This document shows positions 1 through 64,000 of a stretch of 64,000 nucleotides of DNA, in pieces. The position numbers were made by a program, and so were the translations under genes. Every line of letters starts with the position of its first letter. Positions within the stretch are counted from its first letter, which is position 1. The notes under the pieces are model-generated. The model did not search any database and was not told the origin of the DNA. It saw only the letters and a program-made list of their open reading frames with translations. This DNA comes from Magnolia sinica (lineage: Eukaryota > Streptophyta > Magnoliopsida > Magnoliales > Magnoliaceae), in the NCBI RefSeq assembly GCF_029962835.1, contig NC_080590.1:66928501-66992500 (forward strand), read 5' to 3'.

Positions 1-404
1 ACTGAGGCGGCCCTGCCATGCTCCTGATGCCGCTCCATCAGTCATCCCTGAGTTAGCTCCTGAAGGGGCGGCCGAGCCTTGAAGTCGGTCTCGCGGAGCA
101 AAATTCCTTTCTGCTCCCCACATCTGCTTTAAGCACTTCAAGCACGCCTAGCGCCGAGCTCGAGAGCATCTGCAGCAGCAAGCGTTACCCTCCTTCGACG
201 TTTTTATACTTTTGTTGCTTCCCATGTATATAACACTGACACGAGTGCCAATGTACTATCGATGTAACATTTTCATCCAATCAATGAATACATGTTTCTT
301 TGCAATTTATTGTGTATTTTACATTTATCTGTCATGAATTCTTGTGTATTCATCAATGAGGGCCGAGCGATGATCATCCGCCGGCCAAGTTAACGATAGT
401 AGAT
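1..404 (-). other. Element 1, region between pol and the 3' LTR
   Basis: This stretch lies downstream of the integrase C-terminus of element 1. I see no gene in it. Tat elements usually have a long non-coding stretch here before the polypurine tract and 3' LTR, so it is assigned to the element by position only. Confidence 0.5.
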
Positions 405-1375
405 ATTGAGATGCTTGGCTTTCCAAGGATAAGGCAATAGTTAGCCTGTCAAATCTTCCAAACGGTAGGTCCCAGGTCGAACGGTACTTGCAATCACATA
501 AGGGCCTTCCCAATTGGGTCCCAGCATACCCGTACTGGCATCCTTGGTATTTTGGAATGTTTTTCAAAGCACTAAGTCTCCTACTCTGAATCGTCTGACC
601 TTGACTCAGGCATTGTAGAACCGAGACACTTGTTGTTGGTGGATGATTGTTAGGAACCGAGCCTGTTCCCTTCGTTCGTCCAGAAGGTCGAGGCAGAGCG
701 CTAACAATTCCTCATTGTCTTGTTCATCAAATGAGCTTACTCAAGCGGTTGGCAAGCCGATCTCCACAGGGGTGACCACTCTTGAGCCATATGTCAGAGA
801 AAAAGGAGTTTCTCCTGTAGCAGTTCGGGTTGTTGTTCGGTAGGCCCATAGAACCTTAGGGAGTTCTTCGGACCAAGCTTGACCCCCTTTGCTCGACCAA
901 GCTTGGTCTGAAGGTGCTGCTTGATGATCTTGTTGACGACCTCAACTTGCCCATTTGCCTGTGGATGATGTGGGGATGAGTAAACGTTCTTGATCCCAAG
1001 GTTCTGGCACATCTCCTGATATTGTCTGTTGTCAAATTGCTTCCCATTATCCGCGACAATGGTCCGAGGTATCCCAAATCGACAGATAATGTTTTTCCAA
1101 ACAAAATCTCTAATTTTTTACTTGGTTATTTTGACAAGGCTCTCGGCCTCCGCCCATTTAGTGAAGTAGCCTACAGCGACGACGGAAAATTTTGTCCGAC
1201 CCTTCCCTGGGGGGAAAGGTCCGATGATATCGATCCCCCATTGAGCGAAGGGCCAAGGGCCGGCCATCGGAGTGAGCTCCTTAGGCGACTGTCGAGGGAT
1301 GACTACAACCCTCTGACACTTGTTACAGCTTTAGACGAGCTTTCAAGCATCTTGCTTGATGGTCAACAAATAGTA
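405..1375 (-). pseudogene. Integrase core and C-terminus of element 1 (larger half)
   Basis: The minus-strand translation gives the integrase core. The three catalytic acidic residues are visible in the contexts WGIDIIGPF, VADNGKQFD and [10 protein letters not shown]. The C-terminal part, around 570-410, reads like the usual segment ending in LGPNWEGPY-type and GTYRLEDL-type words. There are in-frame stops and several frame changes: the catalytic core is in a different frame from the C-terminus. The N-terminal zinc-binding part of the same domain is at 5547-5922, beyond A1. Removing A1 and one copy of its 5-bp target duplication restores continuous reading through the conserved W-Q-G-Y-Y motif. 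Integrase joins element cDNA to host DNA; this copy cannot be functional. Confidence 0.88.
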
Positions 1376-2844
1376 GCCTTTGTCACGCCCCGAACTCGGA
1401 AACCAAGCTCACAAAATTTTTGATTGCCGAATCCGGCGCCAACAGCCTCCGTAGTACCCCATTCTCGGCTCCCGGCATCTATACACCAGGTTCCAATCCT
1501 GGGATCCTACAAGGAGGATTTCAAATATGATTTTGATTCAGTATAAGCATAACCATAAGCATAACCCACGAACAATAACCACAAGAACACCATCACAAAA
1601 TCCACTATGATCAAAAACTTTTAAGTACAATGCGTCTGAAGGGAAATACAAGATAATGCAAATAACGAAAACTCCAAAAGCTCGACTGCACGCTCCTACT
1701 GCTCCTATGCTACGGCTGCATCCTGGCGTCACCTGCACGCATCGATCGTGCATAAGCTTATAGAAAGCTTAGAGGGTGTTGTAAGTGTGTGCGTAATATG
1801 AGCGTGCTCAGAATGCAAGGTCGGAGTAATATGGAATCATGCTGATGAGTACATGAATACAATCAGTCGTACCAAGGCTATGCGGTGCAAGATATGAATG
1901 CTATCGGCCATATCAAAACCATATAATGCGAGATGCAACTCAAGCATGCCAATCCTCATCCATAATATCAAATATCAGTACAGTTCTCATTCTGGATAAT
2001 CACCGGAGTCTAGTACACTCTACGCCAGCTTGTCGTCCCTATCCGAACGCACAACTGGGAGAGTGGAAGAGACCTCACTATCTGCCTGTCAATATCGGGC
2101 TCGGCTCGTCGATAGCGGACCCATTCCTCAAGCTGATCAAACTCAACCTAGAAATGCCCCCTCACTCAGGGGGGTAAGGTCACACCCCTTTCCAACCGAC
2201 CACGACACAGTGGAAGACGTGGCTTACTAGTATACGGCCCTCGCACGCTCATGTATCCACTTGGTCTCGACATTGGAGTCATCCTCTGGTACCATCGGGT
2301 TTAGAAATTTTCACCCAGGGACATCTATGGCGCCCCGATGCTAGAAACAGTATTTTCGGTATCCAATCCAACCACCCACGATGTGTCTGTGGAGGCTATG
2401 GCCCTGATGTCGCTAGGGCATACAATAATCACAATCACACAAAAACCAGTGTATGAATCACCCTACCAAACATGCAACAATCATGCGCATACCACGTGCT
2501 CATGTAAGGCAACTCTGCCTATCAGGGAGCCCATAAACAATCCGCCCATAAGTATATGCTATGATCAATCACTCCTCATATCAGGCATACATATGATGCG
2601 TATGATCATGAATCATGGATCTATACTAAACATGTTATATGGTGATGGGATCTGTTCATAACGAAGATGGGCCTAGACGACCTACACACTACAAGTATGG
2701 GCCTATCAATGGGCCTTAGGGAGAGTGACAATGTAGACATTTAACCAACATTATCCTTACAATGTGGACGTCAAACCATCATTGCTCCCAAGGAATAGCC
2801 CGCTATAAAGGTCAACACATAAACCATGGTGGAATCACGTTATA

Positions 2845-3115
2845 ATGGGCCTCATGTACATCCCATTGGGCCTCGACCCATGGGCCTCCAATACATCAAA
2901 TGGGCCTCATGTACATGGGTCTTGTATATATCAAGATGGGCCCCAACGGATGGGCCACAACTACATCAAGATGGGCCTAATCACAGAGGCCTTATATTTG
3001 TCAAGTGGGCCGCACCAGTGGGCCTTGAATACGTCACAATGGACCCTCATATGGCAAGTGGGCCACACCACCTGGGCCACATGTATATCAAATGGGCCAC
3101 ACTCAAATATAAGTG
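2845..3115 (+). repeat. Imperfect tandem array of TGGGCC-type units in A1
   Basis: Units of about 30 bp built on the words ATGGGCCTC and TACATCAAATGGGCC repeat head to tail with drift. The same kind of array occurs in A2 (24480-24815, 25440-25860) and, inverted, in A3 (28905-29560). The long open frames here are by-products of the repetition and not genes. Confidence 0.75.
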
Positions 3116-3285
3116 GTGATAATAATTTCCACTATTAAAATTCCCAAGGCCCGCCATAACATTTATTTCCCATCCAATCTGATCATAAGGTCCCAAAGCA
3201 TGTCAATGGTAGCCGTTCAATCCTCACCGTACAGTGTGGTCCACTTGATAAATAAATCTGTCTTATTTTTGCCTCAAGCCTTAAA

Positions 3286-3337
<52 letters not shown>

Positions 3338-3350
3338 TATATTATATATT
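3286..3350. repeat. (ATT)n microsatellite
   Basis: About fifteen ATT triplets followed by an AT-rich tail, inside A1. Confidence 0.95.
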
Positions 3351-5546
3351 TTAAAAAAATAGTTGGACGGTTTGGATGAAACTCATGCATCATGGTGGGT
3401 CCCATATGGATGGACAGCATAGGTAAAGCACATACCTCATGATGGGGGCCACACTGATGGAAGGTGTGGCATACATACATCAGTGGGTCCCACGTGGGGC
3501 TCACCATAATGTTTATTTTCCACCTAATCTGTTGACAGGGTCACACAGACATGGGGCCTACTGTAATGTTTATTTGCACCCAACCAATTGATGAGGTCAC
3601 TTAGACCCTGACCCACCATAACGTTTATTTGCACCCAACCTGTTGTTAAGGTCACTCAAACCTGAGGCCCACCGTAATGTCTATTTTCCACCCAAACTGT
3701 TATAAGGTCACGTGGACCTGGGGCCCACCGTAATGTTTATTTTGCCATCCAAACTGTTGATAAGGTCATGTGGACCTGAATGAATAGGAAAAATAAATTT
3801 TATATTTGATCTGAAACTGCTGCAACCCAAAAAGGGTTCAATGGTAGGCATCCAATCCAACTGTTCCCTATGATGTGGGCCACTTGAGCACCACATATGG
3901 CCGATTTTTGGGAGGGGGGCCACTGCCCTAGGAGCCCACCCAATGCACAGAATGGATGTTCCACACACACCATGGTGGGGCCCACGGCTGGGACCGTGGG
4001 TCCCTGCCAGTTCGTCCGCACGCATGCAGCAGCCGCCTGCGCTACACGGTCAGCAGCAGCAGACGCTGCTGCTTTTTCTTTTGAAAAACATTTGTGGTTT
4101 TTGGTAGGTGGGACCCGCATCAAAAGAATCCGCTCTAGCCATTGGACTCCATGGCTCAAGACCGTCCAAATAAGTCCAATATATGGCATGTTTTGGCAAG
4201 TAAGAAGATCAAGGTGGGTTTCAACGGTAAACACCACTATTTCCTATGGTATGGCCCGCCAGAAAATGGGATCAACTTCATTTTTCAGCTCAACGCCTAA
4301 AATGAGATGGAGAATGGAATGGACGGCGTGGATTAACTTCATACAACAAGGTGGGACCTGCATGAACAGCCCACCCCAAAAAGCTCTTTTTTTTCTTTTT
4401 GCTAGCTTGTAAGTACACACCCCTATCAGTACACACACTCCATGTTAGCCACGCCCGTCCAGCGTCCAGAGACGCTGGACTGCATGGATATAAAACAAGC
4501 ATCATGGTGGGCTCCACACACTGCCATGGTGGGGTCCACGTGGCGGCCCACCAAGGTTTGGATCAGCTGATGATTGTATTTTCCTTCATCCATGCTTGGA
4601 CAGCAAGGTGGGCTCCACCAGTGGGTTGTAGTGTGGTCCACTAAATGGACAGCATGGATACAATATATATATATATATATATATATCATCGGGTGGACCA
4701 TCAACAATGAAAGAGTGAGAGAGAGAGAGTAATAGAGAGAGACGGTGATGAGGGGCCCCGCCACTATGGGCCCCGATACAACTCATACATCAAAATGGGT
4801 CACCAACAAGTGGGCCCTAAAAATAAGAGTTTAACGGTGGATCACCCACCTATCGACCTTCTCCTTGGTCCCTTAGCCTCCTTAGCTCCTTACCTTCTCT
4901 TTTGATGAAGGTTGATGGGGTTTTGATAGTGGGGATGAGGGTGAGAGGGTGGGCCACACTTGGCTTGGGAGAGAATGTTTGGACGTATGAAGTTTTGGGG
5001 TTGCTTGGGAGATTTGATAAATGAGAGAGAAAAGGAAGTAATAGATTAAAGGGATGGGATGATGTAAGGAAGGGTATGGGTTTATTTGAAAATTTGTAAA
5101 AGAGGTATGGTTGTGGTTGAAATTTTATAAAGGGGAGTGGTGAGGGGAGAGAGAGAGTTGACTTATGGGAAAGGAGGGATGGGTTGTTGTACTTAGGGGT
5201 ATGGAGTGACTTGACTTGTACTTGATATGAGTGATTGATTGATTGATGGGACATGTTGTAGAGATTCCCTCAAAATTTACAATGCGCAACATTTTTTTTG
5301 AATTGAACGCGGACCCACATCTTCTGACCTGGGTATCGGTTCGATGAGCAAGTCGCGGCGTTAGAACCGCGGCGATGGTGCTGTCGCTAAGGTACAAGTT
5401 TTGAATCGAGCCGATGTTGGTATGTGGGACCCGGCTTAAGATCGCGCGCAAACATCGGATATGGGTCGAGGATTGCCGGAATTCGACCGGAAGGACCGCG
5501 GAAGCCTACGGAATGGTACGGACTAGGACACGGGTCTTAAAGCCTT

Positions 5547-5922
5547 GCCAAATAACTTTGTGAGCCAAGGATCGTCCTCCAGAGTGGTTGCCGCAAATGT
5601 CTTCATGAATCTCTCGCATGACGTAGTCGGCCTCACTAGATCATAAACATTGCACGAGCGGTGCAAAGAACCCTTTCTTGTATAGGATCCCGTTGAGCAT
5701 GGTGTAGCGAGCAGCTCGGACCTTCAGTCGCCAAGCCTCAGCGCGATCCTCGGGCAATTCGCCAGTCTTGAGATACTGAACGATAGGGTCAACCCAAGTC
5801 GGTTCCGAGTCGATGGGGAGCACAGCCGCAGGGTCAATTTCATCGATGCTCGGCTTAGTCACATACTCAATAGGGACGGATCTGGGGATCTCGTCTTCAT
5901 CGGCCGAGGCAAGCTTCGCCAA
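5547..5922 (-). pseudogene. Integrase N-terminal zinc-binding region of element 1 (smaller half)
   Basis: The minus frame from 5922 gives the linker that precedes integrase in Tat elements (TWVDPIVQYLKTGELPEDRA), then LYKKGFFAPLVQCL, a stop, and EADYVMREIHEDICGNHSGG. The His/Cys pattern HEDICGNHSGG is the integrase zinc-finger region. The frame runs up to the A1 insertion at 5546 and resumes at 1375. It is separated from the rest of integrase only by A1. Confidence 0.87.
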
Positions 5923-5964
5923 AAGGTTGCTTTAACATTTTCAGCCCTCGGGATTCAGGTGATA

Positions 5965-6312
5965 GAATAATGCTGGAAGCCGCCGATCAACTCTCTTGCT
6001 TTTTGTAGGTAGGCTTTCAGGCTCTCCTTTCTAGCTTGATAGATATCAGCTATCTGATTAACAACTAGCTAAGAGTCGCTGTAGACATTAAGATGGGTAA
6101 CTCCCAGGCTAGCTGCCAATCGGAGCCCTAAGAGCAGAGCTTTATATTCCGCTGTGTTGTTGGAGGCTTGAAATCCAAGTCTTAAGGCATACTATATATA
6201 CGTGTGATCAAGAGTTTTCAGAACAACCACTGCCCCGCTTGCCTTATAGGTGGAGGAGCCATCAACGTACAGACTCCAGAGAGCTGGACTGTTCTTGATC
6301 GTGCTGGTCAAG
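5965..6312 (-). pseudogene. Archaeal-type RNase H (aRH) domain of element 1
   Basis: The minus-strand translation reads WSLYVDGSSTYKASGAVVVL, then YALRLGFQASNNTAEYKALL, then VYSDS. These carry the D (YVDGS), E (NTAEY) and D (YSDS) residues of an RNase H active site. In plant retrotransposons a second RNase H of this type between the ordinary RNase H and integrase is known from the Tat lineage. Stops interrupt it after HTYI and after YSDS. It lies between RNase H and integrase, as expected. Confidence 0.88.
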
Positions 6313-6453
6313 CGACTTTTCTAGCCAAGCGAAAAATGGCTCAAGTTGTTGCATGACTTCAACAATGAAGTCGGCCACCGCCTAGCCCTTGATTGCTACT
6401 CTAGGTTTGTAATGAATGTTGAACTCGCTCAGCTCAATTGCCCATTTTGTGAG

Positions 6454-7696
6454 TCATCCTGAAGCCTCTGGTTTTTGGAGTATTTGTCGCAACGGTTGGT
6501 CGGTCATAATGATAATCAAATGAGCCTGAAAGTAGGGCCGCATGCGTCGGGATGAAACAACCAACGCTGGGGCTACTTTCTCTAAGGTCGGATATCTCGT
6601 TTCGGCCAGGATAAGAGCTTTGCTGATGTAATAAACTGGAGATTGTTTGCCCTCATGTTCGCGAATTAAGATCGAGCTTACGGCCGCGTCAGAGACTGTT
6701 AAGTAGATCAATAGCAGTTCACCTGACTCGGGCTTAAAGAGCAAGGGCGGCGACCCCAAATATTCTTTGATCTGCTAGAAGGTCGTCTCGCATTCTTCTG
6801 TCCAATCGACTATCTGCCGACCCTTCAACTGCTTGAAGAAGGGAAGGCATCTGTCAGTGGCTCGAGACATGAAGCGATTAAGCACCGCTATCCTCTCAGT
6901 CAATCTTTGGATGTCTTTGATCGTTTTGGGCGATTCCATGTCGAGCAAGGCTATGATCTTCTTGAGATTTGCCTCGATTCCTCTTTGGCTAACCAAGAAA
7001 CAGAGAAACTTACCCGACCTACTCCGAATGCGCATTTGCTCGGGTTCAGTTTCATCTGATATTCTCGGAGGACGAGGAACATCTCCTCAAGGTCGGCAAC
7101 GTGATCGGTCGCTTTAATACTCTTGACGAGCATATCGTCGCTTTAATACTTTTTAATACTCTTGTTGACCAACCTTTAGTAGGTCGCTCCAGCATTCTTT
7201 AATCCAAATGGCATTACTAGGTAGCAATAAAGGCCTTTGTCAGTGACAAAGGTAGGGTGCATTACAATTTGATTGTAACCTGAATAAGCATCCATAAAAT
7301 TGAGCAACTCATGCACCGCAGTGCTATCGACCAACTGATCAATCCTGGGAAGAGGAAAACTGTCCTTTGGGCAGGTTTTTTTTAGGTCGGTATAATCAAT
7401 ACAGACTCGCCATTTCCCATTGGCCTTTTTTACCAGTACGACATTAGCTACCCATTTAGGGTAGTTTTTCTCCTCGATAACCTGGCCTTAAGGAGTTTTC
7501 CGACCTCTTCCTCGATCACGGCATATCTCTCAAGACCGAGGGCGCGCCGCTTCTGTCGGATTGGTCTGTAGGTCAGGTCAATGTTGAAGTGATGAGTCAT
7601 GACGGAAGGATTGATGCCCAACATATCTTCATGAGACCATGCATAGACATCGGCGTATCGGCGTAGCAGTGCTTTTATCTTCTCCTTCAGCGGCAA
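6454..7696 (-). pseudogene. Reverse transcriptase and RNase H of element 1
   Basis: The RT starts in the frame at 7696 with DVYAWSHEDMLGINPSVMTH and HHFNIDLTYRPIRQKRRALG. It continues after a frameshift with WRVCIDYTDLKKTCPKDSFP and FMDAYSGYNQI (first catalytic Asp) and VMPFGLKNAGATY. The YxDD box is damaged: the sequence before DDMLVKS has been replaced by a short duplication (see findings). The connection and RNase H follow at 7035-6454, with PKTIKDIQRLTERIAVLNRF and the usual words leading to TDQPLRQIL. Several frames are used, so the gene is dead. Together these domains would copy element RNA into DNA. Confidence 0.9.
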
Positions 7697-7698
7697 CG

Positions 7699-8256
7699 TC
7701 AGAGACGAGCAATCCGGACGGTCTTGGTGACGTCAGACTCGTGCAGCGGTACCTGGATGAGGTCTTCTACCAGTCGGCCGTGCTCAGGGGATTCATCGCG
7801 CCGATCGAGGGACTCGATCGTCGATACCTTGGACAGCGCTATCAGGGCTGTGGCATAACACCGCCGAGCGTCTTGCTGATCTCCCTTGACAATCCCGACT
7901 CTTGTCTCAGTCAGAAATTTCATGGAGAGATAGTACGTAGAGACTATGGCCCGGAGGAGAAACAGCGAAGGTTGATCGAGTATTGCGTTGTAGACTGAAG
8001 ATTGGTTGACTATAAGAAAGTCAATCATGGTCGTTGCTTGGTTCGGGGCGTCTCCGACAATGAGGGGAAGCTGAATGATTCCTCTAAGGAGGACTTGTCC
8101 GCCCGAAAAGCCAACCAAAGGAGTCCTCACTGGCCGTAGCGCCAACCGTTCGATGCTCATCTTATCGAACGCCTGGGTGAATAGCACGTTTGCGGATGAG
8201 CCTGTGTCAACGAGGACCATGAAGACTCTGCGATTTGCTATGGTGAGGTAATGACC
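7699..8256 (-). pseudogene. Aspartic protease of element 1
   Basis: The catalytic motif VDTGSSANVLF lies just inside the open frame that starts at 8220, followed by hydrophobic strands and VYNAILDQPSLFLLRAI, a typical Tat protease ending. The words just upstream (VITSP-type, then NRRVFMVLV) belong to the same domain in another frame. This enzyme would cut the gag-pol polyprotein. The frame stays open for 173 codons, one of the better preserved parts of the element. Confidence 0.88.
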
Positions 8257-9496
8257 AAAGCATCGTCCTGTGGGTGGTGGATGCCTCGAGCATCTTCTTC
8301 AATGAACGTCACGCTAAATTTTTCGAGCTTCCTCTCCTTCGAAGGCTGAGTTAAAACCATGATCTTGGACTCAGGCTGACAATGCTCTTTGTATGGTTTT
8401 TCCGAGCATTGTTTGAGTCGCCTCCGCCTCGGTGGCCACCGACAATGGTTCGGATTTCTTCCGTGGGTTGGTTATCACCCGAACATTCTTCCGTAGTCCT
8501 AGCTCCTTGGTCCACGTGCTCGCCAAGATAGCCCTCTCGGATGAGCCTCTCGATCTATTGCTTCAGATTGTAACAGTCACTTGTATTGTGCCTGTGCTCA
8601 CGATGGAAATGGTAGTATTTGTTTTAGCTTCATCGGTTGGGGTTACCACGGAGTTTGTCCAGCCAGTTGACGAATTCCTCACCCTTGATTTCCATCAAGA
8701 ACTGCTCTTGTGGCTTATTGAGCGGGGTGTACGTCGAGAACTTGTTGTCGGGTCACTTACCCGACCTACGTTCGTCTCAAGGCCGATCGTCCTTTCGTTT
8801 CTTACTGTTGGCTGAGTCGGCTTCCTTCTTAGCCGACTGTTTTATCAAGGTATTTCTATTCTGAGCTACCTCTCCCAAGATCCAAGTTTCCTCGGCATTG
8901 GCGTATTTCTCTACCCTGGCCATGAATTCGGCCAGGGTGGATGGAGGATTCTTATCCAGGGATAAGAGAAATGGTTTGTCTCTTACCCCTTGCATGATGG
9001 AGTTGAGAGCTGTTTCGTCTGAATGCTTTCGAACTTGCAATGCTTCGAGATTGAAGCGCTTGATGTAATCCTTGAGGAGCTCTCCCTCCTTCTGGACTAT
9101 GTTATTCAGATGTGCCTTGAGTCTTTTCTTTCCCCCGATAAAGTTGGCAACGAAAGCATCACTATGCTCGGTAAATGAGCTAATGGACCTCGGCTTCAGT
9201 TGCTTGAACCAAAGTCGAGTGACGTCAGCCAAAGTAAGGGAGAAGGCTTGGCACATCACGACATTCGAGGCATCATGTGATTCCATATAAGTCCGAAAGG
9301 ACTCAATATGCTCTGTTGGATCAGCCTTGCCGGTGTAGGGCACAATCTGAGGAAGGCGAAACCGTTCTGGTAGCCATGCTTGCATTATCTCGTCCACGAA
9401 CGGGGATTCCTTCTCTTCCGGTCCTGCCTGACTGGCCGGATGATTCTGCTTCAGGTCAGCAATCTGCTCTGCAGATTTTGGATCTCGGTCTTCCAT
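8257..9496 (-). pseudogene. Gag (capsid and nucleocapsid) of element 1
   Basis: The open frame from 9496 encodes about 239 residues of retrotransposon gag. The core words PYTGKADPTEHIESFRTYM, LTLADVTRLWFKQLKP and LKDYIKRFNLEALQV fit the plant gag family. Beyond 8777 the frame breaks, but the nucleocapsid part can still be read near 8600-8560. It resembles the CxFHxxHxHxxxxC knuckle of Tat gag with the first Cys replaced by Tyr (YHFHREHRHNTSDC). The EIRTIVGG segment that links gag to protease follows. Gag would coat the element RNA in particles. Confidence 0.9.
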
Positions 9497-9660
9497 AGTT
9501 CTTCACTGTCGGTCGTTCCCTCGACTGGAGGCCTATGACGCCTCCTCCGGTCTATTTCATTTCGTAGATCGGAAGCTAACAGCGGGACTGCCGCAGACAC
9601 ATGAGGAGCAGGTTGAACAGTGGCTTTGATAGAGCTGAAAAATGACTTTTAGTGTCATTT

Positions 9661-9679
9661 CCCATGGACAGCGCCAAGC
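9661..9679 (-). other. Primer-binding site of element 1
   Basis: Immediately inside the 5' LTR, the minus strand reads GCTTGGCGCTGTCCATGGG. This resembles the TGGCGCCGTCTGTGGG type of primer site common in plant Gypsy elements. Its position beside the LTR fixes the LTR end at 9680. Confidence 0.75.
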
Positions 9680-9854
9680 TGTTGATGCTTTTTTGGGCTC
9701 ACCCCCTTCGTGGTACTCAAAGACCTGCACAGGAAGAAAACAAAGGAGACCCTAGCTTGACCAGGGGACCCTCCGATGCTAAAGTCAGAATCTAGGTCTA
9801 GGAGTAATGGTGTTAGGGCGAGAATGTGTGTGTACCTTTCACCTATCGGTGTCT

Positions 9855-9864
9855 CCATTTATAG
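9855..9864 (-). promoter_or_regulatory. TATA box of the element 1 LTR
   Basis: The minus strand reads CTATAAATGG, about 30 bp upstream of a likely transcript start in the conserved GGTGAAAGGTACACAC segment. Confidence 0.6.
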
Positions 9865-10330
9865 GGGTGAAGTCCTCAAAGAGCTTTCCTAACTGGAATA
9901 GATCTCTATGTTGAGTGATCCTGTAATCTTTGATCTTCCTAAATTTTTGGGATCGAAGCTTATCTCCGGAAGATCTTGGGTGGAGATGCGGGGCCGATTC
10001 CTTGAGTTGGCTAAGGCGGAGCCTAATAAACAGCTTCTGAAAGAAGGAGCGATCGGGCTTGGCTGACCGCTATCTTTTGAACACTACCGTGTTCAGATAG
10101 GTCATGCGGCAAATCTTCGACCGCTCTACTGGTCGACCGAGAGGGTGGGCCAAACTAGAGCTCGGTCAGAACTGGGGCTCGACCAATGAAATGGGTCGGC
10201 GTATAGTTGCCTCTATGAGACCCCCAGGGGGACCTAGAGGTGTATTGATCTCACTTGGAGGTCTCGTTTCGTGGCTCAGGGCATGTAGGCCACGGTCAAG
10301 CTCGGCACCTAGTAAGACCAGGCTATGTCT

Positions 10331-10422
10331 CTCCATCCAGCGATTTGGGTATGGGCTGTAGTTAGACTCGATGTGTCTCCATCCAGTGATTTGGGTATGG
10401 GCTGTAGTTAGACTCGATGTCT
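10331..10422. repeat. 46-bp tandem duplication in the element 1 LTR
   Basis: Two units beginning CTCCATCCAG and ending near GACTCGATGT lie head to tail with a period of 46 bp and almost no divergence, so the duplication is young. Confidence 0.9.
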
Positions 10423-10499
10423 GACGAGTCTGAGCCATATCAACAGAATCGGTCCTACGCTTAAGCCGACTTAGGGACTTGTTATATTTTCCCCCAACA

Positions 10500-12059
<1,560 letters not shown>

Positions 12060-14139
12060 TTAATCATATGGAATCTGAATATAGGCGGCGTCGCACACAA
12101 ATGGGATGTCAGCATACATGCCCCCAAGTGCACATCTCATGCACTCAAGCACCGTGAAGAGATATGCAAATGCAACCGCTGTCCAGAAATGCATCCCAAT
12201 CTTCCCCCAGTAGACAGCAATCGGCATCCATCGGCTGACTGTCCCTATCACCTGGAGGGCGATCTCAAGGAGCATGCCCATCACAACATGGAAGCGGAAG
12301 AAGTGGGGCCACTCCTTCTTCCTTACAACCCCTAGATAGGCTGCAAAGAAGTAGGCCATGAGGAACCAGCTCGGTAACCGTCCAATCGCTCCGAGGAAAG
12401 GATATGTGAGGAATTCAAAGTCTTCCAAAAAGGGGTGGAGGTGGTATGCCGTCTCTGCATACATCCATGTCTCGTGGAGAGGCATGAGATAGGGGAGGCA
12501 AGCTAAGGCCCTCCACCACCACCTTGGCTTCTTCATCATTGGTGGGAAGCGGAAGCTGTAAGGGACATCCTTGGATGCTCGAGGACATATTGGCGCCCTG
12601 GACCCCACTGTATGGCGTCTGGGTAGTAATGGAATTGCATGTTCAAGGCTGCCGTGGTCCCCACTTAGCAACGGGGCAGATCTGGCTGAAAGATAAAGTT
12701 CCTTCCCTCCTGTCATTTGAAAAAGAGAAACCAGATGAAAAGATAACAAACTATCAGAAATCTAAAAAATTTCATCCCCCTGATCAACAAATGTACAAAG
12801 GGCTGGCGAAAAAAATTATGTTGTGGCCACTTGTATCTATGTGAAGTGAGTTACCAAGCACTCATTTCCCTGTCCACACAAAATGTAAATGAGATCTGGA
12901 CTGCTCACATGCTGCCCACCTTGGACAGGCATAATATCCCAATGATCACGTAAGTAAGATGATGCCAGTCGCCAACTGGATAATGTTAAATGGGTTTACA
13001 GGCCCCACTGGTAAAGTCCAACTAACACTCAACATTCAGTGAGTGAAAGTCATCCAGTCAGTCAGCGTAGGAGCATCCGGCCCACCTCATCTTTGGGGTA
13101 TCACCCATCCACTGTAGAGACCAAGAGATGAATGGTCCAGAGCTCGTACCAGTGTGCCATGTGCAAATAGAGAAAATGTACTTGATAAATGATAACTTGG
13201 TAATTGTGAATATAACACTGCAGCATGGTGTGCTGTAAAGGCCATTACGTAAAGGTAACAGTGGCAACCATTACACGTTATGGGGTCATAACGGTCATGG
13301 CAATTGTAATGGAAAAAATGATCTGTAACCACTGTTAATGGCCCGTTACACCCCGTGTAAAGGTCATAACAGCCCCGTAATGGTATGTTATATGGCAAAT
13401 ATAGGTTTCTCATATTTATTTTTTTCAACATTACAAGGCAGATACAGGCTTTTTTGGGTTTTTCCTTTCAATAAAAAAGAGACTGTAACAGCCATTACGG
13501 AGGGCCATAACAGCCGTTAGGACCTGTATCGTGAAGGTAATTGTGGTGGCCATTATGGCCACCATTACCGTTGAATACCTTGTACTGCAGTCCACCCCAA
13601 AGGTTTCCAAGGAAGGCCGGCACTTATAGGACTTGTACCAACTTGGCCAAGTCCATCAGCTAGCATCCAAGCATCAGACTCCAAACAATGAGTGCATTTA
13701 TGAAGGTTTTTTAGATGGAATAATATTTCATCTGCTTGGCCAAATAATCTCAAAAATCAACAAACAGATTTCCAAGTCATTTCATTCTCTTCAGCATAGA
13801 GATTAAAAACAATTTTAAAAGTTGTTCTGGCATTAAAGGTAAAGCAAAAAAGAGCATGAAAAAGGAAATTAAAAATAAACAAACAGTTTTCCTTGTCATT
13901 TACCAAAAAAAAAAAAGAGCATGAAAAAGGCAGGCCGAGAGTAAATAAATACCTCTTGATGGCCAGGCTTTCTTTTCTTGGCCAACTCCCCACAAGCTCC
14001 TAATGCTTGCACTTGGGCAAATAACTGAAATCGGTACATGAGAAAAGCATGCATATGACCGTTTTGGCATCACAGGCTTAAAAGAGGCAGTTTTTGTGGC
14101 CATGGTTGCTGAGGTCATGGTGCATCCATTCAAAATCAT
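12060..14139 (-). CDS. TIC20-I: TIC20-I, chloroplast inner-envelope import translocon subunit
   Basis: Two coding exons on the minus strand: 14139-13953 and 12709-12060, 837 nt with stop, 278 residues, close to the usual length. Exon 1 ends ATCAAGAG before a GT donor; exon 2 starts after ACAG, and the phase fits. Exon 1 encodes a Ser/Thr-rich, acid-poor transit peptide starting MILNGCT. Exon 2 holds ICPRASKDVP, WWWRALACLPYLMPLHETWM, then about four hydrophobic membrane segments, ending DAAYIQIPYD, nearly identical to known plant TIC20-I. TIC20 is a polytopic protein of the TIC complex in the chloroplast inner envelope that helps preproteins cross. A CAG acceptor at 14150-14152 lies ten bases upstream of the ATG, so a 5' UTR intron is likely; its upstream exon was not located. 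All landmarks are intact, so the gene looks functional. Confidence 0.95.
13225..13580. repeat. GGCCATTACG-type repeat inside the TIC20-I intron
   Basis: The 1243-bp intron (12710-13952) holds a cluster of related words: GGCCATTACGTAAAGG, ATAACGGTCATGG, AACAGCCATTACGG and GGCCATTATGGCCACCATT. They occur in both orientations and give partial inverted symmetry. This suggests a decayed MITE. No target duplication could be fixed, so the boundaries are approximate. Confidence 0.5.
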
Positions 14140-14263
14140 GTCTTAGTACCTGAAAAAACACAAACATAAGAAAATATCACTCAGAAATCCACAGCTATTT
14201 GCAAAGTGTCCAATACTTGCTCTCCCGAAAAGATTGAATAGATGACAACTCCATGTGACACAC

Positions 14264-14520
14264 TAATGCAGGACAATTAACCACTTGCTCTAAAAGCTCG
14301 AATTGATAGAGCATGGCGAATTAATCCCTTTATCTCGTAGCCCAGGCCCCACATCTCATGGGTTAGGACCTCGGCCGAACCCCCCTTGTGGGCCCCAAAT
14401 CACATGGGTACCGCCTCACACGAGTCACCCACCTCACACGGGTGGGGCCCGCCTCACACAGGCCGCCCACCCCGAGTGTGCAACCCCACTCAAGCCCAGT
14501 GTGAAAATGCCCCTGCATTA
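14264..14520 (-). mobile_element. Solo LTR of a TRIM-type element (257 bp)
   Basis: It begins TAATGCAGG and ends CCTGCATTA on the plus strand and is flanked by a perfect 5-bp duplication CACAC (14259-14263 and 14521-14525). Its body matches both LTRs of the complete TRIM at 52257-52967, sharing ACCACTTGCTCTAAAAGC, TCCCTTTATCTC and GTGTGAAAATGCCCCTGCAT. Orientation follows the primer-binding site of the complete copy. It sits about 125 bp upstream of the TIC20-I start codon, in the likely 5' UTR intron. Confidence 0.9.
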
Positions 14521-14727
14521 CACACCCTCTTCAAATGTGCCTATACATGCAGCACAAATGCCAATCTGGCAATTGTGTGGGACATCTTAGCAGTGTGCAT
14601 AAGGTGGCCGCCAATGTGAAGATGAACATATGCAAAAACAAGGCTGACACGCACACATCAGGAGGGTCACCTCTATACAAAAAGAATAGACTATTTAAAC
14701 AAACTCACCAATTGTCCATGTTCAAAG

Positions 14728-15101
14728 TTCACAGATGGTCCTCCTCATGAGTGGATCATCTTTTGGTGAGTTCAGCTTCAAAGCAGGGGAAAGTTATGCA
14801 CCAGTCAGACTCAGATGTCCCGCATGTTTATGGCGAGTACACGGGCATACAAAGAGGGGTGCATGTGTCACCATAGGAAACCTCAACTTTGCAAAATACC
14901 TCTAAGACAAATTAGAGCAAACCTGCTTTGAAGTTGAACTCACCAAAAGATGGTCCACTCATGAGGAGGACCATCTATGAATTTTGTACAGATGTCCCGC
15001 ATGTTTATGGCGAGTACAAGGGCATACAAAGAGGGGTGCATGTGTCGGCATAGGAAACCTCAACTTTGCAAAATACCTCTAAGACAAATTAGAGCAAAAA
15101 G
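14728..15101. repeat. Long inverted repeat overlapping a tandem duplication
   Basis: An arm of about 57 bp beginning AGATGGTCCTCCTCATGAG (14728-14786) recurs inverted at about 14931-14987, forming a MITE-like palindrome. The segment between the arms (14812-14923, beginning CAGATGTCCCGCATG) is repeated almost exactly just outside the right arm at 14989-15101, a period of 177 bp. The two arms could form a strong hairpin. Confidence 0.85.
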
Positions 15102-15799
15102 AATGGACTGGTAAAAACAAACTTGCCAATAAACCACATACAAAGTTCACACATGGCCTTCTTGACATCTCATATGCAAGAAAAACTTCTCACCAAACAC
15201 GGTGCTCTTCACTTCTGATTAGGGCATGTTTGGATATGTGGAATCCAAGGGAAGAGAAAGGAAAATTACAATAATTACCCAATGAACCATACCAATTAAA
15301 ATCTGATCAAACGTCACCTTGGGACCATTAACAAATGACAAGTACTAATAAATCAAGGACAATGCATCTTCCCAAAGGGTCTATCCTCAAAACTCAACAT
15401 ACATTGACCTCAGGATATGACTAGCCGAAGCCATAAGTCAGTCAGACTTGAAGAATAAAAACTTGTCTCTCTTCACTTCTAATTAAGGATTATCAAGGAA
15501 GCCAAATCATAAAATACAGTTGGTCTTATCAATAATCATTTCCAAGTGACGTCTCAAATGCAAAAGCAACTGAGGCTTACAACCAATGCTATTGGAAGTA
15601 ACCATTTTTCACCTTAGCAGAGATGCACCCATACAATATATTTACCTTGTTACAAAATCACGCTACAACTTATATTAATTGTGCAAATGATGTGCCCTTT
15701 CTGGCTCAACAGGTTGCTTCAAGGAATTTCTTTTTCAGATCTTCCTTGAAACATCATCAAGCTACAACCTATCTTCTTATTTGTGAAAATGCTGAAGAT
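15102..15799. other. Gene-free stretch
   Basis: No coding region or recognisable repeat boundary is seen. Words near 15098-15160 (AAAAAGAATGGACT, AAAGTTCACACATGG) repeat those near 14678-14735, so part of it is duplicated sequence. It may include sequence upstream of TIC20-I. Confidence 0.5.
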
Positions 15800-16310
15800 G
15801 CCTGACGCTGTGAGGCAAAGCTACAAGACCCAATTCCTCTCCTAAATTACCTAGTTTTAGAAGAGATGCATCCAAGGATTGAAATGATACTTTGTCATGT
15901 CATTAAGGAACCACTTCTCCCTACACTGTGAGCTCGCAAAAGCTGTGTGGAAAGAATCTTTTCAGATCAGTGGCTGTTGCTTGGGAATGCCTCTCCGGCG
16001 CATATATTCTCTATGGCATGGCATGGATCTGGTTGGGTAAGATAAGGAATTCAGCTCGGCACCTCTTTATGTTGGCAACCATATTGCCTATCTGGAAGAA
16101 AAGGAACAATAGAGCGTCTTGTGATACGTCCAAATCAAGAGAGGCTGTTCTAGTGCAGCCTTGCAGGCCAGGAGTAGGGCAGACTCTTGAGAGCTAGGGA
16201 AGGGAGATCATAGCAGGGATCCATTTGTACATTAGTTGGGTTGGAGTCATGTATTCTCCAGATAATCACTAATCATCATTAGAAGTATTTTTTTTTTCTT
16301 CCTCAATAAA
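15800..16310 (+). mobile_element. LINE (L1-type) 3' remnant
   Basis: In shifting frames the plus strand encodes HFSLHCELAKAVWKESF and then LATILPIWKKRNNR. These are the two best conserved words of the cysteine-rich tail of plant LINE ORF2 (HxxxxCxxxxxVW and xxxIWKxRNxR). A 3' UTR-like stretch and a T-rich, A-rich end near 16290-16310 follow. There are frameshifts and stops. No target duplication was found, so the ends are approximate. Confidence 0.7.
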
Positions 16311-16707
16311 CTAATTGTTACCATTCTAAAGATGAAGAAGAAAATGAAGAAATGACATATGAATGACATGATGCAATACAGAAAAAGGTAGCTCCATTTC
16401 TTAGTTGTGCATTTTTGAAAATCTTATTTGCTTCACTTTCTTCTTTTTTTTTGAAGAATAACTCAAATTTAAAAGGCGAAGCAAACAAAAAACAACCTAA
16501 ATCAAGGAAGAACAACAAAACAACAACTTGCTTATGCTTAATTGTCAAAAAAGAAAAAAGGGGGCCGATTTTGGTAGTCTCCAGGCACATGAAGAATTGG
16601 TGCACACCTATTTTTTTCCTGAAAGATGATGCAGTATTATTAGGGCCAAAGGCCAAAAAGAAGAAGAAGAAGAAGAAGAACAAAAGATGGAAAAGGAAAA
16701 GAAAATA

Positions 16708-16863
16708 TGGGTCCTTACTCTTGCTCGGGTGGTAGACTCTCAGGAGTTTCAACTCCCAGTCAAGGGATCGAGTACCCATAGGTGGTGAAATTCCACTAGC
16801 GTGAGTGTGTGGGGTGTGTGTGCGTGTGTAAAAAATTAAAAAATTAAAAAATTAAAAAAATTA
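16708..16863 (+). mobile_element. tRNA-type SINE with 17-bp target duplication
   Basis: A 156-bp insert flanked by a perfect direct repeat AAAAGGAAAAGAAAATA (16691-16707 and 16864-16880). The body has pol III box-like words, GCTCGGGTGGTAGACTC (A box region) and GGGATCGAGTACCC (B box region). It then reads GTGGTGAAATTCCACTAGCG, a TG-rich stretch, and a tail of AAAAATT units. A relative in the opposite orientation lies at 20401-20545. Confidence 0.9.
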
Positions 16864-17393
16864 AAAAGGAAAAGAAAATACAACCCCCCCAGAAACCCAG
16901 CCCCAAAACAAGTAAGGGCAACCAGACAGACAAATCATGTTTTTAGACACGTGGATGGTGAAATCATTGATCTGGTCTATGCATTGGGTTCGATCCAATA
17001 TTCATGGGTGACAGTGAAAGAATTACAACGATCAGAGCACTTCTCCTCTAAACAATTCCATACAAAATGGACAGTCTCGAACAGAAAGTCCAATGATCAA
17101 TATGAATAGGCCCTTCGATAGAATCCACTTTGGAACCATTTTTATCAGATGTCCATAACCACCAACCCAATAGTTATAAAAAGTGACAGTAATGTTTGGA
17201 ATACATTCTGCAATCACCATGAGTTTTTCATGGTGGCTCATTAGTGGGTTAACCGAATGGGTTCCGGATGAGTAATTAGACTGTCCATGTGTCATTTGCT
17301 CATGAAAGCACTAGCAGCATCATAGAAAACCCAGAACCACATGAGCTTTTCCAAGAAACAAAGAGCAGTAACCTTTTTGTTTGGGAAAAAAAG

Positions 17394-17398
<5 letters not shown>

Positions 17399-17436
<38 letters not shown>
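17399..17436. repeat. (GA)n microsatellite
   Basis: Nineteen GA dinucleotides in a row. Confidence 0.95.
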
Positions 17437-17438
<2 letters not shown>

Positions 17439-17644
17439 CTAAATGATTAACACACAGCATTTGGTACTTTGCAATGTTTCTTCCTTGAGAGAAATCTGTA
17501 AAGTTTCTGTAGCAGAAAACTTGAAAAGAATTTGAAATAAATATACAGTTAAATAATAAATAATACAAATAAAAGCTCAATTTTTTATTTTTTATTTTTA
17601 CCAATTTGCCAAAATTGTATCTCTAACACCCCAGCAATACAGCT

Positions 17645-18401
17645 TGTCAGGGGTGAAAATGGACTGTCCGAAATATGAGGTCGGTTCAGACATCTACTCG
17701 TGTGGGCAAGAGGACGAGCAATCGAGTTCGTGCCGATCGATCCCGAGGAGCTCCTAAGTTTGTTCGCGGCTCCATCCATTTCCAAGCTCCTACCGAACTC
17801 TTGTTTTGACACTCTGAGAACCGCCCACACAAGGAATTATACACAGAACTGCTCGGCCTAAGGTCAACCAGTATAACAAGATGAAGAGAATGGTCATACG
17901 AGACAACGAAGTTTCTACTAAGGGCCCCGGATTCCGTGCTCGACGATCGGATGCGGGTGGATTAGTAGCCTATTCAAGGAGATCGCGACCTCCCCCAAGA
18001 CAGCCACGGAGATCGGCTCGGCAGATCGGCCTCGGTACGGCCTCAGCTCGGCAACAGCTTTCAACTTACCGGTTTCAGATCTCGACCACTTAAGACTTAT
18101 CTCTACCGAAAATCCCGTGTAACGGCTAAGAAGCGTATGCGGATGCTACGCCTACGATTGAGAGACATTTCTCTCTACGTAACCGACTTCGAAAGGCTAT
18201 AAATACGAGCCCCTCCATTGGTGAAAGGTACACACAGTTTACACGCCCTAAATCCAATCTACTGGACTCAGATTCCCTGGTTCTAACTTAGGCATCAGAG
18301 AGTCCCCCTGCTATAGTCAGGGTCTCTTTTGTCTTCCTCATGTGTAGGTATTTTGAAGGTCCAGTGGCTCAACAAGGGTGAACCAGAAAACTGCATCAAC
18401 A
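17645..18401 (+). mobile_element. Solo LTR of a Tat-type Gypsy element (757 bp)
   Basis: It begins TGTCAGGGGTGAAAATGG and ends CTGCATCAACA, flanked by a perfect 5-bp duplication CAGCT (17640-17644 and 18402-18406). A TATA box CTATAAATA lies at 18198-18206, followed by GGTGAAAGGTACACACAG and AGGGTCTCTTTTGTCTTCC. This is the same order as in the LTR of element 1, so the two belong to related families. No internal region remains. A solo LTR like this arises by recombination between the two LTRs of a full element. Confidence 0.92.
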
Positions 18402-19213
18402 CAGCTAAAAACAGCAATTGAAAGATAAATGTGGAATTGCTCCACAAAATTCCAAGGCATCACAGACAGGGAAAAAAGAATCCCATTTCAGGAAACAAGA
18501 ACCAACTAGACAGTATTCATCATCATCCGGCTTTACCCAAGTATTTGAGGTTGGCTACATGAATCCTGTTCCACCATTCCACCGGGCTGTATTCATAAAA
18601 ATAATCATCGACTGTGTTCTTTTGTAAATTGATGTTTAATATTAAAAAAAAAAGTCAAGGGATGAATCAAATTGGTTACACAGTTAATGAGAAAACTAAT
18701 TCCAAAAACCTAATTCATCAACAAAACGACCTTTTTTTTCTTTTTCGAAAATATATTTTTCAACAAAGAAACAGCTACTCAAAGGATTAAAATGCCTTTA
18801 AAATCCGTAAGTTGCATGAGGCGTTTGGATGGTGCATTTGCCTGTAAACAGATTGCAATTTGTAATCGTATTACAGAATTTTGCTGTAATCTTAAACATG
18901 GGAAAGGGGCATGTTTCAGATTACAGGTAAAGGGATTTCAGGGAACGGCTATAGTTTTTGAACATTTCTGATGCGAGGAGAGTTATAGCTTCGGCATTTC
19001 CACCTTCTCCTTCTTCCAACGCCTAGCCAATGCGGGGGTGCCAAAACGAATAGATTAAAAAAAAAAAAAAAATTGAAGAAGAAGAAGACGTAGAGAACAT
19101 ACCTCCCTCTCTCTCTCTCTCTCAGGCAAGAAACCCTCTTAAAAATTCCCCATTCTCAGTTATAGGGTTAAAACCCCTCAAATGAATTTTTCCATTTCGG
19201 TGGTTGGAAAGAA

Positions 19214-19636
19214 GGGAGCGGATTAGGTGCGGCCCTGATTGCGGGACCCACATTGACGTATGTAACGGGAGCGAATTAGCTGTTACCCAGGTAACACTTT
19301 TGCGTGTTACCCAAACCGTGTGAGGCCCACATTGGCGTATTTTTTTGTATATCCACGCCGTCCATCTGTTTTTCCATCTCATTTTAGACCCGATCCCAAA
19401 TCAAAAAAAGATCTAAATCTCAGGTGGACCGTAACAAATTTTTTTTAAAAAAAAGATGTATAGCCATTAAAAACTTTTTGTATGCCACGGAAGTTTTGGA
19501 TCAATCTAATCTTTCTTTTTTTCACTTTATCCGGATCTTCTTCACATTAGCAACAGGTTGGATTGCAAGTAAACATTACAATAACCTTACGATGGTCCTT
19601 TGGAATTTTTAATGGTGAGACACCCAATCCGCTCCC
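19214..19636. mobile_element. TIR element (MITE-like), 423 bp
   Basis: The left end GGGAGCGGATTAGGTG (19214-19229) and the right end CACCCAATCCGCTCCC (19621-19636) are inverted repeats, 15 of 16 matching. A related word GGGAGCGAATTAGCTG lies inside at about 19266, hinting at a nested or older copy. No target duplication is visible, so the superfamily is not assigned. Confidence 0.6.
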
Positions 19637-20400
19637 ATATCAATCGTATAAAAGCTATTAGTTATGGTCGGACTACTGATCAGATTACATGTGGCGTTTG
19701 AGAGGTTATATTTGCCCGTAAATGAATTGCAACGCGGTAATTACAGCTTTTACTCCGAAACATGAAACATGCTAAAATGACATGTTTCAAACTACAAATA
19801 AAAAAGAATTTCAAATTTCAAACCAGGATTTGTTTTTAGTTTTTTTTTTGAAAGAAAATATAGAAAACCTCGTAAGAAAAATCTCTCTCCGTCTTTCACA
19901 AAAAAAGCCCTAAAGAACTATTTTAAGAAAACATATTTCATGTGAAAATCAAGATATGGGATAATTCAATGGCACTGGGCAACCTCGACAGACCTATTTT
20001 TATAAGTGGCAAATCGAAGAGATCTCCTGCGAAAACCTTTGTAAACCTTCCACAAGAACTTCCTGTGACTGAAACTTGGTGGGGCCACTATGATATTTGT
20101 GAGAAACCCACCCGGTACATCTGTTTTTTCAAATCATATTATGACGTGTGCAAAACAAGTTAGACATATCCAAAACTCAAGTGAGTCGTACGCCAGGAAA
20201 AAGGTGGGCAGGGAAATGCCGACAGCTGAAACATCACAGCTCCACCAGGATGTTCATGCCGTGAAGGTCCTTCATAAGGCCATTCGTACTAAGATGAACT
20301 GAAAACACATAAATATCAACCTTCAACAAAAAAAAAAAAAAAAAAATGTGGCCTTATAAATGTTTGAACCATATATGCTCAATCCTCACTTTTTCTTGAC

Positions 20401-20545
20401 TTTTTTTTTTTTAACACACGCACCCGCCACACACCCACACACGCCGTAGTGGGATTTCACCACCTAAGGTTTTTGAACCCAAGACCTCGTGTTGAAACTC
20501 CTCAGAGTCTACCACTCGGGCAAGGACTTGCAACTCACTCGAGTT
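20401..20545 (-). mobile_element. SINE, same family as 16708-16863
   Basis: The minus strand reads GCCCGAGTGGTAGACTCTGA, then GGAGTTTCAACACGAGG, GTGGTGAAATCCCACTACGG, a TG-rich part and a poly-A (poly-T on the plus strand at 20401-20412). These match the other SINE block by block. No clear target duplication. Confidence 0.75.
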
Positions 20546-22573
20546 TTGAATCTACGTCATTTTTTGGCACATGTAATGTCCTGAATTTTCACTATTTTGG
20601 ATTTTCAAAAAAAAATCTTAAATTTTTTTATATAATTAACTTATATTATCATTTACTAACCATTAACACTCGATATTAGTTTTTACATGGGTGTTACTAG
20701 TGAAAAATCGCACAAATTCGATTAATCAACCGTAGGAAGCCAACGAATCCTGCCAATCACTTAAACACGGAGTTTAGTCATATGGTTTGTTTCCATGAGG
20801 CCCAAATCTAGCTAACGTATCACTGACTAAACAAGGCAATCGCAACTAAATGAAGACCCACCTAAAGTTGAGATAACTAGGGGTCGGATTTTAATTAACA
20901 AACCAAACTGAGCCAGTATCCTTTTAGCCTAAAAACCGACGATTTAGAGTAATTATAATCGAATCCTCATTTCCACTGGTTGCGAATAGGCCACACTATG
21001 AACTTAGTTAATTCAAATCCTAATAATTGTGCACAAGAAATCTTGATACCTAATTCATTCCAAAATTGCCTCGATTTTCCAAACAAGCTCTAAACCGCTC
21101 GTTAGTAGGCCACTAGTTCCGAAACTATAGAATAATATCTGTCTCACTGGGCTTGACGTCCATCGCGGGTGGAGAATTAAGATAATACCCAAAACTACGC
21201 AACTTCGACCAGAGGCCAAGTGCTTGAAATGCATAAATACCCTAAGCTGAAGCCTAAAACTTAAGTAAAATAACTTCATTTATTTTTTCATAGAGTTATA
21301 GCTTTTGGACCGTCAATTCATGGCCAAAGTTGGTGTAAGGCCCGTATCCTAGCTTGTACCGTTCCGTAAACTTTCGCGGTCCTCCCAATCGAATTCCGGC
21401 GATCCGCGATCTGTTATCGGCATTTGCGCACGACCCTGAGTCGTATCCCATATTTCAGAGTCGGCTCGACCCGAAACTTGTACCCTAGCGACCGTACTGT
21501 CACTGCGATTCCGATGACACCTCTCGCGCGCCGAGACGATACCCAGGCCAGGAGATGTGGGCCCACGTTCAGTTCGAGAAAACGCCGCGCATTTGTGAAA
21601 TCCCAAGAGAATCTCTACAATATGTCAAATCAATCCCATCAATCACTTCACATGTCAAGTACATGTCTTATCCCCAAAAGCAACCCCAAAGTTAAAGCAA
21701 CTCTCCCTTACATGTCAAGTACACATCACTCACTCACCCATCACTCACTTCATCCATCACCCATCCTTCTCTCTCTTACAGCCTCTCTCTCATTTCTCTC
21801 TCATTTCCTCCCAAGCTACATGAGAGCAACCCACGTCTAAGCTCTACGGGAGAGAGCTAGTGTGGCCCACCTTCCTACCACCCGATCCCACCATCCTAAG
21901 CCTATCTCAACCGTTGAAATTGTTCCTTTGGAGTTCTAGATCGCATCGGTGGAAGGAAGAGTCCGAGAAGATCAAAGGTTGGTGTATTTATGATTTGATT
22001 TATGTGATTTTGATGCTTTGAGGGCCCACATATGGTGGGACCCATCATAATGTATGTATTGTATCATGGAGGAGCTCATAATGGCGGAGCTCGTCCCATC
22101 TCCACCGATCTCTCTTTTTTTTTCTCTTTCTTTATCTCTCTCTTGTGATAGGTGTGGCCCACTTGATCCACGGCATGCAGCCACGTGGACCACACATTGA
22201 TGTATGTATTCTATATCCACCCCGTCCATGCATGGGGCGTGGGACCCACCTTGATGCTGCCATGTGGGGGCCAGCCATGATGTATGGGTCTTATTCACAC
22301 CGTCCACTGTCTGGACGATGGGACCCACCTGCTGCTTAACGTCAGCAAGACTGTGGGTCCAGAATGGTGTATGTGTTATATTCAAAACTGTCCATCTGCT
22401 TGGACAACAGTTCTATGTGGGTCCTGATCATGGGGGTATATGTTATATCTACACTGTCCATGCTTTGGATGTGGACCCCACCATGCCAGCGTGTGGGGCC
22501 TACCATGACGTATGCGTACATCCAACTGTCCGTCCAGGCCTAGACAGGGACGCTGGATGCAGTGTTTGTAAAA

Positions 22574-22580
22574 CAACAAC

Positions 22581-22621
<41 letters not shown>

Positions 22622-22640
22622 TAATAATATAATAATATAT
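22574..22640. repeat. (AAT)n microsatellite in A3
   Basis: About sixteen AAT/ACA triplets, ending in an AT-rich tail. Confidence 0.9.
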
Positions 22641-24479
22641 GTATGTATAATATATCTGCTGGTGGGCCCTATGTGGGACCCACCTCTTTGGAGCCAACTG
22701 GTTGTACGTCACCGGCCGTCGGCCCATCATGCGGTATGTGTTTTGTCACACCCCAGACTCGGAAACCGGGCTCACAAAATTCCCTATCATCGAATCCGGT
22801 GCCAACAGCCTTCGTAGTACCCCATTCTCGGCTCCTAGCGCACATACGCCAGATTCCGATCTTGGGATCTTACAAGGAGGATTTTCTAACGTACATTTAT
22901 CTCGTAAGAAGCATAACCATAAGTATACCCAAATCACAAAGGCAACATCATCATCACATATCCACTAATATAAACATTTGGATACAATATTGAAAGGGAG
23001 ATACATATGACAAAAATCAAAGCTCCAAAAGTCAGCTACATGCTCCAAGCTCCACGCTGATGCAACCTAACATCACCTGCACGTATCTATCGTACATAAG
23101 CTTATAAAAAGTTTAGAGGGTAGTGTAAGTATGTGAGCAGTATATGCGTGCTCAGAATGTAATATTAAAGTAAACGGATGTACTAATAAGTCCACGAACC
23201 ATACAATATCAGAGTAAGCAGAAATACTGACAAGTCCATGAGTCATACAATATCAGAGTACGCAATACAAATCAGCTATGAAATGAGGAGTTTAAGAGAG
23301 CCAAACATCAAATGTCGAGAGTACAATGCAATATGTAAATCCTGCTGAGTCTGTCTAGGCCATATAAGTGTAGAAACATAACAAATTCCAAAATGTCATA
23401 TGCGTGCAGATGTAATGCAATATGCGATGCGAATGAAATGACCAAACTGGAGTGTGAAGTCGGGATGATAGTATGTAGTATCGCAGGCTACGGGGTCCAC
23501 CACAAGGGACTTCTATCCAAACCAGTCCCATACCTAAATTTGGATAGTCAGACTCAATGTGGTAAACTCCTAATCTCAGGTTAGTCGCGCGCCTCAACCA
23601 AAATCCTTGCCATTACGAAGGTACACGTAACAAATAGTTGCGCACCACCAGCCCAAGTGGATAGTGAATGAATGAATGAACGAGTATGCAACTCCTGCCT
23701 AATAAGTCCACATATCAATACTATTCATCTCTGGGATCATCCCGGGGTCTAGTACACTCTACATGCAAATCGCCGCCCACTGACGCGCGACCATGCAAGT
23801 GAAAGAGACATCACTATCCGCCTGGCCAGTAGTCAGCCAATATCTACCCGGCACGTCAATAGCAGACCCATTTACGAGTGGTTAAACTCAGCCTAGCTAT
23901 GCCCCCTACGCTCGGGCAGGTAAGGCCACACCCCCTCCCAACCGACCACGACACAGTGGGAGACGCGACCTCCCGGTATTCGGTACTCGGGCGCTCATGT
24001 ATCCACCCGGTCTCGACGTTGGGGCATCTCCTGGCCTCGGAGGTTTAGGGACTTTTACCCACGGACATCTAAAGTACCCAGATGCTAGAACCAAACATTT
24101 TCGGTGACTCATCTAGCCATCCACGACATGCCTATAGAGGTAATAACCATGATGTCGCTAAGGCGTACAATAATTACAATTACACAATGCAAGATGCATG
24201 AGTCATATAGTCCAATCATGCATCAATTCTGCGCATACCGTGCGTTCGTGTGGGATATCTCCACCTATCAGGGAGTCCCATATACCATCTGTATTATGAC
24301 ATATGCAGTGGTCAATCACATCTCATAATAAACATGCAGATGATGCGTATGTGCATGTATCATTATACTATTCTGTCTCATACTCATAATTGGTATCAAT
24401 AACCGGCATCAACAATTGACCTCGACAATATAGACATTTAACCAACATTGCCCCCAAGGAATGGCCCATATAGAGCCTA

Positions 24480-24815
24480 ACATATAGTGGACCCATGGCC
24501 TCACACAAGGGCCTAATATACAACACCATGGGCCTTACTCAAGAGCTTAATACACATCACCATGGGCCTCTTACATGGGCCTAATATACATCACAATTGG
24601 CTCCATTGCCTGGCCCTCAATGCATCACAATGGGCCTCATCACATAGGCCTCATATACATCACATTGAGCCTTAAACATGAGCTGAATACGCATCACAAC
24701 GAGCCTCGAATACGGGCTGCATATACATCGCATTGGGCCTCAAACACGGGCCGAATGTACATCACAATGGGCCTCAAATATGGGCCGCATATACATCACA
24801 TTAGGCCTCGACAAT
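24480..24815 (+). repeat. TGGGCCT-CATATACATCACAA array in A2
   Basis: Imperfect tandem units of about 30 bp carrying GGGCCTCA, then TATACATCACA. A second block of the same kind is at 25440-25860. Confidence 0.8.
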
Positions 24816-25330
24816 CGGCCTCGATATCTGGCCTCGACAATCGAAATTAGCAATCAGAATCGGCCTCTACGATCAGAATCGGCAATCAGCCACAACAATC
24901 GAAATCGACCGATAATCGACCTCGATAATTGGAATCAGCAATCAGCCATGACAATCGGAATCGGCAATCGGTCACGATAACCAGCCTCAATCGCTAATTG
25001 GCAATAATCAGCCACGACGATCAAAATCGATCGATAATTGGAATCGACAATCTGCCACAACAATTAGAATCGATCAATAATCGGCCTCGACAATTGGAAT
25101 TGACAATCGGTCACGATAATCAGCCTCGATCGCTAATCGACAATTGGCCACGATAAATTGGAATCGGCAATCGGTCACGATAATCAGCCTCGATCGCTAA
25201 TCGGCAATCGGCCACGACAATCGAAATCGATCAATAATTAGCCTCGATGATTGGAATCGGCAATCGGTCACGATAATCAGCCTCAATCGCTAATCGGCAA
25301 TCGGCCACGACAATCAGAATCGATCGAGAA
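24816..25330 (+). repeat. CAATCGGAATCGGCC-type array in A2
   Basis: Short imperfect units (words GGCCTCGACAATCGG, AATCGGCAATCGGTCAC, GATAATCAGCCTCGATCGC) nested in a longer repeat of about 100 bp, visible as three returns of CGGTCACGATAATCAGCCTC. The inverted, larger counterpart in A3 is at 29830-31000. Confidence 0.85.
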
Positions 25331-25439
25331 TGGGCCTAATAAGGCCCAAGGGAAGGTCACAATGTGGACATTCAACCATCATTGCCCATCAATGTGGACA
25401 TTTAACCAACATTGCTCCCAAGGAGTGGCCCACATAAGA

Positions 25440-25860
25440 GATTCATACACAACGTAATAGCCACGCATACATCACATCGGGCCTCGCTCATAAGCCTCCC
25501 ATACATTGCACCGGGCTTTATATAAGGGCCTCAAACGTATCACAATGAGCCACGCCCATGGGCCTTAGATACATCTCAATGGGCCTTGCCCATGGGCCTC
25601 AGATATATCACAATGGGCCACGTCCCATGGGCTTCCAAACTATCGTAATGGGCATTATCAAATGGGCCGTAAATGCATCACCATGGGCCTTATACGTGGG
25701 CCTTATATACAACTAGTGGGCCGCACTACTTGGGCCTCATATGCATTAAATGGGCCACATGTCTGGGCCTCGAATACATCAAAAGGGCTTTGCCCATGGG
25801 CCTCATATGTCAAGTGGGCCACATCACATGGGCCGCACCAATGGGCCTCACCATCTACAC
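25440..25860 (+). repeat. Second TGGGCC array in A2
   Basis: Units such as CACAATGGGCCACGCCCATG and GGGCCTCATATG recur with drift. The open frames here are repeat artefacts. Confidence 0.75.
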
Positions 25861-26970
25861 CATTCAACTATATGTTAAAGATCATTTTAGAGCATTTCAC
25901 AAAACAAAAAAAAAAAAAAACATATCAAAAGATTATCTGGACCGCACACCAAGTAACAGTGGTGATAATGATTTCCACGATTAAAACCCCATAGGGCCAC
26001 CATAATATTTATGTTCCATCCAATCTGTTCGTAAGGTTGCAAGGACCTAAATTAAGAGGGAAAAACAAATAAATTTCATGTTGTTCCAAACTTTCGTGAC
26101 CCCAAAAAGGGTTTCAATGGTGGACGTTCACTCAACACTATTTTCTGCGGTGTGGCCCACCTGATCATCAGCTCTGCCTCATTTATAGTCCCAAGCCTTA
26201 AATGAGCTTGCAAAAAAGGATGGATAGTTTGGATAGAACACATCTATCAGGGGTGGGGTCCACGTACGTGGCTCACCAGATAGTTGAATATGCCCCATGC
26301 AGTCTTAGCAAGTGGGTCCCACATGGGGCCCACCACCTACATATATGTATATATGCTTATATAATATAATATAATATACTATATTATATTTATTATTTAT
26401 TTATTTTGAAGATTAACCAGCGTCCAAATAAATGGACCGCTGGATAGAATACATACATTAGTGTGGCCCACCGTCTAAGCAATGGACGGTGAGGATCCAC
26501 ACGTACTTCATCGTGAGGTCCACCATGAAATTGATGGTGTGAATATAAACCACACATCATGGGGTGGTGCCACGTGAGTGGCCCACCAGCGTCCAACCTA
26601 CTCCAGCAGATGATGGACGGTTGGATACGAAACATACTTCACTGTGGGTACCCATAGACCTTGCTGACATCAAATGGCGGATGGGTCCCACCATCTGACA
26701 AATGGGTGGTGTGGATTTAAAGTTGATGGACGGTGTGTATATCATACATACTACACGGTCAGACCCACCGTCCCAGCCCATGGACGGTGGGGATATACAA
26801 CGTGCATAAGGTGGGGCCAGGCTACTGGGTGACGTCAATACAGCAACTGTATAGCTGTTGTAACGTACACCATCCAATCCCTGTCCAAAACATGTGGGTC
26901 CCACATGGGCCCGCACGTACTGATATGCCATTACATTTATATATACATACAACATATAAACATATACATA

Positions 26971-27029
<59 letters not shown>
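26971..27029. repeat. (AT)n microsatellite in A2
   Basis: Uninterrupted alternating AT of about 58 bp. Confidence 0.95.
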
Positions 27030-27031
<2 letters not shown>

Positions 27032-28904
27032 TGTGTCCAGCGTCCAGCCACCGTCCAGCTTGATGATGCACATACATCATGGTGGTCCCACGTAGTGGGC
27101 CATGAGATTTGGATCAAGCTGATATTTATTTTTCCCTTCATCCGGGCCTATGTGACCGTCCGGTCATGTAGGCCCCAACCAAGATCAAGCTGGCCCACTT
27201 GTCGGACGTCGTGGATAAAATACACACATCATAGGTGGGCCATTGATCATAGAGAAAGAAAGAGAGGGAGAGAAAGAGGAAAGGAGAGAGATCAGCAATG
27301 ATGGAGGGGCCCCGCCACTATGGGCCCTCCCATATAATACATACATCAAGGTGGGTCTCACCATAAGTGGGCCCTCAAATAATCAAAATCAAATCATAAA
27401 TCACCCAACTTTGATCTTCTTGGACCTCTTCTTCCATCAACGCATCCTAGAGCTCCAAGGGATGCATTTCAACAGTGGAGATGATCATTGGATGGTGGAG
27501 ATGGGAGGTAGGAAGGTGGGCCACACTAGCTCTCTCATGGGAGCCATGGACGTTGGACTCTCATGGAGTTGCTTGAAAATGGAGGGAGAGAATGAGAGAG
27601 AGAGAGGGGTGATGGGAGAGAAGAATGGGTGAGAGATGGGGTGTGATGGGTGAGAGATGGGTGATGGGTGATGGATGTGTACTTGTATAAGGGAGAGAGT
27701 TGACTTTAGGTAAGGTTGTGTAAGAGAGGGATGGGTTGGGTTGCTTGTACTTGATTGATGGATTGATGTGATGTTTTGTAGAGATTCTCTTAGAATTGCA
27801 ACATGTGGTATTTTCCTCGAACTGAACATAGGCCCATATCTCCTGGCCCGAGTATCGCCTCGGCGCGCGAAATGCGGCGTCGGAACCACGGCGACAGCGT
27901 GGTCGTAAGGGTACAAGTCTCGGGTCGAGCTGACTCTAATATACAGAACACAACTCAGGATCGCGCGCAAACGCCAATAACAGGTTGCGGGTCGTCGAAA
28001 TTCGACTGGGAGAACCGTGGAGGCATATAGAATGGTATGGGCTAGGATACAGGTCTCACATGTTTTATCCCAACCGTCCATTTATTGGACGGTGGTGGGT
28101 GAATCCACCATGGTTTATGTATTTTATCCCCTCTGCCCATCCGTTTTCTGGGTGTAGGACCCACCTCACACGTGCTACACGTGTGAGGGTGGGGCCCACC
28201 TTGAGACTTGTATGATATATGTGTTTTAAATCCATGCCGTCCAGCTATTAACCACTGTGTTGATGGTCAACAAGTTCTGTGGGTCCCACGGTTACACAGT
28301 AACACATAGCTGCTGTGGTATTGACGTCAGCAATTGCTGTGGGGCCCACGTAGCTCTCTGACGTCAATAAGTGTGGCCCTAATCACGAGGTACGTGCTAT
28401 ATCTAAACCGTCCATCCATTTTGGCGTGGCCCACATGATATATGTGTGAGATCCACTAACATGTGGGATTTCACCATGATGTATGAGTTTTCATCCACTC
28501 CGTCCATCTGCTAGACGAGCAGCACAACTATTGTATTTGGTCACCAAGCTTCGTGGGGCCCACTGATGTATGTATTGTATTCCACACCTTCCATCAGTGT
28601 GGACTCCACCATGATGTATTTATAATATACACCGTCCATCTAGTGGTGCCATAAGGGCCACTGTGATGTATGGGTCATATCCACACTGTCCAGATGCATA
28701 GACGGTGGGACCCACTATTGATGTATTTATTCTATATCCACGCTGCCTATCAAGTGGACCACGATGCAAACAGTGGAGGTTTGAACGTCTACCATTGAAA
28801 CCCTTTTGGGTCACAGGAGTTTTGGATCTATATGAAATTTATTTTCCCTCTTAATCTAGGTCTTTGTGACCTTATGACCAGATTGTATGGAGAATATGGT
28901 GGGC

Positions 28905-29560
28905 CCTACCTTGATGTATTTATGGCACATCCATGGGGCCCACCTGGATGTATTTGTGGCCCATCGATGCGGCCCACTTGTAGATGGTGCGACCCATTGG
29001 TGAGATCCATAAATGCGGCCCTACCTTGATGTATTTATGGCCCATCCATGGGGCCCACCTGGATGTATTTGCGGCCCATCGATGCGGCCCACTTATAGAT
29101 GGTGCGGCCCATTGATGTGATCCATAAATGCAGCCCACCTTGAGGTATTTATGGCCCATCATGGGGCCCACCTGGATGTATTTGTGGCCCATTGATGCGG
29201 CCCACTTGTAGATGGTGCGGCCTATTGGTGTGATTCGTAAATACGGCCCACCTTAAGGTATTTATGGCACATCCATGGGGCCCACCCGGATGTATTTGTG
29301 GCCCATCGATGCAGCCCACTTATAGATGGTACGACCCATTGGTGTGGTTCGTAAATGCGGCCCACCTTGATGTATCTATGGCCCATCCATGAGGCCACCT
29401 TGATGTATCGGTGGCCCATTCGTTAAGGCCCGCCTTGATGCAATTACGACCCATTTGATGCGGCCCATTGTGATGTATTTTTGACTCATTTGGTAAGGCC
29501 CATTGCGATATATATTAGCCCTTGTGTGAGGCCTTGAGCCCACTATATGTTTAGCTCTAT
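28905..29560 (-). repeat. Inverted TGGGCC array in A3, higher-order organisation
   Basis: Units of about 30 bp (GATGTATTTGTGGCCCATCG, ATGCGGCCCACTT, ATGGGGCCCACCTGG) are arranged in a higher-order repeat of about 120-125 bp that returns four times between 28905 and 29390 with few changes. This is more regular than the matching arrays in A1 and A2, so it probably expanded after insertion. Confidence 0.85.
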
Positions 29561-29829
29561 GTGGGTCACTCCTTGGGAGCAATGCTGGTTAAATGACCAC
29601 ATTGATGGGCAATGATGATTGAATGTCCACATTGTGACCTTTCCTTAAGCTTTGATAGTCTCATTCTCATCATTCTCTTGTGGGTTAACCCTAATCAATG
29701 GGCCCCATTCGCCATAGATGGATGACTCCATGCTATTGGATTTGATATGACCACGGTCGAGGGCCAATCTTTTTATTATGGTTGATCGGTTGTTCATCTA
29801 TGGACCCCGCCTTATTTATATGCTAGTTG

Positions 29830-31000
29830 TCAAGGTTAATTCCGATTGTCGAGGTCGTCCGATGATCGAAGCCGATTCCTATTATCGTGGTCGATTCCGA
29901 TTGTATAGGCCGATTCTGATTATCGAAGCCGAGTCAGATTGTCGAGGCCAATTCTGATTCCGATTCCGATTGTTGAGGCCGATTCCGATTCCATTTATCA
30001 TGGCCGATTCCGATTATCGTGGCCGATTCCGATTGTATACGCTGATTCTGATTGTAGAGGCCGAGTTAGATTGTTGAGGCAGATTGTCGATGCCGATTCT
30101 GATTCCGATTCCGATTATTGAGGCCGAGTCAGATTGTCGAAGCCGATTCCGATTTCGATTTGCCGAGGCCAATTCCGTTGTCAAGGCCGATTCCGATTAT
30201 CTTGGCCGATTTTGATTGTATAGGTCGATTCTAATTGTTGAGGCCAAGTCAAATTGTTGAGGCCGATTTCAATTCCAATTGTCGAGGCCGAGTTAAATTG
30301 TTGAGGCCGATTCCGATTCCAATTTACCGAGGCCGATTTCAATTATCGTGGTCGATTCCGATTATCGTGGTTGAATCCGATTGTATAAGCCGATTCTGAT
30401 TGTCGAGGCCGAGTCAGATTGTCGAGGCCGATTCCGATTCCATTTATCGTGGCCAATTCTGATTATCGTAGCCAATTCTGATTGTATAAGCCGATTCTGA
30501 TTGTCATGGCCGAGTCAAATTGTCGAGGCTGATTCCGATTCTGATCGTTGAGGCCGATTCTGATTCCGATTTGCCGAGGCCGATTCCGTTGTCAAGGCTA
30601 ATTCTGATTATCGTGGCCGATTTTGATTGTATAGGCCAATTCTGATTGTCAATGCTAATTCTCATTGTCGAGGCCGATTTCGAATGTCGAGGCCGATCTA
30701 ATTGTCAATTCTGAGTATCAAGGCTAATTCTGATTATCGAAGCCGATTCTGATTGTCGAGGCTGATTCCGAGTATCAAGGCCGATTCTGATTATTGAGAC
30801 TGATTTCGATTGTTGAGGCCGATTCTGATAGTTGTGGCCGATTCCAATAGTTATAGCCGATTCCAGTTGTCGAGGCTGATTGTCGAGGTCAATTCCAAGT
30901 ATCAAGGCCGATTCTCATTATCGAAACTGATTCCGATTGTCGAAGTCGATTCCAATTGTCGAGGTCGATTCCGAGTATCGAGGTCAATTCTGAGTATGTG
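29830..31000 (-). repeat. GGCCGATTCYGATTRTCGAGG array in A3 (about 1.2 kb)
   Basis: Many imperfect units made of CCGATTCCGATT and GTCGAGGCCGA, with variants carrying TATCGTGG or TGTATAGG. It is the inverted and roughly twice as long counterpart of 24816-25330. No gene is present. Confidence 0.88.
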
Positions 31001-31956
31001 ACAGCATAACATCATGATACATGCCCATACGCATCATCTGCATGTTTGATTATGAAATATGGTTGGCCATGGCATATGACAGTTGGTTCATGGGACTCCA
31101 TGATAGGCGGAGTTGCCCCACATGAGCGCACGGTATGCGTAGGATTGATGCATGATTGGACTGTGTGACTCATGCATCTTGCATTGTGTGTTGTGATTAT
31201 TGTACGCCCTAGCGACATCAGGGTTGTAGCCTCCACAGGCATATCGCGGATGGCCAGATGGGACAACGAAAATCTCTTCTACATGGGATGCTATAGATAT
31301 CCTTAGGTAAAAGTCCCTAAACCCTCTTGGTTCCAGAGGTTGCTCCAACATCTAAACCGAGTGGATGCATGAGTGCATGAGGGCCGTATACCGTTAGGCC
31401 GCGTCTCCCGATGTGTCGTGGTCGGTTGGAAGGGGGTGCGGCCTTACCTGCCAGAGAGGAGGGAGCAAAGCTAGGCTGAGTTTGACCAGCTTGAGGAATG
31501 GGTCCGCTATCGACAAGTCGGGCCTGATATTGGCAAGCAGATAGTGAGGTCTCTTCCACTCACCTTGTTGTGCGTAATGGGGCGACAATCTGGTTTAGAG
31601 TGTAATAAACCCCAGTGATTTTTCAGAGAGGAACCGTACTGATATGTGGACTTATTGAGCAGGAGTTGCATACTCATTCATTCATTCATTCACTATCTAC
31701 TCAGGCTGGTGGTGCGCAATACTATTTGTTACGTGTATCTTCGCAATGGCCGGGATTTCAGTTGGGGCGCACGACTAACCTGAGATCAGGAGTTTACTAC
31801 ATTGAGTCTAACTATCTAAATTTAGGTATAGGACTGGTTTGGATAGAAGTCCCTTGTGATGGGCCCCATAGCTTGTGATACTAGGTACAATCATCCCGAC
31901 TTCACACTCCAGCATGGTCATGTTTTTCTCACCGCATATCGCATTACATCCGCAGC

Positions 31957-34609
31957 ATAAGGCAAAGGTTAACATATTATCAATTCAATTAAGCAGTAAT
32001 GATAAAGTAATACAATCAAGCATCCCTAAGTACTCTGGTTAATGCAAACATGATATGTATTAATGATGCATGCCCTCACCTACACTCCCTCTACGATCTT
32101 CCTCTTACGGTCGCGGCATGCACACCTTCCTCTATGCATTTCCTCGCCAAAGCACCGTGCAATGCGATACATGGTCGCGTTAGCAAGGTTCTTAATTAGA
32201 CATATTCATACAGCAGGATTGGGAAGCTAAGGCACCTCCCTTTACATCATCACTCAAACATTGATCCATCTAGGGTCGTTAATCCTAGTAGTCACATACG
32301 ATAGATAGTTTTCGGGTCGCTACGGAGAGGCTCGTCACCGTCAACGTAGGCCTGGTTTATACTCTAGTTTACGACGGAAAGGCTCGTCACCTCAACGTAG
32401 TTTCTAGTGTATGCTCAAGGACACTATGGGCTCGTCACTTGATCGTAGGCCGACAGCTCGAATACAGTGTCTCATACACCACCATATTCGGCTCATGAGT
32501 TTGGGTTACTCACTGGTCACTATGGGGAGGCTCGCACCCCAGCGTAGGCCGACAGTTGGACCACGATGTCCCATACACCACCATGTCTGGCTCATGAGTC
32601 TTAGCGGATCGAGGTACCAAGGTTAAAGAGGTTTGACACTGGTAAGTTAGTACCTTAGATTCAAATAGTAGCATCTATACATGGTGAACATACATCGGGC
32701 CAATCGGGTTACTTGAGAAGCTCGACTAGTACGAGCGTACGTTGACTTAATCGACATGAAATGCATAAGCATTCCGCGCGGCCTAACCACTGTCGGCAAA
32801 CGACGTACGACTCGGATTCGTCGAACGTATCCGTCATGGCTAAATCAAATCAGCCACCGATCGTAAACCGTTACCGATTGCCTGGGCTACATTGTAGCCT
32901 CAATCACACTTCAAACATTAACATTCACGTGTAACAATCAAAGCCAGCATGTGACAACCAAATCTGAATATAAATCCTCTATGAGCATTTCAACATAACA
33001 CATACCACACATGTTACAATTCATAGGCAATTCATCCATCAATCACATAGTAGTAAGGTAGGTTACATAAAGAAACTGTAACCATACATAAGGGGATTGA
33101 GAATCTCATCTCAACACCCTCATTACGTACATTTAAACCAGCATATTCTCATTCAGGCATTTTATCAAACACCTAGTCTACGCATATTACATACATGTAA
33201 TAAATCAGTTAAAACATATGTTATAGCAAATCCTCTTACATAGGAGTTTTCACACGCATAACGATCATGTATTACCAATCAATAATCATAGCAAGTACAA
33301 AACATAATTCCATATTCATTCAAACATTTTAGCAAACACTTAGAATGCATTCAAAATAGCCTAACCTACATATATATGTAATATGTTGAAACATCCTAAC
33401 TACGCATATGTGATAGCACTCAAGTCAGTCATAAATGATTAACTGACATTGAAAGCCTTGAAAACTATAACCTAAACGTTCATAGTCCGCACCTTTTGCG
33501 ATAGACTCGTAACGAACTCAGTTTAAACACTAAGTCCTTGCCTACGGCACAACGGTAACCTATATCATGGAATAAGTTAACTACTTCAGCATTCCCTCTA
33601 CTTGTATTCCTAAAACGGATTAGGGTTAGGATTTCTTACCTACGAACAGAGTCGGAATCGCCGGAATAGTGATACAGACGAGGTGGTGAAGTACGTGGAG
33701 CGACAAGATTGAATCCCAGGAATAAACGCCAATTCTCTCTCTCACTTTCTCTCTCTTTTCTTTCTTCTCTCTCTTAGGGTTTTCCAAATTCATATGGAAT
33801 GAGAGAGAGAGAGGGTTTAAGGGGCTTATATAGGCGCAGAACTGATGGGAATGGCCCCAGGGCTATGGTACACTTGGGTTATAGCCAAATAGTGGCCGTT
33901 TCGGTCCAACGGAGATGTTTTGGAGGCCCCTTTTCTACATGCGGTCAATATTAAGCTCCCTGATATTGGATTTAGGTCAGGCTAAGTTTTCGGTCCGATC
34001 GGATTTATGGATGATAGTGGCGAACCAGTTTCAGTTCAATGGTCACCGGTACTCGATCAGGGTCACAAGTGCACTGACATGTGTTAGAAATTTTTCCTAA
34101 TCCGAAGGTGTATTTGGGCCAAAATCTGACGTTTAAATCCTTAGATTTGGCCTACAAACGAATGACTCAATTCACTTAAGTTTCAGTTAATTTCCTAAAG
34201 ATATTCGCTTTTCTCACACACTTCGCTCCGGGCTCATGTTATGCACTTCTAGATACCTTTAGGACTTGATTTCCGAGATGGTTGTCAAGTCCAGCAAGGC
34301 GGTCATAACCGTATAGATTTTGAGAAAATTGGACTTTCGACCCGCGGTACAGGTCCGATACGGAGTTTCGATGCACTCCCGAGAGCAACCGGGTTTAAAG
34401 ATGGATCTTAAGTTTTTAAGCAATATAACGTTAGCGATCCTGCCGATTTTGGGTCATACAGATCGTATTTAAAGTGATTAGTGCTAATTTCACAGATAAC
34501 CTAGTTTAACACTAGTTAATTCTCGCTTAATTTCTAAAGGATTTAGTCTTTATTGATTTCTGACTGAGGTGGTGCTCGAGTCTTTGTACGGATTTTTCCG
34601 AGACTTACA
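31957..34609 (-). repeat. 3' LTR of element 2, truncated at its outer end
   Basis: On the minus strand it starts TGTAAGTCTCGG at 34609, right after a polypurine tract (GGGGGT, 34611-34620). A TATA box (CTATATAAG) lies at 33826-33835. The part 32864-34609 matches the LTR copy at 40041-41789 closely. The part 31957-32863 has no partner there, but its last 110 bp (GCATGCATCAT words) resemble the plus-oriented LTR at 42255-42370. It stops at the broken end of A3, so the outer LTR end is lost. Confidence 0.8.
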
Positions 34610-37345
34610 ATTTACCCCCTTTAAAGAAAAATTTCATCCTCGAAATTAGTACCTTTTCGTACTCCTCGAGAATCTGAGGGTAGTTCTTTCGGACTTCGGC
34701 TTCTGTTTCCCAAGTAGCCTCTTCCTAAGTGTGGTGCGTCCACAGTACCTTCACAAGTGGAATCACCTTACTACGCAACACCTGCTCCTATCCAGAATAC
34801 GCTTCGGTCACAGTATATAAGTGGCATTTTCACTCAACTGCACCTGCTTTCATTTGATAATGTGAGAAGGGTCAGGAACGTATTTCTTCAACATCGATAC
34901 ATAAAATACGTTGTGTACGCCTACGGATGGTGTGGGCAAAGCCAGGCGATACGCTACCACCCCTACTCGATCCAGTATCTAGAATGGGCCAATATATCTC
35001 GGCGTGAGCTTCCCCTTTTTGCCAAACCGAAGAACTCCCTTCATTGGGGAAACTTTCAGGAATACATAGTCCCCGACCTCGAACTCTAGCGGTCGCCACC
35101 TTGTATTGGCGTAGCTCTTCTGCCTACTCTGTGCTGCCAGGAGTCGACACCTGATAATGTCGATATTTTCTGAAGTCACCTGAACTAACTCTGGGCTAAT
35201 CAAGCTCTTCTCGCCAACCTCTGTCCAGCAGTGCGGTGCTCTACATGGACGCCCATACAATGCCTCATAGGGGGGCCATACCTATACTCGCCTGGAAGCT
35301 GTTGTTATAGGCGAACTCTGCATAAGGAAGACAGTCATCCCAACTGTCCTTGAAATCCAGCACATAAGCTCGTAGCATATCTTCTAACACCTGATTCACC
35401 TATTCCGTCTGCCCGTCAGTCTGTGGGTGGAACGTGGTACTAAACTTCAACTTCACACCCATTGCTTCCTGGATATGGGTCCAGTAGATAGATGTGAACC
35501 GCGTGTCTCAGTCCAACACGATCTCCATAGGAACTCCATACAGACGCACTATCTCCCTGATGTACAATCTGGCCAAGTCGTCTGCCGAGTTCGAAACTCT
35601 AATAGGGAGAAAATGAGCCGATTTCGTCAACCAGTCCACAATCACCCAAATGGAATCGTGACCCTTCCTCGTCTTTGGTAGTCCAGAGATGAAATCCATA
35701 GAGATGAAGTCTCATTTCCATTCTGCTATGGGCATGGGCTACAGTAATCTAGGAGGTCGGCGATGCTCTGCCTTGACTTACTGGCATGTGAGACAACGGG
35801 ACACATAATCTGCTATGTGGACCTTCATGTTGTCCCACTAGTACAACCTCTTCATATCTCGGTACATTGCGAGGATGCATTGTCATCCTCGAATTGTGAG
35901 CGGCTTCGAGAACTTCCTTTCTCAAGTAATGAAGATTTGACATACATAGGCGGCCACGATAACGTAAGCCTCCATCCGTACCAACTCTCCACTCAGAGTC
36001 TTCTTCGTCACTAGCTCGCCTCCTCATCTTCACTAACCATTTATCCTCCCCCTGAGCCACTATGATTCGGTCATCGATAAGTGGCTGCGCACGAACATGA
36101 GCGACGCTCTAGAACGGCTCATGAACAATAAGCTTCAGCTCGAAGTCTCGCACAAATTCCAGAATGTTTCACTCGCCTATCATCAGTGGAGCTGCAAATG
36201 CTATAACCTTCTTACGGCTCAACGCGTCTGCCACAAGATTAGCCTTGCCAGGATGGTAGGAAACCTCGAACTTGAAGTCCTTCAAGGTTTCCATCCATCG
36301 CCGCTGCCTCATATTCAAGTCCCTCTACATGAATATGTACTTGAGGCTCTTGTGGTCTCAAAAGAGCTCGAACTCCTCTCCATAGAGGTAATGTCTCCAG
36401 AGCTTCAATGCAAAGATGATGGTTATTAACTCTAGGTCGTGCGTGGGGTAGTTTTCCTCATGTTTCCTCAACTGTCGTGATGCATAGGCAATAACCCTGT
36501 CTTTCTGCATAAGGACGCAACCCAAACTAACACGAGACGCGTCGGTATATATCATATACTTGACCCCTTGCTCTGGTAATATTAGCACAAGGGCGGACGT
36601 CAACTTGTCCTTCGGCTCCTGAAAAGCTGCTTCTACTTTCTCATTCCAGGCGAACTTGAGATCTTTCTGAGTCAACTGAGACAACGGTCTGACTATCTTG
36701 AAAAAATTCTGAATAAATCGTCGGTAGTAACCTGTTAGGCCCAGAAAACTCCTCACCTCAGTAACTGAACCGGGCTTCTCCCACTCCTGAACTGCGGCTA
36801 CCTTAACAAGGTCCACAGTTATCCCTTCCTTGGACACCACATGTCCCAGGAACTTGACTTCTTCTTTACAGAAATCGCACTTCTTGTATTGTGCAAATAA
36901 CTAGTTCTTCCTGAGAGTATCGAAGACTACTCGTAGGTGTTCCTCGTGCTCCTTCTGACTCTTGGAGTATATTAGGATGTCATCTATAAACACGATGGCG
37001 AATCAGAATAGGTATGGCCGAAACACCCGGTTCATCAGGTCCATGAACACGACCGGGGCATTTGTGAGTCCAAACGACATCACAAGGAACTCATAGTGCC
37101 CAAAATTGGTCCTAAAATGTGTCTTTTACATGTCCTCATCCCTTACGCGTAACTGGTGATACCCTGACTGTAAGTCGATCTTTGGGAAATACTGCGCCCC
37201 CTTCAATTGATCAAATAGATCATCTATCCTGGGTAAAGGATATTTGTTCTTCACCGTCACTTGGTTCAATCTGCGGTAATCAATACACAAACGCAGAGAT
37301 CCATCCTTCTTCTTTAAAAATAGAACAGGTGCTCCCCACAAATAC
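34605..37345 (-). pseudogene. Pol of element 2: RT, RNase H, integrase, chromodomain-like tail
   Basis: RT words [32 protein letters not shown] and the catalytic [11 protein letters not shown] (near 36960-36990) are present. The RNase H reads [14 protein letters not shown], and [12 protein letters not shown] follows. The integrase has HNSRMTMHP, then MDFISGLPKT, LDxDTRFTS and TDGQTExVNQ for its three acidic residues; x marks stops. The tail GDYVFLKVSP to YIGPF leads to the chromodomain-like end. The reading frame ends with a TAA at 34605-34607, inside the first bases of the 3' LTR. At least two frameshifts and about ten stops disable it. Confidence 0.9.
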
Positions 37346-39313
37346 ACTAGGCCGTATGAATCCAACATCCAACAGATCATCGATCTGTTTTCTCAATTCC
37401 TCTATCTCACACGGAGGCATGCCTTAAGTCGGTAACGAAATAGGTGTCGCACCAGGCGCTAGATCAATAGTAAAATTGATCTCATGCTGAGGAGGTAACT
37501 CATGTATCTTTCTGAACACATCCTCAAAATCTCGAACTACTGGCATGGTTTCAAGTGTTGGGCCATCAACATTCTTCAACAAGGAAGTGTAACAACGCAA
37601 GCAGTAGGGCAAACTAACCTGAACTACAAAAGTAAAGGTCATGCCCTCATGGGCTGTCACCACTCCGGTATCACAATCAATCTCAGCCTTCATCTCAGTG
37701 AGCCAATCCATACCGAGGATAATGTCGTAATGCCATAGTGGGGCAACGATCAGGTCGACGAGAACTGTCTTACCCCCTAAGTCTATCGAACAATCCTTAC
37801 ACATTTTGGTAATGTCTAAAAAAGTCCTTATGGTGACAAAAAGTCTCACTCCCTTCGTAGGACTAGTTTCCAACCCTAGTCGCTTGATTGTTGCGCATGA
37901 TACTATAGAGGTAGTGGACCCGGTGTCCACCAATAAGAAGACCGGTATACCTTGCATATGCACTATGACTTCGAAAGTCGGTGGTGCCATAACTGCCGTC
38001 TCAGATGCCTCAGTTGAAAGTGAGTGCACACGAACTTACTGTGAATGGTTCGACTGTGGTGCCATAGGTCGTTGAGGTGGCCTGAATCGAGGTGCAGGCG
38101 GCCGGAAAGATGGATGTGCTGGTGCTGACCATAGAGGTGAAGCTGTGATAACATGTGGGGGTTGGCAATTGATTCTCTGAGGTGGCGAGAAGCCGTTGTC
38201 TCTCATCTTGGTGAAGCAATAAGTATCTGCATGGTCCGCACGCTTGTAGTATGTGCACCACAAGTCTAGTCGCCTTATAGGGGCTAGTGGAGCCGCGATC
38301 CTGGGAGGCAAATTTGCGCGGGGCCTCGTGCCGAGGAACAGCGGACTCGGTAGATCTGGTCGAGGCCTCTGACCCATGGGTGCATGCGTGCGAGATAAAC
38401 GATCCCCATCCTGTTCCGCTCACAAAGACATGTTCACTAGCTCAGCATAAGTGAGTATGCTAGCACGACACATCTTCAAGCGAATCTCAGGTCGCAGACC
38501 CTGAGAGAAGCGCCCCATCCTCATCGGCTGATCGGCAAGAATCAAAGGAGCATACCTAGCTAGCTTCGTGAACCTGTTCTCGTACTCTGCCACTGTCATG
38601 CCTCCCTGTCGGAGGCGAAGGAACTCACTCTCCTTCTCATGGCGGTACGTGAGGGGGAAATATTTCTCATGGAAGCGCGTCTCGAAGGCCTCCCACGTCC
38701 ACACGTATCCGACAACAACAGTGCGGAGAACGCTGTCCCACCATAAGCTGGCCTCCTTCTCAAACATGAAGGTGACTAGCTCAACCTGTTCTGCCTCAGT
38801 ACAGTGCAGCGGATTCAGCATCTTAGAGATGCGGTCAAGCCAATACTCGGCCTCCTCGGGTCGGTGAGTACCCGCAAAGGTGGGAGGCCGCAAGCGCTGG
38901 AATCGCTCGAAAAGGCCACTAGCACTCGTATTGCCCGCAGGCTGCACAAGAGGTGCAGGCGGAACCACACCCATGCTCTGGGCAAAGACCCTTGTGATGG
39001 TGGCCAAAAACTGCTGCTGCTACTGTTGTTGTTGTTGCTACATCAGTAGTATCATCTGCTCCAACCTATCAGTAGGAGGAGCAGACTGAGGCACGTAAGG
39101 CGTCGAGGTAGACGCACGGTTCTACTCAGGAACTGATGGTGCAACAGGTGTAGGCCCATTAGTGGGGCTAGTGGCAGGCTGAGAGTCTGGCATAGTGTCA
39201 ACGTGAGTCGGGCCCGAACTGGGGTCTAAATGGTTATCGCTAAGGGGAGGTGCCCTGTCAATCGAATCGCCAAGGGTGAGACGTGCTGTACTCCGTGTGA
39301 CCTTAGGTGGCAT
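37346..39313 (-). pseudogene. Gag and protease of element 2
   Basis: Starts at MPPKVTRSTARLTLGD (39313), the usual start of this gag family. It stays in one frame with several stops. The capsid core reads RPPTFAGTHRPEEAEYWLDR, LWWDSVLRT and RLRQGGMTVAEYENRFTKLA. The nucleocapsid knuckle near 38280-38220 is altered (WCTYYKRADHADTYC instead of CxxCxxxGHxxxxC). The protease motif VDTGSTTSIVS is near 37920. The frame changes near 37345, at the start of RT. A CAG-rich stretch near 39013-39040 gives a Gln run broken by two stops. The gag-pol would be a single polyprotein in an intact copy. Confidence 0.9.
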
Positions 39314-39603
39314 TCCCTATATACAACATAGGGTGCAACCTAGGTCAGATTTAGCATGCTCACAAACTCACTTACACAGCATTCACACACAGCTTAAGAA
39401 AACTTCAAGCATTTCATTTATCAAAATTGTCACAATACATGCGATACAACGTTACATGAATCATGACAGAAGATGCATGTGAGCTAATACAACCAAGGCA
39501 TCAAACGCTAAAACATACTACCAAACTACCATGCTACTAAGCCTATCGAGGCTACACACAGAAACAAGCAACAAAGCAAAATAAAAGACGACTACATGCA
39601 TGA

Positions 39604-40052
39604 CTAGTCGTCAGAATCCGGCGATGGTGGAGGTGCACCATTGTCCTGTAAACAGCATAGGATAGCCCTCAAGGTGCGAGACACCTTCTTGAATTTCCAT
39701 TTCATGAAGGCCTCGTTCTCTTCAAGCTTGGCTCGGGTCTCTCCAAGTTCGGCCCGGACCTGCCCGACCTCTTGTCGCAGGGCAGCTTGGCCCTCCTCGA
39801 TTCGAGCCCAGCGGGCTTCTGATGTAGCCCGATCACTGTCACGCTCGTGCGTAGCAGGAGGAGAGGCCACATCAGGGCCTTGGGCCTCCACTTCTTCCTC
39901 TTCTTGCCCTTCCTCCTCGCCACTGGTGTCATCTCCATCAACATCCTCACCACTTCCTTCTTCTTCCTCGCCACTTTGTTCCTCACCCTCACTTTCCTCG
40001 ATCTCATCACTTTCCTCTTCGGTATCATCACTTTGCTCCCTAAACCGTTACT
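39604..40052 (-). CDS. Acidic coiled-coil ORF upstream of gag in element 2, no ATG left
   Basis: A frame open for about 149 codons lies between the LTR copy and gag. The first 50 residues are almost all Glu, Asp, Ser and Gly (for example SDDTEEESDEIEESEGEE). A helical stretch with heptad-like spacing follows (RIEEGQAALRQEVGQV, ELGETRAKLEENEAF), then WKFKKVSRTLRAILCC and the end PPPSPDSDD. No start codon remains because the frame meets the LTR remnant at 40041 and a TAA at about 40053. I do not recognise the family. It could be an extra leader ORF of the element or a captured host fragment. About 240 bp without stops of interest separate it from the gag start. Confidence 0.45.
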
Positions 40053-41789
40053 GATTGCCTGGGCTACATTGTAGCCTCAATCACACTTCAAACATTAACA
40101 TTCACGTGTAACAACCAAAGCCAGCATGTGACAACTAAATCTGAATATAAATCCTATCTGAGCATTTCAACATAACACATACCACACATGTTACAATTTA
40201 TAGGCAATTCATCCATCAATCACATAGTAGTAAAGTAAGTTACATAAAGAAACTGTAACCATACATAAGGGGATTGAGAATCATATCTCAACACCCTCAT
40301 TACATACATTTAAACCAACATTTTCTCATCCAGGCATTTTATCAAACACTTGGTCTACACATATTACATACATGTAATAAATCAGTTAAAACACATGTTA
40401 TAGCAAATCCTCCTACATAGGAGTTTCCACACGCACAACGATCATGTATTAGCAATTAATAATCATAGCAAGTACAAAACATAATTCCATATTCATTCAA
40501 ATATTTTAACAAACACTTAGAATGCATTCAAAATAGCCTAACCTACATATATATGTAATATGTTGAAACATCCTAACTACGCATATGTGATAGCACTCAA
40601 GTCAGTCATAAATCATTAACTGACATTGAAAGACTTGAAAACCATAGCCTAAACATTCATAGTCCACACCTTTCGCTGGGAGACTCGTAACGAATTCAGT
40701 TTAAAGACCAAGTTCTCGCCTACAGCACAGCGGCAACCTATATCATGGAATAGGTTAGCTACTTTAGCATTCCCTCTACTTGTATCCCTAAAACAGATTA
40801 GGGTTAGGATTTCTTACCTACGAACGGAGTCAGAATCACCGGAATAGCGATATAGACGAGGTGGTGAAGCACATGGAGCGACGGGATTGAATCCCAGGAA
40901 CAAATGTCAATTCCCTCTCTTACTTTCTCTCTCTTTTCTTTCTTCTCTCTCTTAGGGTTTTCCAAAATCATATGGAATGAGAGAGAGAGAGGGTTTAAGG
41001 GGCTTATATAGGCCCAGAACTGATGGGAATGGCCCTAGGGCCATAGTATACTTAGGTTATAGCTAAATAATGGTCGTTTCGGTCCAACGGAGTTGTTCTG
41101 GAGGCCCATTTTCTACATGTTGTCGAACTTAAGCTCCCTGACATTGGATCTAAGTCAGGCTAAGTTTTCGGTTCGATCGGATTTGTGGATCGATAGTGGC
41201 GAACCAGTTTCAGTTCAATGGTCACCGATACTCGATCAGGGTCACAAGTGCACTGACATGTGTTGAAAATTTTTCCTAATCCGAGGGTGTATTTGGGCCA
41301 GAATCTGATAGTCTGAATCTTTAGATTTGGCCTGCAAGCGAACGACTCAATTCACTTAAGTTTCAGTTCATTTCCTAAAGATATTCGCATTTCTCACACA
41401 CTTCGCTTCGGGCTCATGTTATGCACTTCTGGATACCTTTAGGACTTGATTTCTGAGATGGTTGCCAAGTCCAGCAAGGTGGTCATAACCGTATAGATTT
41501 TAAGGAAATCGAACTTTCAACGCGCGTTACAGGTCCGATACGAAGTTTCGATGCGCTCTCAAGAGCAAGTAGGTTTAGAGATAGATCCTAAGTTTTTAGG
41601 CAATATAGCGTTAGCGATCCTGCTGATTTGGGTCATACAGATCGTATTTAAAGTGATTAGTGCTAATTTCACAGATAACCTAGTTTAGCACTAGTTAATT
41701 CTCACTTAATTTCTAAAGGATTTGGTCCTTATTGATTTCTGACTGAGGTGGTGCTTGGGTCTTTGTATAGATTTTTTCGAGAAGTTACA
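40041..41789 (-). repeat. 5' LTR copy of element 2 (1.75 kb, inner end missing)
   Basis: It matches 32864-34609 almost base for base, including the TATA box (41003-41012), a CT-rich run and GA-rich run near it, and the start TGTAACTTCTCG at 41789. The match stops at TAAACCGTTACTG (40041), which is not a TG/CA end, and no tRNA primer site follows, so the 3' end of the LTR and the primer site were probably deleted. Confidence 0.82.
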
Positions 41790-42825
41790 ATACCGTATCT
41801 TTGGAATTATTGATCTATGAGATAAACGAGTGATACCTAAAGTTGGATCAAGGGACACTAGTAAGGAGTTGCTATGTGCAGCAACGGGCCACGTGATCCG
41901 AATAAGGACTCGTGATTAACGCCGATATCCTAGCTTCGCCAATATGCTGGATAAATGAAACTTAATAATTACTCGGTTAACATGATCATTCATCGCATCA
42001 CATTAGTTTAGAATGTGGTATGTGCAGCAACGGGCCACGTAATCCGGATAAAGACTCTTGATTAACGCCGATATCCTAGCTTCGCCAATATGCTGGATAA
42101 ATGGAACTTAATAATTACTCGGCTAACATGATCATTTATCACATCGCATTAGTTTAGAATATGGTGAAACAAGCGTTGAAGTCGCATATTGAGGAAGTGT
42201 TGTCATTTGCAAACCAGGTGGTCAGAGTTGCGTGTGAGAGAGTGTTGTTTGGAAAGGGCATGCATCATGTCATATCTTCATATCCACTTTTAATAAGAGT
42301 ATTTAGGAATTGTTTGATTTCTTGTTTATTATTAATTACACTGATTGTGTCGATAACATGTGTAACTTTGAACTAATGGAACCATTGAGTTAGCTACTCA
42401 CTCCCACCTCGGACAGTGTTTTAAAACACCAAATAGACGTATCATTGATGCAGGTACTAGTGAGACCTCAGACCAGTAGGCTAATATCAGGTTGTGTCAA
42501 TGCTGTTATGTTTTGGAGAATTGGCGTAAACTGAAAGCTTTATACTTTAATAATCTTGGGTATGTATATTGTGGCTTGTATAATCCTCATTTTGGGCGAT
42601 CATCAGTACTATAATTGTATTTTTGACTCTTAGCCCTATATTTCTGAATCTTTTGTTATCTCTGCCTCGCTTTGGTTCCGTTAAGTTAAATTGTGCAACT
42701 TTGATTATTTATGTGCGGACTTAATGTGAATTAGAATGAAGACGCATGTGTATTTTATTAAGTTAACACCTGAGAACTCGGGATCGGAGTCTATGTACTC
42801 GGGTGCCGATTTTCGGAGCGTTACA
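41790..42825 (+). repeat. 3' part of a plus-oriented Gypsy LTR
   Basis: It ends GTGCCGATTTTCGGAGCGTTACA, a common 3' end of Tekay-type LTRs. The same style of end is seen at 47294 and 45642. The left part holds a 146-bp tandem duplication. Its left edge coincides with the start of the element 2 LTR, so element 2 may have inserted into it, but the expected left partner is not found. Confidence 0.65.
41873..42164. repeat. 146-bp tandem duplication
   Basis: Two units starting TATGTGCAGCAACGGGCCAC (41873 and 42019) and ending near TTAGTTTAGAATRTGG, with only about ten differences. Confidence 0.95.
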
Positions 42826-44465
42826 ACACATGTCCTAATATAATCCAGCAAAATAGATGGACAAAGTGAGTTTCTCATAAACATCACTGCGGGTCCCACC
42901 TACATTATTGTTGTAGGAAGTGGGAAAGGTTTCGTTCATTAAAAATGAGGAAGCCTAATGTGACACCATGACCTCCATTGTATTTTGACGTACCAAAATT
43001 CTATGGGCCCAACCATAATATATGTGTTAGATCATTTATTTTGCAAGATTATTTTACGACATGAGCCCAATACAGAAGCAGATCTAAACCTTAGGTGAAC
43101 CACACCATACCAATCTATGGGGAATGAACGCCTACCATTGAAAACTTCTTGGGAGCCATAGAAGTTTTGTATCAAGTTGATATTTGTGTTTGCTCTTCAT
43201 CTAGGTCTATGTGACCTTATGAATAGGTTGGATGGAAAATAAACATCATGGTGGGCCTTAGGAAGGTTTCAATAGTGGAATCATTGTCTCCGCTCGTTAG
43301 AGAAGGATATATTGTTAAAGATTTTTTATAGCATAATACGAACTTAAAGACTGATGAAAGAACTCATTTAAAAGTAATTAACCCCACCCTTTCTTAAATC
43401 GCTTGAACATAGTGCAAACCAGTAGTTGAGAGGATAACTAGATCCTGATCATGTCTCTAATTTTTCCATCTCAACGCAAGAGAACATCAGCATTTCAATC
43501 ATAACCTATAAGTCAAGCAAACTTTAGTACATACATGCATCTCACTCTCACACGAACAACTAATCCAAGCCCTTGTTTACACGTGTGGCATAATTTAGTT
43601 GAATTGACAGCAATAGAAATTACCCATGGCAGAGCACCTGTGATAATCTTTTATAAAATAACCAAGGCAAAGCACCCGCATATCCTAATCTTTTAAGGAA
43701 TAACCCAAGGTAGAGCACCCATTTTTTCATTCATTAAATTCTTCTTTTTAGGTATGACATATAACATGTAACATATTCTAGTAGCTGCGATATACACTAA
43801 ATAATATATTCACAAGTTTGGAGCATAAATAACTATACCTACATTCACGTTAATTTCACATGACAATACATCTAATGACAATAATTAAACAAGCGTGCTA
43901 AACATAATTGGAATTACAACATCTACAAGCATCGAGTGAAAATGTGATACACATGCTAACAAAATTTGAAACAATGCATCCACACATAAAGAGAGAAGAC
44001 AAAATCGCATGTTAAACATAATAAGAATCATCACATCTACCAACATCAATTAAGAAGATGTTGACATGAAAGCTTAGCGTATGTTGAATGTGAAATATTG
44101 CACATTTCCCCTACAGTTGTGCATTGGCTTTATACGCATAGATGTGCTAAGTTGATTTAAATATGTGCATTTTTCTACATGAGGTGATCTGGAGAGCTAA
44201 GATGAAAAAGTGATTAACGTAATTATTTAAAGCTCAAAGAATGATAAAGTAAAGGATTGAATGTTTAGAGGACGATATTGAATAATTTAAGCGTCCAAGA
44301 TCCAAGAAATTCAAATGTTAAAGATGAAAAAAAAAAGTTTGAAAAACTACATAGTCAACTAATAGACTGTCTAGTCCCACCAAAGTCAGATTCAGTTCGA
44401 CCGAAAGTACCAACAACAGTCTGTTGGTACACTAATTTATGTATCTTATTTGTTAATCACGTGAG
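42826..44465. other. Gene-free stretch
   Basis: No gene is seen. Near 43120-43270 lies a copy of the dispersed repeat that also occurs at about 3780-3870, 26030-26130 and 28790-28900 (words CCATTGAAAACTTCTTGGG, GTCTATGTGACCTTATGA). The remainder is AT-rich. Confidence 0.6.
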
Positions 44466-45060
44466 TCTGTGTGTCATGTAGTCGGTTGAGCCCTTGAAAG
44501 CTAAAAACATAAGACATAAGAGGACATTGTTATGCATAAAAATGGGATGACCGGAACATCCGAAGTAGGAGAGTGCAAGCGCAAGTAATGGAGGACGAGT
44601 AAGAGCTCGGTCCCCTGCCACCGACTGAACTCTTATCCGAGCTGAGCATCGACCAGCATGCAAGCCACGTGAAGCATGAAAAATGAGATTAGCTCGGTCT
44701 CTGCTGCCGAGCCTTACCTCTACGATCGGCCCAAGAACTGACCGTGAGGGGTGTCCAGTTAACACCCTACTATCAAGACCAACAAATGATTGTACCGAAT
44801 CGACCTTAAGGGTGGATCCCGACCATGATCAATGATTTTTCTTGGTCCATGGGACCTTGACCAGATTAACTTCAAGGTCACCCTTGGTCATCAAATACCG
44901 ACCACGAACCTCGACCACCCCGCCTATGAGGTCGGACTCGGTCATTAATCTTGAACTCCTCGGAGGCCGACCACTTAGAGATGATGTTAAGATAAGATCT
45001 CCCTGAGATCCTCGCCCAAGATCTCAAAAAGATGAGGGCGACACACCAAGAAGAAAATTC
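44466..45060. repeat. Tat-LTR-like remnant
   Basis: Words such as GAGCTCGGTCCCCTGCC, GAGGTCGGACTCGGTC and GAAGATCCCTTCTATG resemble the CTCGGTC-rich first half of the Tat LTRs at 9680-10499 and 17645-18401. No ends or target duplication can be fixed, so this is a family resemblance only. Confidence 0.4.
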
Positions 45061-45099
45061 CTTCTATGATACACACCTGCCAAGTGGGGAAGTTTTTCA

Positions 45100-45642
45100 T
45101 CCACAAAGGAAGAAGATCCCTTCTATGATTACACATCATATTTGATTGGCTAAATCTCTTAATTAAGATTAAGGGGTGAAGCTTTTAGTTATTTTAAATA
45201 TTTTAGTTTACTTTAATTCAAGTTTTATGGTTTGAATTAACGGTTTGTTGATTTTAGTTTGAATAAAGCTTTGATTTTAATTTTTTTTAATTTACTCACA
45301 GTCGGTAGCTTTCAATGGGGAAGATGATGTGTTGTTAATGGCAGCTTGCCATGCGATGACTCTTTCTTCATATGATCATTACAAACAATCTAGATGGGTC
45401 ATAGGAAGGTTGTGGAGTCCACTTTTTGAAGGTCTAGATTGGTTTGGCGGGTGGGTTCTGAACTTGGAGGTCCCGGTTACCGCACACACGCTGTTTACAA
45501 AGAAAACGATAACCGAAAGTGAGGAAGTATCTAGTTGTTAGTAGCATTTTATTATAGGTTTTCTCAATGATGTGGATGATCGAGATATTCCTAGATGAAC
45601 AACTAAGATGCATGGAAGATAACTCCCGATTCGGGTGTTACA
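45100..45642 (+). repeat. LTR 3'-end fragment
   Basis: It ends ACTCCCGATTCGGGTGTTACA, like the LTR ends at 42825 and 47294. An open stretch of 70 codons near 45329-45541 has no recognisable family. The start is undefined. Confidence 0.4.
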
Positions 45643-47294
45643 TTACAATTCCTTTGAAATGAGAAAGAAGCATAGTGCAGTTTCACTTGTGGGGGAACGA
45701 GGGTTGCTCCAGAAGGCCAGGAAAGCTAAGTGGGGTCCACTATGATGTTTGTGAGAAAGCCAATCAATTTGATTAGGCTTGTCGGATCTTACATGGTCAT
45801 AAATCAAAAGATGAGGTGGATCTCTTAACTTCGGCGGGCCATAAGATAAAACAACTGGTTAATGATGGTCATTGAAGGGGAGACTAATGAGCGGTTTGGA
45901 TAGCCTTCATGGGTTCGACATATGATGAGCAGTGATGGATAGGTCAATAGGGGCTCTCAATATCATGGTTGTGATGGTTTTATGATATGAGGTGTCTGAT
46001 GGTTTGGAGCTCGATTTGCATAAGGAAACGACCAAGGTTTGGTTCTCATAAGGTAATCACTTGTTATGACCTTGAATGGTTTGGATTTATTACAAGCTAA
46101 TTTTTAAGTCAATTATTCAAAATCAGATAGTTAAGAAGTTTATATTTGAAATTTGTAGTTATATTAACTTTAATCACAAATTAAGGGCCCAAGGGAATGT
46201 TGTAGTATAGATGTAGGGTCTACTTCTTCGATTCACGGTTAGATCATGACTTAATGGTGTAGAATGTTTAGTAATGCCTTAATATTATGATGGAATGTTT
46301 AGATTCATAGATGATCGGATATAAAGTGTTCAAATTAAGTCTTTGTTAAATTTCATAATGATGTGATGGTCCGAATTGAGATCGAATGGTTGGATAGTCC
46401 AATAGGTTAAATATTGGTATTCCAAATAGTTTAGATTGATCATAAATCAAGTGAGTTATGATGTGAGGGCGTAGGATGTCTAGAAGGGTGTGTATGTGTG
46501 TGCATGCACTCGTGAGCAGAGTCATTAGATGGCAATCTCAATGGTTGGATATGCTTATATATGGATGTTAGACAAGACAAATTCATGGTTAGATGGGTAC
46601 TTGAATGGATGTGATTATCCTTAGATTGATTTTCTATGATCAGGTGGTCTGAAAGCAAGATGAACAGTTGGATTCTTAATTTGGCGATGAGTAACTACTT
46701 TGATGGTTGGTTAGATGGTTGATGGAGTATATACAAGTATGTTGGGTTTTAAAGGATAGTATAAGGTATATGTGGGTCTAAGAGTGCATAGACGGGTGTA
46801 AGTCCATGTGTCGTTCTCCTAAAGGCATGAGTTCCAATTGGGATGCACTATGATACACACCTGTGTACCACATGAACATGCAATTATTTTGGGGTATTAC
46901 ATGATCTCACTGGGCTCCTAGCTCGCCCAAATTTGATAACTCTTATAGGTCTATGAGAGGAGAGAGGAGCAAAGGTTGAATAATACTTGGATCATTATTC
47001 TATTAGAGTTTAGATTTTAGTTTGTTTTGTTTATTATTATTATTTTGTAATGAACTTATCATGGGAGTTATGAGAAGGGATTTGGTAATGATAGATTGGT
47101 TGGACCTTGGATTCATAAAGCTTAATTTAAAATTAAAGTTTAAATTATAGTTTGGATGATTTAATAATGGTTTAGTTTGGATGTATGATAAAATGAATGT
47201 CAATGTGATGTATGAATGCATAAAAAACTAGTTCGCACCCTAGAACTCAGGATCAAGGTCATCGTACTTGGGTTCCATAGTTCGGGGCATAACA
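45643..47294 (+). repeat. Second LTR 3'-end fragment and AT-rich repeat DNA
   Basis: The last 80 bp (CCCTAGAACTCAGGATC to TTCGGGGCATAACA) align with the last 80 bp of the LTR at 41790-42825. The preceding 1.5 kb holds GTGGGGTCCACTATGATG-type dispersed repeat words near 45730 and no gene. Confidence 0.5.
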
Positions 47295-48022
47295 CTTACC
47301 CTTGAGATTTAAGACTTGAGTGATCTTACTCACATCTCGTGTTTAGAGGCGTGACACCCTGACCCATCAGCATCTGCTAGGTGGACTGCGGGACTAATGA
47401 GATAGCCAAATACCTCATAATATGTTAAAAAGGCAATAGAGGGTCGGCGCCCAAAAGTGCTCGTTAGCTCTGATACCACTTGTTGGGGAATCACAAAAAC
47501 ACTCATAGACGAATCAAGCAAAGTACTCACAATCGCACAATTAAATCAAAACAAGAATAATCCAAATTTTACGTGGAAAACCCCTGCGGGAAAAAACCAT
47601 GGCACAAAGCGATGAGTATGCACTATGAAAGCATAAATTACAAGAGATAGAGTATTACCGATTCAAACAAGTCTCGAATCCACTTCATAAACCCTAGCTA
47701 CGTCATTGAGACTCTTGCGGACGAATTAAGAAGTGCTAGAACACCTCTTTTATTCTCAAATCCCGATCACGCCTAATATATAAAATATCACCACTCGAAT
47801 ATGAAACAAATACTGCACTTATGCAATTTTGCACGACGCTCAATGAGACATTTGATGGCATCAACATCCCATTGAAGGCCTTGATGGCATTGAACACCTT
47901 CGATGTCATTGAGTAGCAACACCAAAGCGTCCCCGCAACCAACATGGAATTTTCCTATGGCAACGTGCACTTGTCGATGGCATCGACAAATCCTGTTGCT
48001 TACTGATTTAAGACATCAATAA
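47295..48022 (-). mobile_element. Copia-type LTR with primer-binding site, truncated
   Basis: The minus strand reads GATTCCCCAACA (end of the LTR, 47481) and then AGTGGTATCAGAGC, a tRNA-Met primer-binding site (47467-47478). Inside the LTR the minus strand has GGTTTTCCACGTAAAATT, a segment common to the R/U5 region of many plant copia LTRs. About 170 bp of internal sequence remain on the left before another LTR end at 47294. The right LTR limit is a guess from a TGTTATTG start near 48022. Confidence 0.65.
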
Positions 48023-49282
48023 CAATCCTTGATACAGTTCTAGTCATGTGCTACTAACTTCATGCCACGACTATCTAATAGTTTTCATAGTCATTTTATC
48101 AGCAGAAGCTACACTAAGTATTTTATTATCTTTTATACCTAGTTTATTTCTTATTGGTTGATTGTACTGCTTTAACTTTCAAAACAATAAGATTAACAAT
48201 TCAGCCTTATGTTTTATTTTGTTCAATCTTTTACTGCTTTATTGACAAACTCAATCTGCCATTAATATTGGAAGAAAAGTCCTTGGTTTCAAGACAAAAA
48301 GATAATATTTAAATGGACTAATTCTCCATTTATTAAATCATTTGATCGGTAGCTGAAATTTGATATTAATTGGACTAGTTTGGTGGTACGGGTCTGGAGG
48401 GTTCAATTAATTTGAATCCAATATGACTTCAACATACCCAACACTAAACCTGACGTGGAACATTTGACCAAATTCGAGTCACTTGTAACATGAAAAACAA
48501 CTAGAGAAAAAGAAACAAAGGATCTGCATGGGGTTCAGTGGAGCAAATTCGAGCCTACCGAAACTACGGCTACCAGGATAGAAGAGGGCGAAGTGTTTGG
48601 GGCTCAAAACATGGGGTTCAGTTGAGCATGGATCTGCATAATTTTTTCGCTCATATCCTAAGATGACATGACATAATGGATATACGACGTAGATAAAACC
48701 CACACACCACGGTGGGCCCACAGAGTCTCGGCTTCCCTGATTCTTGGCAAAAAGCATTAATGTAGTGGTGGCCCATTCCGATGGATGGATTGGATCTGGG
48801 ACCCATTAGACCATGTTGTAACATGTGCGGCGCGTGCATGAGCATTATTGCACACGTGTATGCACATTGGAAAACTTCCAGGAAGAATTCTGGAGTTAGG
48901 ACTGCATTTTTTTCGTAGGACTCGTTTGCCCGTTTTTGCAGGTCAGGCTTTCATCCCACAAAGCCTTGTAAAGGATCGGAGAATGAGAACTCCCATTTCC
49001 AGTTCTTGTTAGAAGGAATCAAAGGCGAGAGAGAGAGAGAGAGAGGGCAGATGCAGTCTTCATTTCCAGGGTTATTTCTCTCATATTCTCCACTCGATAG
49101 GTTTTAAGAGCGATCCCCAATCCCCAGTCGGAGGAGGCGAATTTCCAGAAATCCTGAATCGAGGCGAAAGGGATAACGGAATCTTCTATGGTTATGGTTC
49201 CTGAGAAGGTTCTTTCAAATAAGAGATATCGTCATTGTTATTTTTCAACATCAGTGTCGAATGAGGCGGGAAGAAACGGGAA
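48023..49282. other. Upstream region and 5' UTR of the O-fucosyltransferase gene
   Basis: No other gene is visible. Positions 48990-49282 have a GA tract (49027-49046) and purine-rich leader sequence with no long open frame, in line with a 5' UTR. No clear TATA box was identified. Confidence 0.5.
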
Positions 49283-49562
49283 ATGGAGGTCAGATCTGAG
49301 GTGTTCGGGCTGAAATGCGATAAATTGTTCTCTCCGATGCTCCTACGTAGGAGTCGTCTGCAGGTCTGGCTTATCCGTATCTGTTCCTGCATTTTGCTCT
49401 GGACATGCCTCATCCAGCTGGTTGCTGTTGGGGAGCTCTGGCATCCCCGCTTGCCCAAGGCGTGGAACATTCGTTTGGGTTTTGGAGAGTTGTCCAATCG
49501 GCTGAACAAGATCACGATCCCTTTTGATGCTGTTCCCGCTCCGCCGCCCCTCCTCCCTTTGA
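49283..49562 (+). CDS. O-fucosyltransferase family protein, first coding exon
   Basis: From the ATG at 49283 the frame reads MEVRSEVFGLKCDKLFSP, then RLQVWLIRICSCILLWTCLI with a hydrophobic segment (about residues 29-49), then VAVGELWHPRLPKAW and VPAPPPLLPL. This is the N-terminus of plant GDP-fucose O-fucosyltransferase-like proteins. They are type II Golgi membrane proteins: short cytosolic tail, signal anchor, stem, then the catalytic domain. The exon would end at 49562 (TTGA before GTATCT), phase 1, just where the family continues with the catalytic part. The catalytic exons (normally starting with a SCNGGLNQMR-like motif) are not seen in the next 14.4 kb. Either intron 1 is very long or the gene is truncated. 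The N-terminal identification is firm, gene integrity is not. Confidence 0.82.
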
Positions 49563-49828
49563 GTATCTTCTTCTTCTCTTTTATCTCTTCTCGTCCTTTG
49601 CAAAAGCTCGAATTTTGACACTTTTCAATTGAGGGGTTGCATGCATTGTTATAAGGTATTTGGAAAAAAAAAACATAGAAACGATATGTAGTACATTCTT
49701 TATATGAAACAGTATCTCATATATGAAACCATTTTGATCAGCAACTTCTAGATGATGTCGATCATCTTCTCAAAAAAAAAAAAAAAAAAAAGCACGTCTT
49801 TTGCTCCCCTGGATTTGCATGCCTGTAC

Positions 49829-50134
49829 TAGGGCTGCAACTTGGATTCAACCTGAGTTTGGGTCAGGTCGTCAAGGTCCTCGTGTTGGGTTGGTTTTGTG
49901 TTGAAAAACGCCAACCCTATTTGAATTCTGGTTGGATTCAGGTTGAGCAAATTTGGTCAGTTTCGGAATAATCACATCTACTTGGATCAGGTTGCGTTGG
50001 GTCAGGTTGAGCATAGAGGACTTTGGGTTGTGCACCTCGTGTTGGATTTTGGGTAGAGTCTGGTTGTGGGTTGGGTCCTCTTGAGGTCAGGTTGGGCTCA
50101 GGTTTACCCTCAATCCTCCCAAGCTGTACCTCTA
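49829..50134. mobile_element. hAT-type MITE, older copy (306 bp)
   Basis: It starts TAGGGCTGCAACTTGG and ends GCTGTACCTCTA. The flanking octamers GCCTGTAC and GCCTGCAT match at 6 of 8 positions, differing by transitions. The interior is rich in CAGGTTGGGT-type words. It is a sister of the next element. Confidence 0.78.
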
Positions 50135-50318
50135 GCCTGCATATGCTGCAACTGGCGCTGATGTTTTATACCATGGATTAATGAAAGCATCCCACTCGAA
50201 ATCTCCAACATGAACTCCAGAAAGTCCTACCTTTTTTTTTGGACAAACCTTTTCTTGATTTCTCAATTAGGATGAATGCAATTATGAACAAATATGAATA
50301 CATCAGTCTGGTGGCTTC

Positions 50319-50644
50319 TAGGGCTGCAACTCGGGTTCATGTCAACTCAAACCTGATTGACACAATTGAGTCTGGGTTGAAAAATGCCAACCTGATTTGA
50401 ATTTGGGTTGGCTTCAGGTTGAGTAAATTCAGGAGGGGTGAGGCTGGGTTGGGAATAATCACATGTATTTGGGTAGGGTTAGTTTGAGTATAGAAGACTT
50501 CGGGTTGGGCACCTCATGTTGGAATTTGGGTCAGGTCAGGTTGCAGGTTCGGTCCTCTTAAGGTTGGGTAGGCTCGGGTTGACCTGTTGGGTTGGGCTTG
50601 GGTTGACCCTCAACTTGACCCAACCCGCCAGAGTTGCACCCCTA
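50319..50644. mobile_element. hAT-type MITE, younger copy (326 bp)
   Basis: The ends TAGGGCTGCAACTCGGG and CCAGAGTTGCACCCCTA are inverted repeats, with a perfect 8-bp target duplication GTGGCTTC (50311-50318 and 50645-50652), the hallmark of hAT elements. The interior repeats GGGTTGGGTCAGG words. It has no transposase. Confidence 0.93.
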
Positions 50645-51510
50645 GTGGCTTCCACTTCACTCTCCTTTATCATTGAAAATCAGGATTCCGAATTCCTTTA
50701 TCTCCTTCCTTTTCAGTCTAAGGAATAAGATAGAAAAAAAAAGAAGAAATCACTTCTAGATGATGCATAGCAAATTTGTGAATGAAAGTCACTTTGGAAT
50801 GCCTCCATGTAATCGCAATAGTTTACAAAAGGAAAACAAAGATCTGTTGAATGAGATTTCAACTGTTTCTAGGGCATCTCACCACTAGAAAGGATAGAAC
50901 TAGGGCATCACAACACTAGAAAGGATAGAACTAGGGCATCCCACCACTAGTTTATGAAGCATCACTCACCACAGCACTTGTCTATTTATGTTGAGAGATA
51001 ACACCACAATACTTAATTCATCACCAACTTTTGGAAAACGAAAGATTTTTTTAATCACCAAAATAACCACGACTGGAGTCATGGGCATGACCTTATACAT
51101 ATAGGTCTTCGTAAAACTCTTTCCTTTTTTAACCATGACTCTTGTGGTTTTAGCTTTATGAAAGAGATTCCTATTGAAAATAAGGAAACTTAACTTGAAT
51201 AGAATAGGGGACTAACCTTTTGTAACTAGGCTAATCTGTGCATATGTATGGATGAGAAATGCAAGTCTATAATCCAACTGGAGTGCCAGCAAGGCCCCCT
51301 AATCTGATCGGATCGCTTGTGGGACCTACACCTTTGATCAGAGATGCCATGGTGAGGCAGGCTGGTTGTATTGAAGACATCTTTGTTGATGAATGGTTAT
51401 CCATTCTCTAATTAGAATGAATCTTTGCCTGCATCAACAACATTGCCCAACTAATATTTAAGGAATCTTCGCCTCACCTAACAATCCAAGACCTCAACCA
51501 ATTGGACGAG

Positions 51511-51840
51511 GAAGTGACATTGTTTGTTGCTTGCTGTATTTTGGGTGGTTTGGGCGGAGAGAAATAACCGAATCTTCAGGAATCTTAGTATGTCTTCTGC
51601 AACGGTTGCTCCAAAGTGTTGATTCTTTTCAGGGATTGAGTGCCGTAATTGGGTTGGCTGCCAGGGTTGAGTCTGGGGTGTAGCCTTTGTTTCTGCCCCT
51701 CTTCTCTACTAGTTCTGTTAGTTTGCTTCCTCTTTTCTTTTTCTCTCCCCTTTCTTTTGCTTGTTTGTTTTTGCTGGGGGGATTTTTCTGTAGCCCCCTT
51801 TTAATTAAGTCTCTTATCTTTCAAAAAAAAAAAAAAAAAA
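51511..51840 (+). mobile_element. 5'-truncated LINE with 13-bp target duplication
   Basis: The insert is bounded by CCAATTGGACGAG (51498-51510) and CCAATTGGACAAG (51841-51853), one mismatch. It encodes LLLAVFWVVWAERNNRIF, the last conserved word of plant L1 ORF2, and then stops. A 3' UTR follows, then a poly-A tail of 18 (51823-51840). It was truncated during reverse transcription, as LINEs often are. Confidence 0.92.
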
Positions 51841-52256
51841 CCAATTGGACAAGATCATTTACTCTTTTGCAAACCTAACAACTCTCTTTAATGCCTAATG
51901 ATGGATTGGAATGGAGAAGTTTCAAATCACCCCAATGATCTCTAAAAAGTACCTCATTGATCTTTAAGTGAGCCTAATCTCTCTAAAAAAAATAGAAATC
52001 TTTAAGTGAGCCTAACCTAGGAGGTTTTGCCATCCGTCTTATATATTTCTTCCTTATTGTGAGCAATGTCTCACTCATGGAAAGAGTTTACATATGTACA
52101 CAGAGTCATTAACAAAGAGTTGTTGTTTGTAATTGTTTGGGTATTGGGAAAGTCGTACATGCGTTGATAAGATTGTTGGGGTATTACGTATCTCCTTGTT
52201 GGTATTTAAATTTCAACGGTTAATACAAAATTATAAATACTCGATACATGGCATGA

Positions 52257-52967
52257 TGATGCAGGACAACTAACCACTTGCTCTAAAAGCTTGAACTGAT
52301 AGAGTATGGCGAGTCCATCCCTTTATCTCATAGCCCAAGCCCCACTTCACATGGGTTAGGCCCTCGGCCGACCTCCCCCTGCCGACCTCCCCCTCGTGAC
52401 CCCCACTTCACATGGGTCTCGCCTCACACGAGCCCCCCGCCTCACACGGGCCAAAAGCTTGAATTGATAGAGTGTGGTGAATCAATCCCTTCATCTCATA
52501 GCCCAGGTCAAGCCCTTGTCCGAACCCCCCTCGTGGGCCCCAATTCACATGGGTCTCGCCTCACACAAACCACGCACCTCACACGAGCCGTCCATCCCGA
52601 GTGTGCCCCCGCTTCACACAGGCCACCTCACTTGAGCTCGATATGAAAATGCCCCTGCATTAATCACCCTTGGTGAGGAGTCTCGAACATGAGACCTCTT
52701 GCTCTGATACCACTTTCGATGCAGGACAACTAACCACTTTCTCTAAAAGCTTGAACCAATAGAGCGTGACGAATCGATCCCTTTATCTCATAGCCTAAGT
52801 CAGGCCCTTGGTTGAACCCCCTCATGGGCCCTACTTCACATGTGCCCACTTCACATGGGTCTCTCCCCAATGAGCCACCCGCCTCACACAGATTGCCCGC
52901 CCCAAGTGTGCCCCCGTTTCACACAGGCCACCCCACTCGAGCCTGGTGTGAAAATGCCCTTGCATTA
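52257..52967 (-). mobile_element. Complete TRIM/SMART-type miniature LTR retrotransposon (711 bp)
   Basis: Left LTR 52257-52662 (406 bp), internal part 52663-52716 (54 bp), right LTR 52717-52967 (251 bp). A perfect 5-bp duplication CATGA flanks it (52252-52256 and 52968-52972). On the minus strand the internal part starts with GTGGTATCAGAGC (52701-52712), a tRNA-Met primer site directly beside the LTR. The left LTR is longer because its first part, from AAAAGCTTGAA, is repeated at 52452. There are no coding regions. It must rely on enzymes of other elements. A solo LTR of the family is at 14264-14520. Confidence 0.9.
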
Positions 52968-53726
52968 CATGAGTGAAATAGTTTGCTTCAAAAATTAGTA
53001 AGCGTATTGGCCATATTTGTATCGATACACGCTACTTATCACCCTGCAAACGATATGCCTACTAGAAGTTGTCTTTTTTTTTTTTTTTTTCCCCACCTTT
53101 TCCTCACAATTTTTTGGGTGCATTTTCTTCATTTTAAGTAAGGCTAAGAACTCATTTTCGACTATATCTAGGCCTATTTGGGAGATTAAAATACAAGATT
53201 TGTATGTGACTCAATAAAGTGGAGTGGAAAGTAGCTCATTTGATATTCATGTTTATGGTAATTGATAATATAGACTTGACAGCCTCTTGATTTGGGTCCA
53301 CTTCCTATTGCGACTAGACTAATCTAGGTTACTGAGGCTTTTTTATAGCATTTGAAGGAAATGCATGAGGAAGTTGGGCTGGAGATAACCCTTAATAATA
53401 GAAATGACAAAGGGCATGCAAATGTTTGGTGGAGCTTCCAACAACTTCAATAATGAGGTGAGGTAATGGTGTGCCTTGAACCTGAGAGATTCTTAGCAAG
53501 AACGTATAACAAGCTCAACTCCTGAAAGGTGGGTTCTTATCTTGTTATGAAGAAGCTAGGTGATAGTGCATGCTTGAGCTTTAATCCGAAAATGAAGATC
53601 AACCCTATTTTTAATGTGGAAGACCTTACAGTTTATCTCGAACATGGAGATGAGAGCACAAAAAAGCAAGCTATCCAAATCCCCAAAGTACTGTGTTAAT
53701 TTATTGAAATGTGATGGGTGATCAAA

Positions 53727-54439
53727 TAGTGTCCACATGTCAAGGAGGGTAGAGGAGGTCGCCCGAGATTAGACAACACGTGGGTTTCAGCTAACGATTT
53801 CAAGTGCACACTCAAGCTCTATAAGGAGTAGATGGCCATTAACTCAATGGAACCGAGTCCTTTCAAGTTGAGGGGAATTAATGTAGTCGCATCCCATCCC
53901 ACACGTGCATGCTCCAACTTGTGTGCAAGAAGGGGCCCAGATGGGTACCTTGTTGATCATACCTAGCAGCCTACTGAAGGAGTAGTTTCCTTTTTATTGT
54001 TTGACTATGCTAGGAAAATACATTGTTAGGGTTATTTTGATAGGTCTTATTTTGTAAATCTAGATTATGCTAGAGATTTTTTCCAGCACGGATTTCATAT
54101 TTTTGAAACTCTATATCATGCTAGAGATTTTTTCAAGAACGGAAACCTTGTATGCCTCTCTTTATAAATAAGGCATAGACCATATGTAATAGGACAAATC
54201 GATACTATTTTTCTTTGAGCCGAAAATAAAATAAAATCTTTATTTCTTTATGTTAGTAGTATTGGGGAGTTGTATGATCTTTAGTGCAAGGTTCGAGGGC
54301 TATTGAACCTGCTCATGGTCTTTGCTTCTTCTTTCTACTCGCACCTTGTGGAACTTCCCACAGTTTTATGTGATTTTAACCTTCAATTTGGTGCGTAGAA
54401 CTTCATCTTGTAATTCGGATCTTTCTTGATCTAGTTGCA
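53727..54439 (+). repeat. 5' LTR of element 4
   Basis: It matches 61676-62333 along its whole length in the same orientation (for example TACTGAAGGAGYAGTYTCCT, then AAGGCAYARACCATRYGTAATAGGACA). A TATA box TTTATAAATAAGG is at 54171-54183. It ends at GATCTAGTTGCA, followed by a degenerate tRNA-Met primer site TGATATTAGAGC (54446-54457) with two C-to-T/G-to-A changes. Confidence 0.78.
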
Positions 54440-54756
54440 TAATTTTGATATTAGAGCAAGTTCTGCTCCTGAGAGAGTCTCTCCCTCCCTCTTCTTTGCC
54501 AAAATCTGTCTTAAACTCCCTCTATCAGCCAACCCAAACCTCGCATCCAAAGTCCATTAACCCCTTACTTAAACCTGTACTTCCAGCTCAAAACAGCCCA
54601 TAAGGTTGCATTTAAACAAGTTCCAAGGCAATCCATAGTGCTATTCAAAACCAAATCTGGCCCCCAACAGCCCCATAACTTATCTATTCTCAACCGTAAT
54701 CCAACCCAGAAAGGTTGACCCTAGATAGTCCATGCCCTGTCTAATTCTAGGTCTCA

Positions 54757-54874
54757 ATTTTTATTTTTTTATTTTTTGAAGAACAACACGATTTTATTGG
54801 AGAACAAATACTATACAAGAAGATGATATGGCATCATGTAAGATACAATGCTGAATGAGCCCCCCAACAAGAAA
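54757..54874 (-). mobile_element. LINE 3' end
   Basis: Begins on the plus strand with a T-rich run (TTTTTATTTTTTTATTTTTT) followed by GAAGAACAACACGATTTTAT. This is the reverse complement of a LINE 3' UTR with tail. It runs up to the insertion site of element 3. It may be the end of the LINE whose coding part lies at 59985-60868. Confidence 0.6.
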
Positions 54875-54879
54875 GGCTG

Positions 54880-56068
54880 TGATGCAGGACATGAAAATTA
54901 AATATGCTATGCAAGATTTCAGGCTTTAGATCAAACTAATTTTAAAACAATCACAAAAAATTCCACATCCTACATAGAAGTCAAGCATTCAACAAGGGGA
55001 ATCTATGCGGGTCCAACCCTACACATGTTAGAGCTGGATCAATTAAAAATTATAGACTAAACAATGCTCGAAGGAGAGTAAATTCATCCACACATGCAAA
55101 TGATTACGTCCTAATCCAAGGGATTCACATGTTTCAAATTGGGAAAACCTAGGGTTTGCAAAAGTGGAATAGGACTTGGGATTTAGAATTATATAGGTTT
55201 AGGTTAGGGAAATAAGGCGAGAGATGAGTGAAATAAAAAAGAGAAACAAACCCAAGATGATCCACACATGTGGACAGCGGCCCGAGCCGACGCACATGCG
55301 TGGGATCCTGCCCACACGTGTGTGGGGCCATGAATCTGAAATCAGTCAGCTAGGTGTTGGTCGGCCAGGGGAGGTCCACCTTCATGCTACGTTTCACGCC
55401 GATTGGATGTCTGGTTTGTGCACGGTGTTCCATCGAAGTTTCAGCCCTCCTGTAGGGCCAGATTCTGGAAATCTGTTGTAGGGGAAAGATTAGTTGCAAA
55501 CGTGGGTGGATTTGATGAGGGGATGACTGTAGGAGATGAGGAATATGGATGGTAGGAGATGTGGACGATTTGGGATGGATGTGGTTTTGCACCACGGTAG
55601 TTAGCCCTTCGAAGAAGGGAGGGTTTTGCGCCCAATTAGGCTTCACAACTTAGAGAGGAGCAGGAAAATGCAGAAATTTTATTCAATTTTCAATGAAAGA
55701 AAAGACTACAAGGGGTGCCTATTTATAATAAAATCCTATACTCCAAAACTCGCGCCATGTGCGCACCCTATTACTTGGAGACGAAGTAATTAAAAATAAC
55801 AACTAATCAAAGCAATCTAAATCGTCCATGATATTCCTAATAACAATAATAAGCAAAACCCAAAGTACTAGATCATCTCGAATAGTGGGCCACGATCATG
55901 AGATCCCATGGTAGGATTCACATGACGATCGAGTCCACCCCAAGGAACCAAAACAGTCCCCTAGCTAGGGGGTCCCCCTTGGACGTCGACATCGATCTAG
56001 ATCGATGGTGGGGCCCTCCTTAAGTACGTGCATAGGGGGGCGCGCGTGTGCGCGAGATGTCCCCATCA
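54880..56068 (-). repeat. 3' LTR of element 3 (1189 bp)
   Basis: It is near-identical to the right LTR apart from the hAT insertion. A TATA box reads TTATAAATAGGC on the minus strand (55718-55729). Confidence 0.93.
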
Positions 56069-56166
56069 ATTCTCCCCGGCTGCGAAGGTTTCGCCATTGG
56101 CGAAACAAAACTCCTGAATTGCTTCGAGATGTTAGGATCAAGTCTCTGAAGCTCCTCCTCAGTGAG

Positions 56167-57467
56167 TCACGTACTGTTTGAAGCTGGGCGTGACTTCCAC
56201 TTGACCAAGAACTTTTGAAATCCGCCGTCCGATGTCGATACTATCTGATTGTCCAAAATATTCTCTATCTCTTCTCTGGGTGTGAGAAGGGTAGGTATGG
56301 GAGGTAGAGGCTGAGAAGATGGGTCGGGAGGGGTCCATAGATCAAGGGAAAGGTCTGAGGAATTAGGATGGTTAGGTGAAAGGCCGGACAATGTGTCAGT
56401 GGTCCCCTGAAATGCAATCAGATCCTCCATATTGAATGTGGAACTAATTCCCATGGAAGGTGGAAGATCTACCACATACGCATTAAGACTGTTTCGTTTT
56501 ATAATTTTGAATGGTCCAGCGCTACACGCGTGTAATTTACGAATAACTCCCTGACGGTACCGCTCTGGCCTGATGCGGACCATCACAGAGTCCCCTACAT
56601 TGAATTCCTTGAATCGTTTATGATGGTCTCCAGAAATTTTGTAATGTTCATTACTAGTTGTAATCTTTCGCCTGATTTTTTGATGCAATGAGTGAATGTG
56701 ATGCGCAAAAGACTCTGCAGACTCTGATGGCCTATGAGACAGTGACATAGGGACAAGATCAATAGGTTTCCTAGGTTTATAACCAGTAACGACTTCAAAA
56801 GGACTTAGACCTGTGGACCTATCGATATAACTATTAAACGCAAACTCGGTTATAGGTAGTACGGTGTCCCACATCTTGGTGTGCTGTATATCCCTCATAG
56901 GGGGAAACTCATTCAGTAGATCATTAGGAAAGACATCATGAAACTCATCCACTATCGGAATGGCCTCAGTGGGTAACTCTACACTAGCCTCTAGTGCACT
57001 CTCTCTAGCCACAAGGCCGTACATGTCATACAACTCAAAATAATAGTCCATGTCTGCCAACTAATCTAGAAAGCTTTTGGGTCTAAGTGACCATCAAACT
57101 TGGGAGCATTTACTCTAACTCCTTTGAGAAGTTGCGCATCGGGGTCATAGTGGTCTTGATGTCCCTCATGGGGTGGGTGCAGGGGTGTGTGCCCATGACC
57201 GATTCCTGGGCCACCTCCATTCCTTGGTCTATCCTCCTGACTACCTGCCTGAGATTGGACATCTTCCCCAATGGTGGGGTTTGCCCTGGCGGAGGTCTCT
57301 AGTTGGGTTATGCGCACATCAAGCTGTTCAAAACGTTGGTCAATACATTGTTCTAAGCGCTTACCCAAAGAATCAAACTGCTGGGTCATTTTGTTCATTG
57401 GCTCTTGCAATTGCTCCATGTTTAGTGTAGGGTGCAAGCCAAAACCATGACCCGTACGTGTGGGCAT
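56167..57467 (-). pseudogene. Gag-pol remnant of element 3, two internal deletions
   Basis: The gag N-terminus starts MPTRTGHGFGLHP (57467), with coiled-coil-like words FDSLGKRLEQCIDQRFEQLD, and reaches FDGHLDPKAF near 57066. There, loss of one base and a G-to-A change give stops. The next frame (57060-56167, 297 codons) continues gag as MADMDYYFELYDM, then jumps to the segment between protease and RT (VDEFHDVFPNDLLNEFPPMR). It then jumps to the integrase C-terminus (WDTVLPITEFAFNSYIDRST, GLSPFEVVTGYKP, GPFKIIKRNSLNAYVVDLP) and ends in a partial chromodomain (ILDNQIV, FLVKWKSRP). Protease, RT, RNase H and integrase core are gone. Both junctions keep the reading frame. Confidence 0.9.
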
Positions 57468-57778
57468 ACAACTACTAACTCAACTTAGAGACCCTCTACA
57501 CAACTATATGCGTCTAAATGAGACTAAATGATCCTATAGGACTCTATATGAGGGAAACTACGCAACGCTCCTAAAATTCCAGCAACATAACTGTCCAAAC
57601 AGTTTGTTAACAGAAAATTCAACAATGAAAATTTGGGAATTTTTGATAGTAGAAAATTCAGCAGTCTATGTTGTGAATGAGGGGTCCTAAACAACCCTAT
57701 ATGATGAAATTTAATGCAAAATAAACGTGAGTAGACTAAACCCCAAACATGCAATGCATTCCCCTATAAGAACCCTAA

Positions 57779-57790
57779 GCTCTTATACCA
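57779..57790 (-). other. Primer-binding site of element 3
   Basis: The minus strand reads TGGTATAAGAGC, one base away from the tRNA-Met site TGGTATCAGAGC, four bases inside the right LTR. Confidence 0.85.
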
Positions 57791-58936
57791 AATTTGATGC
57801 AGGACATGAAAATGAAATATGATATGAAAGATTTCAGGCTTTAGATCACACTAATTTTAAAACAATCACAAAAAATTCCACATTCCACATAAAAGTTAAG
57901 CATTCAACAAGGGGAATCTATGCGGGTCCAAGCCTACACATGTTAGGGTTGGATCAATTAAAAATTATAAACTAAACAATGCTCAAAGGAGAGTAAATTC
58001 ATCCACACATGCAAAGGATTACTTCCTAATCTAAGGGATTCACATGTTTCAAATCGGGAAAACCTAGGGTTTACAAAAGTGGAATAGGACTTGGGATTTA
58101 AGATTATTTAGGATTAGGGTTAGGGAAATAAAGCGAGAGAGGAGTGAAATAGAAGAGAGAAACGAACCCAAGATGATCCACATGTGTGGACAGCGGCCCA
58201 GGCCTGACGCACGTGCGTGGGATCCTGCCCGCATGTGTGTGGGGCCCACGAATCTGAAAGCAGCCAGCTAGGTGCTGGTCGGCCAGGGGAGGTCCACCTT
58301 TGTGCCAAGTTTTATGCCGATCGAATGTCTGGTTTGTGCACGGTGCTCTGCCGAAGTTCCAGCCTTCCTGTATGGCTAGATTCTGGAAATCTGCTATAGG
58401 GGAAATATTAGCTGTAAACGTGGGTGGGTTTGATGAGGGGATGGCTGTAGGAGATAAAGAACATGGATGGTAGGAGATGGGGGTGATTTGAGATGGATGT
58501 GGCTTCGCACCACGGTAGTTAGTCCTTCAAAGAAGGGAGAGCAATTAGGCTTCACAACTCAGAGAGGAGCAGAAAAATGCAGAAATTTTATTCAATCTTC
58601 AAAGAGAAAAAAGACTACAAGGGGTGCCTATTTATAATAAAATCGTATACCCCAAAACTCGCGCCATGTGCGTACCCTATTACTTGGAGATGAAGTAATA
58701 AAAAAATAACAACTAATTAAAGCAATTTAAACTGTCCATGCTATTCCTAATAACAATAATAAGCAAAACTCATAGTACTAGATCATCTCGAATGGTGGGC
58801 CACGATCATGAGATCCCATGGTAGGATTCACATGACGATTGGGTCCACTTCAAGGAACTAAAACACAATCCCCTAGCTAGGGGGTCCCCCTTGGACGTCG
58901 TCATCGATCAAGATCGATGGTGGGGCCCTCCTCCTT

Positions 58937-59847
58937 GGGGGGGGGGGGGGGCTGCACACAGGTCGGTTCGGTCTGGTTATGGGGTGAAACCGGAACCGAA
59001 CCGTTCCTAACGGTTCTACAATTTTTGGAACTGGAACAGGACCGTTAGCACCCTAGAATCGAACCAGAACCGGACTGTGAAAAATAGTTCGGTTCGGGAT
59101 CGGTTCCACGGTTCTGGGTTACCTGCAGTTTCTTCAAGCCCTCAATTTTCACCTTCAGATCTTTGCAAGCATTATCAAGACTTTCAAACTCCTGTTTGAC
59201 CCCAACAATTACAAACCTCATCATCATAAAAACCAAACCCAGTATTACAGAGCAAAAGAGAAGCTACAAAATCAAACAGACCTTCTTCAAGTTGGACTTC
59301 TCCAACAACAACAAATCCACCTCTTTCTTCAATTCAGCATACGTCTGTAGATACCGAATCAAGAGCATTAGCCTCGTTTCATTAGATATCCAATAAACAT
59401 CCGATGCATGTGAAATTGTGGTATTCACAACGATTTATTTTCTGCCAATGTTGAAAAAGGTGGGCCATGACATGAAGATTACTGAGAGAGGAAATTGGAA
59501 GAATCCACTCACGGTGAGAGAGAGAGAGAGGGAGGGGGGGGGGGGGGGGGCAGCTGTCAGCGAGAGAGAGGGCAGGGGCAGGGCAGGGGCGGCAGCATAG
59601 TAGTCGGGCTAGAGAGATTGGATATTTAGGTTTTTTTTTTTTTTTTTTTTTTTTGTTTTAAAATAAAGGTTCGGATCGACGGTTTGGGTCACGATTCGGT
59701 TCTACAGGGCCTTAAACCGGAACTGATCTGTATCCAACCGTTCTCGAAATTTTGGAACCGGAACCGGAACCGGTGCTGTCTAGAACCGGACCGATCCAAC
59801 GGTTCCAGTCCGGTTACACGGTTCTACCGGTTCGATGTGCACCCCTA
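58937..59847. mobile_element. Non-autonomous hAT-like element carrying a captured gene fragment
   Basis: The right end reads TGTGCACCCCTA and the left end reads GGGGCTGCACACAGG after a G run, giving hAT-like inverted ends (TAGGGGTGCACA type). The first 190 bp and last 190 bp are packed with GGAACCG/CGGTTCC words, as in subterminal transposase-binding regions. The 8-bp target duplication cannot be fixed because the left end has become a homopolymer of about 14 G. The middle is not repeat-like: it holds two short exons with intron borders (59123-59344). A long G run (59525-59550 area) and a T run (about 59630-59654) are also inside. No transposase is present. Confidence 0.75.
59123..59344 (-). 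pseudogene. Captured coiled-coil gene fragment (two exons, one intron)
   Basis: On the minus strand, exon A (59344-59282, 63 bp) starts after TCTACAG and ends before GT. It encodes TYAELKKEVDLLLLEKSNLK plus one K. Exon B (59191-59123, 69 bp) starts after TCAAACAG and ends CTGCAG before GTAACC. It encodes EFESLDNACKDLKVKIEGLK and then KLQ. The intron between them is 90 bp. Both exons are whole codons in phase 0 and keep a charged heptad-like pattern across the join, so they look like two consecutive exons of a coiled-coil protein. The parent gene is not recognised. Flanking intron pieces are also included on both sides. Confidence 0.65.
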
Positions 59848-59933
59848 ATGTGTGCGAGATGTCCCCATCAGGCTGACCCTAGATAATCCATGTCCTGTCT
59901 AATTCTAGGTCTCTCGATTGATTAACTCCCCCC

Positions 59934-59964
<31 letters not shown>

Positions 59965-59984
59965 ACACACACACACCCACACAC

Positions 59985-60868
59985 ACAAAAATGATCCCCA
60001 ATAACCTTGGTGGCAATGGCCCAATCTAAGATCAACCTCTTCACTTTAACCACTACCTCATCTGTTTGGCATGACTTGTATCAATAGGTCCAATTGTTTT
60101 GCTCCCCCCAGATCATTCATAATGTAAGCAGGGATAAACATCACATGGACATCTTCCTTGAGCTAAAGAGGCTCCCGCATACAATAGAGGTGAAAGGGCA
60201 ATGAACAAAAGGTGTTTCACTGATTCCTCATCTCTATGGCATAAGGAATAGACGTTAGTAATAGAGAGCCTTCTTTTTTTAGACTATTGATTGTAAGCAG
60301 CTTTTTCTTTCCACAAACCAAACTAAAGCCAAAGCTAGACTTGCACTTCCATATGCATGAGAAATTGGATCCCTGGCTGATGGTTCCGAGTTCCCAAGTC
60401 CCAACAATAATTGAGTAGCTTAACAGAGAAGCTGCCAACACCCATTTATTTGCATTAGCTTGCAAGATGTTAACATGCTGAATGTGGTCCATGAGGCGAA
60501 TAAAATCCTTGCTCTTTTGTTAGTCAGATCAATCTTGGGGCCCAAACCACATTATCCCCCTTTGAGCTTGTGACCTGCAAGAATTTACTGTTCTCCTCAA
60601 CCGTGCGTAAACAAGCTAAGGATATTTGAGCAAAGTGTATTGTCCCCACGCCGTTTATCAAATCAAAACCTGACCCTATTGCCATCTCCAGGGACAAAAG
60701 ATCTCTCTCTTTTGAAAGCATGCTCCATATTGAGAACTGCTTTCCACAGACCAGAGGATGCTAGCTGGAAATTGAAATTGTGACATGTAATATAAAGGGC
60801 ATACTCGCCAATGCTGACTTAATCAACATAATTCTTCCCCAGGGAAAGATGCCAGCTCTTCCATCCAG
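59985..60868 (-). mobile_element. LINE ORF2 C-terminal region, decayed
   Basis: On the minus strand, in changing frames, it reads LWKAVLNMEHAFKRERSF, PGDGNRVRF, then FSCIWKCKSSFGFSLV and KKLLTINSLKKEG, then HCPFTSIV. These are the successive landmarks of the plant L1 ORF2 tail (WKxxxxxxFxxGxGxxxRFWxD; FPWKxxxPxKxxxFxW; LLTxDNLxRRG; HLFxxCxF). Multiple stops. The flanks AGGTCTCAA (54750 area) and AGGTCTCAAA (60870 area) may be its target duplication if it joins the 3' end at 54757-54874. Confidence 0.75.
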
Positions 60869-61675
60869 GTCTCAAATTTTGCGCCTGTCCCTGAATCTGT
60901 CTGAAAATGCAGCCAGAATCTGTCTCAAATTGTAGCCAAAATCTGTCCCAAATTCAGCCATAACCTGACCCAGATTTCAGCCTTAAAATTTTCCAAAAAA
61001 ATTAATCCCAGACCAGTCCATAAACATGTCTCTAAATCAGCCAATGTCCCAGCCAATTGTTCTTCCCGAATCCTGCTTCAATCAGTCCATACTTCAGCCT
61101 CATTAACAAATCTCAATACAAACTGTTTCCTAACCCTATCCTTAGTCCAGCCAACCTATAACAGTTTCTTAACATCCCTAGTTTTCTGACCTTTATGACT
61201 CCTTGAAAACCCCTGTGATAGTATTACCCATTATTTATGTCCATAAGAATATAGTCCTAGGATGGTGGGAGGAAGGTAGGATGATGTATTATCAGAACTC
61301 GAACAAATTTTGGAAAGATTTGACCGGATGGATGTCCGGTTTGAGAACAATGAGGGTGAACATGTTGTTTTTTTTTTTAATTTTTTTTTTTTATTATTTT
61401 TTTAATTTTTTAAAGATAGAAGCATAAAACTTTTTTCCAAAACCAATTTTAATAATGTAATAAGGATCTACTTCCTATCTAGATGATATCAAATTTCCAA
61501 AAGACTCCAATTAAGGTACCTTTTGATTGGATTCTTTAGTTGTCTATCTGCCTGATGCCAATCTTGAAAGAAGATCTTTCTTTGATCTATCCCCGGTGAA
61601 GGGAAGCCCTTGAAAAGCCTTCACACACCAACATTAGAGGGCTATGGACGTGAGAGAGATGAAAGCCGTCCACAA

Positions 61676-62333
61676 TGTTGACCACATGTGTGATGGAGAG
61701 AGAAGGGAGGAGGAGCAAAGAGCCTCTTAAGTGTCTCATCCTAGAGCTCTATGAAGAGTAAATTTCCATTAACTTGACGAAGCCAAGTTGGGATTGATAC
61801 AATTGCACCCCATCTCCCACATGTATGCTCCACACGTGTGCACAAGAAGAGGCCACCCACTTAGTCATATGTGGTAGCCTACTGAAGGAGCAGTCTCCTT
61901 TTTTGTTATTTCCAGTTTCCTTTTTATTGTTTCTATGTTTGGAAAGTATATTGTAGGATTTCCTTTTTATAGGTTTTCATATTTCATAAATCTAGGTTAT
62001 CTTGGAGATCATTTCAAGCAAGGATTTCTTATTTTTCAGAACTCTAGATTTTGTTAGAGATCTTTTCAGAGAAGTAACCTTGTATGCCTTTGTAAATAAG
62101 GCACAAACCATGCGTAATAGGACAGATTCACGCTATTTTTCTTTGTTTCTATACAGTGGCAGTTTTGGGGAGCAGTTGTGTGATTTCTAGTGCAAGACTA
62201 GTATCGAGATCTCTGTCTTTGCTTCTTTTGACTCACGGCATGTGGATCTGCCCACACTTGTGTGTCCTTTGAACATCCAATCTGGTGTGTAGAATTTCAT
62301 TTTGCAATTAGTGTCTTTCTTGATCTAGTTGCA
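61676..62333 (+). repeat. 3' (or second) LTR of element 4
   Basis: It starts TGTTGACCACATGTG and ends CTTGATCTAGTTGCA. It is collinear with 53727-54439. The TATA region is weakened to TTTGTAAATAAGG. Confidence 0.75.
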
Positions 62334-64000
62334 TATTGGTCTGAGACACCCTGTATGTCATATTCAGGCTTGACTAATACTCCCTCTGAAACAGATTTTC
62401 AGGAACTTGGAAAAAAATTGGGATGGAAAATGCAGTTCTCCGTTTTAGAAAGAAACACTTTACTACTGTCACAGTTTGCAATATCAATAATATTGGCCGA
62501 TACTATTGATGTCGCATGTCAGCGATACGAAATCAATGGGTAGTAACAAAGAAAAGCCCAGATTCTTGAATATCGATGATAATACTGCTGGATCTCGTAA
62601 TGTATTGGTAAGTATTGTTGATATTGTGAGGTATCGCTGTTGTTTTGTAAAAGTTTTTATTATGTATTGACAATATTTGTCGATAGCAATAGATATGGTT
62701 GATACTTCACAGGAAATGTACGCTGCCCTTGGTAAAAACACCAAAAATCGATTTTTTTCCCATTCTTCTGTAGATTTCTCTCTTCTAAGCTGTTAGCGGG
62801 TGGATTTTGGTCTATCCTTTGATTGGATTTAGGAGAAAAACCCACATCTGAAATCAAAATCAAGATTTTCTTGCATTTGGGGCCGTTTTTCATTGGGTCA
62901 GTAATTTTGCGTTTTGATCTTCTTCTTTTTTTAATCATATAAAATGATTGAGAAATGATAAGAAATCTTTGATTCTTCACGTTTTGCTTGGAAAATTAAG
63001 GATTTCAACATTCGATTTCGAGATTTGATGTAAGTGGACTGATTTAGGGGAAATTGGGAAAAGAAAATTTCCCCGATTTCTCCCAAATTGCTTGCAATGT
63101 TGCACTCCAAACATGAAATTAAGCATGTATAAGCCTTAATCTATTGATTTGTTAACTTTTGATCAAATTTCAAAAAATAAAATTATTTTTTAATTAAAAA
63201 AAAAATATTAGATTTTTTTTTTTTTTTTTCGAAATTTCCCTTCAACTAGCGACCAACAAGTGCAATTTGAAAGTATTTAGAAGTATTTGATGAAATGATC
63301 ATCACAGATACTCTAATTTCCCGATTTGAGTGTAGGTGGCCCGATGTGGGGGAAGTTGGGAAAAATTTGAAATTTCCCCAATTTCTCCCAAACTGCTTGC
63401 AATGTTGCAACTCGAAACATGAAATCAAGCATGTATGAGGCCCGATCTACTGATTTGTTAACTTTTTTCTAAAATTTGAAAAATAAAAAATATTTTTAAT
63501 TTTAAAAAATAATAATAAAGACATTTTTTTTTTCAAAATTTCCTTCAACCAGTTGTCAATTGAGAAAAATTTCAAAGTATTTAGGAGTGTTTGATGAAAT
63601 GATCATCACATGCACTCTAATTTTGACATTCGAGTGTAGGTAGCCTGATTTGGGGAGATTAGGTTTGTTAGACAACGCATGGCTTAAGACCCTATACAAA
63701 GGTAACCTATTATGTGCATTTTTTTGAGATGTTATGATTTAAGGTGTGTATTAAGGTCTTTTTTAACAATCCCTGGTTTCATTGAAAAATTCAACCAATT
63801 TCCCAATGTTTTCCAATGTTTTCCAAAAAGTGTGATAAATTATCTGATACAGATGATATATCCCGTGCGATAACTGATACGTATTTGTATCCCAAGGGTG
63901 CAATACGTAATGCGATACCTATATTTTGAACACTGACTGATATTTTGTTGCATGGAGTTTCCACTTGTAAGCTCCTTCCACCTCTTTCCTAAAATCCAAA
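62334..64000. other. Gene-free AT-rich repeat region
   Basis: No exon of the O-fucosyltransferase gene or any other gene is seen. Words such as GGCCGATACTATTGATG, GATATTGTGAGGTATCG and GCGATAACTGATACGTAT occur at both ends (62490-62720 and 63840-63930) around a tandem repeat. They could be the ends of one larger unclassified repeat element. Confidence 0.5.
63005..63665. repeat. Tandem repeat, period about 303 bp, just over two units
   Basis: The segment TGTARGTGGMCYGAT recurs at 63029, 63331 and 63635. In between, ATTTCTCCCAAAYTGCTTGC, GAAATGATCATCACA and homopolymer-rich parts keep the same order. Confidence 0.88.

Follow-up and report, generated by a model that had tools for sequence, protein, structure and literature searches.

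A Pack-hAT element in Magnolia sinica carrying two consecutive exons and an intron of a host coiled-coil gene

The window analysed here, a 64,000-nucleotide stretch of Magnolia sinica (C18:66928501-66992500), contains at positions 58949-59847 what is almost certainly a Pack-hAT element (hereafter the window copy), whose ancestor captured about 404 bp of the host gene LOC131216914 and subsequently moved, landing here in an LTR. The main features are as follows (positions of the window).

54880..56068, minus strand: partner LTR (TGATGC...CCATCA), showing the insertion site free of the hAT element
57795..59870, minus strand: LTR holding the hAT insertion (TGATGC...CCATCA); its part 57795-58932 matches 54880-56020 at 90%
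58949..59847, no strand assigned: non-autonomous hAT (Pack-hAT) element, 899 bp as aligned, with near-full-length relatives on C12 and C7
58949..59118, plus strand: left terminus together with its GGTTC-rich subterminal zone (about 170 bp), which is conserved across the family at 87-91% in scored matches
59115..59512, minus strand: captured host-gene block (59116-59511 by BLAST), placed by alignment to the parent (L009:4777-5180) and two sister copies
59123..59191, minus strand: copy of parent exon 4, EFESLDNACKDLKVKIEGLKKLQ, 23 aa, phase 0, then GTAACC
59192..59281, minus strand: intron 3 of the parent as copied here, 90 bp long against 95 bp in the gene, GT...AG, GTCTGTTT...TCAAACAG
59282..59344, minus strand: copy of parent exon 3, TYAELKKEVDLLLLEKSNLKK, 21 aa, phase 0
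59668..59847, plus strand: right terminus, ending TGCACCCCTA, together with its GGTTC-rich subterminal zone (about 180 bp)
59848..59855, no strand assigned: presumed 8-bp target duplication, right-hand copy, ATGTGTGC; the homologous site in the other LTR is GCGTGTGCGCGAGATGTCCCC

The ends of the element family have the form TAGGGGTGCACA...TGCACCCCTA. In most relatives TAGGGGTGCACA is found at both ends as a short terminal inverted repeat, with the GGTTC/GGAACC repeats of the subterminal zones internal to it. To characterize the family, the genome was searched with the whole element (2335 candidates, of which 40 were scored and gave 65 matches) and with the left end (40 scored of 2353 candidates); these candidate counts represent a first look and not a copy number. 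Most of the other listed whole-element matches cover the ends only (query positions of about 13-182 and 730-911). Among 30 loci cut out, the right end is in range in 26 (none in L036, L042, L053, and L057), and with five more elements added, 31 were compared in total, the window copy being one of the 31. Flanking 8-mers match at 7-8 of 8 positions in 26 of these 31 elements and exactly in 17, whereas shuffled flank pairings averaged 0.076 such elements and never gave more than 2. The five elements that fall short are the window copy (3 of 8), L040 (3, with the left boundary offset by one base in the scoring script), L045 (0), L049 (6), and L016 (6). Thus, the hAT-like termini and dense GGTTC/GGAACCG ends proposed in the initial annotation are real, and we assign the family to the hAT superfamily according to its 8-bp duplications, short terminal inverted repeats, and subterminal zones.

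As for the window copy itself, the first TA of its left end is not recognisable in a G-run, which occupies the left flank and leaves no duplication visible there. The right flank, ATGTGTGCGAGATG, continues the LTR, and the partner LTR reads CCTCCTTAAGTACGTGCATAGGGGGGCGCGCGTGTGCGCGAGATGTCCCC at the insertion site, i.e., it preserves the element-free site. The G-run of the LTR and the GGGG of the element end appear to have merged on the left side, which would account for the missing duplication. Of the extent 58937..59847 given originally, the right limit holds; the left limit, however, has to be moved to 58949, the first 12 bases being the G-run. Inside, the captured block gives way to GA, G, and T runs, and no open frame there exceeds 91 aa. 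At only 899 bp the window copy is non-autonomous and has no internal transposase. An Rfam search of the window at the gathering threshold yielded 0 matches.

The element lies near one edge of LTR 57795-59870, and GGCTG is present on both outer sides of the retroelement (54880-59870). To the left of the hAT insertion, the two LTRs differ at 104 of 1134 positions (K2P 0.099). Using a rate of 4e-9 per year, derived from the 1.2e-7 per generation and 30 years per generation given for M. sinica in its genome paper (PMC10999834), this would correspond to about 12 million years of divergence. The inner part of the retroelement contains an integrase-end frame (SH3_Tf2-1, E 1.3e-13) with a gag-like frame directly beside it (our own reading, with no Pfam match at the cutoff), and most of pol is thus missing. 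A Chromo match at the integrase end has an E-value of 0.0029 and 17.9 bits, below the cutoff of 25.1. The earlier description of a hAT inside a chromovirus LTR is borne out by the LTR pair and GGCTG as far as the LTR context is concerned, and the host is described here as an internally deleted, chromovirus-like retroelement, a label that rests on this sub-cutoff chromodomain match. Separately, a 44-bp stretch located just outside one LTR is repeated at 93% about 125 bp outside the other (54712-54755 and 59870-59913).

A search of the genome (1.84 Gb, 19 chromosomes as published, PMC10999834) with positions 59112-59415, ignoring simple repeats and very common words, returned 4 places: the element copies on C18, C12, and C7, and the parent on C10. 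The parent match, C10:67726120-67726479, corresponds to query positions 180-575, i.e., to the interior alone. It lies outside any element, since the 9.9-kb locus around it (L009) matches the query solely at this block and has no element ends. On the minus strand of L009 there is a gene of five phase-0 exons (333, 57, 63, 69, and 150 bp), which, joined from sequence, give a 223-aa protein ending in a stop. This protein is annotated as M. sinica LOC131216914 (99% over 78% of the query, exons 1-4). The annotated protein (isoform X2) agrees with the joined exons 1-4 and has a different C-terminal end; our exon 5 is supported by DLNLP and a YGMS end common to relatives.

The captured block begins within intron 2 of the parent, runs through exons 3 and 4 with intron 3 between them, and ends in the first part of intron 4. 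In the window copy the acceptor CTACAG precedes the first exon and the donor GTAACC follows the second, and both exon copies have lengths divisible by 3 in an open frame (minus-strand frame 59090-59398). In comparison with the parent, 127 of 132 coding bases are equal, and 3 of the 5 changes are replacements. The exon-intron-exon piece with proper borders and both exons in phase 0, as claimed from the letters alone, is therefore confirmed. As for the parent with the same 90-bp intron, which had been suggested as a check, the homologous intron is present; its length, however, is 95 bp, the window copy being 5 bp shorter.

Near-full-length relatives of the window copy are located at C12:53222720-53223617 (76%, gapped alignment) and C7:67051332-67052187, with target duplications GCTTTTAC and ACACTCAT, respectively. 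Both have damaged exons. In the C7 copy, exon 3 is interrupted by an in-frame stop, exon 4 closes with another, and the donor behind exon 4 has been lost. The C12 copy lacks the acceptor before exon 3 and three bases of exon 3, and its exon 4 likewise closes with a stop. These two copies bear on whether the window copy supplies its exon pair to host transcripts, or small RNAs acting on LOC131216914. The open frame, phase 0, and GT/AG borders that it keeps would fit recent use, and published Pack-TYPE elements donate exons to host genes (PMC8903248). Nevertheless, we regard such use as very improbable, given the stops and broken splice sites of both sisters, the 3 replacements among 5 coding changes, and the position of the window copy inside an LTR. 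The changes in the block look like drift without constraint, as far as so few sites can tell, and most probably the two exons are carried along as passengers, with no function at the protein level.

The three copies differ in the amount of flanking intron: intron 4 extends about 47 bp further in the C12 and C7 copies, and more of intron 2 is left in the window copy. Taken by itself, this could suggest several independent captures from the same gene. However, in gap-free columns the three copies have in common 14 single-base differences from the parent (copy-specific differences number 3 in the window copy, 5 in C12, and 15 in C7), and all three carry within the intron-2 part a 44-bp stretch that is absent from the present parent. 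Moreover, the junction GGTTCTTCAAGCATGAC is identical in the C12 and C7 copies, the corresponding part having been lost from the window copy. Repeated capture is thus very improbable, and the shared sites together with the shared stretch argue for one capture followed by transposition. The element was mobile after the capture, its three copies standing at unrelated sites on C18, C12, and C7. The same 14 differences and 44-bp stretch also imply that the parent as it is today differs from the donor, owing either to later change in the parent or to change in the ancestor of the element.

Jukes-Cantor distances for the block to the parent are 0.053 (window copy), 0.075 (C12), and 0.104 (C7), and those between copies are 0.045 (window-C12), 0.086 (window-C7), and 0.078 (C12-C7). 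The element ends diverge more than the block (0.12 to 0.20). At the same rate of 4e-9 per year, the block would have separated from the parent very roughly 6 to 13 million years ago, a figure that includes the exons and measures from the present parent instead of the donor.

The parent protein has 141 relatives at E <= 1e-3, and the organisms named among the best 120 of the 141 are plants. When the parent, the 44-aa peptide of the window copy (which spans the captured part only), and 8 of the 120 relatives are aligned, nine columns are invariant across the ten sequences, and all nine lie within the captured exons. As the peptide reaches no further, these columns do not single out the captured exons as the best conserved region of the protein; the RASPTTPLSWSG stretch of exon 1 is conserved too. 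Pfam reports no family at the cutoff for the parent protein and the 44-aa peptide (weak matches to Filament, HALZ, and bZIP_1 only), which is why we describe the protein as coiled-coil; some of its relatives carry source names as bZIP-domain proteins. The parent is thus a gene of a conserved plant coiled-coil family, LOC131216914, and the host coiled-coil gene predicted in the initial annotation does exist, on C10 and with relatives across plants. Neither observation that would have told against a captured fragment was made: the host gene with these exons was found, and 0 of the 4 genome places is a transposase gene.

In principle, a transposon exon can give rise to a gene, so that the block might be an original transposon part, such as a transposase gene, and the C10 gene its derivative. 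No result points to this order of events beyond that general possibility, and it is extremely unlikely in view of the relatives that the C10 gene has across flowering plants, the C10 locus being without element ends, and the absence of the block from most other elements compared. A transposase origin of the block is rejected in view of the 4 genome places and the plant-wide gene family. Finally, exons of 21 and 23 aa would by themselves carry little weight, but a chance open frame inside a MITE can be dismissed as next to impossible, because the match to a gene with the same exon borders is near-identical (127 of 132 coding bases).

The coiled-coil block is one of many interiors in the family. 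With a criterion of >150 bp of matches, the interiors of the 31 elements cluster into 19 groups. L012, L033, and L045 fall into one group with the coiled-coil class, and L035 and L049 fall into another with L047. Both cross-links are 69-82% matches in the right-hand part beside the right end, and without them there would be somewhat more than 20 groups. The left breakpoints, judged by eye, lie just inside the GGTTC zone in most copies.

Several interiors match other genes. L031 contains a NAC domain (Pfam E 1.3e-20) in a 206-aa open frame (L031:1774-2391), with L021 belonging to the same class; we take this piece to be BTF3-like. An IBR domain, presumably from an RBR ligase, is found in L047 (L047:1678-2088, E 1.3e-10). 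A tandem array on C15 (C15:76868529-76951365), the apparent parent of the IBR piece, has six places that match the L047 interior at 82-92%, and a further match at 93% on C16 is probably another element. L046 carries a Dabb domain (stress-responsive A/B barrel; L046:1065-1490, E 9.2e-8). As for L055, an HSF DNA-binding match (L055:1058-1450, E 0.007) falls below the cutoff. The L055 interior matches five places at 95-100%, L055 itself and the L042 locus included, and C15:13560221-13560550 matches its positions 1-331 at 95%, which makes C15:13560221 a candidate parent. The interior common to L035 and L049 (L035:890-1490) matches C15:51774396 (92%) and C3:100867730-100868207 (L068). At the latter place the frame runs on into a kinesin motor domain (E 5.3e-22), and according to this frame L035 and L049 carry the predicted 5' end of a kinesin gene with its parent at C3. 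Besides the coiled-coil gene, at least four others (kinesin, IBR, NAC, and Dabb) have thus contributed pieces to the family, and perhaps an HSF gene as well.

A Pfam match or a found parent is available for 8 of the 26 elements with a right end in range (7 without HSF), or for 10 of 31 (9 without HSF), in a non-random sample drawn by left-end similarity. The Pfam scan covered 20 frames from 18 of 28 interiors (the other ten being L012, L021, L030, L033, L037, L040, L041, L045, L048, and L049), chosen by eye from 76 frames, some of them after a likely protein had been noticed. It gave 3 matches above the cutoff (NAC, IBR, and Dabb) and 1 weak match (HSF), and no hAT transposase match among these 20 frames. 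The control, 20 open frames from interior-length flanks (the longest per locus, 20 longest of 24), gave 0 Pfam matches at E <= 0.01. The difference between interiors and flanks is not strong evidence, the numbers being too small alone and the two sets not strictly comparable.

Taken together, these observations support the following history. Since the intron is retained, the ancestor of the element took up the approximately 404 bp of LOC131216914 through genomic DNA, and the captured block came to lie between the two subterminal zones. This uptake may have occurred by template switching or faulty gap repair where the subterminal repeats end on their inner side. The element then moved to at least three chromosomes, presumably with transposase supplied in trans by a hAT relative. 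The window copy landed in one LTR of the older chromovirus-like element and probably has since lost its left duplication in the G-run.

Among known systems, the Magnolia element resembles the Mutator-like Pack-MULEs in carrying pieces of host genes. Pack-MULEs, however, belong to another superfamily and have longer terminal repeats and 9-bp duplications. The initial annotation considered a hAT carrier inside a chromovirus LTR less usual, which is fair for a hAT carrier insofar as the authors of a maize Ac/Ds study call gene capture rare in hAT (BMC Genomics 2011 12:588, PMC3260210). Such carriers have nonetheless been published, namely Ds2-22 in that study and Pack-hAT (PMC8903248). Ds2-22, as described in the maize study, holds exons 5 and 6 of an ILR1-like gene together with the intron. 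It is likewise a non-autonomous hAT with two consecutive exons and an intron from a gene on another chromosome, acquired via genomic DNA. In contrast to the Magnolia element, it represents another hAT lineage (Ac/Ds) with its own 11-bp ends (PMC3260210), and the Magnolia capture, unlike that of Ds2-22, was passed to three copies in a family that holds many other interiors.

The Pack-hAT elements of maize and rice (PLoS Genet 2022, PMC8903248) similarly combine non-autonomous hAT ends, 8-bp duplications, host fragments, and clusters of copies. They have, however, Ac and Bg ends and were described in grasses, and the main text of that paper makes no mention of Magnolia. Grapevine Hatvine-6 (PLoS One 2008, PMC2528002) also has common ends and variable interiors matching exons and introns. 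Its copies share a part coding for transposase according to that report, whereas the 20 Magnolia interior frames scanned have no hAT transposase match. Among the papers listed by our literature searches we found, judging by title, none on hAT or Pack-hAT gene capture in Magnolia. Since hAT capture with retained introns has already been published, the Magnolia element is a further example of a known phenomenon; the case itself is new and unusually well documented.

It is conceivable, although we consider it somewhat doubtful, that gene capture is unusually active in this Magnolia hAT lineage, with fixed ends of about 170-180 bp, freely replaced interiors, and host-gene pieces in about one third of the sampled copies. 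If so, hAT elements in Magnolia sinica would be comparable with Pack-MULEs in rice. For a magnoliid tree, the present case makes the parent, the junctions, the daughter copies, and the element-free site (in the other LTR) all available. Moreover, several captures between fixed ends allow breakpoints to be compared across many events, and such a comparison bears on how cut-and-paste transposons acquire DNA.
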